From Cycloclasticus sp. 46_120_T64 (lineage in GTDB: Bacteria > Pseudomonadota > Gammaproteobacteria > Methylococcales > Cycloclasticaceae), in contig MAAM01000004.1 in assembly GCA_002162695.1 (NCBI GenBank), positions 273,795 through 337,794 on the forward strand: a stretch of DNA of 64,000 nt, in the 5' to 3' direction. A program made the translations under genes and the position numbers. The notes below the pieces were generated by a model. It was not told the origin of the DNA. It did no database searches and worked only from the letters and a program-made list of their open reading frames with translations. Shown here piece by piece: positions 1 through 64,000 of the stretch (within the stretch, counting starts at the first letter, position 1; each line of letters begins with the position of its first letter).

Positions 1-36
1 GATAGTCTAGCCATAACAAGTAAAAGAGATGAAAAA

Positions 37-378
37 ATGCCTCAAGCCAGAAATACACAAATATCAATCACTGATACGCCTTATTATCATTGTATGGGAC
101 GTTGCGTAAGAAGAGCTTTTCTGTGTGGTGAGGATAGTGCGACAGGGAAGGATTATTCGCACAGAAAGCTCTGGATTGTTGATCGATTGCGGGAGTTGGC
201 AGAGGCCTTTACTATTGATGTTTGTGCTTATGCGGTAATGAGTAATCACTATCACCTAGTCTTAAGAATTAATGCAGATAAATCCAAGCAATTAAGTGAC
301 GGTGATGTGATAGAGCGTTGGATGAGTCTATTTAATGGTAACGTGTTGATTAATCGAAATTATATAAGACACCCATAA
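37..378 (+). pseudogene. Truncated RAYT-type transposase (copy A)
   Basis: The first 106 residues match the intact transposase at 1062-2063 almost exactly, with only a few base changes, so the duplication is recent. The reading frame then leaves the gene at about position 356 and runs into the short repeat at 357-390, adding a foreign tail RNYIRHP before a stop. The HUH metal motif (HYH, residues 71-73) is kept. The segment with the predicted catalytic tyrosine (Y183 of the full copy) is missing, so the product should not catalyse transposition. It is preceded by the same AGAG-type ribosome site as the intact copy, so a peptide could still be made. Whether it is expressed is unknown. Confidence 0.85.
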
Positions 379-480
379 ATTGAATCATGAACTTGGCGAT
401 GATAATCTAGCCATAACAAGTAAAGGAGATGAAAAAATGCCTCAAGCCAGAAAAAATTATATAAGACACCCATAAATTGA
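357..480 (+). repeat. Two copies of a short interspersed repeat flanking element remnant B
   Basis: Copy 1 is at 357-390 and copy 2 at 454-480. They share the core AGACACCCATAAATTGA (367-383 and 464-480), preceded by AAATTATATA. Two more copies lie at 956-1013. Each copy here directly abuts the broken end of a transposase fragment, so the repeat probably marks the boundary of the mobile unit or the place where recombination deleted the rest of the gene. Confidence 0.8.
402..475 (+). pseudogene. Minimal 5' remnant of the RAYT element (copy B)
   Basis: Positions 402-453 reproduce the leader of the intact element (ATCTAGCCATAACAAG, ribosome site AAGGAG) and its first five codons from ATG 437. 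The sequence then jumps into the short repeat, giving a 12-codon frame that ends NYIRHP and a stop at 473-475. This is the same tail and frame as in copy A. It is the most reduced of three copies in 1.1 kb. The leader has a slightly better Shine-Dalgarno than the intact copy. No function is assigned. Confidence 0.75.
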
Positions 481-581
481 TTTAGGTAATTGTATGAGGT
501 ATCCATATATAAATGCGTCACTATGCAGAGTTAAAAGTTGGCGGCGCAGACTTTTTGTTTTAAAGAGTGTATTATTTGCTT

Positions 582-812
582 ATGAGCAGATTGGATGAGA
601 TTAAATCAAGAATAGACTGGTTGAAGGATCTTTTTAAGATTGTAATTGCCATTATGGTTGCTGATGTTGCTGGAATGGCAACGCTATACATGGATGATAA
701 AATGGGTTTGCTATTCTATATGGGTGGTCTGTTGTTACCATTGTTTGCTGCTTCTTGTACTGTAATTAGTCGAAAAATAGAACTACACTTAAATGAATTG
801 GGAGAATTATAA
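582..812 (+). CDS. Small two-helix membrane protein, unknown function
   Basis: 76 residues from ATG 582; an in-frame GTG at 567 is an alternative start, and neither has a strong ribosome site. The protein opens with a charged amphipathic segment (MSRLDEIKSRIDWLKDLF). Two hydrophobic stretches follow, about residues 18-35 and 42-63, separated by a short acidic/basic turn, and then a charged tail. This predicts a two-pass inner-membrane hairpin. Its stop overlaps the start of the 25-codon gene that follows (TAATG), so the two should be translationally coupled. The pair sits between RAYT remnants, which suggests arrival with or next to a mobile element. I recall similar short proteins as widespread hypotheticals but cannot name a family. 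Confidence 0.6.
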   Translation: MSRLDEIKSRIDWLKDLFKIVIAIMVADVAGMATLYMDDKMGLLFYMGGLLLPLFAASCTVISRKIELHLNELGEL

Positions 813-889
813 TGGCAGAATTCGTTATGATTGTTGGGTTTGTAGCAATCGCAGTCGCGCTTTTATACCCTATCTTTAAAGCGCATTAA
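812..889 (+). CDS. 25-residue single-span membrane peptide
   Basis: The ATG at 812 overlaps the upstream stop codon (TAATG) and has a good ribosome site, GGGAG at 800-804. The product starts MAEFVMIVG and is almost entirely one hydrophobic helix (about residues 5-21) ending in a short PIFKAH tail. Overlap, ribosome site and composition argue for a real microprotein rather than chance. It could be a subunit of the membrane protein encoded just upstream, or a toxin-like peptide. No homologue is recognised. Confidence 0.5.
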   Translation: MAEFVMIVGFVAIAVALLYPIFKAH

Positions 890-955
890 GCACGAACCAA
901 CGGGGTTAGAGTGAAGTTCCCCCAACAAACTGGGTGCTAGTTTGCAATTTTTATT

Positions 956-1013
956 AGACACCCATAAATTGATTCATGGAAATTATATAAGACACCCATA
1001 AATTGATTCATGA
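956..1013 (+). repeat. Two further copies of the short repeat, upstream of the intact transposase
   Basis: Copy 3 (956-979) begins TTATTAGACACCC and lacks the AAATTATATA head. Copy 4 (980-1013) is full length and leads directly into the element hairpin at 1017. Both share AGACACCCATAAATTGA with the copies at 357 and 454, and both extend into TTCATG. Confidence 0.8.
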
Positions 1014-1016
1014 ACT

Positions 1017-1038
1017 TGGCTAGATGCTAATCTAGCCA
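1017..1038 (+). repeat. Subterminal hairpin of the RAYT element
   Basis: Arms TGGCTAGAT (1017-1025) and ATCTAGCCA (1030-1038) are perfect inverted repeats around a GCTA loop, giving a 9-bp stem 23 bp before the transposase start. HUH tyrosine transposases recognise hairpins near element ends, so this is the likely substrate structure. Copy B keeps the right arm but its left arm has decayed (TTGGCGATGATAATCTAGCCA region, 396-416). Copy A is cut by the window edge. Confidence 0.7.
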
Positions 1039-1061
1039 TAACAAGTAAACGAGATGAAAAA

Positions 1062-2063
1062 ATGCCTCAAGCCAGAAACACACAAATATCAATCACTGAT
1101 ACGCCTTATTATCATTGTATGGGGCGTTGCGTAAGAAGAGCTTTTCTATGTGGTGAGGATAGTGCGACAGGGAAGGATTATTCGCACAGAAAGATCTGGA
1201 TTGTTGATCGATTGAGGGAATTGGCAGAGGCCTTTACTATTGATGTGTGTGCTTATGCGGTAATGAGTAATCACTATCACCTGGTCTTAAGAATTAATGC
1301 AGATAAATCAAAGCAATTAAGTGACGGTGATGTCATCGAGCGTTGGATGAATCTATTTAATGGTAACGTGTTGATTAATCAATATATTAATGGGGAGTGC
1401 CATACGAGTGCTGAGAAAGATAAGGCTAGAGAAATCATTGCTGAATGGCGTGAACGCTTATCTGATATCAGTTGGTTTATGCGTTGTTTGAATGAATCCA
1501 TTGCTAGGCAGGCTAATGCGGAGGATAAATGTACGGGCCGCTTCTGGGAGGGGCGTTTTAAAAGTCAGGCGTTGTTGAATGAGCAAGCGGTGTTGTCTTG
1601 TATGGTCTATGTGGATTTAAATCCGGTACGGGCTGCGTTGTCTGATAATTTAGAAGATTCAGATTTTACGTCTATTCAACAGAGAATTACTGCCTATTCA
1701 AACCGTGTTTCTAAAGGGGGTGAGAGGGTAACGAACAAGTCAAAACCGGTTAAATTGGCGGGTTTTACGAATGGATCTAATATCAGTAAGGGTATTCCTT
1801 ATTCACTGAAGGATTATTTTGAGTTGGCCGATTGGACGGGGCGAGCGATTCGGCAGGATAAGCGAGGTTTTATTTCAGATAAGGAACCGAAGATTATTAG
1901 TAAGCTGGGTATTAATACAGGCATGTGGCTGGATACAGTTAAAGAATATGGTAAAAGTCAGCATGCATTTATTGGCTCAGAAAAGCAGTTAAAAGAAGTC
2001 TGTGAAGTGACAGGTAAAAAATGGTTGGCGGGTATTAAAAGTAGCCGGGCATTGTATATTTAA
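1062..2063 (+). CDS. REP-associated tyrosine transposase (RAYT, Y1/HUH family)
   Basis: 333 residues, intact. The Y1 transposase domain lies in the N-terminal two thirds: metal-binding HUH motif HYH at residues 71-73 (in SNHYHLVL), the RAYT-typical GRFWEGRF at about 159-166, and VYVDLNPVRA with the candidate nucleophile Y183. Residues about 200-333 form a basic, variable extension, longer than in IS200 TnpA (about 150 aa). The family nicks and rejoins single-stranded DNA at hairpin ends and often mobilises short palindromic repeats. The start at 1062 has GAG eight bases upstream and a leader shared with copies A and B. No matching right end is visible after the stop. Confidence 0.85.
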   Translation: MPQARNTQISITDTPYYHCMGRCVRRAFLCGEDSATGKDYSHRKIWIVDRLRELAEAFTIDVCAYAVMSNHYHLVLRINADKSKQLSDGDVIERWMNLFNGNVLINQYINGECHTSAEKDKAREIIAEWRERLSDISWFMRCLNESIARQANAEDKCTGRFWEGRFKSQALLNEQAVLSCMVYVDLNPVRAALSDNLEDSDFTSIQQRITAYSNRVSKGGERVTNKSKPVKLAGFTNGSNISKGIPYSLKDYFELADWTGRAIRQDKRGFISDKEPKIISKLGINTGMWLDTVKEYGKSQHAFIGSEKQLKEVCEVTGKKWLAGIKSSRALYI

Positions 2064-2204
2064 AGGATAAGCACAGGGATGCACAAATAAACGCTTTAAA
2101 CGTAGTTTGAGTAAAAGGATGAGTTTTAAAACAACTGATCAAGGTTATTTTATAATAAAGGTGAAACTAGATTACAATTTACTAAAGAGTCATCAGGAAG
2201 AAAC

Positions 2205-2495
2205 ATGCGCCCATCAGTAGCGTTACAAATATACAGGGAACAAATTAAGATAATTGTGTTGGCGCATCGTGCAAGCAATGTGCGTGTGTTTGGTTCTGTT
2301 ATACGTGGTGAAGATACAGATGAGAGTGACTTAGATTTATTGGTTGAACCAACGCCTGAAACATCGCTAATGGACATCGGTGCAATTCGGCATGAATTAA
2401 AAAGTTTGCTGGGCGTAAATGTTGATGTGTTAACACCTAATGCGTTACCCGATTCTTTTCGTGAAAAGGTACTAACTGAATCTGTGCCTGTATGA
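2205..2495 (+). CDS. mntA: MNT-domain nucleotidyltransferase, antitoxin of a HEPN/MNT pair
   Basis: 96 residues with the minimal nucleotidyltransferase signature GSX10DXD: G30-S31, then D42 and D44 within SDLDLLV. MntA-type antitoxins transfer AMP to a partner HEPN ribonuclease and so silence it. The length and single-domain layout match that family. The stop overlaps the start of the next frame (ATGA), the normal arrangement for these pairs. The partner, however, is broken (2492-2560), so the antitoxin appears orphaned. The motif is complete, so it may still be an active nucleotidyltransferase. Confidence 0.8.
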   Translation: MRPSVALQIYREQIKIIVLAHRASNVRVFGSVIRGEDTDESDLDLLVEPTPETSLMDIGAIRHELKSLLGVNVDVLTPNALPDSFREKVLTESVPV

Positions 2496-2560
2496 GTAAG
2501 GATAAGCAGCGACTTATTGATTACTTAGGGCTCACAGCTGAATTTTTATCACGAAATTAA
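2492..2560 (+). pseudogene. Remnant of HEPN (DUF86) toxin gene
   Basis: Starting at the ATG that overlaps the mntA stop, the frame reads MSKDKQRLIDYL, typical of the N-terminus of HEPN toxins of this family. It ends after 22 residues. The catalytic RX4-6H region is absent, and I see no continuation in other frames downstream. The toxin has therefore been lost, probably by deletion. Confidence 0.65.
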
Positions 2561-2817
2561 ACAGTAAGTTGTTTTTTTTAGCGCTTAATGATCTAAAAGA
2601 TCAAAGGGGGCGGCGGCTTAACTTCTACTTAAAAAAAACTCATTTATTTATGGGGCGATTGCACTTGTAGTTGATTGCCGGTGTGGAATAACACTTAGTA
2701 GCCTTAGCTCAGGAATGAGCTTGGGCTTTTTATTATGTAAAGGGTGTAAAGTTGAGAACTTGTCCCCATATAGAATAAGAACAATAAATTAACTCAACTT
2801 AAGTAAAGGAAATAGCA
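2561..2817. other. Gene-free stretch with a terminator
   Basis: No convincing reading frame. It holds a small palindrome (TGATCT/AGATCA, 2589-2603), T-rich and A-rich tracts, the terminator at 2701-2731, and a purine-rich ribosome site (AAAGGAAA) just before the DUF6447 gene. Confidence 0.5.
2701..2731 (+). terminator. Rho-independent terminator
   Basis: AGCTCA (2706-2711) pairs with TGAGCT (2716-2721), extended by GCC/GGC after a two-base internal loop, and is followed by TTTTT. No intact gene lies directly upstream; it may once have ended the toxin transcript. Confidence 0.6.
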
Positions 2818-3024
2818 ATGGCTAAAAAAAATGCGGAAGTACCCATGATTAAAATTAACGACGTAGATTACAAGTTAGATGATCTGTCGGACGATGCGAA
2901 GGCGCAACTGCAAGGCATTCAGGTGGCAGAAGCGGAAGTGAAACGTTTAAATATTCAAATCGCATTGGCGCAAACCGCACGTAATGCGTATATGCAAGCT
3001 CTTCAAGCGGCTCTGCCAGCTTAA
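2818..3024 (+). CDS. DUF6447 family small protein
   Basis: 68 residues. After a short basic head, residues 9-30 read as the family core (IKINDVDYKLDDLSDDAK). A helical region rich in Ala/Gln ends in QTARNAYMQAL, the conserved C-terminal block of DUF6447. Function is unknown. There is no signal peptide or membrane segment, so it is probably cytoplasmic. It has a good ribosome site and is followed after 23 bp by another gene on the same strand, so the two are likely one operon. A decayed paralogue lies at 4850-5010, on the far side of the DUF4214 gene. Confidence 0.75.
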   Translation: MAKKNAEVPMIKINDVDYKLDDLSDDAKAQLQGIQVAEAEVKRLNIQIALAQTARNAYMQALQAALPA

Positions 3025-3047
3025 GACTAAAAAGTCGTTATATTGTC

Positions 3048-3587
3048 ATGATGTTCTCAGTGCAAAAGGTCACTATCTTCTATGATATACAGCAAGATAG
3101 ATTGAATTTACTGTTTATCGATAACGATGAGCAGGTGCTTCTGGGGGCTATGACTCGTCGTTTGTTAAATAGCTTGCTGGTTGCTTTGCCTGCTTGGTTG
3201 GCAAAAAACATTAAGCAAACGCAAGGTCAAACGAATCCGAATGAAGCGGAGCAGCGTGAAATTAGCCAGTTTAATCATCAGGCTGCACAGCAAAATATAA
3301 AGGCCGTTCACGGTGATGTTGAAATTGAGAAGGCTGTGGCTCCCTTTATGATTGAAACCATTAACTTGGCTAACCAACCGCGAGATGAAGGCGGGGTTAA
3401 AGTCGACCATATAAACCTAAGTTTTATTGATGACGCTAAAAGCCATCACGTTGTTTTAGCGGTTAGTTCGGCGCAACTTCATAAGCTTATCGGCGAGATG
3501 CTTACTAAAGTTGATGGCTGGGGATTAGGTAACCCATGGGCTGGTGATGCGGTTGCTTCTGTTGGTGCGGCTTCTATACTGCATTAA
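3048..3587 (+). CDS. Unrecognised protein, partner of the DUF6447 gene
   Basis: 179 residues, family not recognised. The N-terminal 55 residues (VTIFYDIQQDRLNLLFID, then TRRLLNSLL) and the C-terminal segment (HINLSFID, then SAQLHKLIGEML) share a pattern of paired beta strands followed by an amphipathic helix. The protein may therefore be two copies of one alpha/beta unit joined by a Gln/Asn-rich linker at about residues 60-85. No signal peptide, membrane helix or metal site is seen. The start has no clear Shine-Dalgarno; tandem ATGs at 3048 and 3051 are equivalent. Position and spacing place it in an operon with the DUF6447 gene, ended by the strong hairpin at 3666. Confidence 0.6.
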   Translation: MMFSVQKVTIFYDIQQDRLNLLFIDNDEQVLLGAMTRRLLNSLLVALPAWLAKNIKQTQGQTNPNEAEQREISQFNHQAAQQNIKAVHGDVEIEKAVAPFMIETINLANQPRDEGGVKVDHINLSFIDDAKSHHVVLAVSSAQLHKLIGEMLTKVDGWGLGNPWAGDAVASVGAASILH

Positions 3588-3665
3588 TCTTGCCGTTTAG
3601 GATTTTAACTCAAATGGTGTAGGGCGTGGATTCAATCGTCAGCTTAGCTTTTTAGCGGTGAAGGA

Positions 3666-3705
3666 ATAAAGCCCCCTAGCTAAGTCATTAGTTAGGGGGC
3701 TTTAT
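3666..3705. terminator. Bidirectional intrinsic terminator
   Basis: An 18-bp stem (3666-3683 with 3688-3705, one mismatch, core GCCCCCTA/TAGGGGGC) has a four-base loop. It is flanked by A-rich and T-rich tracts, so it works for the + gene ending at 3587 and the - gene ending at 3730. Confidence 0.85.
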
Positions 3706-3729
3706 TTTACCGTCTCGAAAATCTTTAGC

Positions 3730-4701
3730 TTAAATCACTAAGGTTTCTGTATTTGTATCGTTGGTTCCAGTTAGTGCAACGTCTTCTTGGTGTTCATCGG
3801 ATGTGGCAAAGATTTCTAATAGCTCACCTCTGGCCATGCCAGATTCTAGTTGACCAAACCAGTGCGCTTTTCCTGCTATGTCGCTATCGCGCCCGAGGGT
3901 GTTGTGGTACAGAGCTTCAATGAAGTCATCATCGGATAACTCAGTACCATAAAGAGTTTGGAACTCTTCTGATGCAAGAAAAAATGCTGCAATATCGCCA
4001 AGGTCAACGTCAGATTTTGCTAATTCTTTTGTCCAGTAGCCTAGGCCTTCTTCGTCGGCAGAGTGATTAAATGCTGCGTCATATAGTAGTTGTAGGGCAT
4101 CTTGGTCAGATAATCTATCATCGGAATCATCGGAATCATCGGAATCATCGGAATCATCGGAATCATCGGAATCATCGGAATCATCGGAATCATCGGAATC
4201 ATCGGAATCATCGGAATCATCGGAATCATCGGAATCATCGGAATCATCGGAATCATCGGAATCATCGGAATCATCGGAATCATCGGAATCATCGGAATCG
4301 TCTTGAGACCGCTCTACCGCTTCAGCAGAGGATAGTTCCTGCTGATTTTCGTCTTCAATTTTTTGGATGTGTTCGTCAGAGTTTGAAAAACCCAGTAATG
4401 CGTCTCTTTGCGATAGGCCTTCTTCCATAAGCCCAAGCCAATAAGCTAGGCCATCAGGGTCGGGTTCCCTATCTAATACATTTGAATACAGGAGTTCAAT
4501 GAACGCTTGATGGCTTAATTCATCACCAAAAAGATCGGTAAACTCTGCAGACGCAATAAATTCATCGGCAACTTCACCAAAAGTCATTTCACCTCGAGCC
4601 AGTTTAGATGCCCAGTAGCCGATGCCTTCCATGTCGGACTCTCTATCGAATGTCGCATGATATAGCCGAACTAAGCTTGAAAAAAATTCTCCGTTTGCCA
4701 T
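3730..4701 (-). CDS. DUF4214 protein with long Asp-Asp-Ser repeat linker
   Basis: 323 residues from ATG 4701, chosen because GGAGGA stands seven bases upstream; a longer TTG start at 4725 lacks this. Two DUF4214 regions (LYHATFDRESD...GYW near the N-terminus and LLYDAAFNHSAD...GYW after the repeat) each contain two helical half-units. Between them is a linker of about 60 residues made of repeated DDS, encoded by 20 perfect 9-bp repeats. There is no N-terminal signal peptide. DUF4214 is common in large type I-secreted and surface proteins. The acidic linker and the hydrophobic C-terminus (TETLVI) fit a secreted, possibly calcium-binding protein, but secretion is inferred. It is divergent from the metalloprotease that carries the same domain. 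Confidence 0.75.
   Translation of the reverse strand: MANGEFFSSLVRLYHATFDRESDMEGIGYWASKLARGEMTFGEVADEFIASAEFTDLFGDELSHQAFIELLYSNVLDREPDPDGLAYWLGLMEEGLSQRDALLGFSNSDEHIQKIEDENQQELSSAEAVERSQDDSDDSDDSDDSDDSDDSDDSDDSDDSDDSDDSDDSDDSDDSDDSDDSDDSDDSDDSDDSDDRLSDQDALQLLYDAAFNHSADEEGLGYWTKELAKSDVDLGDIAAFFLASEEFQTLYGTELSDDDFIEALYHNTLGRDSDIAGKAHWFGQLESGMARGELLEIFATSDEHQEDVALTGTNDTNTETLVI
4118..4297 (-). repeat. Perfect 9-bp tandem repeat, 20 units, coding
   Basis: TCATCGGAA on the + strand repeats 20 times without a mismatch and encodes Asp-Asp-Ser on the - strand. Because the unit is a multiple of three, copy-number change by slippage would lengthen or shorten the linker without a frameshift. The complete identity of the units at DNA level points to recent expansion or ongoing homogenisation. 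Confidence 0.95.
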
Positions 4702-4725
4702 TGTGTTTCCTCCTGTGACGCTCAA

Positions 4726-5113
4726 ATGGACGATGTTAGTTATAACTGCTTACCTTATCTGTTTATGTAAACGCTGTCACTTTAATTGCAGCTGTGTAGC
4801 ACCCTAACGCCGTCTGGCTCTTTAATTAAGAGGTAATATTCATCAATAATTGAAAACTAATGATGTGGTTTACAGGTTAAGTGGGCAATCGGCCGCGCGG
4901 CAAGGTATTCAGATGGCCGAAGCGGACATGCAACGTTTGAATGCTCAACGGGTATTAACCCAAACAACACATAATGCCTATATGTAAGCGCTTACTTTTG
5001 CCTTGCCGGGGACTATTGAAGTGCGAAGCTAGTCGAGAAGAACTGATAGGCTTCTCGTTGTGTTGACGACAAGTTGAATTTTCCGCTTTAGACCCCTTTG
5101 CCGAGATCAAAAG
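4726..5113. other. Divergent intergenic region
   Basis: Between the DUF4214 gene (-) and the metalloprotease (+). Apart from the decayed DUF6447 copy it holds a hairpin with arms CGAGAAG (5034-5040) and CTTCTCG (5051-5057). No promoter stands out on either strand. Confidence 0.4.
4850..5012 (+). pseudogene. Decayed DUF6447 paralogue
   Basis: Reading from TTG 4850, the frame gives NDVVYRLSG, then QGIQMAEADMQRLNAQ and QTTHNAYM. It aligns residue for residue with the DUF6447 protein at 2818 (NDVDYKL, QGIQVAEAEVKRLNIQ, QTARNAYM). A TAA at 4985 replaces the Gln codon that follows AYM in the intact copy, and the frame continues ALTFALPG, matching ALQAALPA. The start codon is lost and several bases are missing in the middle. 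It has no close DNA identity to the intact copy, so the duplication is old. Confidence 0.75.
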
Positions 5114-6739
5114 GTGAAGAGCCTCACAGACAGCTTTGCTGGTTTGTTTTACAATTGGGGGTTCTATCTTTTAAGTGTAGGTATGCAGATGTCGAGTATT
5201 ATTCCAGTGTTCTCTTCGGGGGATGCCAACGTAGCGGCGCTATTGGATGATTACCGCTGGATTACTTCTATTGGCGGTACAACTCAGCTTAGCTACAGTT
5301 TTCCTTCGGGTGCTGATACTCTCTGGGAGAGTGGTTATGGCGACGAGGTGGCATCATGGTCGGCATTGGATGTGGCTGAGCAGACACAGGTACATTCGGC
5401 CTTGAGTGCGTGGTCGGCGGTCGCCAATATTACATTTGAAGAAGTTGTTGACCAATCGAGTAGTGTGGGTGATCTTCGGTTTAGCCACAGTGATGCGGTT
5501 GGGGCCGATGATAACGGGATGACGGTGGGCTTTGCTTATTTGCCGTGGCCTAAATATACCTCGGGCGCCGAAGCAGCGGAATCGGCCGGCGATGTGTGGT
5601 TGAATGATTCGGATTATTCGGCTGCGCAGGGGGGTAATAGTTACAGGATACTGGTGCATGAAATTGGTCATGCGATTGGTTTGTCTCACCCCCACGACGG
5701 AGCGGCGTTACTTGAGGCGGCGTACGACAGCGCCCAATATAGCATCATGTCTTATAATAGACACCCCGATAGCTTATTCGATGGGCGACAAGCGACCACA
5801 CCCATGCTCTATGATATAGCGGCGGTGCAATATTTGTATGGCGCGAATAATAGCTACAAAATGGGGGATGATAGCTACCAGTTTGCTACCAATGGTGAAA
5901 TTTTAACGATATGGGATGCGGCAGGGAGTGATACCTTCGACTTTAGTAATCAAACCCATGCTGTGGATGTGTCATTGCTTGCGGGTGAGTTTAGTTCGGT
6001 CGGTTATCTTGACGGTGAGGCTAGGGGGGCGATAAATAACCTTGCCATCGCCTTTGATGTGGTGATTGAAAACGCCATTGGCAGTGATTACGCGGATACT
6101 ATCGTTGGCAACAGTGCAGACAATGTGATTACCGGAGGCTTAGGCGATGACCGGCTCTTTGGTGAAGGCGGCAGCGATATTGCTGTGGTTGATGTTGCTT
6201 ATGAGGGTGCGCAGATTGTCTTCACTGACGAGGGTGTTGAAATTAGCTCTTCAGAAGGCGTTGATTCATTGCAATCAATCGAGGCCGTACGTTTCTCGGA
6301 TGGGATTTTAAATTTATTATCGGGCGATTTGTCGGTACGCTTAGCCGACGAGGCGTTGGTGGGCCGTGTTGCTAGCCTGTATCAGGCGGCATTAGATCGA
6401 GAGCCGGATAGCGGTGGTTTGAATTTCTGGGTAGATAGTTATACCAACGGTTTTGAGGTAATGACTATTTCACAAAACTTTGTCGATTCTAGCGAGTTTT
6501 CCGAGAGATTTTCTATTGATTCTAATGCCGAGTATCTCGATACGCTTTATCAAAATGTATTGGGCCGCTCGGGTGATGAAGGTGGGGTGGCGTTTTGGTT
6601 AGGTGCTCTGGACAACGGGCATTCTTATGCTGAAGTTTTATTAGGTTTTTCAGATTCATTAGAAAATCAACAACAGGTCGCACCACTATTGGAAACCTTG
6701 AGCTACCGTGCGTCTGACGATTTGTGGATTTTAAGTTAA
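5114..6739 (+). CDS. Serralysin-like zinc metalloprotease with C-terminal DUF4214
   Basis: 541 residues from GTG 5114; ATG 5183 or 5189 would remove a weakly hydrophobic head and may be the true start. The M10 catalytic domain has the zinc motif HEIGHAIGLSH (H182, E183, H186, H192) and the Met-turn IMSY (M212). A short calcium-binding beta-roll follows (GGLGDDRLFGEGGSD, about residues 338-352), as in serralysins exported by type I systems. The last 130 residues are a DUF4214 region (LYQAALDREPDSGGLNFW, LYQNVLGRSGDEGGVAFW). Serralysins are secreted endopeptidases. The DUF4214 tail is an unusual extension and is shared with the neighbouring acidic-repeat protein. No inhibitor or secretion gene is adjacent. 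Confidence 0.85.
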   Translation: MKSLTDSFAGLFYNWGFYLLSVGMQMSSIIPVFSSGDANVAALLDDYRWITSIGGTTQLSYSFPSGADTLWESGYGDEVASWSALDVAEQTQVHSALSAWSAVANITFEEVVDQSSSVGDLRFSHSDAVGADDNGMTVGFAYLPWPKYTSGAEAAESAGDVWLNDSDYSAAQGGNSYRILVHEIGHAIGLSHPHDGAALLEAAYDSAQYSIMSYNRHPDSLFDGRQATTPMLYDIAAVQYLYGANNSYKMGDDSYQFATNGEILTIWDAAGSDTFDFSNQTHAVDVSLLAGEFSSVGYLDGEARGAINNLAIAFDVVIENAIGSDYADTIVGNSADNVITGGLGDDRLFGEGGSDIAVVDVAYEGAQIVFTDEGVEISSSEGVDSLQSIEAVRFSDGILNLLSGDLSVRLADEALVGRVASLYQAALDREPDSGGLNFWVDSYTNGFEVMTISQNFVDSSEFSERFSIDSNAEYLDTLYQNVLGRSGDEGGVAFWLGALDNGHSYAEVLLGFSDSLENQQQVAPLLETLSYRASDDLWILS

Positions 6740-6753
6740 TAAGGTAGGCGTAG

Positions 6754-7317
6754 GTGCGGAAACGGATTTTTGACTTGTTGGTGGCGCTGATCGTCGGCTT
6801 TTTGCTGCTGTTGCCTGTTGCGATTATTGCTATTGCAGTAAGGCTTAGTTCTAAAGGCCCCGTGCTCTATTGGTCGGACCGAGTGGGTATGAATAATGTG
6901 ATATTTAAGATGCCTAAGTTTCGCAGTATGAAGGTGGATACACCCGCTGTTGCGACACATTTGTTGCAGGACCCTGATAGTGCTTTAACCCCAATAGGCG
7001 GTTTTTTACGCCAATCAAGTTTGGATGAGCTGCCCCAGCTTTGGTCTATATTAAAAGGTGATATGAGCTTGGTCGGTCCGCGTCCCGCGTTGTTTAATCA
7101 ACACGATTTAATTGCGCTTCGAACTGAACAAGGTGTGCAGACATTAATTCCGGGTTTGACGGGTTGGGCGCAAGTGAATGGGCGCGATGAATTACCCATA
7201 CCACAAAAAGTGGAATGGGATGTTGAATACGTTCAACGGCAGACGTTTTTGTTCGATATTTATATTCTTTGGTTAACGGTTGTTAAGGTTCTTCGACGAA
7301 GCGGAGTTTCACACTGA
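6754..7317 (+). CDS. Initiating sugar-phosphate transferase (bacterial sugar transferase family)
   Basis: 187 residues, GTG start. One N-terminal hydrophobic helix (about residues 8-28) anchors a cytoplasmic domain with the family blocks KFRSMK, DELPQLWSILKGDMSLVGPRP and GLTGWAQVNGR. The short, single-anchor form matches PglC-type phosphoglycosyl transferases rather than the five-helix WbaP/WcaJ form. These enzymes transfer a sugar-1-phosphate from a UDP-sugar to undecaprenyl phosphate, the first step of surface glycan assembly. It lies 14 bp after the metalloprotease and may be co-transcribed with it. The other polysaccharide genes follow after a 148-bp gap with its own -10 element. Confidence 0.85.
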   Translation: MRKRIFDLLVALIVGFLLLLPVAIIAIAVRLSSKGPVLYWSDRVGMNNVIFKMPKFRSMKVDTPAVATHLLQDPDSALTPIGGFLRQSSLDELPQLWSILKGDMSLVGPRPALFNQHDLIALRTEQGVQTLIPGLTGWAQVNGRDELPIPQKVEWDVEYVQRQTFLFDIYILWLTVVKVLRRSGVSH

Positions 7318-7424
7318 TATCGTTTGCTTGAGGTGTTTTTTTACGAGTTCTATTTGTGGGTGAGAGCAGGCTTCTTTTGTCTCAGAACGGGGTGCTTTAA
7401 TCGTGTATCAAAGGCTTTAAACGG

Positions 7425-7430
7425 TATAAT
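7425..7430 (+). promoter_or_regulatory. Candidate -10 element for galU
   Basis: A perfect TATAAT lies 36 bp before the galU start. No good -35 box stands at the usual distance, so promoter strength is uncertain. Confidence 0.35.
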
Positions 7431-7465
7431 TTACCCCATTTTATAATTATGGGTATGGAGCAAGG

Positions 7466-8350
7466 ATGTTGAAGGTTCGTAAGGTTGTTATTCCGGTTGC
7501 GGGTTTGGGTACACGGGTATTACCGGCCAGTAAGGCCATTCCAAAGGAGATGATGCCGGTGGTTGATAAGCCGGTTATCCAGCACGTTGTAGAGGAAGCC
7601 GTTGCTGCCGGTATTAAGGAAATTATTTTGGTGACGCGTAGTGGTAAGTCGTCGATAGAAGACCATTTCGATAGCCATTATGAGCTTGAAGCGGAGCTTG
7701 CCCGGAAGAATAAAACGGCGCTGCTGGCCGCTATTCAGCAAATTATTCCGCCTGATGTGTCGATTATTGCAATTCGCCAAGCGCAGGCTAAGGGCTTAGG
7801 GCACGCGGTACACTGTGCTGCATCGGTGATTAACGATGAGCCGTTTGCGGTGATTTTGCCGGATGTGCTGGTAAATAATGTGTCAGCAGAGAATAACGAT
7901 TTGGCACGAATGGTGGCCGAGTTTGAAACGAGCGCGGCGGCGCAAATTATGGTGGGCGAGGTGCCGGTTGAAAAGGTTCAGTCGTATGGTATCGCCGATT
8001 GTGATGGTGTCATGCCTGCCGCTGGTGGTTCAACTCCGATAAAAGGCTTGGTGGAAAAACCAGCGCAGCAAGATGCGCCGTCAAATTTGGCGGTGATTGG
8101 CCGTTATATATTGCCTGCTAGGGTGATGGAGCTATTGGCCGATGGCCAGCCAGGTGCAGGTGGAGAAATTCAGTTAACCGACGCGATTGATAGTTTATTG
8201 GCAGAGCAAACCGTTGCCGCCTATAAAATGACCGGCGATACGTATGACTGTGGCGAGAAATTGGGTTATTTGAAGGCCAATATCGCCTACGGCTTGCAGC
8301 ACGCGGAAACGGCTGAGGGTTTGAAAGAATTTATTGCTAGTTTAGCTTAA
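7466..8350 (+). CDS. galU: UTP-glucose-1-phosphate uridylyltransferase
   Basis: 294 residues, the usual length. It makes UDP-glucose from UTP and glucose-1-phosphate in the cytoplasm. The nucleotide-binding start (VIPVAGLGTRVLPASKAIPK) and KEMMPVVDKP are complete, LPDVLV supplies the metal-binding Asp, and GLVEKP supplies the substrate Lys. It is followed after only four bases by pgi, so carbon is drawn from the hexose-phosphate pool straight into nucleotide sugars. Ribosome site GGAG is close to the ATG. Confidence 0.95.
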   Translation: MLKVRKVVIPVAGLGTRVLPASKAIPKEMMPVVDKPVIQHVVEEAVAAGIKEIILVTRSGKSSIEDHFDSHYELEAELARKNKTALLAAIQQIIPPDVSIIAIRQAQAKGLGHAVHCAASVINDEPFAVILPDVLVNNVSAENNDLARMVAEFETSAAAQIMVGEVPVEKVQSYGIADCDGVMPAAGGSTPIKGLVEKPAQQDAPSNLAVIGRYILPARVMELLADGQPGAGGEIQLTDAIDSLLAEQTVAAYKMTGDTYDCGEKLGYLKANIAYGLQHAETAEGLKEFIASLA

Positions 8351-8354
8351 CGCC

Positions 8355-9998
8355 ATGGCTGTTGAGAAAACGAGTGCTTGGCTTGAACTGCAGCAGCACG
8401 CGGAGCCGTTAAAGGAGCGACACTTAAAAGATATGTTTCAGGCGGACGCTAAACGTTTTGAACGTTTTAGTTTTTCGTTTGATAAATATTTATTGGACTT
8501 ATCAAAGCAGCGCATCGACGATAAGGCGTTGGAGAAGCTAATAGACTTGGCTCAGCAGCAGCAGTTAAAGCCATGGATTGAGCGCCTGTTTTCTGCCGAT
8601 AAAGTGAATGATTCAGAGCAGCGTGCGGCTTTACATATGGCGCTACGTCAGCCAGAAGGTCGGGTTTTACGGCATGAAGGTGAAGATGTTGTTGCGGGTG
8701 TGCAGTGTTCATTGATGAAGATGCAGCAACTAGTGGAGCGGATCCAGCAGGCGCAGTGGCGTGGTTACGATGGGCGACCGATCAGTAACATCGTCAATAT
8801 CGGGGTGGGTGGTTCAAGCCTTGGCCCGTTAATGGTTTGCGATGCACTGGAGCAGTATTGCCCCGCGGAAGTACGTCACCTCAATGTGCACTTCGTATCG
8901 TCGATGGATGGTAGTGAGTTGGAAAAGCTGTTGCCAAAGTTAGACCCAGCGACCACCTTATTTATTGTGGCGTCAAAAACATTTAGCACGGTGGATACGT
9001 TAGCCAATGCTAATACCGCTAGAGAATGGTTGCTGGCGGCGAGCAAACAGCCGATTGAGTTGATTAATCAGCAGCACTTTATTGCGGCCACCGCGAGCCC
9101 TGCGGCGGCAAAGGCTTGGGGGGTACCCGAGAGGCACCAATTATTGCTTTGGGATTGGGTCGGTGGACGGTATTCCTTATGGTCGGTTATTGGAATGCCT
9201 ATTGCGTTGAAAATTGGTATGGGGCAGTTTCGTAAATTGTTAGACGGTGCGCATAAGATGGATGAGCACTTTAGAGAAGCGCCGCTGGAAAATAATTTCC
9301 CGGTACTGCTGGGATTGATGGGTGTATGGAATATTAATTTTTTAGATATTCATGCGCACGCAATTCTGCCTTATGACGGCCGGTTGGCACAATTCCCCGC
9401 TTATTTAGAACAGTTGGAAATGGAAAGTAACGGTAAAAGCGTTAATCGTGCAGGCCAGCGTATCGATTATCGTACTTGTCCAGTGCTTTGGGGGCAGGTG
9501 GGTTCGAATGCACAACACGCTTTCTATCAGTTGTTGCACCAAGGTACCGAGCCGGTTATGTGTGATTTTATTACCCCAGCGGTACGTTATGACGGGGATG
9601 GCGCAGAGTTGCAGGAGCAACATCAATTGTCCTTGGCAAATTGTTTTGCGCAGTCTCGTTTGCTGGCTTTGGGCGATAGTATGCTGAGCGACAATGAAGG
9701 CGCTTCCAGTTATAAGCACTATGATGGCAATCAGCCGAGTACCACCTTGATGTTGGAGGCGCTGTGTCCGGAAACATTAGGCGGGCTCATTGCCTTGTAT
9801 GAACATAAGGTGTTTGTGCAGTCTGTTATTTGGGAGATTAACCCGTTTGACCAATGGGGGGTTGAACAAGGGAAAAAAGTGGCGACGTCCTTGTTAACTA
9901 CCTTAGCCGGTGGCGCGGGGGATAATTTGGATGCATCAACGGAAGGTTTAGTCCGTTTTATTCAAGAGCAAACACGAGGTGTAACTGATGAAGGTTAA
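8355..9998 (+). CDS. pgi: Glucose-6-phosphate isomerase
   Basis: 547 residues (E. coli 549). It interconverts glucose-6-phosphate and fructose-6-phosphate. Family blocks seen in order: GVGGSSLGP, SKTFSTVDT, MESNGKSV with the catalytic-region Glu, and GQVGSNAQHAFYQLLHQG with the catalytic His. It overlaps the next gene by 11 bp and follows galU by 4 bp, a tightly coupled operon for glucose-derived sugar nucleotides. Confidence 0.95.
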   Translation: MAVEKTSAWLELQQHAEPLKERHLKDMFQADAKRFERFSFSFDKYLLDLSKQRIDDKALEKLIDLAQQQQLKPWIERLFSADKVNDSEQRAALHMALRQPEGRVLRHEGEDVVAGVQCSLMKMQQLVERIQQAQWRGYDGRPISNIVNIGVGGSSLGPLMVCDALEQYCPAEVRHLNVHFVSSMDGSELEKLLPKLDPATTLFIVASKTFSTVDTLANANTAREWLLAASKQPIELINQQHFIAATASPAAAKAWGVPERHQLLLWDWVGGRYSLWSVIGMPIALKIGMGQFRKLLDGAHKMDEHFREAPLENNFPVLLGLMGVWNINFLDIHAHAILPYDGRLAQFPAYLEQLEMESNGKSVNRAGQRIDYRTCPVLWGQVGSNAQHAFYQLLHQGTEPVMCDFITPAVRYDGDGAELQEQHQLSLANCFAQSRLLALGDSMLSDNEGASSYKHYDGNQPSTTLMLEALCPETLGGLIALYEHKVFVQSVIWEINPFDQWGVEQGKKVATSLLTTLAGGAGDNLDASTEGLVRFIQEQTRGVTDEG

Positions 9999-11250
9999 TG
10001 TTTATGGCTCGGGGCTTTCTGCTTGGGTTGCGGCGGCGTGTCTAGCTAAAGTAGGTAATGACGTTGTTATCGATGAGCTGAGCGACGGGCCGATGTTGTC
10101 GTTGGGAACGATCTCTATTATTGATGACGAACCTGGCTTGCTGGGGCAGATTCAGCAGCAAATGGCGGATGGGCGCTTGCTGCGGCAGCCGAGTGGGGGC
10201 GAGGTTGCAGCGACGGTTCATTGGTTAGCCTTACAGCCGTCGGAGCAGCATATTGCTGAGCGGGTCATTGACGGTTTGAGTCAGACGAAGGCTGTCGAGT
10301 TGCTGGTTATTAATCAGTGCAATTTCGCGGTAGGTGCATCAGAGGGGCTGCAATCTCGTTTGGCTAATGTGGGTGATGTGGTTTATGTACCCGATAATTT
10401 GCAAGATGGGGTGGCGTTACAGGGGTTTATGCGACCTAATCGAATTATTTTAGGTGCAGATAGTCGTCGTGCCTTGGTTAAAACAAAGGCCTTATTTCGG
10501 CCATTTAGTTATGAGTTGGATGCATTGCAGTTGATGAGTTCTCGTGAAGCGGAGTTTACCAAGTTTGCGATTACCGGCATGTTGGCTATTCGCCTAGGTT
10601 ATATTAATGAATTGGCTAATTTAGCCGATCAGCTGGGCGTGGATATTACGATGGTGCAGGATGGTATGGGAGCTGACCCACGGGTTGGTCACCATTATTT
10701 GTCACCGGGTTGTGGTTTTGGCGGGCAGAATTTTTCGGCTTATCTGTCGACATTTTCGGGTATTCTTCAGCAGCAGCGGGACACGTCTTTACTGACAACA
10801 GTGATTGACGAAAATGAGTTGCAAAAAGAACTGCTGTTTCGGAAGTTTTGGCAGTACAACCAAGGGGACGTTAAAGATAAGGTCGTTGCGATATGGGGTG
10901 CGTCATTTAAACCGGGTACCGCGAGTATCGATAATGCACCGAGCTTGAGAATTATTGATGCGCTGGTGTCACAGGGGGTGCAGGTGAGGATTCATGACCC
11001 AGAGGCGACGGCGAACCTTCAGCAGTATTACCCAGCTGAGCCGTTGATTGCTTATGTTGATGCTCCGCTGGCGGCGCTTGAGGGAGCCGATGCGCTATTC
11101 TTAGTGACTGAGTGGCCGTTATATTGGTCGCCTGATTATGTCGCGATGTTAAATTTGATGCGTACTCCTTTGGTTATTGATGGGCGTAATGTGTTCGATA
11201 AAGAAATGTTGCAACAGAGTGGCTTTATATATTTAGGAGTGGGGCGTTAG
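9988..11250 (+). CDS. UDP-glucose/GDP-mannose dehydrogenase homologue lacking catalytic residues
   Basis: 420 residues, collinear with UDP-glucose 6-dehydrogenases from end to end: N-terminal Rossmann start (VYGSGLSAWVAAACLA), central helix (TKFAITGMLAIRLGYINELA), C-terminal Rossmann (WGASFKPGT) and a final GRNVFD. The key positions have changed. GGSCFPKD has become GGQNFSAY (residues 245-252), so the catalytic Cys is Asn248 and the following Lys/Asp are gone. NPEFLREG is replaced by VPDNLQDG, and the STVPVGT block is lost. Oxidation of UDP-glucose to the acid by the normal thiohemiacetal route should be impossible. An intact frame and an 11-bp overlap with pgi argue that it is maintained, perhaps as a sugar-nucleotide-binding regulator or partner. 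Confidence 0.8.
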   Translation: MKVNVYGSGLSAWVAAACLAKVGNDVVIDELSDGPMLSLGTISIIDDEPGLLGQIQQQMADGRLLRQPSGGEVAATVHWLALQPSEQHIAERVIDGLSQTKAVELLVINQCNFAVGASEGLQSRLANVGDVVYVPDNLQDGVALQGFMRPNRIILGADSRRALVKTKALFRPFSYELDALQLMSSREAEFTKFAITGMLAIRLGYINELANLADQLGVDITMVQDGMGADPRVGHHYLSPGCGFGGQNFSAYLSTFSGILQQQRDTSLLTTVIDENELQKELLFRKFWQYNQGDVKDKVVAIWGASFKPGTASIDNAPSLRIIDALVSQGVQVRIHDPEATANLQQYYPAEPLIAYVDAPLAALEGADALFLVTEWPLYWSPDYVAMLNLMRTPLVIDGRNVFDKEMLQQSGFIYLGVGR

Positions 11251-11328
11251 CAGTCGATACGCTTTTGTTTTAAATGCTGGAGCCTGGGTGTCACTCAGGG
11301 CTAGCTTGATGGGTGCGATATAAAAAAT

Positions 11329-13248
11329 ATGGATGTTTTTTCTTTTCCTGGGTGGTTTATTGCTCGAAGCCGCTACGTAAAGCGCGGCATGACCTTGGTG
11401 TTTGACTTTGTTGTCATCACCCTGTCTTTGTGGCTGGCTTTTTCTTTACGTTTGGGCGAGTTTTATTGGCCGGAGGGGCGGGTGGTTAGCTTGTTTATGG
11501 TCGCTCCATTCGTTGCATTTCCGGTGTTCATTAAGCTGGGTCTGTATCGGGCAATTATTCGTTATATCGGTTTTCATTCCTTATGGGTGGTGGTCAAGGC
11601 GGTGTCCTTGTATGGCTTGTTGTTATCAGCGGTGGTGCTACTGGGCAGCATTGAAGTTGTGCCGCGCTCGGTACATATTATTAACTGGTTGATCGCCTTA
11701 TTATTGGTGGGCGGGAGTCGAATGGTGGTTCGCTGGTGGCTTGCGGGGGCGTTTGCAACCTTGTCGGACAGTGGCGTTACGCGTAAGTTTGTTATTTATG
11801 GCGCGGGAGCCTCCGGGGTGGAGCTGCTGGGGCAATTAAATGCAAAAAAAGATATGGAAGTGATTGGTTTTATCGACGATGAAGCTTCTTTACACCGCCG
11901 TCAATTGGGTGATATTAGGGTGCACCCTTTTAGTCATTTGAGTCGGTTGATCGAACGTAAGGGGGTTACCGATGTGCTGCTCGCGATGCCGTCTGTTTCA
12001 CGTTCACGCCGGAATGAAATTATCACCTTGTTAGAGCCCTACCCAGTGAAGGTTTTAACCCTGCCTAGCTTGGTAGAAATCGCGGGCGGTGAGGTCACAG
12101 TCGGCGATATTCGGGAAGTAGAAATTGAGGATTTGTTGGGTAGAGATCAAGTGCTTCCAGATTCTTCTCTGATGTGTAAAAACATTTATCAGAAAGTGGT
12201 GATGGTAACCGGCGCCGGCGGCTCGATTGGTGCTGAATTGTGTCGGCAGATTATACGTGTGCAGCCGAAGGAGTTGGTTTTATTTGAGCATAGCGAGTTT
12301 GCCCTGTATTCAATTGAGCGCGAGTTACAACAACACCTCAAGGGCGTGGCGATCACTATACGGCCTGTACTGGGCTCTGTGGTCGATAAGGCGAGGGTGT
12401 TGCAAGCCTGCCAAATAGCGAAAGTTCAAACTTTATACCATGCGGCGGCGTATAAACACGTGCCTTTGGTGGAGCAGAACCCTCGTGAAGCAATAAATAA
12501 CAACGTCATGGGTACCTTGAATGTGGCGGAATCAGCGATTGAATCGGGGGTCAGTGATTTCATTTTGATATCTACCGATAAGGCGGTGCGTCCAACCAAC
12601 ACGATGGGCGCGTCAAAACGGATGGCCGAATTGGTGTTGCAGGCACTTAATGATAAGCAGTTAGGCGATGGTGCAACACTGTTTACGATGGTGCGCTTTG
12701 GTAATGTATTAGGCTCGTCGGGTTCAGTTATTCCGTTGTTTAAACAGCAAATTCAGCAGGGTGGGCCAGTGACCGTGACTGACCCGAATGTTATGCGTTA
12801 TTTTATGACCATCCCGGAGGCTTCGCAGCTAGTTATCCAAGCGGGTGCAATGGCCGAGGGCGGTGACGTATTTGTGTTAGATATGGGGGAGCCGGTTAAA
12901 ATTGTAGAGCTGGCAAAACGAATGATTCACCTAAGTGGTTTGGTGGTAAAGGATGAAAATACGCCGCACGGAGACATCCCTCTTGTATTTACCGGTTTAC
13001 GCCCAGGTGAAAAATTATATGAAGAGCTGCTGATCGGAGGTAACGTCGTTAGCACGCAGCACAGTAAAATTATGCGGGCCAATGAGGCATGCTTGAGCTG
13101 GGAGGAGTTAAGCCCGCTGCTGGACGGTTTGCGAAACGCGGTTAAGGTCAACGATGATGCTGCTATTCGGGGTGTTCTCGCGCAGGCGGTGAGTGGTTAT
13201 AAACCCCAGTGTGAGGTGGTTAATATACTAAAAGCATCGACTAATTAA
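11329..13248 (+). CDS. FlaA1/CapD/WbpM-type membrane nucleotide-sugar 4,6-dehydratase/epimerase
   Basis: 639 residues, the long membrane form. About four hydrophobic helices occupy residues 20-140, then a degenerate nucleotide-binding domain (IYGAGASGVELL, about residue 155). The catalytic SDR domain follows from about residue 290: GxxGxxG in VTGAGGSIGAE, DKAVRPTNTMGASK with the Met-x3-Lys pair that replaces Tyr-x3-Lys in this family, and GLRPGEKLYEELL near the end. Relatives convert UDP-GlcNAc to 4-keto-6-deoxy sugars for O-antigen, capsule or lipid-linked glycans. It closes the polysaccharide block; substrate is not determinable from sequence. Confidence 0.85.
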   Translation: MDVFSFPGWFIARSRYVKRGMTLVFDFVVITLSLWLAFSLRLGEFYWPEGRVVSLFMVAPFVAFPVFIKLGLYRAIIRYIGFHSLWVVVKAVSLYGLLLSAVVLLGSIEVVPRSVHIINWLIALLLVGGSRMVVRWWLAGAFATLSDSGVTRKFVIYGAGASGVELLGQLNAKKDMEVIGFIDDEASLHRRQLGDIRVHPFSHLSRLIERKGVTDVLLAMPSVSRSRRNEIITLLEPYPVKVLTLPSLVEIAGGEVTVGDIREVEIEDLLGRDQVLPDSSLMCKNIYQKVVMVTGAGGSIGAELCRQIIRVQPKELVLFEHSEFALYSIERELQQHLKGVAITIRPVLGSVVDKARVLQACQIAKVQTLYHAAAYKHVPLVEQNPREAINNNVMGTLNVAESAIESGVSDFILISTDKAVRPTNTMGASKRMAELVLQALNDKQLGDGATLFTMVRFGNVLGSSGSVIPLFKQQIQQGGPVTVTDPNVMRYFMTIPEASQLVIQAGAMAEGGDVFVLDMGEPVKIVELAKRMIHLSGLVVKDENTPHGDIPLVFTGLRPGEKLYEELLIGGNVVSTQHSKIMRANEACLSWEELSPLLDGLRNAVKVNDDAAIRGVLAQAVSGYKPQCEVVNILKASTN

Positions 13249-13300
13249 GTTTAATGCGATAGTATTGCCAGCTTAATTGCTAAAAGATATGTCGATGGTA

Positions 13301-13329
13301 TTGTTTTTTAGTTAAAAAATAGATAGAAT
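13301..13329 (+). promoter_or_regulatory. Promoter of rplM-rpsI
   Basis: TTGTTT (13301-13306) and TAGAAT (13324-13329) are separated by 17 bp, about 50 bp before the rplM start. The -10 box matches the sigma-70 consensus at five of six positions, the -35 at three. Confidence 0.55.
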
Positions 13330-13377
13330 ACGCGGCTCTTTGATAGACCCCGCATCCATAGTGAGTGGAATTACGAA

Positions 13378-13806
13378 ATGAAAACATTTAGTGCAAAAGC
13401 AGAAGAAGTAGAACACGATTGGTACGTTGTCGATGCAGAAGGTAAGGCCTTAGGTCGTTTAGCTTCTGAAATCGCTTTTAGATTACGTGGCAAGCATAAA
13501 CCAGAATACACGCCGCACGTGGACACAGGCGATTATATCGTTGTGGTTAACGCTGAAAAAATTGGTGTGACTGGTAATAAAGAAAAAGATAAGATGTATC
13601 ACCGTCACACGGGTTACATAGGTAGCTTGAAGTCTGTTCCATTAGGAAAGCTTCGTGAGACGCATCCAGAACGTATTATCGAAACAGCGGTGAAAGGTAT
13701 GTTACCTAAGAACACCCTGGGTAGAAATATGTACAAGAAAATGAAAGTATTTGTTGGACCTGAGCACACGCACCAAGCCCAGCAACCTAAAACGTTAGAT
13801 ATTTAA
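13378..13806 (+). CDS. rplM: Ribosomal protein L13
   Basis: 142 residues, standard length, early 50S assembly protein. Conserved blocks [37 protein letters not shown] and [10 protein letters not shown] are all present. It precedes rpsI by 15 bp in the universal rplM-rpsI operon. Confidence 0.98.
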
Positions 13807-13821
13807 CAAGAGTTTATTATC

Positions 13822-14214
13822 ATGGCACAAACCCAATATTATGGAACCGGTCGTCGTAAAAGTTCAGTTGCACGTGTTTTTGCACGTCCTGGTAAAGGCG
13901 AAATTAAAATCAATAATGCACCTTTAGATGCTTATTTTGGTCGCGAAACTGATCGTATGATCGTTCGTCAACCTTTAGAGACTGCAGAAGCAACCGAGAC
14001 GTTTGACTTTTTAATCACTGTTAAAGGTGGTGGTACTTCAGGTCAAGCGGGTGCAATTAGATTAGGTATTACTCGCGCATTAATGGAATTTGATGGCGAA
14101 CTTCGTCCAGCACTACGTAAAGCAGGGTTTGTAACACGTGATTCACGTGAAGTTGAACGTAAAAAAGTTGGCTTGCACAAAGCGAGAAAACGCCCTCAGT
14201 ACTCAAAGCGTTAA
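13822..14214 (+). CDS. rpsI: Ribosomal protein S9
   Basis: 130 residues, standard length. [14 protein letters not shown] opens the protein, [15 protein letters not shown] is central, and it ends RKRPQYSKR, the tail that reaches the P site of the 30S subunit. Second gene of the rplM operon, followed by two hairpins. Confidence 0.98.
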
Positions 14215-14225
14215 TATTAAGGTTA

Positions 14226-14290
14226 TTGCAAGAAAAGTTTACTTATCTTGCAAAATCAGAAAAAGCCCATTATTTAATGGGCTTTTTTTT
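14226..14290 (+). terminator. Hairpin and intrinsic terminator after rpsI
   Basis: A first hairpin (TTGCAAGA 14226-14233 with TCTTGCAA 14246-14253) could protect the mRNA end. It is followed by AAAAGCCCATT/AATGGGCTTTT (14261-14286) running into eight T residues, a canonical terminator. Confidence 0.85.
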
Positions 14291-14365
14291 GCCTACGATA
14301 AATGCAGTAGGCATTATTAAGTCAATACGCAGCTATAATTAACTGAGTTGATAAGGAATAATTTG

Positions 14366-15883
14366 ATGACGGACTATAAAGATAAGTACTTGCGGGCAGT
14401 CAAGGCACTGGATGAAGCAGAGCGAGAAGGCAACGATAATGCGCAGGATTTGTACCGAGTGTTTATTTCTATTATTGCTGAAATGAAAGGCCAGCATCGG
14501 CAAATTGATAAGGCTATTAAGGCTTTACCGAAAGCTTTAGCCGATAATACATCGCCACCCATTGATGAATTGACGAATTTAAAAGATCTTATCATTAGCT
14601 ATTTTAATAAGGCTGATGCCGTCGGTATGGCACCTGAAGTATTAGATGTTTTACTGTCGGCTTTACGGGTATCGGACGAGTTACACGAGGGGGTTGACGA
14701 GCTGCAGGCTGATTTGCAGCAGGCAGCAACGCTAAAAGATTACACTAATCTGGTTCAGCAACTCGCTAGCTTAGTGCTAAAAAATACTGCTCGGCAAGCA
14801 GATCAGCCTGCGTCTTCCAGCTCAATTTCGGAGGTAAAACAAAGTTTATTGCAGCAATTGGAGCGGTTGGCTGAATCTGATATCGAGTTGGCTAAAAATA
14901 TCGACTATGTTGGACTGATTAAAGAGCTCAAGAAGGTCGCTAGCTTGAATGATCTAGAGTATTTTTATCAGAAAATGCTTGAGGGCCTAGCGCAACGAAT
15001 CAGCAAAAAAGATGAGTTTATCGTCGAGTTATCGGGCTTGATTGAAACGGTTGTGCACCGTTTGTCCGAGTTATCGAGCGACCTTAAGCAGGAAAGTACA
15101 AATAACCGCGAGGCGCATAAGGATCGCTGGCGGCTGACCGAGTTGATGGGGGGGCAAATCGATACTATCCAAAAATCAGTGTTGGAAACAGACAGTTTGC
15201 AGACTTTGAAGTCGATGTTGAGCAATCGTCTCGGTGAGTTGAACCAAACGGTGGTGGATTTTTCCGAACTTGAAAGTAAACGTGCGCTACAAGCTGAGGA
15301 GCACGTAGAGCGTATCAGTATGCAGCTGAATGAAATGGAATCTGAGGTACTAGGCCTTAAATCGTCCTTGCATCAAGCTCATCAGCAGGCCTTTGTTGAT
15401 GCGCTGACCGGTATTGGTAATAGGCGGGCTTATGATGAAAGAATAGACATCGAGTTTGAGCGCTGGAAGAGAAATAAAGAGTCGTTAGTGTTGGCTATTC
15501 TGGACGTTGATCACTTCAAAAATATTAATGATACTTTTGGTCACCCAGTTGGGGATAAGGTTTTACGCACCATTTGCCAGTTAATTGATAAGAAAGTACG
15601 CGACAGTGATTTTTTTGGCCGAATCGGTGGCGAAGAGTTTGCCATTATTTTTGCTGGCAGTGATTTGGATAATGCGATTAAACGACTGAATCAGTTCCGA
15701 GAAAGTATCGAGGCGTGCAAGTTTGGTTCAAAAGGTAAGCGGATCGTGATCACGCTGTCTGCGGGCTGCGCTACGTTTTCTGCGGATGATAACCCTGATT
15801 TGGTTTATGAGCGAGCGGATCGGGCCTTATTGAAAGCTAAACAAACGGGGCGTAATAAATGCCTGAGTGAATTGGAGTTATAA
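14366..15883 (+). CDS. GGDEF diguanylate cyclase with coiled-coil N-terminus
   Basis: 505 residues from ATG 14366, chosen for AAGGAA eight bases upstream; a TTG 18 bp earlier has none. Residues 1 to about 340 are helical and charged with long heptad stretches and no membrane span, so the protein is cytoplasmic. The GGDEF domain follows: DALTGIGNRRAYDE, then RIGGEEF (GGEEF at about 421-425). An inhibitory I-site, RDSD, sits exactly five residues before GGEEF. The enzyme should make cyclic di-GMP from two GTP with product inhibition. The N-terminal domain family is not recognised. Placement near polysaccharide genes is suggestive only. Confidence 0.9.
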   Translation: MTDYKDKYLRAVKALDEAEREGNDNAQDLYRVFISIIAEMKGQHRQIDKAIKALPKALADNTSPPIDELTNLKDLIISYFNKADAVGMAPEVLDVLLSALRVSDELHEGVDELQADLQQAATLKDYTNLVQQLASLVLKNTARQADQPASSSSISEVKQSLLQQLERLAESDIELAKNIDYVGLIKELKKVASLNDLEYFYQKMLEGLAQRISKKDEFIVELSGLIETVVHRLSELSSDLKQESTNNREAHKDRWRLTELMGGQIDTIQKSVLETDSLQTLKSMLSNRLGELNQTVVDFSELESKRALQAEEHVERISMQLNEMESEVLGLKSSLHQAHQQAFVDALTGIGNRRAYDERIDIEFERWKRNKESLVLAILDVDHFKNINDTFGHPVGDKVLRTICQLIDKKVRDSDFFGRIGGEEFAIIFAGSDLDNAIKRLNQFRESIEACKFGSKGKRIVITLSAGCATFSADDNPDLVYERADRALLKAKQTGRNKCLSELEL

Positions 15884-15895
15884 GTGCGAAAGCAC

Positions 15896-17593
15896 TTATT
15901 GTTTTAAGTGCTGTATGGCCTGATGGGTGCTGATGAAGATATTGTCGGCGCCAATTTTTTTAATAAAGGCGGTTGTTTTTAGCTTATCCATTACGGGGCC
16001 TTTGACTTCGGCTAAGTGCAGCTGTATATCGGCCTTTTGCAGGTGGTAGAGGATGACATCTAAAGACTCAAGTGCGCTGCTATCAATAAAACTAATCGAA
16101 TTGCAGATCAACACGACATGATCAATTTCCTTGTTATCCGCGACTAACTGCATGATGGTGTCTTCTAGGTAGTTGGTATTTGCAAAATAAAGGTTCTCAT
16201 CTACCCGCAGCGCTAAAATATTGGGCTCGGTCTGCACCTTATAACGCTCAATATTTCGGTAGTGTTCGCTGTCACCTAGTTGGCCTACAATCGCAATATG
16301 TGGTTGGCTGCTCCTATGTAGATATAAGCCAATTGACATGATGATGCCTGCAAAAATGCCGCTTTCCACGTTAACTAGCAGCACTGTTACGAAGGTGACC
16401 AGCATAGACATCGCGTCGGCTCGATCATAAGCCCAGGCGTGTTTAAGCGTATGGGTATCGATTAGCGCAATAACAGCAATGATGATAATGGCGGCTAGTG
16501 CTGCCTTGGGTAGGAAGAAAAACAGCGGGGTTAGACAGGCCAGAGATATGGCGACGAGTAAAGCGCTAATGATCGAGGCGAATGGTGTGTTCGCGCCCGA
16601 GGTGAAATTGACCATCGAGCGGCCAAAGCCGCCGGCAACGGGGTAGCCACTACTGATGGCTGAGGCCATGTTGGCGAAGCCCAAGCCGACGAGTTCTTTA
16701 TTGGAATTTATCTTTTGGCGCTTTTGACTGGCCATTGACTTGGCGATAGAGACGCTTTCTAAGTAACCAATCAGTGCGATCATGATAGCGTTGGGTAGTA
16801 GGGCCTTTAGTAAGCTAGGCTCAATATTTGGCAAAATAAGGGTTGGTAGCCCCGCGGGTATATGACCAATAATTGCTACTTGCTGCTGCTTGCTTAGATT
16901 TAAATAGTATACGGCAAGGGTGCTGATACTTACGGCGACCAGTGGGCCTGCCTTAGATATGATCTGCTGGCTTAGTTCTCCGCATGAGGCTCGCTCTAAT
17001 ACTCGACTTAGCGGCTGTTTGAAGCCGTATAAAATGAACAGGCTGCTTAGACCGATGATGCTGGTGGCGATATTTAAATGACTGATCTCTTTGCTAAGTA
17101 GGATGATCGTTTCGTAGGTGGGTAAGCCCCTAGGAATGTCTAAGCCAAATAAATGTTTCAGTTGGCTAATGGTAATAATAATGGCCGATGCACTAACAAA
17201 GCCAGAGATGACGGGGTGACTAAGGAAATTGATGATAGAGCCAAGGTTAGCCAGGCGCATTGATAATAGAATGAGTCCGGTGAGTAAGGCGAGTGTGTGG
17301 GCGGCAGCAATGATCTCCTTTGGTTCGCTAACCGGTAACTCAAGTAGGGTGGCGCCGGTCATCAGTGACATGAGTCCGACTGGGCCAACAGCGAGTGTTC
17401 GGCTGCTGCCAAAAACGGCGTATAAGATAAGCGGCAGTACCGAAGAGTATAAGGCTGTTTCGGCGGGTAAGCCTGCGAGCATTCCGTAAGCCATCGCCTG
17501 AGGAACTAAGACGACGGCAACGATGACGCCCGCAATCATATCGCCACTGAGTTGTTCTTTTTTATAATGGCTAAGCCAGTCGGGGATCCACAT
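15896..17593 (-). CDS. SulP family anion transporter with STAS domain
   Basis: 565 residues. A long multi-span membrane region starts DMIAGVIVAVVLVPQAMAY, the SulP signature, and includes PVISGFVSASAIII and the conserved SGYPVAGGFGRSMVN loop. A cytoplasmic STAS domain occupies about residues 440-560. Bacterial SulP proteins import sulfate, bicarbonate or dicarboxylates, usually with Na+ or H+. Substrate cannot be read from the sequence. It is convergent with the GGDEF gene (12 bp apart) and stands alone. Confidence 0.9.
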   Translation of the reverse strand: MWIPDWLSHYKKEQLSGDMIAGVIVAVVLVPQAMAYGMLAGLPAETALYSSVLPLILYAVFGSSRTLAVGPVGLMSLMTGATLLELPVSEPKEIIAAAHTLALLTGLILLSMRLANLGSIINFLSHPVISGFVSASAIIITISQLKHLFGLDIPRGLPTYETIILLSKEISHLNIATSIIGLSSLFILYGFKQPLSRVLERASCGELSQQIISKAGPLVAVSISTLAVYYLNLSKQQQVAIIGHIPAGLPTLILPNIEPSLLKALLPNAIMIALIGYLESVSIAKSMASQKRQKINSNKELVGLGFANMASAISSGYPVAGGFGRSMVNFTSGANTPFASIISALLVAISLACLTPLFFFLPKAALAAIIIIAVIALIDTHTLKHAWAYDRADAMSMLVTFVTVLLVNVESGIFAGIIMSIGLYLHRSSQPHIAIVGQLGDSEHYRNIERYKVQTEPNILALRVDENLYFANTNYLEDTIMQLVADNKEIDHVVLICNSISFIDSSALESLDVILYHLQKADIQLHLAEVKGPVMDKLKTTAFIKKIGADNIFISTHQAIQHLKQ

Positions 17594-17795
17594 GGTTTGT
17601 CATCACTGCATTTTTTATTGTTAGCTAACTATAGCAGTAGATGTCGTTTGTCATCACGCAATATATCAAAATGATATAAGTATATTTCAGGTTGTGATTT
17701 GAGGTCGCAGGCTGTTTACACGCGCTTAACTGCTCTAGCTAAGTCGTTGAAGTGGTGGGTGAAAAACAAACGACCGTTATTCTTTTGTTTTTTTG
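17594..17795. other. Upstream region of the SulP gene
   Basis: A 200-bp AT-rich spacer between the SulP start and the putative small-RNA transcript. It contains no reading frame of note; a SulP promoter must lie here on the - strand, but no clear boxes were identified. Confidence 0.3.
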
Positions 17796-17931
17796 TTGCA
17801 TTTATGTGAAAACTAAGTAGTATAAGTTTCACAACAAGGAGAGGAGAAAGCCATTTGTTGTAAAACAATTTGGCGCTATAAAAACAATAATAATAATAAA
17901 ACTTTGGGGCTTTTAGTCCCTTTTTTTTGCC
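17796..17931 (+). ncRNA. Candidate small RNA transcript
   Basis: TTGCAT (17796-17801) and TAGTAT (17818-17823), 16 bp apart, form a promoter-like pair. About 80 bases later a hairpin (GGGGCT/AGTCCC with a TTT loop, about 17905-17919) runs into eight T residues, a complete intrinsic terminator on the + strand. Between them is a purine run AAGGAGAGGAG and a small palindrome TTGTT/AACAA, but no start codon opens a usable frame. The best reading is an untranslated RNA of roughly 100 nt, convergent with rpiA. The hairpin can also serve as the rpiA terminator on the other strand, which is the main alternative. Confidence 0.4.
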
Positions 17932-17944
17932 TGTTAGAAATGGC

Positions 17945-18610
17945 CTATTGTTTTTCTAGTGATAGGGTTTGAGTGCCGCTTTCGCTGGCGAGTAGTACTA
18001 CATCTGCAGAGCGTTCAGCAAATAGCCCCGTCGTCACCACGCCAGTAATATTATTAACCTGGTTTTCGAGCTGGCGCGGTTCGAGTATTTCTAGTTGTTG
18101 AATGTCTAGAATGATGTTGCCGTTATCGGTGGTGAAGCCTTCGCGCCAAACCGGCTGGCCGCCTAGAGCGATGATTTCACGGGCAACATAACTTCTTGCC
18201 ATGGGGATGACCTCGATGGGCAGCGGGAACTTGCCGAGGTATGGAACGAGTTTGCTTTGGTCGGCAATACAGATAAATGATTTACTTGCCGCAGCAATGA
18301 TTTTTTCGCGGGTCAGTGCGCCACCGCCGCCTTTGATTAGCTCAAGGTTTGAGTTGATTTCATCGGCACCGTCAACATAAACATCGAGTGTGCCTACGGC
18401 GTTCAAGTCTAGAACGGGAATGCCCATCGCTAATAAGCGCTCAGTACTCGCTTCGGAACTTGAAACGGCACCTTCGAATTGATGTTTTATCGGGGCGAGT
18501 AGGTCAATAAAATGATTAACCGTCGAGCCAGTACCCACCCCTATGATGCGAGAGTTTTTAACGTATTGAATAGCGGCAGCTGCGGCTTGTTTTTTTAGGG
18601 CGTCTTGCAT
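17945..18610 (-). CDS. rpiA: Ribose-5-phosphate isomerase A
   Basis: 221 residues (E. coli 219). It interconverts ribose-5-phosphate and ribulose-5-phosphate in the pentose phosphate pathway. Conserved blocks: [26 protein letters not shown] with the catalytic Asp pair, and [12 protein letters not shown] with the catalytic Glu/Lys. It is last in the zapA - 6S - 5-FCL - rpiA series on this strand. Confidence 0.95.
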
Positions 18611-18681
18611 AATAGCTGGTACTCGAGTTTTTATGGGCTAGGGCGGCATGATATATCGCTTGTGTATAGTAATGCATCAAT

Positions 18682-19311
18682 TTAATTCATTTGTTGGGCT
18701 GATTTTGTCTTGCGTAATAGCCCGATCGCTTTGTTGCTAAAGAGCAACAGTCCATTTTCGTTAACGACCGCGTCCAAGGGGATATCCCAGGGTCGTCTGT
18801 TGATGTGATCGACAGACTGTAGGCTGTAGGCAATACCGATGAGCAGGGGCCGCTGCTTGCATGGCTTTCGTCGTATAAAGCTGAGGGTGCGATCGTAGAA
18901 TCCGCCGCCCATACCCATGCGGTTTCCTTGATGATCAAACCCGACCAAGGGCATTAATATGACCGAGATGAATTTGGCAGGGAGGGTGCTTACTGCGATG
19001 GGCTCCGCTATATGGTACTGGTTATTGATCAGTAAATCGCCGGTTTGATAGCGGGCAAATAGCAGCCTCTGTTTTTTTACAATGGGCAGGTAATAAGACT
19101 GTTTTCCTTGCTCGCAACGTTGAGTGAAGGCAGCAATACAGGGTTCGCCATCGTTAGCGAGGTAACCTGCGATATGTTGAGCACGGCGTAAAAGGCCAGA
19201 GTCTAATAATACTTGTTGGATAGCGTCGTTGAAACGTCTACGGTCGGCAAGGGGGATAAGCCGTCTTCGCTGGCGTAATGCAGCTCGTGAAGCTTGTTTG
19301 TTTTGAATCAT
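18682..19311 (-). CDS. ygfA: 5-formyltetrahydrofolate cyclo-ligase
   Basis: 209 residues. It converts 5-formyl-THF to 5,10-methenyl-THF using ATP, keeping one-carbon folates usable. The ATP-site motif NRMGMGGGFYDRTL and the N-terminal basic helix (SRAALRQRRRLI) are intact. It starts only a few bases after the 6S RNA 3' end, the arrangement known from E. coli where ygfA is co-transcribed with ssrS. Folate chemistry also links it to the nearby glycine-cleavage operon. Confidence 0.95.
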   Translation of the reverse strand: MIQNKQASRAALRQRRRLIPLADRRRFNDAIQQVLLDSGLLRRAQHIAGYLANDGEPCIAAFTQRCEQGKQSYYLPIVKKQRLLFARYQTGDLLINNQYHIAEPIAVSTLPAKFISVILMPLVGFDHQGNRMGMGGGFYDRTLSFIRRKPCKQRPLLIGIAYSLQSVDHINRRPWDIPLDAVVNENGLLLFSNKAIGLLRKTKSAQQMN

Positions 19312-19317
19312 AAAAAA

Positions 19318-19500
19318 ACGTTCCCCGCTGGCGCCGCATTCAGGTTTCTACCTTGAACCGGCAGGTTCAAGTGGGAGTCTGACACTTGTATCAGGCTTCT
19401 CTAAAAAAGAGCATGCACACCAACAAGGTGATCGGTCTTCCCGGTAGGGTAATTAGGTCCAAGGGTTTTTCACCTTAGTTCGAACACCGCAGGGAACGCA
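19318..19500 (-). ncRNA. ssrS: 6S RNA
   Basis: On the - strand the sequence runs from GCGTTCCCTGCGGTG to AGCGGGGAACG; these ends pair to form the closing stem. Inside are the hallmarks of gammaproteobacterial 6S RNA: GGTGTGCATGCTC and GAGAAGCCTGAT around the central bubble, and CTTGAACC/GGTTCAAG near the 3' arm. Length about 183 nt fits. The RNA mimics an open promoter and sequesters sigma-70 RNA polymerase in stationary phase. Its place between zapA and the 5-FCL gene is the conserved one. A T-run after the 3' end overlaps the start of the next gene. Confidence 0.95.
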
Positions 19501-19586
19501 TTGATAGTTTATACCTAAACGAAATAAGACATGAGTCGTTTTTAGAAACTTTAAAGAATATAAGCTCGGTTTTTCATTATAAAAGG

Positions 19587-19889
19587 TTATTTGCTGAAGC
19601 TGCTAATGGCAAAATCCAATTTATTTTGTAGCGCATCGATTTTGTCATTAAAGCTGAGGCTGATACCGGTTTTTTTTTGGTTTTCTGCCAGTAGCTCGTG
19701 GGTGATGTTGAGCCCAGCCATCACCGCAATTCTGTCGAGGCCAACGATACGCCCCGATTGTTTAATCAGATGCATTTTTTCGTCTAAGAACTGAGCGGCA
19801 CACTCTAGGTCGCTGCGTTCTTCTGCAGAGCAGCTCACGCGGTATTCTTTATCTAATATGACGACGGAAATAGTGTTGGGTGCTGACAT
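19587..19889 (-). CDS. zapA: Cell division protein ZapA
   Basis: 100 residues. It bundles FtsZ filaments at mid-cell. The N-terminal beta segment (ISVVILDKEYRVSC), the AAQFLDEKM block and the helix MAGLNITHELL fit the family, followed by a C-terminal coiled coil. It lies two bases after the TIGR02449 gene and upstream of 6S RNA. Confidence 0.93.
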   Translation of the reverse strand: MSAPNTISVVILDKEYRVSCSAEERSDLECAAQFLDEKMHLIKQSGRIVGLDRIAVMAGLNITHELLAENQKKTGISLSFNDKIDALQNKLDFAISSFSK

Positions 19890-19891
19890 GG

Positions 19892-20110
19892 CTAAATTTC
19901 CATTACTTTGAGTCGAGAGATCATCGCTTCAACACGAGACTTGGCTTTCTCGTTCTTTTCCAAGAGCGAGCTACGCTGTTGTAATAACTCGTTCTGTTTG
20001 TTTTTAAGTTGCAGATTCTCGTCATGCAACTGTTGGCAGATATGCACAAGCGTATCTATCTTTTGCTCGAGATTCTGGAGGGCGATTTCTGGGTTATGTT
20101 CTGTAGTCAC
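19892..20110 (-). CDS. TIGR02449 family coiled-coil protein
   Basis: 72 residues, nearly all heptad repeat (LEQKIDTLVHICQQLHDENLQL). This short coiled-coil protein, resembling ZapB in form, is found directly upstream of zapA in many gammaproteobacteria, so a role in division is likely but inferred. It is divergent from ygfB. Confidence 0.8.
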   Translation of the reverse strand: MTTEHNPEIALQNLEQKIDTLVHICQQLHDENLQLKNKQNELLQQRSSLLEKNEKAKSRVEAMISRLKVMEI

Positions 20111-20231
20111 TTTTTAATAGTAGGTGTGATTGTTATTTAGGTCAATAGTGAGATTAATTTAGTGGGTAAATTTTGGTGTTAGCGCGCGGAATGATAGCAT
20201 AGCGCTATTAATAAATACCTTGGAGTACTGA

Positions 20232-20795
20232 GTGAAACGATTAGGCGACTACGATGACTTGCAATCGATGTTAGAAATGCGCGATGCGTTAATGGGGGCG
20301 TCAGAGACTCATGGGCTCGCGGCGGGTATGCTATGTGTTAAATTTGATGCGGACTTTAATCGTTGGATCACGGCGGTTTTTGATACGGATGAGCAGCTTG
20401 AAGCGCTAACCGATACCGATAAACAGAGCTTGATAGGTTTGTTCGATGGAACTCTCGAGTTATTAAAATCAGATGAGTTCTTATTCGACCTGTTATTGCC
20501 GGATGATGATGAGCGTATTGGCGTGCGAGCGCTGGCGATGAGTGAATGGTGCCAAGGCTTTTTGTATGGCGTGGCGTATATGGGTGTCGGTGATGATAAA
20601 GAATGGAGTGATGAAAACCGAGGGGTGTTACGTGACTTGATGGAAATATCTCGTTTGGACTCGGATGGCTCGGATGACTCCGATGAGCAGGCGTTTATCG
20701 AACTGCAAGAATATGTGCGTAGCGCAGTACACATGTTGTTGGATGAGCTGCAATTATCAGCGGAAGCTAAAAATACTGAAGCAACCGTCCACTAG
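20232..20795 (+). CDS. ygfB: YgfB/YecA family protein (UPF0149)
   Basis: 187 residues, GTG start with TTGGAG upstream. The family blocks SETHGLAAGMLCV and WCQGFLYGVAYMGV are present. The protein is acidic and soluble. It is the first gene of the conserved ygfB-pepP-ubiH-ubiI series. In Pseudomonas YgfB acts as a regulator, but the role here is not known. Confidence 0.9.
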   Translation: MKRLGDYDDLQSMLEMRDALMGASETHGLAAGMLCVKFDADFNRWITAVFDTDEQLEALTDTDKQSLIGLFDGTLELLKSDEFLFDLLLPDDDERIGVRALAMSEWCQGFLYGVAYMGVGDDKEWSDENRGVLRDLMEISRLDSDGSDDSDEQAFIELQEYVRSAVHMLLDELQLSAEAKNTEATVH

Positions 20796-20815
20796 GTTTT
20801 GATAGGAGTAGTTTC

Positions 20816-22150
20816 GTGCAACAAGCCTTAAAACAACAAAAAGAGTTTGCCCGCAGGCGGAAGCAATTTTTACGCATGCTTGGGGTCGGTAATATTGCCG
20901 TTATCGCCAGTGCGGGTGTGTGTCAGCGTAACGCGGATGTCGAATTTGCTTTCCGTCAAAACAGTGACTTTTATTATTTAAGCGGGTTTGACGAGCCAGA
21001 GGCGGTTATCGTCTTTGTGCCGGGGCGTGAGCAGGGTGAGTATATTCTATTTTGTCGTGAATACGATGAAACGACGGCCTTATGGGTAGGGGCTAGTGCC
21101 GGCCTTGAAGGCGCGGTGCAACAGTATGCGGCGGATGATGCTTTCCCGATCGATGATATTGACGATATTTTGCCGGGTTTGCTGGAAAATAAGAACCGTT
21201 TGTACTTCCCGATGGGGGCGCAACCGAGTTTTGATCAGCAGTTAATGGACTGGTCGCAGGAAGTGCGTAGCCGGTCAAGAACCGGGGTGTCGGCTCCAGC
21301 GGAGTTCATTTCTTCTGATCACCTATTGCATGAGATGCGGCTAATTAAATCGGCAGAAGAAATTAAGCTGATGAAGAAGGCGGCGAAGATATCTGTGGCT
21401 GCGCATACTAAGGCGATGCAGTGTACCCGTCCAGGTGTGTTTGAGTATCAGGTGGATGCGGAAATAAAATATCACTTCATGAGTCATGGTGCGCAATCCG
21501 AGGCCTACCCAGCGATTGTCGGCGGTGGTGATAATGGCTGTGTTTTACATTACACGCAGAATAATGCGCCGCTCAATGATGGTGATTTATTGCTGATTGA
21601 CGCGGGTTGCGAATGGGATAAATACGCCGCTGATATTACTCGAACATTTCCGGTTAACGGGGTTTTCAGTGAGCCACAGAAGGCCTTGTATCAGCTGGTA
21701 TTAGACGCACAATACGCCGCCATCGAGCAAGTAAAACCGGGGAACCATTGGAATGACCCGCACGAGGCGGCGGTTGCCGTGTTGACCAAGGGTTTAGTTG
21801 AGCTAGGGCTGTTGCAAGGTAAGGTCGCGACGCTGATCAAAGAAGAGGCGTACAAACCTTATTATATGCACCGTACGGGGCATTGGCTGGGCTTGGATGT
21901 ACACGACGTGGGCGATTATAAAATAGACGGTGAATGGCGTTTGCTGGAACCAGGCATGGTGTTGACGGTCGAGCCCGGCCTATATATTCAGCCGAATGCG
22001 AGTGAGGTTGATGCTCAATGGCGTGGTATCGGAATCCGCATCGAGGACGATGTGGTGGTGACCAAGCAGGGGTGCGAAGTATTAACCGCAGCGGTGGTTA
22101 AAGACGTCGACGCGATTGAAAAACTGATGCGGGATAGCCGTGGCGGCTGA
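20816..22150 (+). CDS. pepP: Xaa-Pro aminopeptidase (aminopeptidase P)
   Basis: 444 residues (E. coli 441), GTG start. It releases N-terminal residues before proline. The pita-bread fold metal ligands are visible: DAGCEWDKYAADITRT gives the two Asp, HRTGHWLGLDVHDVG the His, and VEPGLY and GIRIEDD the two Glu, binding two Mn ions. Operonic with ygfB and overlapping ubiH by 11 bp. Confidence 0.95.
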   Translation: MQQALKQQKEFARRRKQFLRMLGVGNIAVIASAGVCQRNADVEFAFRQNSDFYYLSGFDEPEAVIVFVPGREQGEYILFCREYDETTALWVGASAGLEGAVQQYAADDAFPIDDIDDILPGLLENKNRLYFPMGAQPSFDQQLMDWSQEVRSRSRTGVSAPAEFISSDHLLHEMRLIKSAEEIKLMKKAAKISVAAHTKAMQCTRPGVFEYQVDAEIKYHFMSHGAQSEAYPAIVGGGDNGCVLHYTQNNAPLNDGDLLLIDAGCEWDKYAADITRTFPVNGVFSEPQKALYQLVLDAQYAAIEQVKPGNHWNDPHEAAVAVLTKGLVELGLLQGKVATLIKEEAYKPYYMHRTGHWLGLDVHDVGDYKIDGEWRLLEPGMVLTVEPGLYIQPNASEVDAQWRGIGIRIEDDVVVTKQGCEVLTAAVVKDVDAIEKLMRDSRGG

Positions 22151-23342
22151 TTATGACGTGGTCATCGTTGGCGGTGGCATGGTCGGGGGCTGTTTGGCCT
22201 TGGCGCTCAGTCACTCTTCGTTGCGGGTGGCCATTATTGAATCGCGGCCGCAGGCGAGCAAGCCAGACGGTGCGGCAGCTCAGCGAGCGATTGCCCTGTC
22301 ATGGGGAAGTCGCTGTTTGTTGCAGCAATTAGACCTATGGTCGAGCCTGCTGCAATCGGCGGTGCCGATCAAACACATTCACGTATCAGACAAGGGACAC
22401 TTCGGTAAGACTCGGCTTTCTGCGGAGTCGCAAGCGGTGGAGGCCTTGGGGTATGTGGTTGCGGCGGAAAAAATAGAGGCGGCGGTGGACGCTAGTTTAA
22501 GCCGTGCTGGGGTCGATATGTTTTGTCCGGCAGAGCTGCTGGCCTACCAAGTGGAGTCGGCTAAGGCGGTATTAACCTTGCGGCATAATGGGCAGGAGCA
22601 GCAGCTATCCTGTCGGTTATTGGTGGGGGCTGACGGCGCCACATCCACAGTGCGAGAGCAAGGTTGTTTTGATCTTCGGCAGCAGTCCTACCAGCAGCAG
22701 GCGATTACCGCGCTGTTACGGGTTGAATCGGAGGTGCGTGATGTGGCCTATGAACGATTTACCGCCGAGGGCCCGATTGCGATGTTACCGCACTTTGATG
22801 ATCGTTATTCGGTGGTCTGGACGATGCCGAGTGCCCGAGCGGAGCAGCTGTTACAGCTGCCAGAAAAAGACTTTATCGAGATCCTACAGCAACGATTTGG
22901 CCAGTGGTTGGGTGGGCTCAGTTTGTTAGGTTCTCGCCAATCGTTTCCGCTTAACTTGTCTTATGTGGCAAATAATATTGCCGCTAGAGTGGTGTTGATT
23001 GGCAATGCCGCGCATCAATTGCACCCAGTAGCGGGGCAGGGTTTTAATTTAGGCCTACGCGACGCAGCGACGCTGGCGGATGTATTGTTATCGACGCCGG
23101 GCGACATCGGTAGCGATGAGGTATTGGCGGTCTACGCAGAACGGCGGCAATTAGACCAATCGTTAGTGATAGGTTTTACCGATAAGCTGATTAAGTTGTT
23201 TTCTAGTGATAACGCGGCATTCAGTACGCTGCGTAATAGTGGTTTATTGCTGATGGATAAGTTGCCAGTATTGAAAAACCAATTTGCTCAGCAAACGATG
23301 GGCTTGGCGGCACGCTTACCGCGTTTAAGGGGAGAGTCATGA
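22140..23342 (+). CDS. ubiH: 2-octaprenyl-6-methoxyphenol hydroxylase
   Basis: 400 residues, GTG start inside the end of pepP. FAD-binding motifs are complete: VIVGGGMVGGCLALAL at the N-terminus, LVGADGATSTVRE in the middle, and GNAAHQLHPVAGQGFNLGLRDA. The family hydroxylates the ubiquinone ring; UbiH acts at C1. Assignment among UbiH, UbiI and UbiF rests on gene order (pepP-ubiH-ubiI) as well as similarity. It overlaps the next flavoprotein by four bases (ATGA). Confidence 0.88.
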   Translation: MAADYDVVIVGGGMVGGCLALALSHSSLRVAIIESRPQASKPDGAAAQRAIALSWGSRCLLQQLDLWSSLLQSAVPIKHIHVSDKGHFGKTRLSAESQAVEALGYVVAAEKIEAAVDASLSRAGVDMFCPAELLAYQVESAKAVLTLRHNGQEQQLSCRLLVGADGATSTVREQGCFDLRQQSYQQQAITALLRVESEVRDVAYERFTAEGPIAMLPHFDDRYSVVWTMPSARAEQLLQLPEKDFIEILQQRFGQWLGGLSLLGSRQSFPLNLSYVANNIAARVVLIGNAAHQLHPVAGQGFNLGLRDAATLADVLLSTPGDIGSDEVLAVYAERRQLDQSLVIGFTDKLIKLFSSDNAAFSTLRNSGLLLMDKLPVLKNQFAQQTMGLAARLPRLRGES

Positions 23343-24520
23343 CGAGTGCAACACATCAAGTCGCTATTGTTGGTGGTGGCATGGTTGGCGCGACGCTGGC
23401 CTGTTTATTGGCTGATAAGGGCGTGTCGGTGGCGTTGATTGATGCGGCGGAGCCGAGTCAGCAGTGGGCGAATGACGATTATGATTTACGCGTTTCGGCA
23501 CTAACCCTGAGCTCGGTGCGTTTGCTTAAATCGCTGGGTGTGTGGGCGGATATTCAACAACTCGGCCAGCAGTCGATGCAGAAAATGTTTGTTTGGGATC
23601 ACTTTGGCAGTGGTGAGTTGTTGATTGACTCGGCCGACGCCGGTGAAGTGGATATGGGCAGCGTGGTTGAAAACCGCATCACGGTTCGAGCCTTATGGAA
23701 TAAGCTGCGAAGCTTGGAGAACTGTGACTTGTTCACCTCGACTCAATTATTGAATTTCAGCAGTGATGACGCAGGGGTCGATATTCAGCTGTGTTCGCAG
23801 CAAATTAGGGTGGAGTTATTAGTTGGCGCGGATGGTGCTCATTCTAAAATCCGCGCGCTGAGTCATATCGAGGATTACGGTTGGGATTACCAGCAACAAG
23901 CCATCGTAGCGACGGTTCGACCGACAATGCCGCACCAGCAAACCGCTTGGCAGCGTTTTTTGGCCGAGGGCCCGTTAGCGTTATTGCCCTTACGTGATGG
24001 TTTGATATCGATAGTCTGGTCGACTACGCCAGCGATATCGGAGGAATTATTGGCGTTGTCCGATGAAGCGTTTTGTCGTGAATTGTCAGTCGCTTCCGAG
24101 CAGAAATTGGGCGACTTCGAACTGCTGGGCGCACGCGCCGCGTTTCCGTTGAAAATGCAGTTTTCCACAGAATATAGTCAGCAGCGAGTGGTATTGATTG
24201 GCGATGCGATTCACAGCATTCACCCGCTAGCGGGACAAGGTGCTAATCTGGGCTTGAAGGATGCGCAGAGCCTCGCCGAGGTGGTTTTGCAGGCGCAACA
24301 AAAAGGCCGTGATATTGCGAGCCAACAAGTATTGAAACGCTATGAGCGCCAGCGCAAGGCCGATAACCTCGTCATGATGGGGGTTATGGATGCTCTTAAA
24401 CGCTTATTTACCGCCGATGCGACGGCGGTTCAGCTAATAAGAAGCAGCGGCATGAGTTTGTTAAATAAACTACCGCTGCTGAAAAAACAAATTTGCCGTT
24501 ATGCGATGGGTTTTAAGTAA
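23339..24520 (+). CDS. ubiI: UbiI/VisC-type FAD monooxygenase of ubiquinone synthesis
   Basis: 393 residues. Same fold and motifs as the upstream gene: VAIVGGGMVGATLACLLA, LLVGADGAHSKIR and GDAIHSIHPLAGQGANLGLKDA. The position after ubiH matches visC/ubiI, the C5 hydroxylase, but paralogues such as UbiF or UbiL cannot be excluded without a tree. Its stop abuts the stop of the convergent TIGR02647 gene with no base between. Confidence 0.8.
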   Translation: MTSATHQVAIVGGGMVGATLACLLADKGVSVALIDAAEPSQQWANDDYDLRVSALTLSSVRLLKSLGVWADIQQLGQQSMQKMFVWDHFGSGELLIDSADAGEVDMGSVVENRITVRALWNKLRSLENCDLFTSTQLLNFSSDDAGVDIQLCSQQIRVELLVGADGAHSKIRALSHIEDYGWDYQQQAIVATVRPTMPHQQTAWQRFLAEGPLALLPLRDGLISIVWSTTPAISEELLALSDEAFCRELSVASEQKLGDFELLGARAAFPLKMQFSTEYSQQRVVLIGDAIHSIHPLAGQGANLGLKDAQSLAEVVLQAQQKGRDIASQQVLKRYERQRKADNLVMMGVMDALKRLFTADATAVQLIRSSGMSLLNKLPLLKKQICRYAMGFK

Positions 24521-24757
24521 CTAGAGGCCGTTTAGCACGCTAGATAAAGACTGTGCGTGTTCGGCGGATGTGCGGCCTAACGGTGTGAGGTAGCCGCCAT
24601 CGACTTGGTCAATTAGTTTTTTGTTGAATAAACGCTCAGCTGCGGCAATTATGGATGCCGATGCGTCGTGATGGATTTTGATGCCTTGCTCAATATTGGA
24701 TAAGTCAAATTGGGCCAGGATGTTGAGTTCATCGATGATCTGTTGGTCGAATTTCAT
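24521..24757 (-). CDS. TIGR02647 family protein
   Basis: 78 residues. The family sequence pattern is clear (ELNILAQFDLSNIEQGIKIHHDA, then DGGYLTPLGRTSAEHAQ). The length and helix-turn layout suggest a winged-helix DNA-binding or regulatory role, which is not established. It stands alone on the - strand, tail to tail with ubiI. Confidence 0.8.
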   Translation of the reverse strand: MKFDQQIIDELNILAQFDLSNIEQGIKIHHDASASIIAAAERLFNKKLIDQVDGGYLTPLGRTSAEHAQSLSSVLNGL

Positions 24758-24929
24758 ATAAATTTCCCCCTAGATGTGTGATTACTTGTGAACCAGCATA
24801 GCGCGAAAAATAATCAGCTGCAATTTGAATTTCAACGAATAATACCCAGGATACTGTTGTTGGCATAATGCTCTAAGGCGGTGTTTTCCTCAGTGTTTTC
24901 TCAAAGATAGATAAAAAATTTGGATCGGG

Positions 24930-24935
24930 TATAAT
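24930..24935 (+). promoter_or_regulatory. -10 element of the gcv operon
   Basis: A perfect TATAAT stands about 15 bp before the start of the riboswitch. The -35 region is poor. Transcription would begin near 24942, just ahead of aptamer I. Confidence 0.5.
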
Positions 24936-24949
24936 GGCCAGCTAATTCA

Positions 24950-25142
24950 CCTCTTTTGGGAGAGCTCGGCGTTAGGCCGACGCCGAAGGCGCAATCCGTC
25001 CGGAATCGCTCAGGCAAATGGACCATAAGAGAGGCTGCGCTTTACTGCTGGCCAAGTTAGCTCTGGAGAGCGGTTAAACACCCACCGAAGAGGAAAGAGG
25101 GTCGAGAAGGTAGGCTCTTAAACTTTCAGGTTTTGGACAGAG
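24950..25142 (+). ncRNA. Tandem glycine riboswitch
   Basis: Two glycine aptamers in series. Aptamer I (about 24950-25036) has GGGAGAGC, GCCGAAGGCGCAA and CTCAGGCAAATGGACC. Aptamer II (about 25059-25142) repeats the pattern with TCTGGAGAGC, CACCGAAGAGG and TTTCAGGTTTTGGACAGAG. These are the conserved core strings of the class. It stands directly upstream of gcvT, and such switches normally raise glycine-cleavage expression when glycine is plentiful. The 3' strand of aptamer II P1 ends at the foot of the terminator hairpin, so control is probably by transcription termination. Confidence 0.93.
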
Positions 25143-25180
25143 GGGCGGCGCGTGAAGCTTTTGCGCGCCGCCCTTTTTTT
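25143..25180 (+). terminator. Riboswitch-linked intrinsic terminator
   Basis: Arms GGGCGGCGCG (25143-25152) and CGCGCCGCCC (25164-25173) pair perfectly and are followed by seven T residues, 20 bp before gcvT. It is the expected expression platform of the glycine riboswitch. I could not identify a convincing competing antiterminator stem by eye. Confidence 0.88.
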
Positions 25181-25199
25181 GTGCTAAAGAGAAAAAAAT

Positions 25200-26291
25200 A
25201 TGACTAAACAAACAATATTAAATAACGCACATCGTGAGCTTGGTGCTCGGATGGTTGATTTTGGTGGCTGGGATATGCCGGTTAATTATGGTTCGCAGAT
25301 CGACGAACACCATGAAGTAAGGAACGCAGTGGGGATGTTCGATGTTTCGCATATGACCGTTGTCGATGTGAGTGGTCAGCAAGCGAAGCCATTTTTGCAG
25401 TATTTATTGGCCAATGATGTCGCTAAATTAGAGCGTCAGGGTAAGGCCTTATATAGCTGCATGTTGAACGAAGATGCCGGTATTATTGACGACCTCATCG
25501 TGTATTTCCTAGATGATGAAAACTATCGTTTGGTGGTGAATGCGTCAACACGCGATAAAGATCTGGCGTGGATAGAGCAGCAGGCCGAGTCGTTTGAGGT
25601 GAGCATCGATGAGCGGGCCAATTTGGCGATGATCGCGGTGCAGGGTCCTAAAGCAAGGCAAAAGGTTTGCCCTATTCTGCCTGAACGCCTCGGCATGTCA
25701 GCGGCAGAAATTAAACCCTTCAGCGCATGTTGGTTTGGCGAATGGTTTGTCGGCAGAACCGGTTATACCGGAGAAGATGGCTTTGAAATTATGTTGCCGG
25801 AAGATAAGGCGCTCGGTTTTTGGCGGCAATTACTCGAAGTCGGGGTTAAACCCTGCGGTTTAGGCGCGCGCGACACCCTAAGGTTGGAAGCGGGAATGAA
25901 CCTATACGGCCAAGATATGGATGAAACTAAAAATCCTTTAGAGTCGGGTTTAGCTTGGACGATTAGCTGGTCACCAGCAGAACGTGATTTTATTGGCAAG
26001 GCCGCGTTAGAGACGATCAAACAACAAACGAATAATGACAAATTTGTCGGTCTATTATTAGAAGATAAAGGCGTGTTGCGTGGGCATCAACAAGTGGTGC
26101 TCGAAGACGGTTCGGTGGGTGAAATAACCAGTGGTGGTTATTCACCGACGATGGAACGTTCTATCGCCTTGGCCCGAGTGCCGGCAACCATTGGCGAGCA
26201 GTGTAAAATTGATATTCGCGGGAAATTGAAGAATGCTAGCGTGGTGAAACCTTGTTTCGTGCGGCAGGGCGCAGTACAAATTAAACTTTAA
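25200..26291 (+). CDS. gcvT: Aminomethyltransferase, glycine cleavage T-protein
   Basis: 363 residues. It transfers the methylene carbon from the lipoyl arm of H-protein to tetrahydrofolate, releasing ammonia. Family blocks: VDFGGWDMPVNYGSQ, GMFDVSHM with the catalytic-region Asp, GRTGYTGEDGFEI, and GARDTLRLEAGMNLYG. First gene of the operon gcvT-gcvH-gcvPA-tpx-gcvPB-kinase under riboswitch control. Confidence 0.96.
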   Translation: MTKQTILNNAHRELGARMVDFGGWDMPVNYGSQIDEHHEVRNAVGMFDVSHMTVVDVSGQQAKPFLQYLLANDVAKLERQGKALYSCMLNEDAGIIDDLIVYFLDDENYRLVVNASTRDKDLAWIEQQAESFEVSIDERANLAMIAVQGPKARQKVCPILPERLGMSAAEIKPFSACWFGEWFVGRTGYTGEDGFEIMLPEDKALGFWRQLLEVGVKPCGLGARDTLRLEAGMNLYGQDMDETKNPLESGLAWTISWSPAERDFIGKAALETIKQQTNNDKFVGLLLEDKGVLRGHQQVVLEDGSVGEITSGGYSPTMERSIALARVPATIGEQCKIDIRGKLKNASVVKPCFVRQGAVQIKL

Positions 26292-26364
26292 CTCAGAGTC
26301 GAACAAAATTTGTTCTCTCAACTAAAATATATACCCTTAGCTGGGTACTTAATAGGAAATGATT

Positions 26365-26754
26365 ATGTCAAATACACCTGATGATAGAAAATATGCCGAA
26401 TCCCACGAGTGGGCTTTCTTAGACAACGACGGAACCATTCGTGTTGGTATCACTGACCACGCGCAACAGGCCTTGGGCGACTTGGTGTTTGTTGAATTAC
26501 CTGAAGTCGGTCAAAGTGTAGGTAAGGGCGATGAGTGCAGCGTGGTTGAATCGGTGAAAGCTGCCTCGGATATTTACAGCCCAGTGTCGGGTGAAATCAT
26601 TGCGGTTAATGACTCTTTAGAAGACAGCCCAGAAGCGGTTAATGAAGCACCGTATGACGATGGTTGGTTGTTCGTGATCCAGCCCGTTGACGCCAGTGAG
26701 TTGGATGAGCTGATGGACGCGGATGCTTACCAGCAGTCAATCGACGAAGAGTAG
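26365..26754 (+). CDS. gcvH: Glycine cleavage H-protein
   Basis: 129 residues from ATG 26365, preferred because AGGAA stands six bases upstream; the ATG at 26359 is too close to it. H-protein carries the lipoyl arm between P, T and L proteins. The lipoylated Lys lies in [18 protein letters not shown]. The C-terminus ends in an acidic run. L-protein (lpd) is not in the window. Confidence 0.95.
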
Positions 26755-26762
26755 AGACTAAG

Positions 26763-28127
26763 ATGCCATTTATTCCACACTCCGAACAAGATATTCAGCA
26801 AATGCTCGAGGTGATTGGTGCCGACAGCATCGATGACCTGTTTGATGAAATTCCAGCTAACCTACGTTGCGCCGAGCTGACCGCCATTCCATCGGGAATG
26901 AACGAGATGGAAGTGACGCGCTTGTTACGTGGGCGCGCCGCGCAAGACGGTTTGCCGTTGTGTTTCCTCGGTGCCGGTGCGTATGAACATCATATTCCCG
27001 CCGCGGTTTGGGAAATTACCACCCGTGGTGAGTTCTATAGCGCATATACACCGTATCAGGCGGAAGCATCGCAAGGTACCTTGCAGTTGTTATATGAATT
27101 CCAAACGATGATGGCCAGCCTAATGGGCATGGACGTGTCGAATGCGTCTTTGTATGACGGAGCCTCAGCACTAGCGGAAGCGGTATTAATGGCGGTACGA
27201 GCCAATCGTAAGTCTAAATCACGAAAAATCTTAATGCCTTGCACGGTTAACCCTATTTACCGAAAGGTGACTGAGGCGATTGTAAAAAATCAGGATATCG
27301 AACTGATTGATGTGCCGTTTGACCCGGTGACTGGACAAACCGACCTAGCGGCATTAGCCGAATTTTCCGGTGATGACTATGCTGCCTTAGTGATTCCCCA
27401 GCCGAACTTCTTTGGTGCCTTGGATCATGTCGATGCGATGACTGCTTGGGCGGCAGATAATAAAGTTTTATCGGTTGCAGTAGTTAACCCAATGGCGATG
27501 GCCTTATTAAAGCCGCCGGGTGAATGGGCTGAGATTGGCGTTGATATCGTTTGTGGTGAAGGTCAGCCGCTAGGTGCGCCGCTAGCATCGGGCGGGCCTT
27601 ATTTCGGCTTTATGTGTTGTAAGCAACAGCACGTACGCCAAATGCCCGGACGTATTATTGGCCGTACCACCGATTTAGATGGCAAACAGGGTTTCACCCT
27701 CACCTTACAAGCGCGTGAGCAACATATTAGGCGTTCGAAAGCGACTTCAAATATTTGTACCAACCAAGGTTTATTGGTGACGGCAGCGAGTATATATATG
27801 TCTCTATTAGGGCCTGAGGGCTTGAAGAAAGTGGCATTGAATTCGCACAAAAACTGCCAGGCATTGGTGCAACGTTTGGCACAGATTGACGGCGTGGACG
27901 TGGTGTTCAATGGGCCAACATTCCATGAATGTGTGTTGCAGCTTAATACCGATGCGCAACAAGTCATTGATGACTTGGCGCAACAGCACGATATCTTAGG
28001 TGGTTTCAATTTATCGCTGGATTATTCGGCGTTAAATAACTGCATTCTAGTGTGTGCGACCGAAACCCGAACGCTCGATGATATTGAGCGTTTTGCCATC
28101 ACCCTCGATGGTTTACTCAATAAATAA
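26763..28127 (+). CDS. gcvPA: Glycine dehydrogenase (decarboxylating) subunit 1
   Basis: 454 residues. It is the N-terminal half of the P-protein, here a separate subunit as in many bacteria rather than a broken gene. Conserved [15 protein letters not shown] and [13 protein letters not shown] are present. The subunit lacks the PLP lysine, which is in gcvPB. With gcvPB it decarboxylates glycine and passes the aminomethyl group to H-protein. It starts eight bases after gcvH. Confidence 0.95.
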
Positions 28128-28136
28128 GGACGGATC

Positions 28137-28637
28137 ATGGCGACTATTACTTTAAAAGGTGCAGAGTTTCATACTAATGGCGAATTACCGACGGTCGGTA
28201 GCCAAGCCCCTGACTTTATCTTAACCACTCAATCACTGGCGGATGTGTCGCTGAGTGATTATGCGGGTAAGAAAAAGCTGATCAGCATCGTGCCGAGTCT
28301 CGATACCCCTGTTTGTCAGCTATCGAGTAAAAAATTCAATGAACACGCGGCGAAATTCCCCGATGCAGTTATCTTGATTGTGGCGGCGGATCTACCCTTT
28401 GCGATGGGGCGTTTCTGCAAGGCTGAAGGCCTAGATAATATTATTACCCTATCGATGATGCGTGGACGTGAGTTCGCCGAAGATTACGGCGTATTGATTG
28501 AAGATGGCCCCTTTAAAGGCATTACTAGCCGTGCGCTACTGGTGCTTGACGAAGATAATGTGGTGATCAGTGCCGAGTTGGTACGAGAAGTCGCCGATGA
28601 GCCAGATTACGACGCTGCCCTAGCTAAATTAAATTAA
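28137..28637 (+). CDS. tpx: Thiol peroxidase Tpx
   Basis: 166 residues, atypical 2-Cys peroxiredoxin. Peroxidatic Cys60 sits in SLDTPVC, and resolving Cys94 in GRFCKAEG, at the E. coli spacing. It reduces hydroperoxides with thioredoxin. It lies between gcvPA and gcvPB with gaps of 9 and 14 bp, so it is inside the operon and likely under the same riboswitch. This is an unusual place for tpx. Confidence 0.95.
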
Positions 28638-28651
28638 CGAGACATTATTCC

Positions 28652-30115
28652 ATGTTGATATTTGAGCAATCTCATCAAGGCCGCGCCTCTAATGCGCAGT
28701 TGCCTAGCGATGCTGACATTCCATCATCACTTCCTGCTGATGCCTTAAGAACCACTAAACCGACGCTACCTGAAGTGTCAGAAATGCAAGTGGTGAGGCA
28801 CTACACGCGTCTATCGCAGAAGAACTTCTCGATCGATACACACTTTTATCCGCTGGGTTCATGCACAATGAAATATAACCCGCGTGCGTGTAATACCTTG
28901 GCTAGCTTGGCCGAATTTACCGGCCGCCACCCATTAGGCCCAAGCCTACATGGGCAAGGTTTCTTGGAATGTATGTATGAATTACAGAGCATGCTGAAAG
29001 AAGTCACCGGTATGCAAGCCGTGTCGCTGTCGCCAGCGGCGGGTGCGCAGGGTGAATTTGCTGGGGTGGCGATGATCAAAGCCTACCACGACCAACGCAA
29101 TGACACCGAACGCTGTGAAATCCTCGTGCCGGATGCGGCGCATGGCACAAACCCAGCGTCGGCGGTGATGTGTGGTTATAAGGTGCGTGAAATTCCTACC
29201 GGTAAAAATGGAGATGTTGACCTAGCGGCACTGAAAGAAGCCGTGGGCCCACAAACTGCCGGCATCATGCTGACAAATCCCAGCACATTAGGTGTATTTG
29301 ACCGCAAGATTAAAGACATTGCCGACACGGTGCACAAGGCGGGTGGTTTGTTGTATTACGATGGAGCCAACCTGAATGCTATTTTAGGCAAGGTACGACC
29401 AGGTGATATGGGGTTTGACGTAATCCATATGAATTTACATAAAACCTTCTCTACACCGCACGGTGGTGGTGGGCCAGGTGCTGGCCCAGTGGGTGTTAGC
29501 GAACGTTTAAAACCTTATTTACCGGTACCAATGGTCGGCAAAAAAGATGGCCAATTCGTCTTGTTAGATGAAAATGATTATCCGCAAAGCATTGGGCGGA
29601 TGTCGGCTTTCGCCGGTAATGCAGGGGTGTTATTACGCGCCTATATTTATGCAAAAATGCTCGGCCGTGAAGGCATGTCACGAGTGGCAGAGTTTGCCAC
29701 CCTGAACGCTAACTACATGTTGAAACGTTTAATGGACGTGGGTTATGAGGCGGCGTATCCAGATCGTCGAGCCACTCATGAGTTTATTCTGACGCTGAAG
29801 AAACAAGCCAAGGAACTGAACGTGACGGCGATGGACGTTGCGAAACGTTTATTAGACTACGACTTCCACGCACCGACGACTTATTTCCCGTTATTGATTG
29901 CCGAGTGTTTACTCATCGAGCCGACCGAGACTGAAGCAAAAGAAACGCTGGATGGTTTTATTGATACGATGGAGACCATTTTGCACGAAGCGAAAACCGA
30001 TGGCGCTATGTTGAAGGCGGCACCGTATAGCTTACCGGTTAGGCGCCTTGATGATGTTAAGGCGGTCAAGCAGCTTGACGTGGTATGGAAAAAACAAGGA
30101 CAGGGAGAAAAATGA
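28652..30115 (+). CDS. gcvPB: Glycine dehydrogenase (decarboxylating) subunit 2
   Basis: 487 residues, the C-terminal half of P-protein. The PLP lysine is in [21 protein letters not shown]. Other blocks: [24 protein letters not shown] and TNPSTLGVF. Forms the active P-protein with gcvPA. Its last four bases (ATGA) overlap the start of the sugar-kinase gene. Confidence 0.96.
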
Positions 30116-31044
30116 GTGCATTAATTTGTGGGTCGATGGCGTTTGATACCATCATGGTGTTCCATGATCAATTCAAAAACCACATCATGCCGGATAAGGT
30201 GCATATGTTGAATGTGTGTTTTTTGGTGCCGAATCTACGCCGTGAGTTTGGTGGTTGTGCAGGCAATATCGCTTATAACCTACACCTGCTCGGTGAAGAA
30301 GCATTGCCAATGGCAACGGTCGGTAAAGACTTCGGCCCTTACGCTGACTGGATGAGTGAAAAAGGCGTTAGCCAGCAATATCTATTAACTCTAGACGACG
30401 ATTACACTGGGCAAGCCTATATCACCACCGATATGGATGATAACCAGATTACCGCTTTTCACCCAGGCGCTATGGGCCGTTCAGAGCTTAACCGCGTGCC
30501 AAAAGATGCCGGTATTAAGCTGGGTATTGTTTCTCCTGATGGTCGAGACGGAATGATTCAGCACGCGCAGCAGTTTGTAGAAGCGGGGATTCCGTTTATC
30601 TTCGATCCCGGTCAAGGTTTACCGATGTTCGATGGTGATGAGCTGAAAGCTTTTATTGAACAAGCGACTTGGGTGACGGTGAATGATTACGAAGCGGAGA
30701 TGATGCAAGAAAAAACAGGTTTGTCGCCGCATGAAATCGCCTCGCAAGTAGAGGCCTTGATTGTTACCAAGGGTGCGCAGGGTTCGTTAATCTACTCTCA
30801 AGGGAAACGTTTAGATATTCCTGCAGCCAAGGCGAGTGCGGTGGTTGATCCTACCGGTTGTGGCGATGCTTATCGTGCGGGTTTATTGTATGGCTTAATG
30901 AATGATTTGGATTGGGACACTACAGGACGTATCGCCAGCCTGATGGGGGCTATTAAAATAGCGCATGCGGGAACCCAAAACCACGCGCCAAGTTTGGCCG
31001 ATATTAAGGTGCAATATAGTGAACAATTTGGCGGTTCTTTTTAA
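30112..31044 (+). CDS. PfkB-family carbohydrate/adenosine kinase
   Basis: 310 residues from ATG 30112, which overlaps the gcvPB stop and has GGGAG upstream. Family blocks: [16 protein letters not shown] near the N-terminus and the anion-hole signature [17 protein letters not shown] with the catalytic Asp. The closest recognised group is bacterial adenosine kinase, though ribokinase-like substrates cannot be excluded. It is the last gene of the gcv operon. A link to one-carbon and methyl metabolism (adenosine recycling from S-adenosylhomocysteine) is an inference. The operon ends at the hairpin at 31175. Confidence 0.8.
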
Positions 31045-31249
31045 GTTGAGGCCCAGTATAACGACTGCGCTTGATAATACGGCGTTAAAAAACAGCTTAA
31101 ATTGCTCATTTAGACGGTAGTTTTTGTGCCTGCGCTCGCTACGTTATTCAGAGGTTGCAAGTTATTTAGCTTATAAAAAAGGCCCCGCCATTGATGGTCG
31201 GGGCCTTTTTTTGTGCCGACGTTAAGTGGAATTTATTAATAGCGTCGTC
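31045..31249. other. Convergent intergenic region with terminator
   Basis: No reading frame. The only clear element is the bidirectional terminator at 31175-31212. Confidence 0.5.
31175..31212. terminator. Bidirectional intrinsic terminator
   Basis: AAAAAAGGCCCCG and CGGGGCCTTTTTTT pair around a small loop. A-run on one side and T-run on the other let it end both the gcv operon (+) and yjdM (-). Confidence 0.88.
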
Positions 31250-31591
31250 TTATACCTTTTTCACAAATTGAGTTTTTAACTTCATCGGTCCAATGCCTGG
31301 CACTTTACAGTCAATATCGTGGTCACCATCGATCAAACGAATGCCCTTGACCTTAGTGCCAACCTTCACCACCGATGAACTGCCCTTTACCTTTAAGTCT
31401 TTTATAACGGTGACGGTATCGCCGTCTTGTAAAACATTGCCATTAGCATCTTTAAACACGCGTTCTGCATCGTCGTTATCAACGGCGGCATCTTTAGACC
31501 ATTCGTGGGCGCATTCTGGGCAGATAAGCATATTGCCATCTTCGTAGCTGTATTCTGAGTTACATTTTGGGCAATTAGGTAAATCGCTCAT
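31250..31591 (-). CDS. yjdM: PhnA/YjdM zinc-ribbon protein
   Basis: 113 residues. An N-terminal zinc ribbon CPKC...CPEC (about residues 7-27) precedes a small beta domain ([34 protein letters not shown]). The family is often annotated as alkylphosphonate protein PhnA, but it is not part of the C-P lyase pathway and its role is unclear. Single gene. Confidence 0.9.
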
Positions 31592-31657
31592 GGTTAATCC
31601 TGTGTGTTTGGCTTGAAAAGTTTTTATTATAAGACCTTTCTCCTGCCGTCATAGGGC

Positions 31658-32068
31658 TTAATCGGTGACTCTACCGCGTAATGACTTTACTTTGCCACGC
31701 TGGGTTTTACGGTCCACTCTCTTTTTTCGTGCATTTTTGCTGGGTTTGGTGGCGCGGCGAGCTCGTTGTGTTAACGCTGCTTGCTGGATCATTTCGCGTA
31801 AACGTTGTAAGGCGGCAGCCTTGTTTTTTTCTTGGGTGCGGTATTGCTGCGCTTTGATGATAATAACGCCATCTTTGTTAATGCGTTGATCAGCTAAATT
31901 GCTGAGTCGTTGTTTATAAAAATCGCTTAACGAGGAGGCGTGAATATCAAAGCGTAGGTGAATGGCGCTAGAAACCTTGTTGACGTTCTGCCCGCCTGCA
32001 CCTTGAGAACGAATGGCCGACAGCTCTATCTCGCTGTCGGCAATTGAAATGTGTGAGGATATGTACAC
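31658..32068 (-). CDS. arfB: Peptidyl-tRNA hydrolase ArfB (ribosome rescue)
   Basis: 136 residues. The GGQ motif is in RSQGAGGQNVNKVSSA, followed by a basic C-terminal tail (KKRVDRKTQRGKVKS) that enters the empty mRNA channel. ArfB hydrolyses peptidyl-tRNA on ribosomes stalled without a stop codon. Length and tail match E. coli YaeJ. It stands alone, upstream of yjdM on the same strand. Confidence 0.93.
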   Translation of the reverse strand: MYISSHISIADSEIELSAIRSQGAGGQNVNKVSSAIHLRFDIHASSLSDFYKQRLSNLADQRINKDGVIIIKAQQYRTQEKNKAAALQRLREMIQQAALTQRARRATKPSKNARKKRVDRKTQRGKVKSLRGRVTD

Positions 32069-32100
32069 TAAGCGTGTTGATACAAACGCTAAAACGGGGC

Positions 32101-32322
32101 TTATTTGCGTTTTTCGGCGCGGCGCTTATTGCGATCAGACTGCTTGGTTAAAAATGTCAGCAGTTCTTTTTCGGCCCATTTTTTGGCATCAGCTTCCGAC
32201 TTAAAATCGGCTTGAGTTTTTGAGACGACGGTTTTTTCTACGCTGGCACGGCGGGTAATTTCCGCGGTCCAACTGTCGTTTACTTTGGAAATTCGGCTGT
32301 CGTATTTTTTACTTTGTTTCAT
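32101..32322 (-). CDS. DUF3622-type small basic protein
   Basis: 73 residues from ATG 32322; the longer frame upstream would run into cvfB. The pattern KYDSRISKVNDSWTAEITRR, then WAEKELLTFL and RNKRRAEKR resembles DUF3622, a short protein of unknown function. It follows cvfB by 28 bp. The family name is from memory of the motif and should be checked. Confidence 0.65.
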   Translation of the reverse strand: MKQSKKYDSRISKVNDSWTAEITRRASVEKTVVSKTQADFKSEADAKKWAEKELLTFLTKQSDRNKRRAEKRK

Positions 32323-32350
32323 AGTGTTATCGGTTCTGTGGGTAATAGGG

Positions 32351-33187
32351 TTATTGCGGGATGATGCGAATGCCATTCTTCTCAATGCTGATAACGCGCT
32401 GCTTATAGAGAGCGCCAATAGCTTTCTTGAAGGCACCCTTACTCATGCCTAGGGTGTCGGCAATAATTTCGGGGCTAGATTTGTCATGGATGGGCGCAAA
32501 ACCATCGTTTTTTTCTAAATGATTAAGGATTATTTTGCTGTATTTATCACGGGTTTCTTTACCGCCTTGCAGGCTCAGGTCGATTTTCCCATCGGGACGA
32601 ATGCGTTTAATGAACCCTTTTTTTGATTGCCCAAAACTGAGTTGTTGGAACACGTCATTTTTATACAGTACACCCCAATGACTGTTATTAATAATCGCCT
32701 TAAAACCAAGGTCGGTGCTGTTGGCGATAATTAAATCGACTTGCTGCTGTGGGCTGAAGTCGTGGGGCTCTTCATCATCAATGAATTTATCTATTTTGGA
32801 GGACGCAACAATACGCCCGTCATTTTTATCACGGTATAAATAAACCAAATAGTAGGTATCGACGTCCATTGGCCGGTGTTGTTCGGCAAACGGTACTAAC
32901 ACGTCTTTTTCCAAACCCCAGTCTAAAAAAGTACCGACGTGGGTACGCGCTACCGCTTTTAGGTAGGCAAATTGGCCAACTTCAGCTTTGGGTTTTTTAC
33001 TGGTGGCAATGGGGCGATCTTCGGAGTCTAGGTAGATAAAAGCGTAGATTATGTCACCTACGTTTAAATCTCGGGGCGCGTTTTTATTGGGTAATAAGAC
33101 TTCCCCTAGCTCTTTTGCGTCTAAATAGTAGCCAAAATCTAATGATTTAACGACTTCTAATTGATATGTATTTCCAACCTTGACCAT
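32351..33187 (-). CDS. cvfB: CvfB/YitL S1-like RNA-binding protein
   Basis: 278 residues. Three S1-like OB segments (VGNTYQLEVVKSLDFGYYL; VGQFAYLKAVARTHVGTFLDWG; a third around KGFIKRIRPDGKIDLSLQ) are followed by a C-terminal winged helix (ADTLGMSKGAFKKAIGALYK). CvfB proteins bind RNA and affect virulence-factor expression in Staphylococcus; the role in proteobacteria is not known. Confidence 0.88.
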   Translation of the reverse strand: MVKVGNTYQLEVVKSLDFGYYLDAKELGEVLLPNKNAPRDLNVGDIIYAFIYLDSEDRPIATSKKPKAEVGQFAYLKAVARTHVGTFLDWGLEKDVLVPFAEQHRPMDVDTYYLVYLYRDKNDGRIVASSKIDKFIDDEEPHDFSPQQQVDLIIANSTDLGFKAIINNSHWGVLYKNDVFQQLSFGQSKKGFIKRIRPDGKIDLSLQGGKETRDKYSKIILNHLEKNDGFAPIHDKSSPEIIADTLGMSKGAFKKAIGALYKQRVISIEKNGIRIIPQ

Positions 33188-33284
33188 GATTTGCCTTTTA
33201 TATGCTGCTTATCGCGCGATTATACATCGCATCGCGACGACGTGGTTAAATCCATATGCGGGTGGGCTGCTGAGGGGAATTCCG

Positions 33285-33389
33285 ATGGCGCTTCATGCCT
33301 TGATAAAAAGAGAGGGGGCCCAAGTGATGAGAAGCAAGCGGGTTAATGATTGGAACCCAGTTAAGTAACGGAGGCCTACCGGCCTCCGC
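33285..33389 (+). other. Possible 27-residue ORF followed by a hairpin
   Basis: ATG 33285 has a good ribosome site (GAGGGG seven bases upstream) and opens a 27-codon frame (MALHALIKREGAQ) ending at 33368. It is followed at once by a perfect 8-bp hairpin, CGGAGGCC/GGCCTCCG (33370-33389), without a T-run. The arrangement looks like a small gene unit, but the peptide resembles nothing I know and the region lies between two - strand genes. Low confidence. Confidence 0.25.
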
Positions 33390-33408
33390 GACTTATCTTG
33401 ATCTGTGC

Positions 33409-33702
33409 TTAGCTAGGAATGGTCGCCAAGTAGGTAATGCTAGGGGCCGCGGATAATAAACCAGCCAATTTTTCAATCTCTCCGCGTTCGGTACGCCAAG
33501 CCAAATAGGCTTCATGGTCGGAACGTTGGTTCCATTTCTCGAGGATGACGATATTATGAACGTCGTCTTCGTTGCTAGTAACAACAACGCCCTGACAGCC
33601 AGGGTAGTTTCGGGTGTCGGGTAAAATTGCTGCAAAGATACTGAGTAGTTCTTCACGGTTGTCGTGGTTTACTTGCAAACTAAAAATAACATCAACTGAC
33701 AT
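33409..33702 (-). CDS. Antibiotic biosynthesis monooxygenase (ABM) domain protein
   Basis: 97 residues forming one ABM ferredoxin-like domain: VIFSLQVNHDNREELLSIF, PGCQGVVV, and VILEKWNQRSDHEAYLAWR. Relatives such as YgiN oxidise quinols or small aromatics without cofactors. The substrate is unknown. Single gene with its own spacer on both sides. Confidence 0.88.
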   Translation of the reverse strand: MSVDVIFSLQVNHDNREELLSIFAAILPDTRNYPGCQGVVVTSNEDDVHNIVILEKWNQRSDHEAYLAWRTERGEIEKLAGLLSAAPSITYLATIPS

Positions 33703-33742
33703 AAAACTCTCCGGTAGGTTTATTGGAATATGCTAACTAACC

Positions 33743-34810
33743 TTATGGAGTATATGCGTTTAGCTTAAAGCTCGCAATAAGCGGTAAGTGGTCGGAAATT
33801 TCAAGGGTATCCTGTTGGCGAATACGCTTAGCTTGGCAGCTTAAGAGTGGCGAGTAGAACAAATAATCGATGCTTCTATCGGGTTTGTTGACCTCGGGGT
33901 CATTGGGGAAATAGCTGTACCATAGATGAGGGTTTTGCAAATCTTCGCGGGAAGGGATGCAGGGGTACTTTTCGCTGAGGTTAGTGAGTTCGCTGTTTGC
34001 TCGATAATGTTTTTGTTGGCGCTCTGGTAGGTGTTGATATTGCCCAGCAGGCAGCAAATTGAAGTCGCCGCCGATTAACCAAGGGCTGTTCTGCGCGCAG
34101 AGCTGGTTGAGTATCGAGTCGACTTGATCGACCTGCCGTTGCAAGGTATCGGACTGTTTGGAAAACGCTTCTAAGTGGGTATTCAGTAAGACCATCTCGC
34201 CGCCTTCGCGAAAGGGGATGCGAGTTTCTAGTACCGCACGTTTAATACCGAGGTGTTTGCTAAAAATGTTAGCAGGAGTGAGCGCGAGTTGGTGGCGTTG
34301 AGCGCTGCTGATCGGGTGTTTCGAAAGGGTGCTGAGTTTCATCCCCGCTGCCCCCCATACGCGCGGATGGGGCACGAAATCTGATTGCCAGTAAAACGCC
34401 GAGGCGTGGTGGCTATACTCGTCGGGTAAGAGGCTCAGCAGTTGAGCTAATTGGTCTTGGTACTGGGTGCGCTTAGCGCCATCATCGACCTCTTGTAGTA
34501 AGACAAAATCGGGCTGTTCATCGTTGATGATGCGCGCGAGTTCTTGGATGGTTTTATGTGTGGACGCAGCGGATGGCTGATTGTCTGGGCCGTCGGCATT
34601 GGGCAGGTCAAACCAAAATACGTAACCCTTGCCGGCCATAAATTGCACATTATAGGATAATACCTTGATCTCTTGCTGGCGGCTGAGTAAAGGGCTGTTT
34701 GCGCGTTTAACGACCGGTTCAGCTTGCAGAATTTGTGGGTAATAAGCACCTTTCAATAGTGCGAATGCCAGACCGGTAATCAGCAGTAACAGGATGCCTG
34801 CAATGATCAT
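33743..34810 (-). CDS. Endonuclease/exonuclease/phosphatase (EEP) family protein, paralogue 1
   Basis: 355 residues. An N-terminal hydrophobic helix (residues 1-17) suggests membrane anchoring or export. The EEP fold motifs follow: SYNVQFMAG, LLQEVDDG with the metal Glu, GGDFNLLP with Asp/Asn, and the final SDHLPL with the catalytic His. Substrate could be nucleic acid, phosphoinositide or another phosphodiester. It overlaps the TAXI-protein gene by four bases (ATGA). A close paralogue is at 40343-41437; both share AGKxYVFxxDLxxxxGPDxxPS. Confidence 0.85.
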   Translation of the reverse strand: MIIAGILLLLITGLAFALLKGAYYPQILQAEPVVKRANSPLLSRQQEIKVLSYNVQFMAGKGYVFWFDLPNADGPDNQPSAASTHKTIQELARIINDEQPDFVLLQEVDDGAKRTQYQDQLAQLLSLLPDEYSHHASAFYWQSDFVPHPRVWGAAGMKLSTLSKHPISSAQRHQLALTPANIFSKHLGIKRAVLETRIPFREGGEMVLLNTHLEAFSKQSDTLQRQVDQVDSILNQLCAQNSPWLIGGDFNLLPAGQYQHLPERQQKHYRANSELTNLSEKYPCIPSREDLQNPHLWYSYFPNDPEVNKPDRSIDYLFYSPLLSCQAKRIRQQDTLEISDHLPLIASFKLNAYTP

Positions 34811-36093
34811 TTTTGCTGTAATTTACGCCGAATTAAATCGATATGTAAGAGCAGTTGATAAACCTTGTCGGCATACGATAACGGCGTTTTAACCTTGTTG
34901 ACCTCATTTTCGATATGACTTAACTGTTGTTCAAGCTGTATTCGCTGTGCCTGGCTGAGCTGTTGTTGGTGAATCTTATCATCAACGGCGTGAAGCGCTT
35001 CATACCAACGGTAAATCCTTGAGCTGATCCGCCAGCGGTATAACGGTGGCATCACCTTGATCAAGGGGATCAGTAGGGCGATCAACGGGATCAGCATCAC
35101 GATGAACCGGTCGATCATGATGGCGGTCGAAAAAGGTAGGTAGCGCATTAAAAATGGTGGGCCATTTTGGTAAAAGCGTTCGGCTATATCGCTGATCGGT
35201 GCGGTCAGCTGAGCAGCGTTTGGAAACTGCCCTTGCTGTGCAAAAATGCCGGCCGCCTGATGGCTGTTTTTAATGGCCTGTAATACCAACACCGCTAAGG
35301 CGGGGTGTAGTTTGTCGCTAGTGAGTAAATTGGCGCTGGGCGCGAGTAGTTGAATGTCGCTGGCGGGTAGATTTTTTTGTAGGCTGATGACCCCCGCTGG
35401 CAAAGAGACACTGGATAAAAATGGGTGTAGGCGTTGATAAGCTTCGGCGCGCGATAGGCTAAGTAGGGTGATCGTCGGCTCGTGCAGTAATTGCTGAATA
35501 ACCCTGGACTGTTCTGAGCCGATAAAGAAGGCGGCGTCAATATCGGCTTTTAATAGCTTATCGGCGGCGATACTGCCGGTATCGTCGAGTAATTGAGCTT
35601 GGTTTTCATCTAAGCCATTATCGGTCAGTAGTGTTTTCGCTAAACTTCGAGTGCCGCTGCCGGAGGGGCCAATGGCAATTTTTTTGCCGCTCAGCTGGTT
35701 GAGTTGTTGGATATTGAGCCCCTGCCGATAAAATAGCCAAGCTGGCTCGTAATATAAGCTGCCTAATGAGAGTAAGGCGGTATCGGGCTGGGTTAGGCCG
35801 CCTTGCACCAAGGCGAGGTCGACCTCATCGTTGAGTAATCTTGTTAGGTTATCGGCGGAACCGGCGGAGGTTTTTATTGTTAGCTCGATGCCTTGTTTTG
35901 CTAACCATGTTTGGTATTTCAGTGCATGCGCATAATAAGCACCTTCCTTGCTGCCGGTGCTAATACTCAGTGAGCTCGGTGGCGCGGGTTCAACGAATTG
36001 ATACGCCAGATAAAACCCCGCCAGCAGTAATATGCTGGCCAGGAGTATGCTGCTGATGGAGTCTTTTTTTGAGGTCCTTCTCGTGTTATTCAT
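34807..36093 (-). CDS. TAXI-family (TRAP-type) substrate-binding protein with membrane anchors
   Basis: 428 residues from ATG 36093, chosen because it clears the rlmKL stop. An N-terminal hydrophobic helix (about residues 16-32) is followed by the periplasmic TAXI domain (STGSKEGAYYAHA, SAGSADNLTRLLNDEVDLALVQGG, IGPSGSGTRSLA). Two hydrophobic spans near residues 320-350 and a cytoplasmic coiled tail come last. Known TAXI proteins work with a TRAP permease, none of which is here, so this membrane-bound form may act as a sensor. Translationally coupled to the EEP gene. Confidence 0.8.
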   Translation of the reverse strand: MNNTRRTSKKDSISSILLASILLLAGFYLAYQFVEPAPPSSLSISTGSKEGAYYAHALKYQTWLAKQGIELTIKTSAGSADNLTRLLNDEVDLALVQGGLTQPDTALLSLGSLYYEPAWLFYRQGLNIQQLNQLSGKKIAIGPSGSGTRSLAKTLLTDNGLDENQAQLLDDTGSIAADKLLKADIDAAFFIGSEQSRVIQQLLHEPTITLLSLSRAEAYQRLHPFLSSVSLPAGVISLQKNLPASDIQLLAPSANLLTSDKLHPALAVLVLQAIKNSHQAAGIFAQQGQFPNAAQLTAPISDIAERFYQNGPPFLMRYLPFSTAIMIDRFIVMLIPLIALLIPLIKVMPPLYRWRISSRIYRWYEALHAVDDKIHQQQLSQAQRIQLEQQLSHIENEVNKVKTPLSYADKVYQLLLHIDLIRRKLQQK

Positions 36094-36100
36094 CGCGTTG

Positions 36101-38308
36101 CTAATTATTAAAGGATATATTCCAACAATAGTGGATTCTAGGGTTGCGCTCAAAGTCCTTTGGCAGGGTTTGTTTGCTGATGTCTTGCACCGCTAATTTG
36201 GGGAACTGGGTCTCGTCAAATTTGAATTTGCGGAAATTTGTCGAGAAAATAATGAGCCCTTTTTTGGTTAATAATTCGGCGGATTTATGAATTAACTCAA
36301 TGTAATCTCGCTGAATATCAAACACATTCTCCATTCGTTTGGAATTTGAAAAGGTAGGGGGATCGATAAAGATAAGTTCGTACTTTTTCTGTTCGCTAAT
36401 GGCGGTGTCTAACCACTCCATGCAGTTTGCCCGAACCAATTGGTGTTTGTCAGACTTGATCTCGTTAAGCTCAAAGTTCTTTTGTGCCCAGTCTAAATAA
36501 GTTTTTGACATATCCACCGTGGTGCTGGTGGTAGCACCGCCGAGAATGGCGTGCACACTGGCGGTACCGGTATAAGCAAATAGGTTTAAAAACTGCTTAC
36601 CATTGGCTTGTTGATAGATGGATTGTCGAATAGGGCGGTGATCTAAAAATAAACCGGTGTCGAGGTAATCTCTAAAATTAACGAGGAATTCGGCTTTGCC
36701 CTCTTTGATTTGGTGGAAGCCGCCTTCGGTGCCTTGTTTCTCATATTGGGTGCTACCTTTTTGCCGGCGACGAATTTTTAATGAAACTTGTTGCTGAGGG
36801 ATGGCAAAAACTTCAGGTAATACCGCTAAGGCGTCGCGCAAACGTTGAATAGATTTTTTCTCATCGATGCTTTTGGGAGCCTCGTATTCTTGCACGTGTA
36901 ACCACGTTTTTTCACCTTGATACAGGTCGATGGCAATCGCGTATTCGGGTAAGTCGGCGTCGTAAACACGGTAACAAGATACCGCGTTGTTTTTTACCCA
37001 AGGTTTAAGTTTTTTAATGTTCTTGCGTAGGCGATTTGCCAGCATGGTCGCGCCTTCACTCCAATCACCTTGGCTGGCTAATAAGGATTTTTTCAGGTTA
37101 TCGCCAATGACTTGCTGCTGCCCCGCTTGCTGGCCTTCAAAATGACGTTCGGGTTCTACCGAAAAATTAAATACCTTACAGGCGATTGCGCCGTTATAGA
37201 GTTGATAAGACTTATGCGATTTTAACGAGACATTAAATGCTAGGTCGGTATTGCCGGTGAAAACAGACGCCTGCCAGCCATTAAAACGGGCTTTTAGTAT
37301 GGTGCCTATTTCTTGGTATAAGGGTTGTAGATTTTTAATATCACCTAAGCGTTCGCCATAGGGCGGGTTAACGATGAATAAACCAGGCTTCCAGGCTTCA
37401 TCGGGAACCACTTTGCTAAGCGGTAAACTCACGGCTTTGACTTGCCATAACAAATTGGCCGCTTTGATATTAGCCTTGGCGATGCCGGCATTTTTGATGC
37501 TGATATCGGAGCCCATAATGGGCGGGATATTGTCGATACCTTGGTCGCGTCGGTACTCGGCTTCCTTGCGTAAGCGCTGCCAAATTGGCGGGCTAAATTG
37601 TGCCCAACCGAGGAAGCCATAATATTCACGTAACAAGCCGGGGGCAATATCGCCCGCCATCATTGCGGCTTCGGTTAATAGTGTGCCAGAGCCACACATC
37701 GGGTCGTATAACGCGCCACCAGCAGCGGCTATTGTTGGCCAGCCAGCGCGGATTAAAATTGCGGCCGCAAGGTTTTCCTTTAACGGGGCTTCAACCGATT
37801 CGGCGCGGTAACACCGACGATGCAGACTATCGCCCGATAGATCGAGGCTGAGGGTGACTTTATCGTTATGGATATAGGCATTAATGCGGATATCCGGTTG
37901 GTCGCGCTGTACATCGGGGCGTTGGTCAATTCGTTCTTTAAATTGATCAACAATAGCATCCTTAATGACTTGCTCAGCGTAACGAGAATGGTTGATCTTG
38001 GAGCGGCGAATGGAGGCATCGATGGCAAATGTTTTATCGACATCAAAGTGCTGTGACCAGTCAATTTTCATCGCCCCAGCGTACAACTGCTCGGGCGTTT
38101 GTGCGCCATATTTTGCCAACGGCATTAATACGCGGTTGGCTAGGCGAGACCAAAGGCAGACACGTAAGGCCATTTCCATGTCGCCATCAAAATAAACCCC
38201 GCCTAAAGCGTCTTTTACCTTGTCCGCTTTTAGCGCCCTTAATTCATCGGCAAGAATCAGTTCCATGCCTTTTGCGGTGCTGGCGAAATAAGTGGTGATT
38301 TCTGACAT
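36101..38308 (-). CDS. rlmKL: Bifunctional 23S rRNA methyltransferase RlmKL
   Basis: 735 residues from ATG 38308, which has AGGAAA upstream. The N-terminal half has THUMP and the RlmL domain (DPMCGSGTLLTEAAMMAGDIAPG, FIVNPPYGERLGD), which methylates G2445. The C-terminal half is RlmK (FLNLFAYTGTASVHAILGGA, LIFIDPPTFSNSKRM), which methylates G2069. The fused form is typical of gammaproteobacteria. It is followed after seven bases by the TAXI gene. Confidence 0.96.
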   Translation of the reverse strand: MSEITTYFASTAKGMELILADELRALKADKVKDALGGVYFDGDMEMALRVCLWSRLANRVLMPLAKYGAQTPEQLYAGAMKIDWSQHFDVDKTFAIDASIRRSKINHSRYAEQVIKDAIVDQFKERIDQRPDVQRDQPDIRINAYIHNDKVTLSLDLSGDSLHRRCYRAESVEAPLKENLAAAILIRAGWPTIAAAGGALYDPMCGSGTLLTEAAMMAGDIAPGLLREYYGFLGWAQFSPPIWQRLRKEAEYRRDQGIDNIPPIMGSDISIKNAGIAKANIKAANLLWQVKAVSLPLSKVVPDEAWKPGLFIVNPPYGERLGDIKNLQPLYQEIGTILKARFNGWQASVFTGNTDLAFNVSLKSHKSYQLYNGAIACKVFNFSVEPERHFEGQQAGQQQVIGDNLKKSLLASQGDWSEGATMLANRLRKNIKKLKPWVKNNAVSCYRVYDADLPEYAIAIDLYQGEKTWLHVQEYEAPKSIDEKKSIQRLRDALAVLPEVFAIPQQQVSLKIRRRQKGSTQYEKQGTEGGFHQIKEGKAEFLVNFRDYLDTGLFLDHRPIRQSIYQQANGKQFLNLFAYTGTASVHAILGGATTSTTVDMSKTYLDWAQKNFELNEIKSDKHQLVRANCMEWLDTAISEQKKYELIFIDPPTFSNSKRMENVFDIQRDYIELIHKSAELLTKKGLIIFSTNFRKFKFDETQFPKLAVQDISKQTLPKDFERNPRIHYCWNISFNN

Positions 38309-38533
38309 TCGGTTTCCTTTAGTCTTTTTTAGTAAAACATGTGCTGCTGTTGCCAAATGGCATGGATGTGATCTATATCATCTAATGCCTCTAAGCTTAG
38401 CGGCAGTGGGCTATTTTAATCTTTTTTTGTGTAGAGTGAAGACAGTTATTAAACGATAACGTCGGATCTTTTTAGTGTTAGCCCTCATTGCCCTATGGTT
38501 AACACGATAACTTTTATCGGGCACGGAGAAAAT

Positions 38534-38752
38534 ATGAAAAAATTACTGTTAGCTCTTCCCTTTAGCGTATTAATCACCGCCTGCGGTGCTCCCTCTGTTG
38601 ATGATTTAAAGATACACCCTGACTTATTGCGTAAAGCCAATATTGAGTGTCGCCGACTCGTGGAGAAAGGTGAAAGCAGCGATACTGAAAAATGTAATAA
38701 CGCTAAACTCGCGGCAGAAGAATTGAGTACTTACGTGCATCGGGTTAGATAA
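38534..38752 (+). CDS. EexN-like lipoprotein, copy 1
   Basis: 72 residues from ATG 38534 (ribosome site GGAG). A lipoprotein signal peptide ends at VLITACG with the lipidated Cys at about residue 18. The mature part has the EexN pattern: a SVDDL-type start, DLLRKANIEC, and KCNNAKLA, with two Cys that can pair. EexN proteins act in entry exclusion of conjugative elements, but chromosomal stand-alone copies are common and of unknown role. A second copy lies 500 bp downstream at 39253. Confidence 0.7.
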   Translation: MKKLLLALPFSVLITACGAPSVDDLKIHPDLLRKANIECRRLVEKGESSDTEKCNNAKLAAEELSTYVHRVR

Positions 38753-39252
38753 ATACGACAGTAACAGCAAGCTGGTGAGCTTAGGTCGTGATGCTATTCA
38801 TGATCTAAGCTTGATGACCCGATGACCCGATGACCCGATGACCCGATGACCCGATGAGCTGATAAGGCGAGTGTTAACCTCTCGCTGAGCATTTAGTTTT
38901 CATGCGCGAATCTTGTTACTGCTGGTCTTCATGACGCCGGTACTCCCGGTTTAGTCGAGTTAACGGTGATGGCAATCAAATAATATTCCCACGGTGCTTG
39001 TTTGCCAGGCTAACCTCGTTTTTTCATCTACGGATCTTTGGTATTAGTTTAGAGAAGGAATCTCTTGCTTCAGGTAAAATACGCCTAAGATCGACCAAAA
39101 CCCCGTTAATTTTCCCGGATTATTTATCGCTTGATCGTAAGTCGTTAACAAGGGCTTAAGCGTGGAGCGGCGAGTAATCAGCTTTTTGGTTTGGTGTTAG
39201 GCGTTCTGTCCTACGGCTAACCCTGTTATATCCACAGGACATGGAGACAAAG
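38753..39252. other. Spacer between the two EexN-like genes
   Basis: No gene seen in 500 bp. It holds a hairpin (GCTTAGGTC 38779-38787 with GATCTAAGC 38802-38810) homologous to the one after copy 2, an 8-bp tandem repeat at 38813, and near 39190-39252 a leader resembling that of copy 1 (CCTA-GGCTAAC and GGAG). Confidence 0.5.
38813..38857 (+). repeat. 8-bp tandem repeat GATGACCC, five units
   Basis: Five perfect GATGACCC units (38813-38852) plus a partial sixth (GATGA). Non-coding. It starts two bases after the hairpin that follows the first EexN-like gene. Confidence 0.9.
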
Positions 39253-39480
39253 ATGAAAAAATTATTATTAGCCCTTCCTTTCAGTGTATTACTCGCGGCG
39301 TGTGGCGCACCTTCGGTTGATGAATTAAAAGTCAGCCCCGACTTATTACGTAAACTAAATATCGAGTGTGGTCGACTTGCAGAAAAAGGCGAGAGTACCG
39401 ACATCGATAAGTGTAACAATGCTGAATTGGCGCAAAAGGAATTGATCGCTAGTATGAATAAATCGTTAGATAAAAAATAG
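39253..39480 (+). CDS. EexN-like lipoprotein, copy 2
   Basis: 75 residues from ATG 39253 (GGAG upstream). Signal peptide MKKLLLALPFSVLLAACG with lipidation at the Cys, nearly identical to copy 1. The mature part (SVDELKVSPDLLRKLNIEC, KCNNAELAQKEL) differs from copy 1 at about a quarter of positions. Gene, leader and following hairpin are all duplicated, so the unit arose by tandem duplication. Confidence 0.7.
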   Translation: MKKLLLALPFSVLLAACGAPSVDELKVSPDLLRKLNIECGRLAEKGESTDIDKCNNAELAQKELIASMNKSLDKK

Positions 39481-39500
39481 CTTAATAGAGCCATCCCTTA

Positions 39501-39540
39501 AATCTAGGTCGTGGTCGTTAAGCCTGACCTAGGTTTGGTT
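39501..39540 (+). terminator. Hairpin after EexN-like copy 2
   Basis: AATCTAGGTC (39501-39510) pairs with GACCTAGGTT (39526-39535) with one wobble, followed by TGGTTTT. A weak intrinsic terminator, homologous to the hairpin after copy 1. Confidence 0.5.
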
Positions 39541-39602
39541 TTAAAACCTGTGCTGCTGAGGCGGATGGTTTGTTTAGAACTCAGCAAAAAATGGACGGTT
39601 TT

Positions 39603-40178
39603 ATGCGCCAAGCAATTAAGAACATGACTAAAAAGCTACTATCGGATAATTGGTATCGCTTACATAAATACAGCTTCGACTTTCAACTGGCATCGGGCTT
39701 ATGGCAGCGGCAGCAGCGGGAGGTCTACGACCGAGGGAATGGTGCGAGCATTTTGCTTTATAACCCGGCGACGCAACAGGTTATTCTCACTCGCCAGTTC
39801 CGTTTACCGACCTATTTAAATGGTAACTCAGACGGTTTACTAATCGAAGCCTGCGCCGGTTTACTCGATGGCGACAGCCCCGAGGTTTGTATTAGAAAAG
39901 AAACCGAGGAAGAAACCGGTTATCAAGTCGGTGCGATAAAAAAAGTATTCCAAGCTTATATGTCACCCGGCGCGGTGACCGAAATTATTCATTTCTTTAT
40001 CGCTGAATACAGCCCTGAGATGAAAATAAGTGAGGGTGGTGGGCTGGCGGATGAGCAAGAAAATATCGAGGTGCTTGAACTCGGTTTTGATGAGGCCTAT
40101 ACGATGATTGAAACGGGCGATATTGTGGATGCTAAAACGATTATGTTATTGCAGTATGTGAAGTTGCATGGGCTGTAG
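39603..40178 (+). CDS. nudK: GDP-mannose pyrophosphatase NudK-type Nudix hydrolase
   Basis: 191 residues from ATG 39603, the same length and N-terminal register as E. coli NudK ([18 protein letters not shown]). A longer TTG start at 39570 is less likely. Blocks [16 protein letters not shown] and the Nudix box [19 protein letters not shown] are present. It cleaves GDP-mannose to mannose-1-phosphate and GMP, needing Mg. No promoter was identified. Confidence 0.85.
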
Positions 40179-40342
40179 GGTGAGCAGCTGATAAAGCCAC
40201 TCATTTTTTTAAATTTGGCCGAGTAAGGTAAAAAAAACACGTCAACTTTCGATGTTCAGACAATGTTTAATTTATTCAAAATATATTGATTATTGAATGT
40301 GATAAAGCGGGCGGCTAACTTAACGTGAGGCCGGGTTTGAAA

Positions 40343-41437
40343 TTAATGACGCGAATGCTTGGCCGCTGGCAAAGAGAACCTAGCAATCAGCGGCAAGTGA
40401 TCACTCAATGTTAGGGACTGCTGGCCTTCAACAAAGGCGTGTTGTAGCTTGAGTTTTGGGCTATAAAAATAATAGTCGATGGTGCGATCCGCGGCGGGTA
40501 CGCGAGGGTCGTTGGGAAAGTAGCTAAACCAGTCGGCGCGTTGAGTTGATAGACTTTGTTGATAACTGGGGATAGCGCGGTAGTTTTCGTAGAGGGTTTT
40601 TATCGCGGATTCTATTTCGTGGGGTGCGCGTTGTGATTCGGCCAATAGGAAATAAGCATCGGGTGGTAACAGGTTAAAGTCGCCGCCGATTAACCAAGGG
40701 ATTTGTGCCTGTTCTAGGGACTGTAAGTGCTGGTCGATTTGTTGCACTTGTTGCTGCAAGGTATCGCTACCCTTGGCAAAGGCCGATAGGTGGGTGGTTA
40801 ACACCGCGAGTTCTGAGGCACCGTGAACGGCTAGGCGGACATCCAGCATGGCACGTTTAAAGTTGAATAACTGAGAAACAGGGTCCTGCGGAATGAGCGC
40901 CAGTTGGTGTCGAGTCGCGCTGTTGATTTTGTACTTGGAGATGATGCTTAACTTTGTGCCGACTGCGCCCATGATGCGTGGGTGGGGGAGGTAATCGGCC
41001 TGCCAATAAACGCTGCTCGCGTGACAGGCGTAGTCGCTGGGCAATAAGGCGAGCAGTTGTGCGAGTTGGTCGGCGTAATCGGTGCGTTTTGCACCGTCGT
41101 CCACTTCTTGCAATAAAATAATATCGGGGTCTTGTTGGCGAATCAGCGACGCCAAGCCGTGTAGGCTTTGTTTTATATCGGCTGTTGATGGTCGTTCATC
41201 TGGGCCGGTGTTATCGGCCAGGTCGTAGAAAAACACGTAGTTTTTCCCCGCCATAAACTGCACATTTTGATTGTACAGTTTGATCGATTGGCCGGCTTGT
41301 AATGAGGCTGTGTCGGCTGGGCAATGAACGGTTTCAGCTTGCCGCTTAGCGGGGTGAAAGGTGCTAAACCACACCGCAGCAAACAAACCGCCCAGTACTA
41401 CGGCTAGGCACAATACGCGTGTATTAAATACGGACAT
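40343..41437 (-). CDS. EEP family protein, paralogue 2
   Basis: 364 residues. An N-terminal hydrophobic helix (about 7-25) is followed by the EEP motifs in the same spacing as paralogue 1 at 33743: LYNQNVQFMAGKNYVF, LLQEVDDGAKRTDY, GGDFNLLPPDAY and SDHLPLIARF. Roughly half of positions are identical by eye. It follows the SPOR gene by 27 bp and has no TAXI partner here. Confidence 0.85.
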   Translation of the reverse strand: MSVFNTRVLCLAVVLGGLFAAVWFSTFHPAKRQAETVHCPADTASLQAGQSIKLYNQNVQFMAGKNYVFFYDLADNTGPDERPSTADIKQSLHGLASLIRQQDPDIILLQEVDDGAKRTDYADQLAQLLALLPSDYACHASSVYWQADYLPHPRIMGAVGTKLSIISKYKINSATRHQLALIPQDPVSQLFNFKRAMLDVRLAVHGASELAVLTTHLSAFAKGSDTLQQQVQQIDQHLQSLEQAQIPWLIGGDFNLLPPDAYFLLAESQRAPHEIESAIKTLYENYRAIPSYQQSLSTQRADWFSYFPNDPRVPAADRTIDYYFYSPKLKLQHAFVEGQQSLTLSDHLPLIARFSLPAAKHSRH

Positions 41438-41464
41438 ACGCTGTTGATATAAAGGCGGTGGCGG

Positions 41465-42037
41465 TTATTTTAATTTGATCGCAATGCTCTCGATATTATT
41501 ATGGTGTAAGCGGTTCTGCAATTTATCCACTAAGCGAAACGAGGTATAGGGGCCGGATTTAACACGGTGCCAGATACTGCCGCTTTGGTTGACGGTCTGC
41601 ACGGTAGACTCGATACCTAATAAGGCAATACGTGCTTTTAGCGTATCGGCTTGTTTAATTCTTCTGAACGAACCAATTTGGATAATGAAGGTGCCGGGCT
41701 TGCTCTTGCCGGTGCCTTCTAAGCGTCGTCTTTCGGCAATTTCATGTTCGGGAATGACGATTTCCATCTCGGGCAAAATTTGGTAAAAGTCGAAACGTGG
41801 TTTTGTGTCGTTGATTGCTTTGATCGGCTTAGGCGTGCTTTTTTTGACCACGCGCACGTCTTGTTTCGCTGGGCTTTGTGCCTTGCTCACGACGGGTTTT
41901 TTGTCTGTTGAATCTAAATTGGACAAAAACATGATAAAACCGCCAATTAATAAACCGGTGACTAACCACCACCAGCCAGGAATGGGCTTCTTCTTAGCCT
42001 GCTTGTTAGGGATGCGATTTTTGTAATCTCGACTCAC
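41465..42037 (-). CDS. SPOR-domain membrane protein
   Basis: 190 residues. A basic cytoplasmic head (residues 1-20), one membrane helix (about 23-42), a linker, and a C-terminal SPOR domain (GTFIIQIGSFRRIKQADTLK to IESIAIKL). SPOR domains bind denuded septal peptidoglycan, so a cell-division role like FtsN is likely; FtsN often lies next to argS. It overlaps the argS stop by one base. Confidence 0.88.
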   Translation of the reverse strand: MSRDYKNRIPNKQAKKKPIPGWWWLVTGLLIGGFIMFLSNLDSTDKKPVVSKAQSPAKQDVRVVKKSTPKPIKAINDTKPRFDFYQILPEMEIVIPEHEIAERRRLEGTGKSKPGTFIIQIGSFRRIKQADTLKARIALLGIESTVQTVNQSGSIWHRVKSGPYTSFRLVDKLQNRLHHNNIESIAIKLK

Positions 42038-43797
42038 TACATAGACTCCGGCGCTTCAACACCCAATAAGTTTAGTCCATTCGATAAAACTTGTTTGCAG
42101 GCATTGATCAGCGTTAAGCGCGCTTGCATCAACGGTTGGTCGTCTTCGATGATGAATTTTTGCGAGTTGTAATAGCTATGGAACTGGGTCGCTAGTTCAC
42201 GCAAGTAGTGGCTGAGCTGGTGCGGTTCGTAATTTTGCGCGGCTTGTTGTAGTTTTTCTGGGTAGCGGTTGAGGCTATCGATCAGATTTATTTCGTGGGT
42301 TTCAGTTAACTTGGCTAGGTTGGCTAGGCCATCTTCACGTTGGTAGCTGAGGCCTTTTTCGCTTAATTGACGCATCACGCTACAAACGCGGGCATGGGCG
42401 TATTGTACGTAGAATAAGGGGTTTTCATTTGACTGTGAGGTCGCTAAGTCTAGATCGAAATCCATGTGTTGTTCTGATTTACGCATCACATAAAAATAAC
42501 GCGCTGCATCGGCACCAATTTCTTCGCGTAACTCTCTGAGGGTGACAAACTGCCCTGAGCGGGTCGACATTTGCATTTTTTCGCCGTTTTTATACAGTAC
42601 GGCAAATTGTACGAGTAGTACTTTCAATCGCTCTGGGTCTGCTCCCATCGCAAGCAAGGCAGCTTTAACCCGAGGCACGTAGCCGTGGTGATCAGAGCCC
42701 CAAACGTCGATGATGTCGAAGCCGCGATCTAAGGTGTGTAAATGATAGGCGATGTCGGAAGCGAAATAGGTGGTTTGGCCGTTGTCACGAATCACTACGC
42801 GGTCTTTTTCGTCGCCGAATTCGGTTGATTTAAACCACCAAGCGCCGTCTTTTTGGTACATATGACCAGAGGCTTTCAGTTTATTGATGGCCTTGTCGAT
42901 CGCGCCGTTATCCATTAGCGAGCGCTCTGAGAACCAATTGTCGTATTCGACGCCGAAGCCTTTAAGGTCGTCGCGAATATCGGCCAAGATGCTGTTCAGT
43001 GCCGCGTCAAAGATGATACGGTAATGGTCGTTGCCGAGTAACTCTTTGGCGCGAGAGATTAGCGCGTCGATATGTTGTTCTTTATCGCCACCGGCGGGTT
43101 CGTCATCGCAGATGTCGTGAAAAACAAGCGCTGTGGTTTGTAGGAACTTATCGGCGTGGGCTTGTTTTAAGGCGGCGGCAATATCGTGCACATAGGAACC
43201 TTTATAACCATTGCTTGGGAAGGTGAGTGTTTCCCCACAGGCTTCTAGGTAACGTAACCAGACGCTGGTGCCGAGGATATCCATTTGGCGGCCGGCATCG
43301 TTGACGTAATACTCACGATGTACTTGGTAACCGGTTGCGCTGAGTAAGTTGGAAATGGTTGCGCCATACGCCGCTCCACGGCCATGCCCTACGTGTAGTG
43401 GGCCGGTTGGATTCGCGGAGACAAATTCAACCTGTACTTTTTTGCCTTGACCGACGTTTGAGGTACCAAAACGCTCGCCTTGCTGAAAAATGCTGTTGAT
43501 GATGGCGTGTTGACTCAACGGATTGATAAAAAAGTTGATAAAACCGGGGCCAGCGATTTCGACCTTGGTAATGTCGCTATCGGCGGGTAAATTATCGATA
43601 ATCGCTTGCGCAATCAGTCGCGGATTCTTTTTGGCCGGTTTGGCTAGCATCATCGCTAAGTTGCAGGCGTAATCGCCGTGAGAGGCGTCGCGAGTATGCT
43701 CAATTTGAATGTTTGGGCTAAGCTCGGCGGGTAGTTCGCCTTGTGTTTGTAATGATGAGATTGCTTGCTGAAGGAGGTGCGCCAAACGTGTTTTCAT
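42037..43797 (-). CDS. argS: Arginyl-tRNA synthetase
   Basis: 586 residues, class I. The HIGH motif is in [16 protein letters not shown], the KMSKS-type region in [14 protein letters not shown], and the C-terminal DALR anticodon domain follows ([17 protein letters not shown] onward). Charges tRNA-Arg. Co-transcribed with the SPOR gene, about 130 bp after priA. Confidence 0.96.
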
Positions 43798-43925
43798 AAT
43801 AAATAGAGTCGTCGAGTGATAACAAAGGGGTGGCCGACAAACGCCAGGCGTTTACGGTAAAGGCGTATTATCGCTTGTGGGCTAAAACTTGCAAGCCTAA
43901 TGCCGTGTTGATCGATAGCTTGAGC

Positions 43926-46124
43926 TTAAAATAAATCGATCGGGTCTACGTCAATTGACCAGCGAATATGGCGTGATGATTTTAGTCGGTCAAGCCCGCC
44001 GAGTAAGGCATGCAGAAATTCAAAGCGTGTTTTACGGGTGACGCTTTGCAGTAATAACTGATAACGGAAACGCCCTGCTCGTTTTAACATCGGCGCGGGC
44101 ACTGGGCCGAGTACCTCGATGCCTCGGCTGTCGAGTTGAGAAATGAGCTGCTGTACCTCGCTTAAAAAACGTAATACGGCGGCTTCATCTAAGGCGTTGA
44201 CCCGTAATAAGGCTTGGTAGTGGTAGGGCGGAAGTTGTGCTTGTTGGCGTTCGCTTAACGCTTGTTGGGCGAAAGGCCCGTAGCCATCATGAATCAGGGT
44301 GTTTAGCAAGGGGTGTTCTGGGTGGTGGGTTTGAATCAGCACGCGACCTAACTTCTCTTCACGACCCGCGCGTCCGGCCACTTGAATCATCAACTGCGAC
44401 ATGCGCTCGCTAGCTCTGAAGTCACAACTGAATAGGCCGCCATCGACATCGACCATGCCGACCAAGGTCACGTTGGGGAAGTGGTGACCCTTGGCGAGCA
44501 TTTGGGTACCGACCATGATTTGCGCGCCGCCTTGATGAATCTTGTCAATGAGCGACTGCATAGCGTCTTTTTTACGTGTGCTATCGCGGTCAATACGGCT
44601 TATTGGCACCTCGGGGAAGTGAGTATTGAGGGTTTCTTCTAACCGCTCGGTGCCTAGCCCGAGGGGGAATAACTCGGCTTGTTCGCAAGAAGGGCAAACC
44701 CGAGGAATACTGTGCTCCATGCCGCAGTGGTGGCAGCGTAATAAATGGGCGTTTTTATGGATGACCAAGCGTGAATCACAGTGTCGACATTGTGCTAACC
44801 AACCGCAACTATGGCACATCAATACCGGGGCAAAACCACGACGGTTGACGAATAAAATGACCTGTTCATCGCGCTCTAAGGTTTTTGCGATGGCGGTTAA
44901 TAATGGTTGGCTGAGGTGATTGTCTAAACGCAGATTACGGCAGTCGATCAGTCGCATGTCGGGGTGTGAGGCACCCGCGGTTCGCTCAGGAAGCAATAAG
45001 TGTTTAAATCGACCTTGCTGCACGTTGTATAGACTTTCCAGTGATGGGGTGGCGGTGCCTAACAGAACTGGGATATTGTAATCACGGGCGCGCATAATCG
45101 CTACGTCGCGCGCAGAGTAGCGAAAGCCTTCTTGCTGTTTGAATGAACTGTCGTGTTCTTCATCTAAGATAATCAGCCCAGGGTTTTGCATCGGGGTGAA
45201 CACCGCCGAGCGGGTGCCTAGTAGTAGACTGGCGAGGCCCTGTTGGATTTGCAACCAAGCTTGTAGGCGTTGACCATCACTGAGCGCCGAGTGAGAAATA
45301 ACCATTTGGCAGGCGAGGCGCTGTTTGAAACGGCCCGCCAATTGAGGGGTGAGGGTTATTTCGGGCAATAACACCAGCACTTGGCGACCGGCGGCAATCA
45401 CCTGCTGAATGAGTTGCAAATACACCTCGGTTTTACCGCTGCCGGTGACCCCGTCTAATAAAAAACATTGAAAGCTTTGTTGTGCCTGTGAAACCTCGTC
45501 AATGGCGGTTTGCTGGGCACTATTGGGTTTGAAACTGGCGGCGGTTGATTGGCGGTCGTTGTTGAAGCCTTCTGCAACAAAAACCCAACCTTTATCGATC
45601 ATGCTTTTTAGCGGTGAGCGCCAGTCCCAGCTTAAACCGGCGAAGTACTCCGCCGTTACCGGCTTATTGTTTTGTTGTAATAAGTCCCAGAGTTCGGCTT
45701 GTCTGCGCGAGCGTTTTAAATCCGTCGGCTGTAAGGCCTGGCCGCTAGGCGATAAGGCGTAGTTTTTTGGTAAGTCTAGGCTTGCCGGTTTGCCAGCACG
45801 TAAGGCTTTTGGCATCGCTTGCGCACAGACTTCGCCAATCGGGTGGTGGTAATAGCTGCTCATCCAGCGGCTTAGCGCTAAGTCTTGTGATGATAATAAG
45901 GCTTGCTGGTCGAATAACTCGGCGATGGGTTTGAGCTGCTTGCTGCTTAATTCGCTACTGGCTGAAATTGACAAAATAAGCCCGTTTTTGTGGCTGCGGC
46001 CAAAAGGCACACGTACCCGCTGTCCTGGGTGATAATCCGTGCGCAATGAATCAGCCAAGGGTAGGTAATCAAAGACCCGACTTAAGGGCACATCGACGGC
46101 AATATTGAGGTAAAACGTAGGCAT
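43926..46124 (-). CDS. priA: Primosomal protein N' (replication restart helicase)
   Basis: 732 residues. An N-terminal 3'-DNA-binding domain (VDVPLSRVFDYL), then Walker A GVTGSGKTEVYL, DEEH in LDEEHDSSFKQQEG, the zinc-binding cysteines CHSCGWLAQCRHC...CHHCG...CPSC, and helicase motifs through GRAGREEKLG. PriA rebuilds the replisome at stalled forks. Upstream is the DnaA-box region. Confidence 0.96.
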   Translation of the reverse strand: MPTFYLNIAVDVPLSRVFDYLPLADSLRTDYHPGQRVRVPFGRSHKNGLILSISASSELSSKQLKPIAELFDQQALLSSQDLALSRWMSSYYHHPIGEVCAQAMPKALRAGKPASLDLPKNYALSPSGQALQPTDLKRSRRQAELWDLLQQNNKPVTAEYFAGLSWDWRSPLKSMIDKGWVFVAEGFNNDRQSTAASFKPNSAQQTAIDEVSQAQQSFQCFLLDGVTGSGKTEVYLQLIQQVIAAGRQVLVLLPEITLTPQLAGRFKQRLACQMVISHSALSDGQRLQAWLQIQQGLASLLLGTRSAVFTPMQNPGLIILDEEHDSSFKQQEGFRYSARDVAIMRARDYNIPVLLGTATPSLESLYNVQQGRFKHLLLPERTAGASHPDMRLIDCRNLRLDNHLSQPLLTAIAKTLERDEQVILFVNRRGFAPVLMCHSCGWLAQCRHCDSRLVIHKNAHLLRCHHCGMEHSIPRVCPSCEQAELFPLGLGTERLEETLNTHFPEVPISRIDRDSTRKKDAMQSLIDKIHQGGAQIMVGTQMLAKGHHFPNVTLVGMVDVDGGLFSCDFRASERMSQLMIQVAGRAGREEKLGRVLIQTHHPEHPLLNTLIHDGYGPFAQQALSERQQAQLPPYHYQALLRVNALDEAAVLRFLSEVQQLISQLDSRGIEVLGPVPAPMLKRAGRFRYQLLLQSVTRKTRFEFLHALLGGLDRLKSSRHIRWSIDVDPIDLF

Positions 46125-46704
46125 GAGTGTCGGTTTGTTTTTTTATTGTTACGGTAGCCGGAAACGTTGAAGATATCCAGCGTAAAATGCTAAGTCTATG
46201 AGCCGCTTAAGGTTTTCCTGTTACCCACATTTTCTGTGGATAACTTTGTGGATGATCTCTTAGCAGAGCGGCTAAGTGCTTGCTGTAAAAGGCTAGTCAC
46301 TCAATTGTAACAAATTAGCCCATATTTTTATTTTCTTTTGAAATCAGCAGGTTAAGAAAGTAAAGGGCTTTTTGAAAATAGTTATGAAAATATGTTGATG
46401 CTAAACAAACGGATGTTTTTTGTTTGTGGATAAGGTCGTGGCTGATGACTTAGCTTGATGGCTAGTATCTTGCCCGACTGGGCGCTGATCATCGAGCAAT
46501 GGATGGGCTGTTCATGGGGGAATTCATCGGCATTCCTGTTGTTTAAAGCGTTTAGAATGGCGGCTCAGGCTAGGTTTGTATTCTATTAAGGGGTATAACA
46601 CCATGTTGATGCTAATAGCGGCAAGGTACAAATATAATGCAAAAATGGTGAACAGGGATGACAAATAAAATTTGCAAGATAACGAACGATGTTGAGGTCT
46701 ATTA
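46125..46704. other. 580-bp gene-free region between priA and the ECF sigma gene
   Basis: AT-rich with the DnaA-box cluster (46221-46433) and two GATC sites. A 21-codon frame at 46603-46668 (MLMLIAARYKYN, AAGGGG ten bases upstream) is possible but unconvincing. No RNA gene is recognised. Confidence 0.5.
46221..46433. promoter_or_regulatory. Cluster of DnaA-box sequences
   Basis: Two perfect boxes TTATCCACA in reverse (TGTGGATAA) are at 46235-46243 and 46425-46433. Near matches are TTACCCACA (46221-46229, forward) and TGTGGATGA (46247-46255, reverse). Three boxes fall in 35 bp, next to an AT-rich stretch (about 46310-46345). This is the layout of an origin or a DnaA-controlled promoter, but which is not settled. 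Confidence 0.5.
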
Positions 46705-47214
46705 GTGCAAGAGAAGCGTAAGCAACTTGAATACGAACGCTTGGTACTGGTGTATAGCGACCAACTTTTCCGTTATGCGTTATGGTTGTGCCGTGATAAA
46801 AACATGGCTGAAGACCTCGTGCAAGAGACGTGTCTGCGGGCGTGGAAGTCTCTGGATAAGCTGAAAGACGTGAGTTCAAGTAAGGCCTGGTTGATAACCA
46901 TATTACGTAATGAACACGCGCGCCAATACGCGAGGTACCGGCCCGATATGGTGGATTTTGATTTGGATCTGGTTAGTTTTAGAGATACCAATAACGATAC
47001 CAGCGCCGATGCATTTGCTTTAAAGCAGGCACTGAATGAGTTGGCTAATGAATATAAGGAGCCATTGTTATTACAAGTGATTGGCGGCTTAAGCTGCGAA
47101 GAGATTGCAACGGTGTGTAATATTACTAAAAGCGCAACGATGACACGTTTATTCAGGGCTAAGCAAAAATTACGTGAGGTCTTACGGCCGGAAGAAGATC
47201 AGGTGAGCAGATGA
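46705..47214 (+). CDS. ECF RNA polymerase sigma factor
   Basis: 169 residues, GTG start with GAGG upstream. Region 2 (YSDQLFRYALWLCRDKNMAE, DLVQETCLRAWKSL) binds core and the -10. Region 4 helix-turn-helix (LSCEEIATVCNITKSATMTRLFRAK) reads the -35. No region 3. It overlaps the next gene by four bases (ATGA), which encodes its anti-sigma factor. Confidence 0.93.
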   Translation: MQEKRKQLEYERLVLVYSDQLFRYALWLCRDKNMAEDLVQETCLRAWKSLDKLKDVSSSKAWLITILRNEHARQYARYRPDMVDFDLDLVSFRDTNNDTSADAFALKQALNELANEYKEPLLLQVIGGLSCEEIATVCNITKSATMTRLFRAKQKLREVLRPEEDQVSR

Positions 47215-47897
47215 TGAAATGTAAAGATGTTGAATTTGAAGTTGTTGTCGCACCGAATGAGATATCCGCGGATGCGGCCGAGCACCTACTGACGTGTGTT
47301 ACTTGCCAAGCGTTTGCCGAGCAACATAACGGCTTTGAGCAGCAACTCGCTGGGGTGATTGATTGTGAGGTACCGGCCGGTTTGCGTGATTCCTTACGTC
47401 AGCAGCGTGGTAAGTCTGTCCGCTTGGGTTGGCGTTTGCCGGTTAGTTTGGCGGCATCCTTTTTTGTTGCAATGGTCAGTTTTAGTTTGTTCACGAGTGA
47501 TCCTGTCGCTTTGCCTATCGATCGCCTATTGGTCGAACACTTTGAACACGATGGGGCGCGTTCGATCAAGGCTTCTACGCAAATTAACTCGCAGCAACTC
47601 GCGCGGATGGGTGAAGCATTTGGGGTACGGGTTAAATTAACCGAGCCGGTGAGTTTTGTGGAAAAATGCCCGATTGGTGATAGTTATGGCTTGCACATGG
47701 TATATCAATATAAAAACAAACCGATTACCTTGATCTACATGCCAGATATTCCGCTGGAGGAGACGGTGTCTTTTTATTATGCCGGGCTAAAGGGCTGGGT
47801 CAAACCGATGCCTAAAGGCTCGTTGGCTGTTTTAGGCGGCTCAACGAGTGAACTGCCAGAGCAAGATTTCACCAACGAGGCGATGGAGTGGTTATAG
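47211..47897 (+). CDS. Anti-sigma factor, DUF3379-like
   Basis: 228 residues. A cytoplasmic head has H..C..C-like residues (HLLTCVTCQAF, about 24-35), one membrane helix near 77-92 (LPVSLAASFFVAMVSFSLF), then an extracytoplasmic domain with FVEKCPIGDSYGLHMVY. DUF3379 proteins accompany ECF sigma factors, and this layout suggests it holds the sigma factor until an envelope signal. The trigger is unknown. Convergent with the RND pump gene. Confidence 0.82.
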   Translation: MMKCKDVEFEVVVAPNEISADAAEHLLTCVTCQAFAEQHNGFEQQLAGVIDCEVPAGLRDSLRQQRGKSVRLGWRLPVSLAASFFVAMVSFSLFTSDPVALPIDRLLVEHFEHDGARSIKASTQINSQQLARMGEAFGVRVKLTEPVSFVEKCPIGDSYGLHMVYQYKNKPITLIYMPDIPLEETVSFYYAGLKGWVKPMPKGSLAVLGGSTSELPEQDFTNEAMEWL

Positions 47898-47918
47898 GCT
47901 TGTGTTGAAGGCGCTTGT

Positions 47919-50900
47919 TTAGTGACCTTCTGCCGCGTGATCTCTGGCTAATAGTAAATAGAACGCTGGTACTACAAATAGGGTGAATAAGGTACCGATC
48001 CCTAAGCCCGACGCGATCACCAAGCCAATATCGAAGCGGCTAATAGCGCCAGGGCCGGAGGCGAATAACAGCGGTACCATCGCTACGATCATCGATACCG
48101 AGGTCATTAAAATCGGCCGTAAGCGAACTGAAGCGGCTTTTTCAACCGCGTCGCGTATCGATAGTTTCTCGCTAAGTTGTAACTGATTGGCGAACTCGAC
48201 GATTAAAATACCATTCTTCGCGATCAGGCCGATCAAAGTGATTAGGCCGACCTGGGTGTAAATATTCATGCTGGCAGCACCGAGCATTAAAAAAGCCATC
48301 GCGCTGGCGAGTGACAAGGGCACCGAAATTAAAATAATCAACGGGTCACGCCAGCTTTCAAACTGTGCGGCGAGCACCAAGTAAATAACGATCAGCGACA
48401 TGAAAAAGGTTAATACCAGCGCGCTACCTTGTTGTTTGAACTGTCGTGAGCTACCGGTGTAATCCCAGCGGAAATTTTTAGGGAAGTTGCTTTCGGCTTG
48501 TTGTTCTAAATAGGATAAACCCTCAGCAAAGGACACTCCGGGGCGTAAGATGCCCTCGATGGTGATGCTGTTGAGTTGCTGGAATTGTTTGCGTTTACTG
48601 GGTTCAACGGTATGCGAGATGGTGACGATGGCGCTGAGCGGGATCTGCTCACCGGCGGCGCTTCGTAGATAGATGTTTTTAAGTTGCTCGATATCGAAAC
48701 GGTCTTTTTCGCTAACTTGTGGGATCACCTTATAACTACGGCCCTGCATGCTGAAGCGGTTTACGTAACCTTCGCCAAAATAACCGGATAAATTGCGCCC
48801 AATATCTTGCATGCTGATGCCGAGGTCGGCGGCGCGATCCTTATCAATCAATAAGTTAGTTTTGGGCCGGTCGAAGTTGATGTTCTTTTGTAAAAAGATA
48901 AAGTTACCGCTTTGCATCGCTTGGCCAATGAGCTTATCGGCATTGCTGCTGATTTGTTGGTAGCTGCTATCGGATAACACCACAAATTGTACCGGTAGGC
49001 CGCCACCCGAACCGGGTAGGCTGGGTTGTTCAACTACCGCGGTTCTAAAACCTTTGACCGCTGCTAGTTTCTGTTGAAGTTCCGGTTTTATTTGTTTTTG
49101 TGAGCGCTCACGTTCGTCCTGATGGGCCATTTTAAAACCACCGAGCACGGTATTGGTATCACCACCAAAACCTAACAAAATAAAGCTCTTTTCGTATTCG
49201 TCCACGCTTTCAAAAATATCGAATAATTGGCTGGTTTGTTGTTTTAGGAAGTCCAAGGTCGAGGTCTGCGGCGCGGTGCTGAAAGAAATTAACAGCCCTC
49301 GGTCTTCATTGGGGGCCAGTTCTTTTTTTGACAACAGGTACATCGGGTACAGGCTGAGTAAGACCACTAAGGCGAACGCAATGGGGATTGAAGGCGTGGA
49401 GAGTAAGGGGTGTAGGGCTTTTTTATACCGCTCGGTTAGGCGGTCAAAGAAGTGTTCTACCTTTTGTTCAAATTCGCCAATTTCTCCGCTAGGTTTTAAA
49501 ATGCGTGCACTGATCATCGGCACGAGGGTTAAGGCGACAACACCCGAGATAAAAACGGCCGCCGCCAGTGAAAAGGCAAACTCGGTGAATAATGTGCCCA
49601 CCAAGCCGTCCATAAAACCAATCGGGAAGTAAACAGCGATGAGAGTAGTGGTCATCGCGATAATGGGTAAACTGAGCTCTTTTGCACCATCGATGGCGGC
49701 TTGAATACGTGATTTACCCATTTCGATATGTCGATGAATATTTTCCACCATCACGATAGCGTCATCGACCACCAAACCAATGGCTAAGATCATCGCGAGT
49801 AGGGTTAATAAGTTTAGCGAGTAACCGAGCAGCAGCATGATGAAAGCGGCCCCGATGAGCGATAGAGGGACGGTGATTGCAGGAATTACCGCGGCATTGA
49901 ATGAACCGAGTGATAGGAAAATAACGATAATCACGATGCTTAAGGCTTCCAGCAAGGTGATGCCAACTTCCTTGATTGAGCTGCTAATAAACTTACTGGC
50001 GTCGTAGGGGAGCTCTACACTAATGCCTTCGGGGAGATTGTTTCTAATATCATCGATGGCGGTTTGCACTTCTTGCGCCACGGTGAGTGGGTTTGAACCG
50101 GGGGATTGGTCGATGGCAATGAAGATAGCGGGTTTGCCATTGAATAAGTTCTGGCTATCGTAACCCTCGGCACCTAATTCGGTATCGGCTACATCGGATA
50201 AACGAATTAAGCTGCCGTTGCGCTTGCCGATGACGAGTTTATAAAAGTCTTCTTGTTTCGATATGTCGGTGCTCGCCCCAAGGTCGATACCCACATAACC
50301 GCCTTTGGTGCTGCCAACGCTAGATAGGTAGTTATTGCTGCGTAAAGCGGCGGAGACCTCGCTGGCGGAAATATCTAAGGCGGTCATTCTTTTTGGATCT
50401 AGCCATATGCGCATCGCATAAATGCTTTCACCTAAAATTTTTGCCTGACCCACCCCGTCAATGGATTGCAGCCTAGGTTGGATGACCCGCAGCAGGTAAT
50501 CGGCAATTTGGGTGGGTTCGCGGCTATCACTGAAAAAAGCGATATACATCAGCGCCGTGGCGGATCCGGTGGTTGAGGTGATAACGGGGTCCTCGGCTTC
50601 GGCGGGCAGAACACTGCGTTGGCTGGCAACTTTTGCTTGAATGTCGGCGATGGCATCGTTAGCGTCATAATTTAGATGCATATGGGCTTCAATGCTGGAG
50701 CTGCCTTGGCGACTGGTGGAGGAAATATAATCGATGCCTTCGGCTTGCGCGATAGCTTGTTGTAAGGGGGTGGTGATGAAGCCTTTTACCAGTTCACTGC
50801 TGGCACCAGGGTAAGCGGTGCGCACGGTAATGACGGTGCTTTTTGTTTCGGGAAACTCGCGGATTTCCAATGAGGTCAGCGAACGTAAGCCGAGGATCAG

Positions 50901-50963
50901 AATCAGTAGGCTGATGACGCTAGCGAGTACCGGACGAGTAACAAAAATATCGGTGAATTTCAA
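47919..50963 (-). CDS. RND multidrug efflux permease
   Basis: 1014 residues, twelve predicted membrane spans with two large periplasmic loops. The TM4 proton-relay motif GLVVDDAIVMVENI has both Asp, and the N-terminus FVTRPVLASVISLLILI is typical of the HAE1 family. It works as a trimer that exports hydrophobic compounds through an adaptor and an outer-membrane channel; no TolC-like gene is adjacent. Starts nine bases after the adaptor gene. Confidence 0.93.
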   Translation of the reverse strand: MKFTDIFVTRPVLASVISLLILILGLRSLTSLEIREFPETKSTVITVRTAYPGASSELVKGFITTPLQQAIAQAEGIDYISSTSRQGSSSIEAHMHLNYDANDAIADIQAKVASQRSVLPAEAEDPVITSTTGSATALMYIAFFSDSREPTQIADYLLRVIQPRLQSIDGVGQAKILGESIYAMRIWLDPKRMTALDISASEVSAALRSNNYLSSVGSTKGGYVGIDLGASTDISKQEDFYKLVIGKRNGSLIRLSDVADTELGAEGYDSQNLFNGKPAIFIAIDQSPGSNPLTVAQEVQTAIDDIRNNLPEGISVELPYDASKFISSSIKEVGITLLEALSIVIIVIFLSLGSFNAAVIPAITVPLSLIGAAFIMLLLGYSLNLLTLLAMILAIGLVVDDAIVMVENIHRHIEMGKSRIQAAIDGAKELSLPIIAMTTTLIAVYFPIGFMDGLVGTLFTEFAFSLAAAVFISGVVALTLVPMISARILKPSGEIGEFEQKVEHFFDRLTERYKKALHPLLSTPSIPIAFALVVLLSLYPMYLLSKKELAPNEDRGLLISFSTAPQTSTLDFLKQQTSQLFDIFESVDEYEKSFILLGFGGDTNTVLGGFKMAHQDERERSQKQIKPELQQKLAAVKGFRTAVVEQPSLPGSGGGLPVQFVVLSDSSYQQISSNADKLIGQAMQSGNFIFLQKNINFDRPKTNLLIDKDRAADLGISMQDIGRNLSGYFGEGYVNRFSMQGRSYKVIPQVSEKDRFDIEQLKNIYLRSAAGEQIPLSAIVTISHTVEPSKRKQFQQLNSITIEGILRPGVSFAEGLSYLEQQAESNFPKNFRWDYTGSSRQFKQQGSALVLTFFMSLIVIYLVLAAQFESWRDPLIILISVPLSLASAMAFLMLGAASMNIYTQVGLITLIGLIAKNGILIVEFANQLQLSEKLSIRDAVEKAASVRLRPILMTSVSMIVAMVPLLFASGPGAISRFDIGLVIASGLGIGTLFTLFVVPAFYLLLARDHAAEGH

Positions 50964-50972
50964 CGGAACGGC

Positions 50973-52055
50973 CTATGGTGTTGTCGTATGAGTGGGCTGG
51001 GCAATGGTAATTGGCATACCGTTGCGTAGCTTGATGTGTCCTTCGTTGACCACGCTGTCATTAACCGTTAAGCCTTGCAGAACTTCTACGCGGCCATGTT
51101 GGCGTCGTCCACTTTTGATGCTACGTTGAATAACGGTGGTGTTAGTGGCTTCCTTGACCACGACAAATACGCTATCACCATAGGTGTTATAGCTCACGGC
51201 TGTTTCTGGCAAGGTTAATACCGCACTTGGTTGAGAAGTGGTGAGCTGAATGTCGGCGAACATGCCGGGTTTTAATTTATACTGCGGGTTGGCGATGACG
51301 GCTCTGACGGCAATGGTTCTTGTGCGTTGATCAAACCCTGGGTTGATTGCTTGCACCTTGCCGATGAAGGTCTGGCTGGGGTAAGCCTGCACCTGCACAC
51401 TCACCGTTTGACCGAGATGTAGTTGCGAAAGGTAGCGTTCGGCCAAGGAAAAATCAGCGAGGGTCGATGATAAAGAAACGAGAGGAGCAATTTGTTGGCC
51501 TTTATCTAGGTACTGTCCTAGGCTGACTTGGCGAATACCCATGACCCCATCGAAGGGAGCACAAATTCTTTTTTTGCTAACCCTGCTTTGCTGGGCTAAT
51601 ACCGCAGTTTTCGCGACGTCCAGTACCGCCCTTGCTTCGTCGTGACTCGATAAGGAGGTGGCTTTGCTGGCAAGTAGTTTGGCTTGACGGTTGAACTTTA
51701 TGGTGGCTAAACGCTCTTCGGCGAGTAAACCATTGAGTACCGCCTGGTCGGTTTCGCTATTGAGCTCTATTAATATCTCACCCCTGCTGACTGTTTGCCC
51801 TGACTCAAAATGGATCTGAGAGACCAGCCCGGCGATTTCATTACTTAGGATGATGCCTTTTTCAGGATTAATGTTGCCGACCGCACTTAGGTTATTTTCC
51901 CATGATTGTTCGGCGACTTTAACCGTACTCACAACTGGGGGAGGCGGTGCTTTACGCGACGACATGGCCTGTTTAATCTGAAAAAATTTACTGCCGAATA
52001 GGCCGCCAAAGATGATGGCGATAAAGATGATGAGGGCAACTATTTTTTTAGCCAA
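50973..52055 (-). CDS. RND efflux periplasmic adaptor (MFP)
   Basis: 360 residues from TTG 52055, preferred because GGAG lies six bases upstream; the ATG at 52097 adds 14 residues but has no ribosome site. N-terminal hydrophobic helix (about 3-20), biotinyl-lipoyl halves around ILSNEIAGLVSQIHFESGQ and CAPFDGVMGIRQV, a hairpin coil between, then beta-barrel domains. Links the permease to an outer-membrane channel. Confidence 0.88.
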   Translation of the reverse strand: MAKKIVALIIFIAIIFGGLFGSKFFQIKQAMSSRKAPPPPVVSTVKVAEQSWENNLSAVGNINPEKGIILSNEIAGLVSQIHFESGQTVSRGEILIELNSETDQAVLNGLLAEERLATIKFNRQAKLLASKATSLSSHDEARAVLDVAKTAVLAQQSRVSKKRICAPFDGVMGIRQVSLGQYLDKGQQIAPLVSLSSTLADFSLAERYLSQLHLGQTVSVQVQAYPSQTFIGKVQAINPGFDQRTRTIAVRAVIANPQYKLKPGMFADIQLTTSQPSAVLTLPETAVSYNTYGDSVFVVVKEATNTTVIQRSIKSGRRQHGRVEVLQGLTVNDSVVNEGHIKLRNGMPITIAQPTHTTTP

Positions 52056-52221
52056 AATATTCTCCGTAGGCTGTAACATAAATGAATGTGATGACATTGC
52101 AGTAGGCTATAACTTGGAGGCAATGCTTATTATATGTAAAGTATATCAAATGCCGAGACTCATACTTGAATAAATCTCGGTGCAGCTAATAGACTCGTGA
52201 TTCGTTATTGAAGGTTTTGTT

Positions 52222-52632
52222 ATGAAATATATGAAAATATTGTTGGTGTTATCGATCTTTATATTGAGCGCCTGCGCTCACCTTGGGGAGCAGAAACAGC
52301 TTGAGCACTTAGAGGCCAAACAGAAATTGTTTATGAAAGCCTTGCGTTGGAAGTCCTACGAAATGGCCGCGAGCGTGATCCGCTTTAAAAATCCCGCGCG
52401 ACAACTAGCGCCTTTAGATGAGCTGGATAAGATCAGCGTCACCTCGTATGAACTGATTGCCTCGCAACCCAATTTGCAGCAAGGCACGGCGGCGGCTCAG
52501 GTGTTGTTTTCTTATGTGCAAGACGAAACGGGGCGGGTCTATCAGCTAAATCACACCCAACACTGGTGGTTTGATGAGGAATCAAGGCAGTGGTTCTTAG
52601 CCAGTGATATGCCGATGTTCAAATATCATTAA
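52222..52632 (+). CDS. Small lipoprotein, unknown function
   Basis: 136 residues. A lipoprotein signal peptide ends ILSACA (Cys at about 18). The mature domain begins with a helix (EQLEHLEAKQKLFMKALRWK) and ends in beta strands (HWWFDEESRQWFLASDMP), reminiscent of small NTF2-like folds. Its stop overlaps the stop of the GNAT gene on the other strand by four bases. Confidence 0.75.
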   Translation: MKYMKILLVLSIFILSACAHLGEQKQLEHLEAKQKLFMKALRWKSYEMAASVIRFKNPARQLAPLDELDKISVTSYELIASQPNLQQGTAAAQVLFSYVQDETGRVYQLNHTQHWWFDEESRQWFLASDMPMFKYH

Positions 52633-53780
52633 GTCTCCGTTTTAAAGGGTAATAGGCCTTGCAAGTAAGGCATCTGGCTATTTAATTCGGTTTTTTCGTG
52701 TTGAATGAAGCGGCTAATGGCGCGATCAAAGTCTGGGTTGAGGATGACGTGGTTGGAAAAGGTGTGGATCGGCTCAAAACCGCGGGGAATTTTATGTTCA
52801 CCCTGTGCGCCGGGGTCAAAGCGAGCTAGCCGGTTTTGAATGCAGAATTCAATGCCTTGGTAATAACAGGTTTCGAAGTGTAAAAGCTCGTACTCTTGTT
52901 CGCAGCCCCAATAACGCCCATATAAAGTCTGTGAGTCTTTGAAACATAAGGCGGCGGCAATGAGTTGATCACCCTTGTGGGCACAAAACATCACCAAGTT
53001 ATCTTGCAAGCTGCGGCGTATCGACTGAAAAAACGGCAGATTCAGGTAACCTGCTTGCGCGCTACGTTTGAGATAGGTTTTTTGGTAGAAACGATAAAAC
53101 TGATGCATGACTTGTTCGCTAATCTCGCTGCCAAGCAAGGTGCTGATGCTGATGCCTTGTTGTTGCACGGCTAGGCGTTCTTTGCGAATGTTTTTACGTT
53201 TTCGAGCCTTCATGCGCTGGAGGAAATCGTCGAAACTGATATATTCTTGATTAAACCAGTGGTACTGAATCCCCAAACGTTGCTGCCAACCGCAGTCTTC
53301 GAGCAAGGAAGATAACTCGCTTAACGGAAATAATACGTGCCAACTGGATAAACCCAGTGAGCGGGACTTGTCTCGTAGCGCTTGCTCAATGTTTTTAATG
53401 ATGCTGAGTTGTTGCTGCGGGTTTTGAATGCTCGCAGCAAAGCTTAAGCGTGGCCCCGCCGCTGGGGTGAAAGGAATGGCTGCAACTAGTTTTGGGTAAT
53501 AACGGTGGCCGTGATGCTGGTATGCATTGGCCCAAGCCCAGTCAAAAACATATTCACCATAGGAGTGGTTTTTGAGAAAACACGGCATCGCAGCGATTAG
53601 CTGTTCATCTTGGCGGACAATAATATGTTGGGCTTGCCAACCGGTGGAAGCTTGGGTGCAACCGCTGGATTCGAGTGCCAATAAAAATGGGTGGCGAGTA
53701 AAGGGGTAATCATCGCCAAAAAGAGCGCTCCAATCGGCGACTGATATATCATTGATACTATTGAGAAAGTCTACCTGCAT
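52629..53780 (-). CDS. COG3146 (DUF482) acyltransferase-like protein
   Basis: 383 residues. An AHIIVRQD-type N-terminal lobe, the family string FDWAWANAYQHHG, then a GNAT-like C-terminal lobe (LIAAALCFKDSQTLYGRYWG and FDPGAQGEHKIPRGF). The family is predicted to be an aminoacyl or acyl transferase; function is unproven. Single gene. Confidence 0.85.
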   Translation of the reverse strand: MQVDFLNSINDISVADWSALFGDDYPFTRHPFLLALESSGCTQASTGWQAQHIIVRQDEQLIAAMPCFLKNHSYGEYVFDWAWANAYQHHGHRYYPKLVAAIPFTPAAGPRLSFAASIQNPQQQLSIIKNIEQALRDKSRSLGLSSWHVLFPLSELSSLLEDCGWQQRLGIQYHWFNQEYISFDDFLQRMKARKRKNIRKERLAVQQQGISISTLLGSEISEQVMHQFYRFYQKTYLKRSAQAGYLNLPFFQSIRRSLQDNLVMFCAHKGDQLIAAALCFKDSQTLYGRYWGCEQEYELLHFETCYYQGIEFCIQNRLARFDPGAQGEHKIPRGFEPIHTFSNHVILNPDFDRAISRFIQHEKTELNSQMPYLQGLLPFKTET

Positions 53781-54086
53781 GCGCTTAAGGTCCTGCCAAG
53801 TCCGTTAAATAATGGGCTATTCTAGCGCGAAGCCAGAAGACGACGATGAACAAATCGGCTTATTTCATTTGCGTTCAAACCGACTCGAGTTGTTAGTGCA
53901 AGCTAGGGTGAAGTGTTTCGTGGTTGTAGCTGATGGGGTGATTGTCTTTTTTAAAGGCGGACGGTTGCAGGCGATGGCCGAGTCGTTACGTTAGCTTGAT
54001 CCGCCGAAATATAGGTTATTAGATATTGTCGAAAAGCGAACAATGGCATAAGGTGTGCTTGATAAGAATAATTTTTAGAGGGTGTT
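53781..54086. other. Intergenic region upstream of rsd
   Basis: A 60-codon frame at 53812-53994 has no ribosome site and no family resemblance, so it is not called. A promoter for rsd must lie here; TTAGAGGG before the rsd ATG is its ribosome site. Confidence 0.4.
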
Positions 54087-54533
54087 ATGTCTAATACTAC
54101 AGTCACGGCAAAGCAAGAGCGAAGTCAAACCAATATCTTGATCGCTGAGTTATTAGAGGAGCGTAAGGAGGTTTGGTCGGTGTATTGTGCGGTATCTGGA
54201 ATCGAGGATCGAGCTAACGATAAAAGCATGGAGGACTTGGTTCAAGAATTCTGCCAATTATCGGTCGATTATATTTCCTTGGGGCACTTTGGTGTTTACC
54301 AGCGTATCTTAGATGGCAAAGAACGGCGGAAGTCTATAGTGCTGGCCGCTGAGCGAATTTACCCGCTTATTTCTAAGGCCACCGAAGCCGTATTGGACTT
54401 TAATGATAAATACCAGAAACTAACACCGGCGATGATTTTGCACGACTTGGCTGATGACCTGTCGTTGGTGGGTGAGCACCTAGCAAATAGAATTGAGTGG
54501 GAGGATGAGCTCTTGGGTGAAATGCTTGCCTAG
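54087..54533 (+). CDS. rsd: Rsd/AlgQ anti-sigma-70 protein
   Basis: 148 residues, all helical. The family blocks LIAELLEERKEVWSVYC, DLVQEFCQLSVDYISLGHF and VYQRIL are present. Rsd binds free sigma-70 in stationary phase and shifts polymerase to other sigma factors; AlgQ also affects polysaccharide genes in Pseudomonas. Together with 6S RNA this window carries two sigma-70 dampers. Followed after seven bases by a Nudix gene. Confidence 0.92.
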   Translation: MSNTTVTAKQERSQTNILIAELLEERKEVWSVYCAVSGIEDRANDKSMEDLVQEFCQLSVDYISLGHFGVYQRILDGKERRKSIVLAAERIYPLISKATEAVLDFNDKYQKLTPAMILHDLADDLSLVGEHLANRIEWEDELLGEMLA

Positions 54534-54540
54534 GCCATTG

Positions 54541-55083
54541 ATGAAGTACTGCCCGCAGTGTGGCGAAGAAACACAGCGTAGCATCCCCGAGGGGGATAAC
54601 CGTCAACGTGACGTCTGCGCTTCCTGTGATAGCATCCATTACCAAAATCCACGAATTATCGCCGGCTGTATTCCCGTTTGGCAGGATAAAGTTCTCTTGT
54701 GTAAGCGTGCGATTAGCCCGCGCAAAGGTTATTGGACCTTGCCTGCGGGGTTTATGGAGCTCGAGGAAACGGTGGAGCAAGCGGCTATTCGTGAAACCCT
54801 AGAAGAAGCCGGTGCGGTGGTTGAAGCTGAAGAGCTGTATGCCTTATTCAATATTCCGCAAATTGGCCAGGTCTATATGATTTACCGCACGACGTTATTG
54901 AAGCCGGAGTTTGCTAGTGGGGTTGAAAGCTTAGAAACCCGCTTATTTTCGGAGGCTGAGATCCCTTGGGATGAGATGGCGTTCCCGGCGATGCGTTTAT
55001 CGCTAGAGTATTTCTTTAAAGATCGAGCAGATGGCTCTTTCTCTTTTAGGTCGACCGACCTTATCAGGCCCGCGTTACCTTAA
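54541..55083 (+). CDS. Zinc-ribbon Nudix hydrolase
   Basis: 180 residues from ATG 54541. An N-terminal zinc ribbon CPQCGEETQ...CASC (residues 4-28) precedes a Nudix domain with box AGFMELEETVEQAAIRETLE. The layout is that of NudC-like or ADP-ribose pyrophosphatases; substrate is uncertain. Confidence 0.85.
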   Translation: MKYCPQCGEETQRSIPEGDNRQRDVCASCDSIHYQNPRIIAGCIPVWQDKVLLCKRAISPRKGYWTLPAGFMELEETVEQAAIRETLEEAGAVVEAEELYALFNIPQIGQVYMIYRTTLLKPEFASGVESLETRLFSEAEIPWDEMAFPAMRLSLEYFFKDRADGSFSFRSTDLIRPALP

Positions 55084-55130
55084 GCAGCTTATTTTAAGAA
55101 AGCTTTACTGCTTGACTAAATATTAACCGA

Positions 55131-55742
55131 ATGACGGACTTTACCAACAAACTTGTGATGAAACGAGAACATATCATTCGCTCCTTAGCGGCCGCGGCCG
55201 AACCTGCTGATTGGAGTCACCAGCCACGTAAAGATGGTTTGCGTAACGCGGCGGTGTTGATTCCCTTGGTGCAGCGCGAGCAGTGGCATGTGTTGCTGAC
55301 TAAACGAACCGATCACCTGAATAATCACGCCGGCCAGGTGAGTTTTCCCGGCGGGCGGGCGGATGCGGTGGATTATTCGCCATTTGATACCGCCTTGCGT
55401 GAAACTGAAGAAGAGGTCGGTATTCAACGCAGCCTGATTGAAACGGTCGGGGTATTAGCCGCGCATAAAACGGTGACCGGCTTTAATGTTATTCCGGTGG
55501 TGGGGTTGGTTAAACCTGAATTTACCTTGGCGCTTGACTCTTTCGAAGTCGCAGAGGTGTTTGAGGTGCCGCTATCAACCTTAATGGATACCGCGCGTTA
55601 TCAACGGAAAGAAATTGAGTATCAAGGAGATGTCAGGTCTTACTGGGAGCTCATTTACCAAGAGTTTCGTATCTGGGGAGCGACTGCGGCGATGTTATAT
55701 AACTTGGTTAGCCGCTTGCAAGACTCTAGACATCTAGCCTAG
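55131..55742 (+). CDS. nudL: NudL-type coenzyme A pyrophosphatase
   Basis: 203 residues; a shorter start at the internal Met (residue 10) is possible. The CoA-specific extension HAGQVSFPGGRADAVDYSPF runs into Nudix box DTALRETEEEVGIQ. The family cleaves CoA and its derivatives to 4'-phosphopantetheine and adenosine diphosphate. Co-directional with the previous Nudix gene, convergent with yehS. Confidence 0.88.
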   Translation: MTDFTNKLVMKREHIIRSLAAAAEPADWSHQPRKDGLRNAAVLIPLVQREQWHVLLTKRTDHLNNHAGQVSFPGGRADAVDYSPFDTALRETEEEVGIQRSLIETVGVLAAHKTVTGFNVIPVVGLVKPEFTLALDSFEVAEVFEVPLSTLMDTARYQRKEIEYQGDVRSYWELIYQEFRIWGATAAMLYNLVSRLQDSRHLA

Positions 55743-55754
55743 AGTCTTTTGAGT

Positions 55755-56234
55755 TTATTCTTCGTCGGGGTCGGTGTTTGGGCGAACCTGTCTTTGCATA
55801 CTCTGCAAGAAGTTGCGTAACACTTGATCTTTACACGAGCGGAAGTGCTTGTGATCTGGGCGACGGAAAAACGCACTCAGTTCGTGTTTACTGATCACTA
55901 AGCCTGAAACGGCCAGCATCGTGAGCACGTCCTCGTTTTTTAAGTTAAGGGCTATTTTTAGTTTGCGTAATACGATGTTATTGTTTATTACTTTTTCGGC
56001 TACGGGTAGTGCGCCATCTTGCTTACCACGTTTTTCGATGATGAAGCCATTTAGAAAACTAGCAAACTGTACGTCGCCACAGCTGACGTAGTCCTCATGG
56101 TTGTCCTGCTTGAGCCAATTACTAATTTCTTCGCGATTTGTTTCATACTCCACGTGCTTGAAAATCTCGATCATTTTTGAATCGTTAAAGGCAAAGGTGT
56201 AGCGGATGCGGCGTAAAATATCGTTATTAGTCAC
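55755..56234 (-). CDS. yehS: YehS/DUF1456 family protein
   Basis: 159 residues from GTG 56234 (AGGA seven bases upstream). The protein is two copies of the DUF1456 repeat: NNDILRRIRYTFAF with MIEIF, and NNIVLRKLKIALNLKNEDVLTML. All helical, soluble; function unknown. Confidence 0.88.
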   Translation of the reverse strand: MTNNDILRRIRYTFAFNDSKMIEIFKHVEYETNREEISNWLKQDNHEDYVSCGDVQFASFLNGFIIEKRGKQDGALPVAEKVINNNIVLRKLKIALNLKNEDVLTMLAVSGLVISKHELSAFFRRPDHKHFRSCKDQVLRNFLQSMQRQVRPNTDPDEE

Positions 56235-56355
56235 GAGGTTTCCTAAAATAAGCGTTGAATATCGCGCAAGGGTAGCATTTTGTGCGGCAAACTGCCCATT
56301 ATTTTGGCGCAATAAGTGCGGAGCTGAATGAATTGTGGGCTGGCTAAGTTATTTT

Positions 56356-56877
56356 TTAGCGTCGTGCTGCCTGTTCTAGCTTTAGCAGTGTTCGTTTCGT
56401 CGCAAGTCCTCCGGCGTAACCACTTAATGCGCCATCGCTACCGATCACTCGGTGGCAGGGGACGAAAATGCTCAGCGCATTAGCGTTGTTGGCGTTTGCA
56501 ACAGCCCGCGCCGCCGAGGGTTTATTAATCTGCTGAGCGAGCTGCCGATAAGAAGTCGTCGAGCCGTATGGGATTTTTTGCAATCGCTGCCAAACGGCCT
56601 GTTGGAAATCGCTGCCTAACAGCAATAATGGCAGCTCAAAGACAGATTTTCCCCCAGCGAAATAAGCGTTGAGTTGTTTAATCGCTGAGTCGGTGGTGGC
56701 GCAAGTCTGCGGCTTATACTCGGCTTTTAAGTAACGTTGGATACGCTTATCAATACTGGCCCGGTTAGATCTTGTTAGCCAGTCGCATAGACACAGCGAA
56801 CTCTCATACGCGCCGAGCAATAAGGTGCCGTAGGGCGTTTTATGCTGTTGGGTGAGGATTGACGTGGTTTCTGGCAT
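56356..56877 (-). CDS. ogt: Methylated-DNA--protein-cysteine methyltransferase
   Basis: 173 residues. The acceptor Cys is in IFVPCHRVIGSDGALSGYAGG, and the helix-turn-helix WQRLQKIPYGSTTSYRQLA is intact. It takes methyl groups from O6-methylguanine in one suicidal step. Stand-alone Ogt form without an Ada domain. Confidence 0.93.
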   Translation of the reverse strand: MPETTSILTQQHKTPYGTLLLGAYESSLCLCDWLTRSNRASIDKRIQRYLKAEYKPQTCATTDSAIKQLNAYFAGGKSVFELPLLLLGSDFQQAVWQRLQKIPYGSTTSYRQLAQQINKPSAARAVANANNANALSIFVPCHRVIGSDGALSGYAGGLATKRTLLKLEQAARR

Positions 56878-56895
56878 GAGTGTTTGTAGCGTCCC

Positions 56896-57402
56896 TCAGC
56901 TTGCCTGCGGTGGTTTTTTCGGCTGCTGCTTTTTATAACCTTGTGGACGAATCGCGATGGTGTTTTTAATGACGGTACATATTTCACCATCGCTGCGTTG
57001 ATAATACATTTCAAAGGTTGGGGTGCTACGGCCCTTATTAGCTAAATCATCTCGAATCTGTTGCTCTAATTGCGGGCTCAGTTCGAAGTGTAAGGTGAGA
57101 TCGGTATTGGGCTGTTGTTGGAAGTCGAGGCTCAGTTCACGTGTCCAGATGGCGTAACCAGGGAAAATATGCGAGCAAGCGACAACCGCAATCGGGTCGG
57201 CCAACGATGCCTGGAAACCGCCAAAAACTCCGCCATAGTTGTTCATCGAAATGGCGGTTTGCGGCAATTTAATCTGAATGCTTCGCCAGTCCTTGCTGAG
57301 TTTGGTGACGCTAATGCGCATCAGCCAGAATGGTGGGTGTAGTTCTAAGCGTTTCGCCTCCGAGATAAAGGGGATGCGGGCGACAATATCTCTGAGGGTC
57401 AT
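56896..57402 (-). CDS. DUF4442 hotdog-fold protein
   Basis: 168 residues. A hotdog-type core (SMNNYGGVFGGFQASLADPIAVVAC and AIWTRELSLDFQQQPNTDL) matches the DUF4442 thioesterase-like group. No catalytic pair can be assigned with confidence. It overlaps the pepN stop by one base (TAATG), so the two are translationally coupled. Confidence 0.8.
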   Translation of the reverse strand: MTLRDIVARIPFISEAKRLELHPPFWLMRISVTKLSKDWRSIQIKLPQTAISMNNYGGVFGGFQASLADPIAVVACSHIFPGYAIWTRELSLDFQQQPNTDLTLHFELSPQLEQQIRDDLANKGRSTPTFEMYYQRSDGEICTVIKNTIAIRPQGYKKQQPKKPPQAS

Positions 57403-60005
57403 TAGGCTTCCAAGCTTCGGGTAACAATTTCCAATACATCTTTAGATAACGGTGTATGAGATCGTATGCGTTGCAGCTGTTGTTTCATTAATTGTTGGCG
57501 TGCGCGGTCAAACTTTTTCCAACGGCTCAGTGAATTGGCTAAGCGTGCGGCAACCTGTGGGTTGATAGCATCCAGCTCGATGATGTTGTCGGCGATAAAG
57601 GTGTAACCCGAGCCGTCAGCGGCGTGGAAGTGCAATGGGTTTGCCAAGGCGAACGCGGAGATGACGCTGCGTACTCGGTTGGGCGTTTTCATGTCGAAAT
57701 CGGTGTGTTTAAGCAGTTCCTTCACGCGTTTAAGTGCACCGGTGTTTTCACTACAGGCTTGCAGGCTAAACCATTTGTCGATAACGAGGTCTTCGTGCTG
57801 CCATTGTTGGTAAAAATGACTGAAGTAGGTACTATTCTGCTGGCTGTCGAGGTGGCTGAGTTGTTCTAACGCGGCCATTTGGTCGGTCATGTTTTGCGCC
57901 TTATTAAACTGCTCAGTAGATAAGTCGCTGTGCTCGGTGGGTAAGGCCATCAAGTAACTTAAACAGAGGTTTTTGAAACTTCGCTGAGCGATATCTTGGG
58001 CGTCAATACCGGCATCTGGCCGTTGGTTTGCTTGGTAGTTACTCAGCCAAAGCGTTTTAAACTCATGGGCGAGTGCTTGTTTAATCGCATGATGTGCTTG
58101 GTATAAAGCTTCTATGTCAACCTCGCTCATTTGTTCTGCCAAGTAGGCTTTCGCTGGCATGCTGAGTAGTAATGCTTGGTAGGCTAGGTCATCTAATGGC
58201 TGCTGCAATATGGCGCGAAAAGCGTGCAATAACGGCGCTGGCAGTTTGCTGATCGGCTGCTTGTTTTGGATCGAGTCTACCGCACTAAAGATTAATTCAC
58301 TTAAGACATTCTGCCCCGCTTCCCAGCGATTAAAAGGATCGTTGTCGTGTTGAAATAGGGTTATTTGTTGCTGCAGACTCAAGCTTTGCTGGAGTTTTAC
58401 CGGCGCTGAAAAGCCACGTAAGACAGATGGTATAGGCTCTTCATCAATATTCTCAAAACTAAAACTTTGCTGGTACTCGGTTAATTCTAGGGTGGCAGAT
58501 GGGGTATGTTCGCTACCATCGTTATTAATGAGCCCAACGACCACCGGGATATGAAAGGGCAGGTTCGCTGTTTTATTGTCGGAACTTTGTTTTAAGTGGA
58601 GTTGGTAGGTTTTGTTGAGGGCATCGTAGTGGCTGCTCACCTCGACGGTGGGGGTGCCCGCTTGGTGGTACCAGTGGGTGAATTGATCAAAACTAATATT
58701 ATTGGCGTCCTCTAAGGCCTTTACGAAGTCTTCGGTCGTGACGGCTTGCCCGTCGTGGCGCTCAAAATATAAGTCGCAACCTTTTCTAAAGCCGCTTTCG
58801 CCGAGTAGGGTGTGTAACATGCGTACGACTTCGGCACCTTTTTCATAAATGGTAAGGGTGTAGAAGTTGTTTATTTCTGCGTAGGCATCGGGCCGGATAG
58901 GGTGTGATAAGGGGCTGGCATCTTCTGCAAACTGATGGGTGCGCAGCATGTTGACGTCTTTGATGCGTTTTACCGCGGCGGATGTTTGATGCGCGGTAAA
59001 TTGTTGATCACGGAAGACGGTAAAACCTTCTTTTAAGCTGAGCTGGAACCAGTCGCGGCAGGTAACACGATTGCCTGACCAATTATGGAAATACTCGTGC
59101 CCAATCACCGCCTCAATGTTTTCAAAGTCGGTATCGGTGGCGGTCTTTTCACTGGCTAAGACGTACTTGGTGTTGAAAACATTGAGTCCCTTGTTTTCCA
59201 TCGCGCCCATATTGAAGTGGCTAACCGCAACAATCATATACAGGTCTAAGTCGTACTCGCGGCCAAAGGCTTCTTCATCCCAACGCATGGAGTTTTTGAG
59301 TGATTGCATGGCGTGCTGGGTTTTGGCTAGGTCACTTTGTTCAACGTAAATTTCCAGTGCAATGTCACGGCCTGAGCAGCTTGTGAAACTATCGTTCAAA
59401 CAAGCTAAATCACCCGCGACGATGGCAAACAAATAACACGGTTTTGGAAAAGGGTCGTGCCAGTTGGCGGTATGTTTATTGTCGGCGGCCTCGGTGGTTT
59501 GTAAACGATTGCCGTTGGACAGTAATACGGGGTACTTATCTTTATCAGCGCTCATGCTGACGCTAAAAATAGACATCACATCGGGGCGATCTAAATACCA
59601 AGTGATGCGCCTAAAACCTTCGGCTTCACATTGGGTGCATAACATGTCCTTTGATTCATACAGGCCGCTTAAGGCGGTATTGCTGGATGGTTTGATGCGA
59701 TTGTTTATCTCTAGTTTGCAGACATCGGGCAGATGTTTGATGGTCAGGCTACTGTCATCCAAGAAGTAGGCGCTTTCATTTAACCGTTCGCCATCTAAGT
59801 GAATATCAAGCAGTTCTAGCTCTTCGCCCATTAAAACTAAATCAGCGGTTTGATTGTCGCTGCTTGGGTTACGCTGGATACTCAAACACGAACTGACGCG
59901 GGTATCATCCGCGGATAAGTCAAAATGTAGTCTGGTATGGCTAATTAAGAACTCAGGAACGCGGTAATCTTTTAAGTAAATAGTTTGCTGTGCGGTGTTT
60001 GACAT
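57402..60005 (-). CDS. pepN: Aminopeptidase N
   Basis: 867 residues from ATG 60005 (E. coli 870); a longer start would run into the DUF423 gene. The GAMEN motif is in GAMENKGLNVF, and the zinc site HEYFHNWSGNRVTCRDW is followed by the third ligand Glu in LSLKEG. Removes N-terminal residues from peptides in the cytoplasm. Downstream of the DUF423 gene by ten bases. Confidence 0.95.
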   Translation of the reverse strand: MSNTAQQTIYLKDYRVPEFLISHTRLHFDLSADDTRVSSCLSIQRNPSSDNQTADLVLMGEELELLDIHLDGERLNESAYFLDDSSLTIKHLPDVCKLEINNRIKPSSNTALSGLYESKDMLCTQCEAEGFRRITWYLDRPDVMSIFSVSMSADKDKYPVLLSNGNRLQTTEAADNKHTANWHDPFPKPCYLFAIVAGDLACLNDSFTSCSGRDIALEIYVEQSDLAKTQHAMQSLKNSMRWDEEAFGREYDLDLYMIVAVSHFNMGAMENKGLNVFNTKYVLASEKTATDTDFENIEAVIGHEYFHNWSGNRVTCRDWFQLSLKEGFTVFRDQQFTAHQTSAAVKRIKDVNMLRTHQFAEDASPLSHPIRPDAYAEINNFYTLTIYEKGAEVVRMLHTLLGESGFRKGCDLYFERHDGQAVTTEDFVKALEDANNISFDQFTHWYHQAGTPTVEVSSHYDALNKTYQLHLKQSSDNKTANLPFHIPVVVGLINNDGSEHTPSATLELTEYQQSFSFENIDEEPIPSVLRGFSAPVKLQQSLSLQQQITLFQHDNDPFNRWEAGQNVLSELIFSAVDSIQNKQPISKLPAPLLHAFRAILQQPLDDLAYQALLLSMPAKAYLAEQMSEVDIEALYQAHHAIKQALAHEFKTLWLSNYQANQRPDAGIDAQDIAQRSFKNLCLSYLMALPTEHSDLSTEQFNKAQNMTDQMAALEQLSHLDSQQNSTYFSHFYQQWQHEDLVIDKWFSLQACSENTGALKRVKELLKHTDFDMKTPNRVRSVISAFALANPLHFHAADGSGYTFIADNIIELDAINPQVAARLANSLSRWKKFDRARQQLMKQQLQRIRSHTPLSKDVLEIVTRSLEA

Positions 60006-60015
60006 ATGAGAGGTG

Positions 60016-60390
60016 TTAATTAGATTTAATTGAAGCCGTCGCCAATAAAGCCCAAGCGACGAGTAAGCAGGCACCGCCGATAGGGGTGATGATACCGAGC
60101 ATTTTATAAGAGCTTAGACTGAGTGCGTATAAGCTGCCGGAAAATAAGGTGATGCCCGCGAGCATGAAATAAGCGGCTTTATTCAGTAAGGAACAGGTTT
60201 TCTGTTGTTGCAGTATGCCGATGATAAGCAGGCCGATGGCGTGCCACATTTGATAGTCCGCAGCGGTATGGAAAACCTGCAGCATCTCGGCGGATAAGGT
60301 GTTTTTCAGTCCGTGGGCACCAAAGGCGCCACAGGCGACGGCGAGGAAAGCCAGAATACTACCGCTGGTGATCGATAAGCGAGAAGACAT
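60016..60390 (-). CDS. DUF423 (YgdD) inner-membrane protein
   Basis: 124 residues with four hydrophobic helices. The family string ACGAFGAHGLKNTLS, then YQMWHAIGLL and SGSLYALSL are present. Function unknown. Confidence 0.9.
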   Translation of the reverse strand: MSSRLSITSGSILAFLAVACGAFGAHGLKNTLSAEMLQVFHTAADYQMWHAIGLLIIGILQQQKTCSLLNKAAYFMLAGITLFSGSLYALSLSSYKMLGIITPIGGACLLVAWALLATASIKSN

Positions 60391-60393
60391 GGT

Positions 60394-60918
60394 TTATTTT
60401 TCCAGCAGGCGTGGCATTACTTCGGCCAAATTACAGGGCCGGGTTCGATAATCGAGCTGTGCACTGATGAGTTTATCCCACGCCGTTTTGCAGGCACCGG
60501 ATGAGCCAGGGATACAGAAAATATAGTGTCCATTGGCGACCCCTGCAATGGCGCGTGATTGGATGGTTGAGGTGCCGATTTCATCATATGAAATGCTGCG
60601 GAAGACTTCACCAAACCCCGATAATTCCTTATCAAGTAAGGGTTGTACGGCTTCGGGGGTGCCGTCGCGGCCGGTGACACCGGTGCCGCCAGTGGTGATA
60701 ATTACGTTGATCTCTGGGTTGGCGATCCATGCTGACATTTTTGCTCTAATTTGATAAATGTCATCAATAATAATGGATTTTTCGGCGCAGTGATGGCCAG
60801 CAGAGGTGAGTCTTTCAACCAGTGTCTTACCTGAGGTGTCGGTTTCTTCGGTACGGGAATCTGAAACCACCATGACGGCGATATTAAGGGGGATAAGCTG
60901 GCGTTCGTTATTAGACAT
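60394..60918 (-). CDS. moaB: Molybdenum cofactor biosynthesis protein MoaB
   Basis: 174 residues. Molybdopterin-binding fold with INVIITTGGTGVTGRDGTPEA and a second motif IFCIPGSSGACKTAWDKL. MoaB relatives adenylylate molybdopterin or are inactive; the other moa genes are not nearby. Confidence 0.93.
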   Translation of the reverse strand: MSNNERQLIPLNIAVMVVSDSRTEETDTSGKTLVERLTSAGHHCAEKSIIIDDIYQIRAKMSAWIANPEINVIITTGGTGVTGRDGTPEAVQPLLDKELSGFGEVFRSISYDEIGTSTIQSRAIAGVANGHYIFCIPGSSGACKTAWDKLISAQLDYRTRPCNLAEVMPRLLEK

Positions 60919-60924
60919 ATTGAT

Positions 60925-62289
60925 TTATCGGATGATTAAAAAGAAAGCGTTATTATCGCGCAGCACATTAAGCAGGAGAGACTTTCGCCCCTTCGCCCGT
61001 TTAATAAGTTCGGCCGTATTGTGTATTGGCGCTCGGTTAGCTCGGGCAATGACATCACCTTTACGTAAACCATTGTTCCACGCGGGTGAATGAAGGTGGA
61101 TATCGATGACCTTGATGCCACCTTTAAGTTGCCGGTGACGATCGTTAGGCGATAGGTTGGCGAGTGTTGCGCCACTGAGCTGGTGGTGGGCTTGCGCGCC
61201 GTCAATACTGCTCAGCTGAACGGCACCGATGGTGATGTTGACGAGGTGTTGCTTGCCTTGGCGTAGAACCTGTAGGCTAGCGGTGTCACCAACACTGAGC
61301 AGGCCGAGCCTATTACGCAGATTAGAGCTGCTTTTAACGGCTTTACCGTTAACCTGTAAAATAATATCACCCGCGTATAAAGGGGCTTTTGCCGCAGGCG
61401 AGTCAGCAGCGACTTGGCTAATAATAACCCCGTGTTGTAAGTTTAAATTGAAGGCTTGTGCGAGCTCGTGGCTGAGGTCTTGTACGCTAATGCCGAGTTG
61501 ACCGCGATTCACTCGACCAAACTTAATGAGTTGCTCTTTTAGGCTAATCGCCATATTGCTGGGGATGGCAAAACCAATGCCGACATTACCACCACCCGGG
61601 GCAATAATTGCGGTATTAATGCCAATCAATTCCCCTCTTAAATTAATCAGTGCGCCACCGGAGTTGCCGGGGTTGATTGAGGCGTCGGTTTGAATGAAGT
61701 CTTCGTAACCTTCAATGCCGAGGCCGGAACGCCCTAAAGCGCTGATGATCCCCGAGGTGACTGTTTGCCCAAGGCCGAAAGGGTTACCAATAGCAAGTGC
61801 AAAGTCGCCGACGCGCAATTGGTCTGAGTCGGCAATTTTTAAATCAATTAAATTGTCGGCATTGATTTTAATGACCGCAACGTCTGATTCTGAGTCGCTG
61901 CCGACAAGTGTTGCACTAAAGGAGCGGCCATCACGTAAGGTCACGGTGATTTGGTCGGCCTTATCTATGACGTGATGATTGGTAATAATCAGGCCGTCTG
62001 CTGCATCAACGATGACCCCGGAGCCTAAACTTTGTGATGAGCGTTGTCTGGGTGGAGTGGGGTGTTGAAAAAAACGCTGAAACAGCGGGTCGTTCAGTAA
62101 CGGACTTTTACTTCGTTGCACCATGTTTTTGGTGGCGATATTGACCACCGCTGGGGTCACTTGCTCGAGAATGGGTGCCAAACTAGGCATGGCTTGTCCC
62201 GGCAGTACATTCGGTATGGCTGCTATTGCTTGGCCGTAAAGGGCGCTGAATAATAAAATGCCGAGAAGAAGTTTGTTGAGTATCAGCAT
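60925..62289 (-). CDS. degQ: DegQ/DegP-type periplasmic serine protease
   Basis: 454 residues. Signal peptide of about 23 residues, then the trypsin-like domain with the catalytic triad in TNHHVID (His), SESDVAVIKI (Asp) and INPGNSGGAL (Ser). Two PDZ domains follow (GQLGISVQDL and GIKVIDIHLHSPAWNNGL). The family degrades or refolds damaged envelope proteins. Confidence 0.93.
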   Translation of the reverse strand: MLILNKLLLGILLFSALYGQAIAAIPNVLPGQAMPSLAPILEQVTPAVVNIATKNMVQRSKSPLLNDPLFQRFFQHPTPPRQRSSQSLGSGVIVDAADGLIITNHHVIDKADQITVTLRDGRSFSATLVGSDSESDVAVIKINADNLIDLKIADSDQLRVGDFALAIGNPFGLGQTVTSGIISALGRSGLGIEGYEDFIQTDASINPGNSGGALINLRGELIGINTAIIAPGGGNVGIGFAIPSNMAISLKEQLIKFGRVNRGQLGISVQDLSHELAQAFNLNLQHGVIISQVAADSPAAKAPLYAGDIILQVNGKAVKSSSNLRNRLGLLSVGDTASLQVLRQGKQHLVNITIGAVQLSSIDGAQAHHQLSGATLANLSPNDRHRQLKGGIKVIDIHLHSPAWNNGLRKGDVIARANRAPIHNTAELIKRAKGRKSLLLNVLRDNNAFFLIIR

Positions 62290-62306
62290 GCGGTGTCTCT
62301 CCGTGG

Positions 62307-62726
62307 TTAATCGTCTAGGTCATCGGCATCAACTTGACCGCTCATGCGCCGGCGTAGATGCGACCAAGACATGCCGGTGGCTAGCAGCAGGCAGATAATG
62401 CTTTGCAGTATATAAGTCATTGCCGGAGTGTTATCGGTTGATACCAGCCCCCAATCGATAATCGCCCAGACAATACAGCCAAAAAAAGCTAGCGCTAAAC
62501 CGATGCCGATCGGTCCTAACGAGCGCAAGGTGGCACGAATAAAGACTACCCAACCAATTAATAAAGCTAAACCCGATAGCGCCATCAATGGGTTGATGTC
62601 GGTGAGATTTAACATCGCCCAGTGGTAATACGATAGGCCGGCGGGGTTGTAGCTAGCAAAGACCAATGCCAGTGCTGCACCGAAGCGAATGGAGAAGTTT
62701 GCCCATGAAAATTTATTGCTTTGCAA
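62307..62726 (-). CDS. DUF6524 membrane protein
   Basis: 139 residues with four membrane helices (FSIRFGAALALVFASYNPAG, a LSGLALLIGWVVF span, GIGLALAFFGCIVWAIIDW, and a last one near YILQSIICLLLATG) and an acidic tail. The family name is by recalled pattern; function unknown. Follows degQ's start by 17 bp upstream on the same strand. Confidence 0.7.
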   Translation of the reverse strand: MQSNKFSWANFSIRFGAALALVFASYNPAGLSYYHWAMLNLTDINPLMALSGLALLIGWVVFIRATLRSLGPIGIGLALAFFGCIVWAIIDWGLVSTDNTPAMTYILQSIICLLLATGMSWSHLRRRMSGQVDADDLDD

Positions 62727-62922
62727 TTGAAAGTCCTTTTTTTGCCGGTTTTATTGAGCTTTATTCTAACTGAAAAAGACGACATTGGAGGCGGCTTTGG
62801 AAAATACTCGGTTATCGTTTTTATATAAGCAATAATGACACGGACAAATTGAAATAATCTCGCCGCATTGGGCTACACTATAGTCTACAGAGCGGTGGTC
62901 ACCCTTTATTTAAACGAGTTAT
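62727..62922. other. Divergent promoter region
   Basis: Between DUF6524 (-) and the cyclic-nucleotide-binding gene (+). TTGAAA (62849-62854) and TACACT (62874-62879), 19 bp apart, may be the + promoter. No gene seen. Confidence 0.3.
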
Positions 62923-64000
62923 ATGAACGCATTAATCAGTAAAAAAGAGCAAGAAATTCTTCGGTCATTTATCCCTTGGAATACCTTGCCAAGTGCGCGT
63001 TTTGAAGAAATATGTGCGGGTCTTCAAGTAGAAGAGTGTGACAAGGGGACGGTTCTATTTGAGCAAGGTGACTCTAAAAAAGAGTTTGTCTATCTGATTA
63101 GCGGGATGATCTCCTTGTTTGCCGGTGAGATGGAAATGGAAACCATCGTGACCGGCTCGGAAGCGGCTCGTTTTGCTATTGCTCATCATATTCCCCGTAA
63201 AGTGAAGGCGATGACAAGGTCGAAAGCGCGGATTGTGCGTTTGCCGACGCATAAGCTTGATATGGACGACCCACAAGATAGCGGTTCTTCTTATGCCGTC
63301 GATGAGGCGGAAGACCAAGGCGGTGACTGGATGACGACGATGTTACAGTCTCCCGTTTTTCAACGTTTGCCTGCATCAAACCTGCAAAAGGTGATGATGC
63401 AAATGGAAGAAATCTCATTTAAGGCAGGTGAGGTTGTCGTTAAACAAGGTGATGAAGCTGATTATTACTACATTATCAAGTCGGGAGATTGTGAATTAAT
63501 TCGTCAGGCATCGGAGGGTGCGCGACCGGTAAAACTGGCCGAATTACATAGTTGTGAGGCCTTTGGTGAAGACGCGTTATTATCGGGTAACCCAAGAAAT
63601 GTTACGGTGAAAATGAAAGGCAAGGGGCAGATGCTGCGCTTGTCTAAAAAGAACTTTATTTCTTTGGTTAAAGAGCCTGTTCTGCAATATGTGTCATTTG
63701 ATGAGGGTTTGCAACGGGTTGGTGAGGGTGCTAGCTGGTTGGATGTTAGAAGCCCCGATGTGTATGCCGAGAAACATATTGATGATAGTGTCAATATCCC
63801 GTTTTTTTCGTTACGAATGAAGGTGGCTGAGTTACGCCACGATCAGTTACAAGTATTGGTTTGTGAGAAAGGCCGAACCAGTGAAGCGGCGGCTTTTTTA
63901 TTGCTGAAATTTGGTTTTAATGCGCTTATTTTAAAAGGTGGTATGGAGGGGCTGGAAAAGCAAAAAAGTCCAGTAGTACCTAAGGTAGCCGTGAAACCCG
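62923..64000 (+). CDS. Cyclic-nucleotide-binding and rhodanese domain protein (runs off the window)
   Basis: At least 359 residues from ATG 62923 with no stop before the window end. Two CRP-like cNMP-binding domains come first: a short one (about 18-95) and a fuller one (VFQRLPASNLQKVMMQM to FGEDALLSGNPRNVTVKM, about 140-245). A rhodanese domain follows (WLDVRSPDVYAEKHIDDSVNIP, then VCEKGRTSEAAAFLL with the active Cys). The first cNMP domain lacks a clear phosphate-binding cassette. Such fusions are seen as regulators or redox sensors; role unknown. Confidence 0.85.
   Translation, partial: MNALISKKEQEILRSFIPWNTLPSARFEEICAGLQVEECDKGTVLFEQGDSKKEFVYLISGMISLFAGEMEMETIVTGSEAARFAIAHHIPRKVKAMTRSKARIVRLPTHKLDMDDPQDSGSSYAVDEAEDQGGDWMTTMLQSPVFQRLPASNLQKVMMQMEEISFKAGEVVVKQGDEADYYYIIKSGDCELIRQASEGARPVKLAELHSCEAFGEDALLSGNPRNVTVKMKGKGQMLRLSKKNFISLVKEPVLQYVSFDEGLQRVGEGASWLDVRSPDVYAEKHIDDSVNIPFFSLRMKVAELRHDQLQVLVCEKGRTSEAAAFLLLKFGFNALILKGGMEGLEKQKSPVVPKVAVKP

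Follow-up and report, generated by a model that had tools for sequence, protein, structure and literature searches.

The gene that follows pgi in Cycloclasticus sp. 46_120_T64 encodes a protein with the full UDP-glucose dehydrogenase (UGDH) fold but without the catalytic cysteine, and it belongs to one old clade of Cys-less proteins descended from Cys-bearing UGDHs. Loss of the dehydrogenase function is strongly supported at the level of sequence, since the NAD-site residues and the catalytic Cys are both gone, and the protein is probably a non-oxidising UDP-sugar-binding paralogue placed at the Pgi/GalU node. Taken as a whole we hold this to be the best explanation and a reasonably probable one. 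The window, meaning the whole stretch of 64,000 nucleotides that was analysed, contains the following features of this locus.

7466..8350, + strand: galU, UTP-glucose-1-phosphate uridylyltransferase (TIGR01099, 345.8 bits, above cut-off)
8355..9998, + strand: pgi, glucose-6-phosphate isomerase (NF001211, 716.7 bits)
9988..11250, + strand: open reading frame of the Cys-less UGDH-like protein, 420 aa, full UGDH fold
10006..10026, + strand: GSGLSAW, degenerate dinucleotide-binding motif, canonically GxGYVGL (alignment)
10315..10338, + strand: QCNFAVGA, replacing KSTVPVGT (alignment)
10390..10410, + strand: PDNLQDG, replacing PEFLKEG (alignment)
10720..10743, + strand: GGQNFSAY, residues 245-252, canonically GGSCFPKD (alignment)
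10888..11202, + strand: retained PF03720 UDP-binding domain with Lys308 and Arg400 (Pfam match; both residues in 54/54 clade members)
11329..13248, + strand: CapD-type nucleotide-sugar dehydratase/epimerase (model match), adjoining in part of Cycloclasticus only

The frame runs from an ATG at 9988 to a stop at 11250 and overlaps the end of pgi by 11 bp, as had been described from the sequence. Upstream of galU the window holds, at 3730-4725 on the minus strand, a protein in which two similar repeat-bearing ends flank a long (DSD)n repeat, and at 5114-6739 on the plus strand a protein with the zinc-protease motif HEIGHAIGLSH and C-terminal repeats of the same kind. The 187-aa protein at 6754-7317 (plus strand) matches polyprenyl glycosylphosphotransferase models in its C-terminal catalytic part only. 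A defence gene was rejected as a candidate, PADLOC giving no match.

The alignment bears out the original prediction that the catalytic Cys has been lost, with Asn248 at the Cys position, and that the Lys and Asp following it are missing, Tyr252 occupying the position of the catalytic Asp. NPEFL(K/R)EG and STVPVGT were likewise said to be gone, and their counterparts here read VPDNLQDG and CNFAVGA. Loss or degradation extends beyond Cys and Asp264 to Tyr10, Thr83 and the GxGxxG motif. The C-terminal nucleotide-sugar domain is kept as predicted, the UDP-binding domain matching Pfam at E 5.8e-24, the central domain at 4.6e-20 and the NAD-binding domain most weakly at 1.3e-06. PF03721, PF00984 and PF03720 all score above gathering (28.6/27, 71.9/25.4 and 84.9/30 bits), the NAD domain barely so, and by these three domains together with the full-length UGDH fold the protein has the fold of the NDP-sugar dehydrogenase superfamily. 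Its score is narrowly under the cut-off of TIGR03026, the NCBIfam nucleotide-sugar dehydrogenase model (189.3 vs 189.8), and well under those of the UGDH equivalogs TuaD (213.5 vs 700) and AglM (182 vs 670). As a UGDH enzyme the protein thus lacks the catalytic Cys260, Asp264, the NAD-site residues and the NCBIfam scores, and what it has are the substrate-side residues Lys204 (53/54 in the clade) and Arg244 (54/54). A canonical UGDH with GGSCFPKD is also present in the same genome and is placed elsewhere in the tree.

The AF2 model of the protein, built on 93 sequences, has a pLDDT of 94.0 and a pTM of 0.88, and the nearest solved structures are UGDHs, namely 3gg2 (VIA Z 47.5, rmsd 2.0 over 410 residues) and BceC (46.7); the alignment included canonical UGDHs, and the model is thereby biased towards the UGDH fold. 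An earlier model from 20 clade rows only was weaker, with its domains poorly placed (rmsd about 20), and again had UGDHs on top at Z 28.8.

A substitution confined to this strain is rejected by the distribution of the gene, which is clade-wide. GGQNF and the other altered motifs are common to all 12 full-length Cycloclasticus copies, and when 84,980 species genomes were scanned for the pattern with the clade alignment, the gene turned up in Cycloclasticus, Amphritea, Marinobacterium, Nitrincola and Neptuniibacter. Whole-genome searches gave strong matches in 55/59 genomes of the gammaproteobacterial family f61, matches of 500 bits or more in at least 49/61 genomes of f177, matches in 7/41 genomes of f161 and more members in f110, f197 and f202; motifs and gene context were inspected in a sample of these family-level matches. 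A 100-supported branch sets the Cys-less proteins apart in a tree of 101 rows, and in a tree rooted with short UGDHs they form a single clade (100/100) with a long stem, nested in the Cys-bearing UGDHs. The protein of the window shares everything by which the clade is defined: monophyly, absence of Cys, Trp288/Arg202/Phe244 and an adjoining pgi or galU. One copy of the Cys-less gene (L101:1501-2616, in the otherwise complete genome G480) carries a frameshift close to the 3′ end.

Loss and retention of residues were counted in 54 non-redundant clade members, or in 53 rows for the Cys position and for identity, a survey of 229 sequences having earlier given 18 invariant UGDH residues (PMC4794789). 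Cys260 is absent from 53/53 clade members and present in 40/40 canonical UGDHs; the position is taken by N (29), S (11), H (7), A (2), V, Y, T or G and never by C. Asn is therefore not a replacement nucleophile, and a catalytic Asn was rejected. A suggested check was whether the Asn form is a conserved clade always beside pgi or galU: the clade and, in 52 of 53 members, the neighbourhood stood, but Asn (29/53) is not invariant. An active Cys supplied from another position was also rejected, the alignment containing no newly conserved, clade-specific Cys (canonical UGDHs have C242 as well, and C111 occurs only in Cycloclasticus/Amphritea).

In the cofactor site the second Gly of the dinucleotide motif (Gly9) is lost in 48/54, though still Gly in the protein of the window, Tyr10 in 53/54 (Leu instead in 49/54), Gly12 in 43/54 and Asp29 in 52/54; the Thr83 loop is deleted in all 54, and Glu141 is altered in 47/54, mostly to Asp. 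The Asp264 position holds D, Y, T, N, H or Q, with Asp in 27/54, and position N208 holds N, T, I or S. Gly7, Glu201, Lys204, Asn219, Arg244, Gly257, Gly258, Asn287, Lys320 and the Arg of DGRN are retained in 53-54 of the 54. Two of these residues coordinate the ligand, Lys320 at its diphosphate and Gly257 at its UMP (PMC4794789). In the human enzyme the glucose of the adjacent subunit is held by Arg260 (PMC3184952), which by our alignment would be the counterpart of Arg244. Of the columns conserved in canonical UGDHs the NAD domain retains a fraction of 0.45, the central domain 0.64 and the UDP domain 0.82, and mean within-clade identity is 0.35 in the N domain (canonical 0.62) and 0.51 in the C domain (canonical 0.57). 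Residues fixed specifically in the clade are Arg202, Phe244 and Trp288 (54/54), and Tyr237, Leu238, Glu281 and Gln329 at 94% or more. Asp264 and Asn208 persist in members that branch early, as in GGPNFAKDV, a pattern which suggests a stepwise loss in which the Cys and the NAD motif may have gone first.

On the same strand pgi or galU adjoins the gene in 52/53 non-redundant clade members, vs 1/47 canonical UGDHs in the same test, the sole exception being in genome G585 (L195). Cycloclasticus, the Amphritea/Marinobacterium group and f61 have the order galU-pgi-X, with X the Cys-less gene; most of f177 has galU-X, and a single genome (L202) galU-X-pgi. A phosphoglucomutase/phosphomannomutase-type gene lies downstream in two lineages, Amphritea and one other, and in one fragmented MAG pgi and the Cys-less gene make up one uninterrupted 943-aa frame (L149:3756-6587), which is either a fusion or a sequencing error. 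Of the galU-pgi-capD pathway to which the gene had been assigned, the galU/pgi link is upheld and a general link to capD is not. In close pairs dN/dS of the Cys-less gene is 0.02-0.12, near the values for pgi and galU of the same genomes. A general role as accessory subunit of a working UGDH was rejected, because several complete genomes (G510, G520, G525) have no other UGDH-family protein: the Cys-less protein, reading GGDNFTRDL, is there the only one with PF00984.

A search of a plasmid database matched three chromosome-sized records of Acinetobacter baumannii, and the following refers to these three genomes, which were examined directly.

L205:8001-9260, L208:20001-21260 and L209:20001-21260: the A. 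baumannii Cys-less gene, between galU and gpi

The 420-aa product reads GFGGENFSHD (Cys to Asn), also lacks a normal NAD motif and falls inside the Cys-less clade (100/100). By its position it is the K-locus gene called ugd, a UDP-glucose dehydrogenase by name in the literature, which predicts UDP-GlcA as its product. It shares with the Cycloclasticus protein the clade, the galU/gpi neighbourhood and the change of Cys to Asn, but differs in gene order (galU-ugd-gpi instead of galU-pgi-ugd) and in keeping Asp (SHD) at the general-base position. Gna of the same K loci retains GGHC and GLGYVG and serves as an internal control. According to the literature galU, ugd, gpi and pgm are present in every K locus, and D-GlcA has been assigned to the extra genes ugd2-ugd5 in 24 K loci (PMC9676051); KL71, with a GlcA-containing capsule, carries ugd4 (PMC11619341). 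The published ugd2-ugd5 assignment is consistent with the K-locus Ugd not being a source of UDP-GlcA. A phage-resistant mutant with an insertion in ugd has been reported (PMC10904470), which hints at a capsule role, although the insertion may be polar on gpi. No Acinetobacter relatives were found at E 1e-90 in the class genome sample.

The UGDHs BceC (2y0c), that of P. gingivalis (3gg2) and the TuaD/AglM type share with the Cycloclasticus protein the fold over its whole length (Z about 47, rmsd 2.0, 33-34% identity), the residues contacting the UDP-sugar and the central helix. Unlike them it has no catalytic Cys, Asp, Tyr10 or Thr83 loop and its NAD motif is degraded, and its clade further differs in the near-fixed place after pgi/galU and in the clade-specific Trp288, Gln329, Arg202 and Phe244. 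E. coli GalF is a paralogue of GalU with weak activity, on the way to inactivation and near the synthesis of UDP-glucose (PMC4643126). It is a functional analogy only, being derived from the pyrophosphorylase GalU, with an unrelated fold, and not from UGDH. OpgH and UgtP likewise offer only an analogy, as sugar-nucleotide enzymes that are nutrient-dependent, UDP-glucose-linked regulators (PMC3723540, PMC5889556), but they are non-homologous glucosyltransferases acting on cell division. In the open-access literature no description of a pseudo-UGDH, a Cys-less UGDH or a galU-pgi-UGDH cluster was found; the fold is known, and what appears to be new is the clade, its loss pattern and the connection with the K-locus gene of A. 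baumannii.

The members of the clade are descendants of UGDH that probably no longer oxidise any substrate. They retain the fold together with the residues in contact with the UDP-sugar, and presumably bind UDP-glucose or a close UDP-sugar. Judged from the gene neighbourhood they would most likely serve as a UDP-sugar-responsive partner or sensor tuning the flux from hexose phosphate to UDP-glucose, perhaps by acting on GalU or Pgi. A drifting cofactor pocket, a fixed substrate pocket and a near-fixed operon make up the trace expected of such a regulator or complex partner. This agrees with the proposal of a UDP-sugar-binding pseudoenzyme, for which the loss of NAD-binding and catalytic residues, the retained UDP-sugar contacts, the constraint and the tie to galU/pgi all speak, but not with the weight placed on Asn. 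Against it, the regulatory role is drawn from the gene neighbourhood, and the clade still has Lys204, mostly Glu145 and, in about half of its members, Asp264 and Asn208, which makes some chemistry conceivable. A new NAD-independent reaction on a UDP-sugar, employing the retained Lys192 and neighbouring residues, would account for the conservation of Lys192 (53/54) and of Arg232 and Lys308 (54/54), for the clade-specific Phe244 and Tyr237 fixed beside the substrate loop and for the strong purifying selection. The surroundings of the former nucleophile and general base (C260, D264, N208) vary freely, however, unlike an active site, and we know of no cofactor-free chemistry in a UGDH fold; such a reaction is improbable. 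Unlikely too is a structural scaffold that holds GalU and Pgi, with or without phosphoglucomutase, in a channelling complex and binds ligand only secondarily. The near-invariant operon position, the in-frame fusion to pgi, the downstream phosphoglucomutase/phosphomannomutase-type gene and the invariant Trp288, Gln329 and Arg202 are in its favour, but the UDP-sugar pocket residues, which a pure scaffold would not need, are the best conserved, galU alone adjoins in some lineages and the fusion is a single case from a fragmented genome.

That the protein is still a UDP-glucose 6-dehydrogenase acting through other residues, as its family annotation and identical overall fold would have it, is very hard to reconcile with the loss of Cys, Tyr10, the dinucleotide motif and Asp29, the deleted Thr83 loop, the scores below TIGR03026 and the equivalog cut-offs, and the assignment of A. 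baumannii GlcA capsules to ugd2-ugd5 though every K locus has ugd. We give practically no credence to a decaying pseudogene or sequencing artefact, as which the missing catalytic residues and the one frameshifted copy might be read, nearly all members being full-length, with the low dN/dS given above, and conserved across much of a class. More tentatively than the UDP-sugar-binding paralogue itself, we put forward as possible a wider version of it, in which UDP-glucose sensors derived from UGDH would control the Pgi-GalU route class-wide and the A. baumannii K-locus ugd would be one of them, its biosynthetic role having been misassigned.

A widespread gene annotated as UDP-glucose 6-dehydrogenase is, judged by its residues, very probably unable to make UDP-glucuronate, which would change what is predicted of metabolism and capsule in marine gammaproteobacteria and in A. 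baumannii. With a single origin, a graded loss of residues across lineages and a near-fixed operon, the clade represents a natural pseudoenzyme that can be tested as a UDP-sugar sensor of carbon flux.
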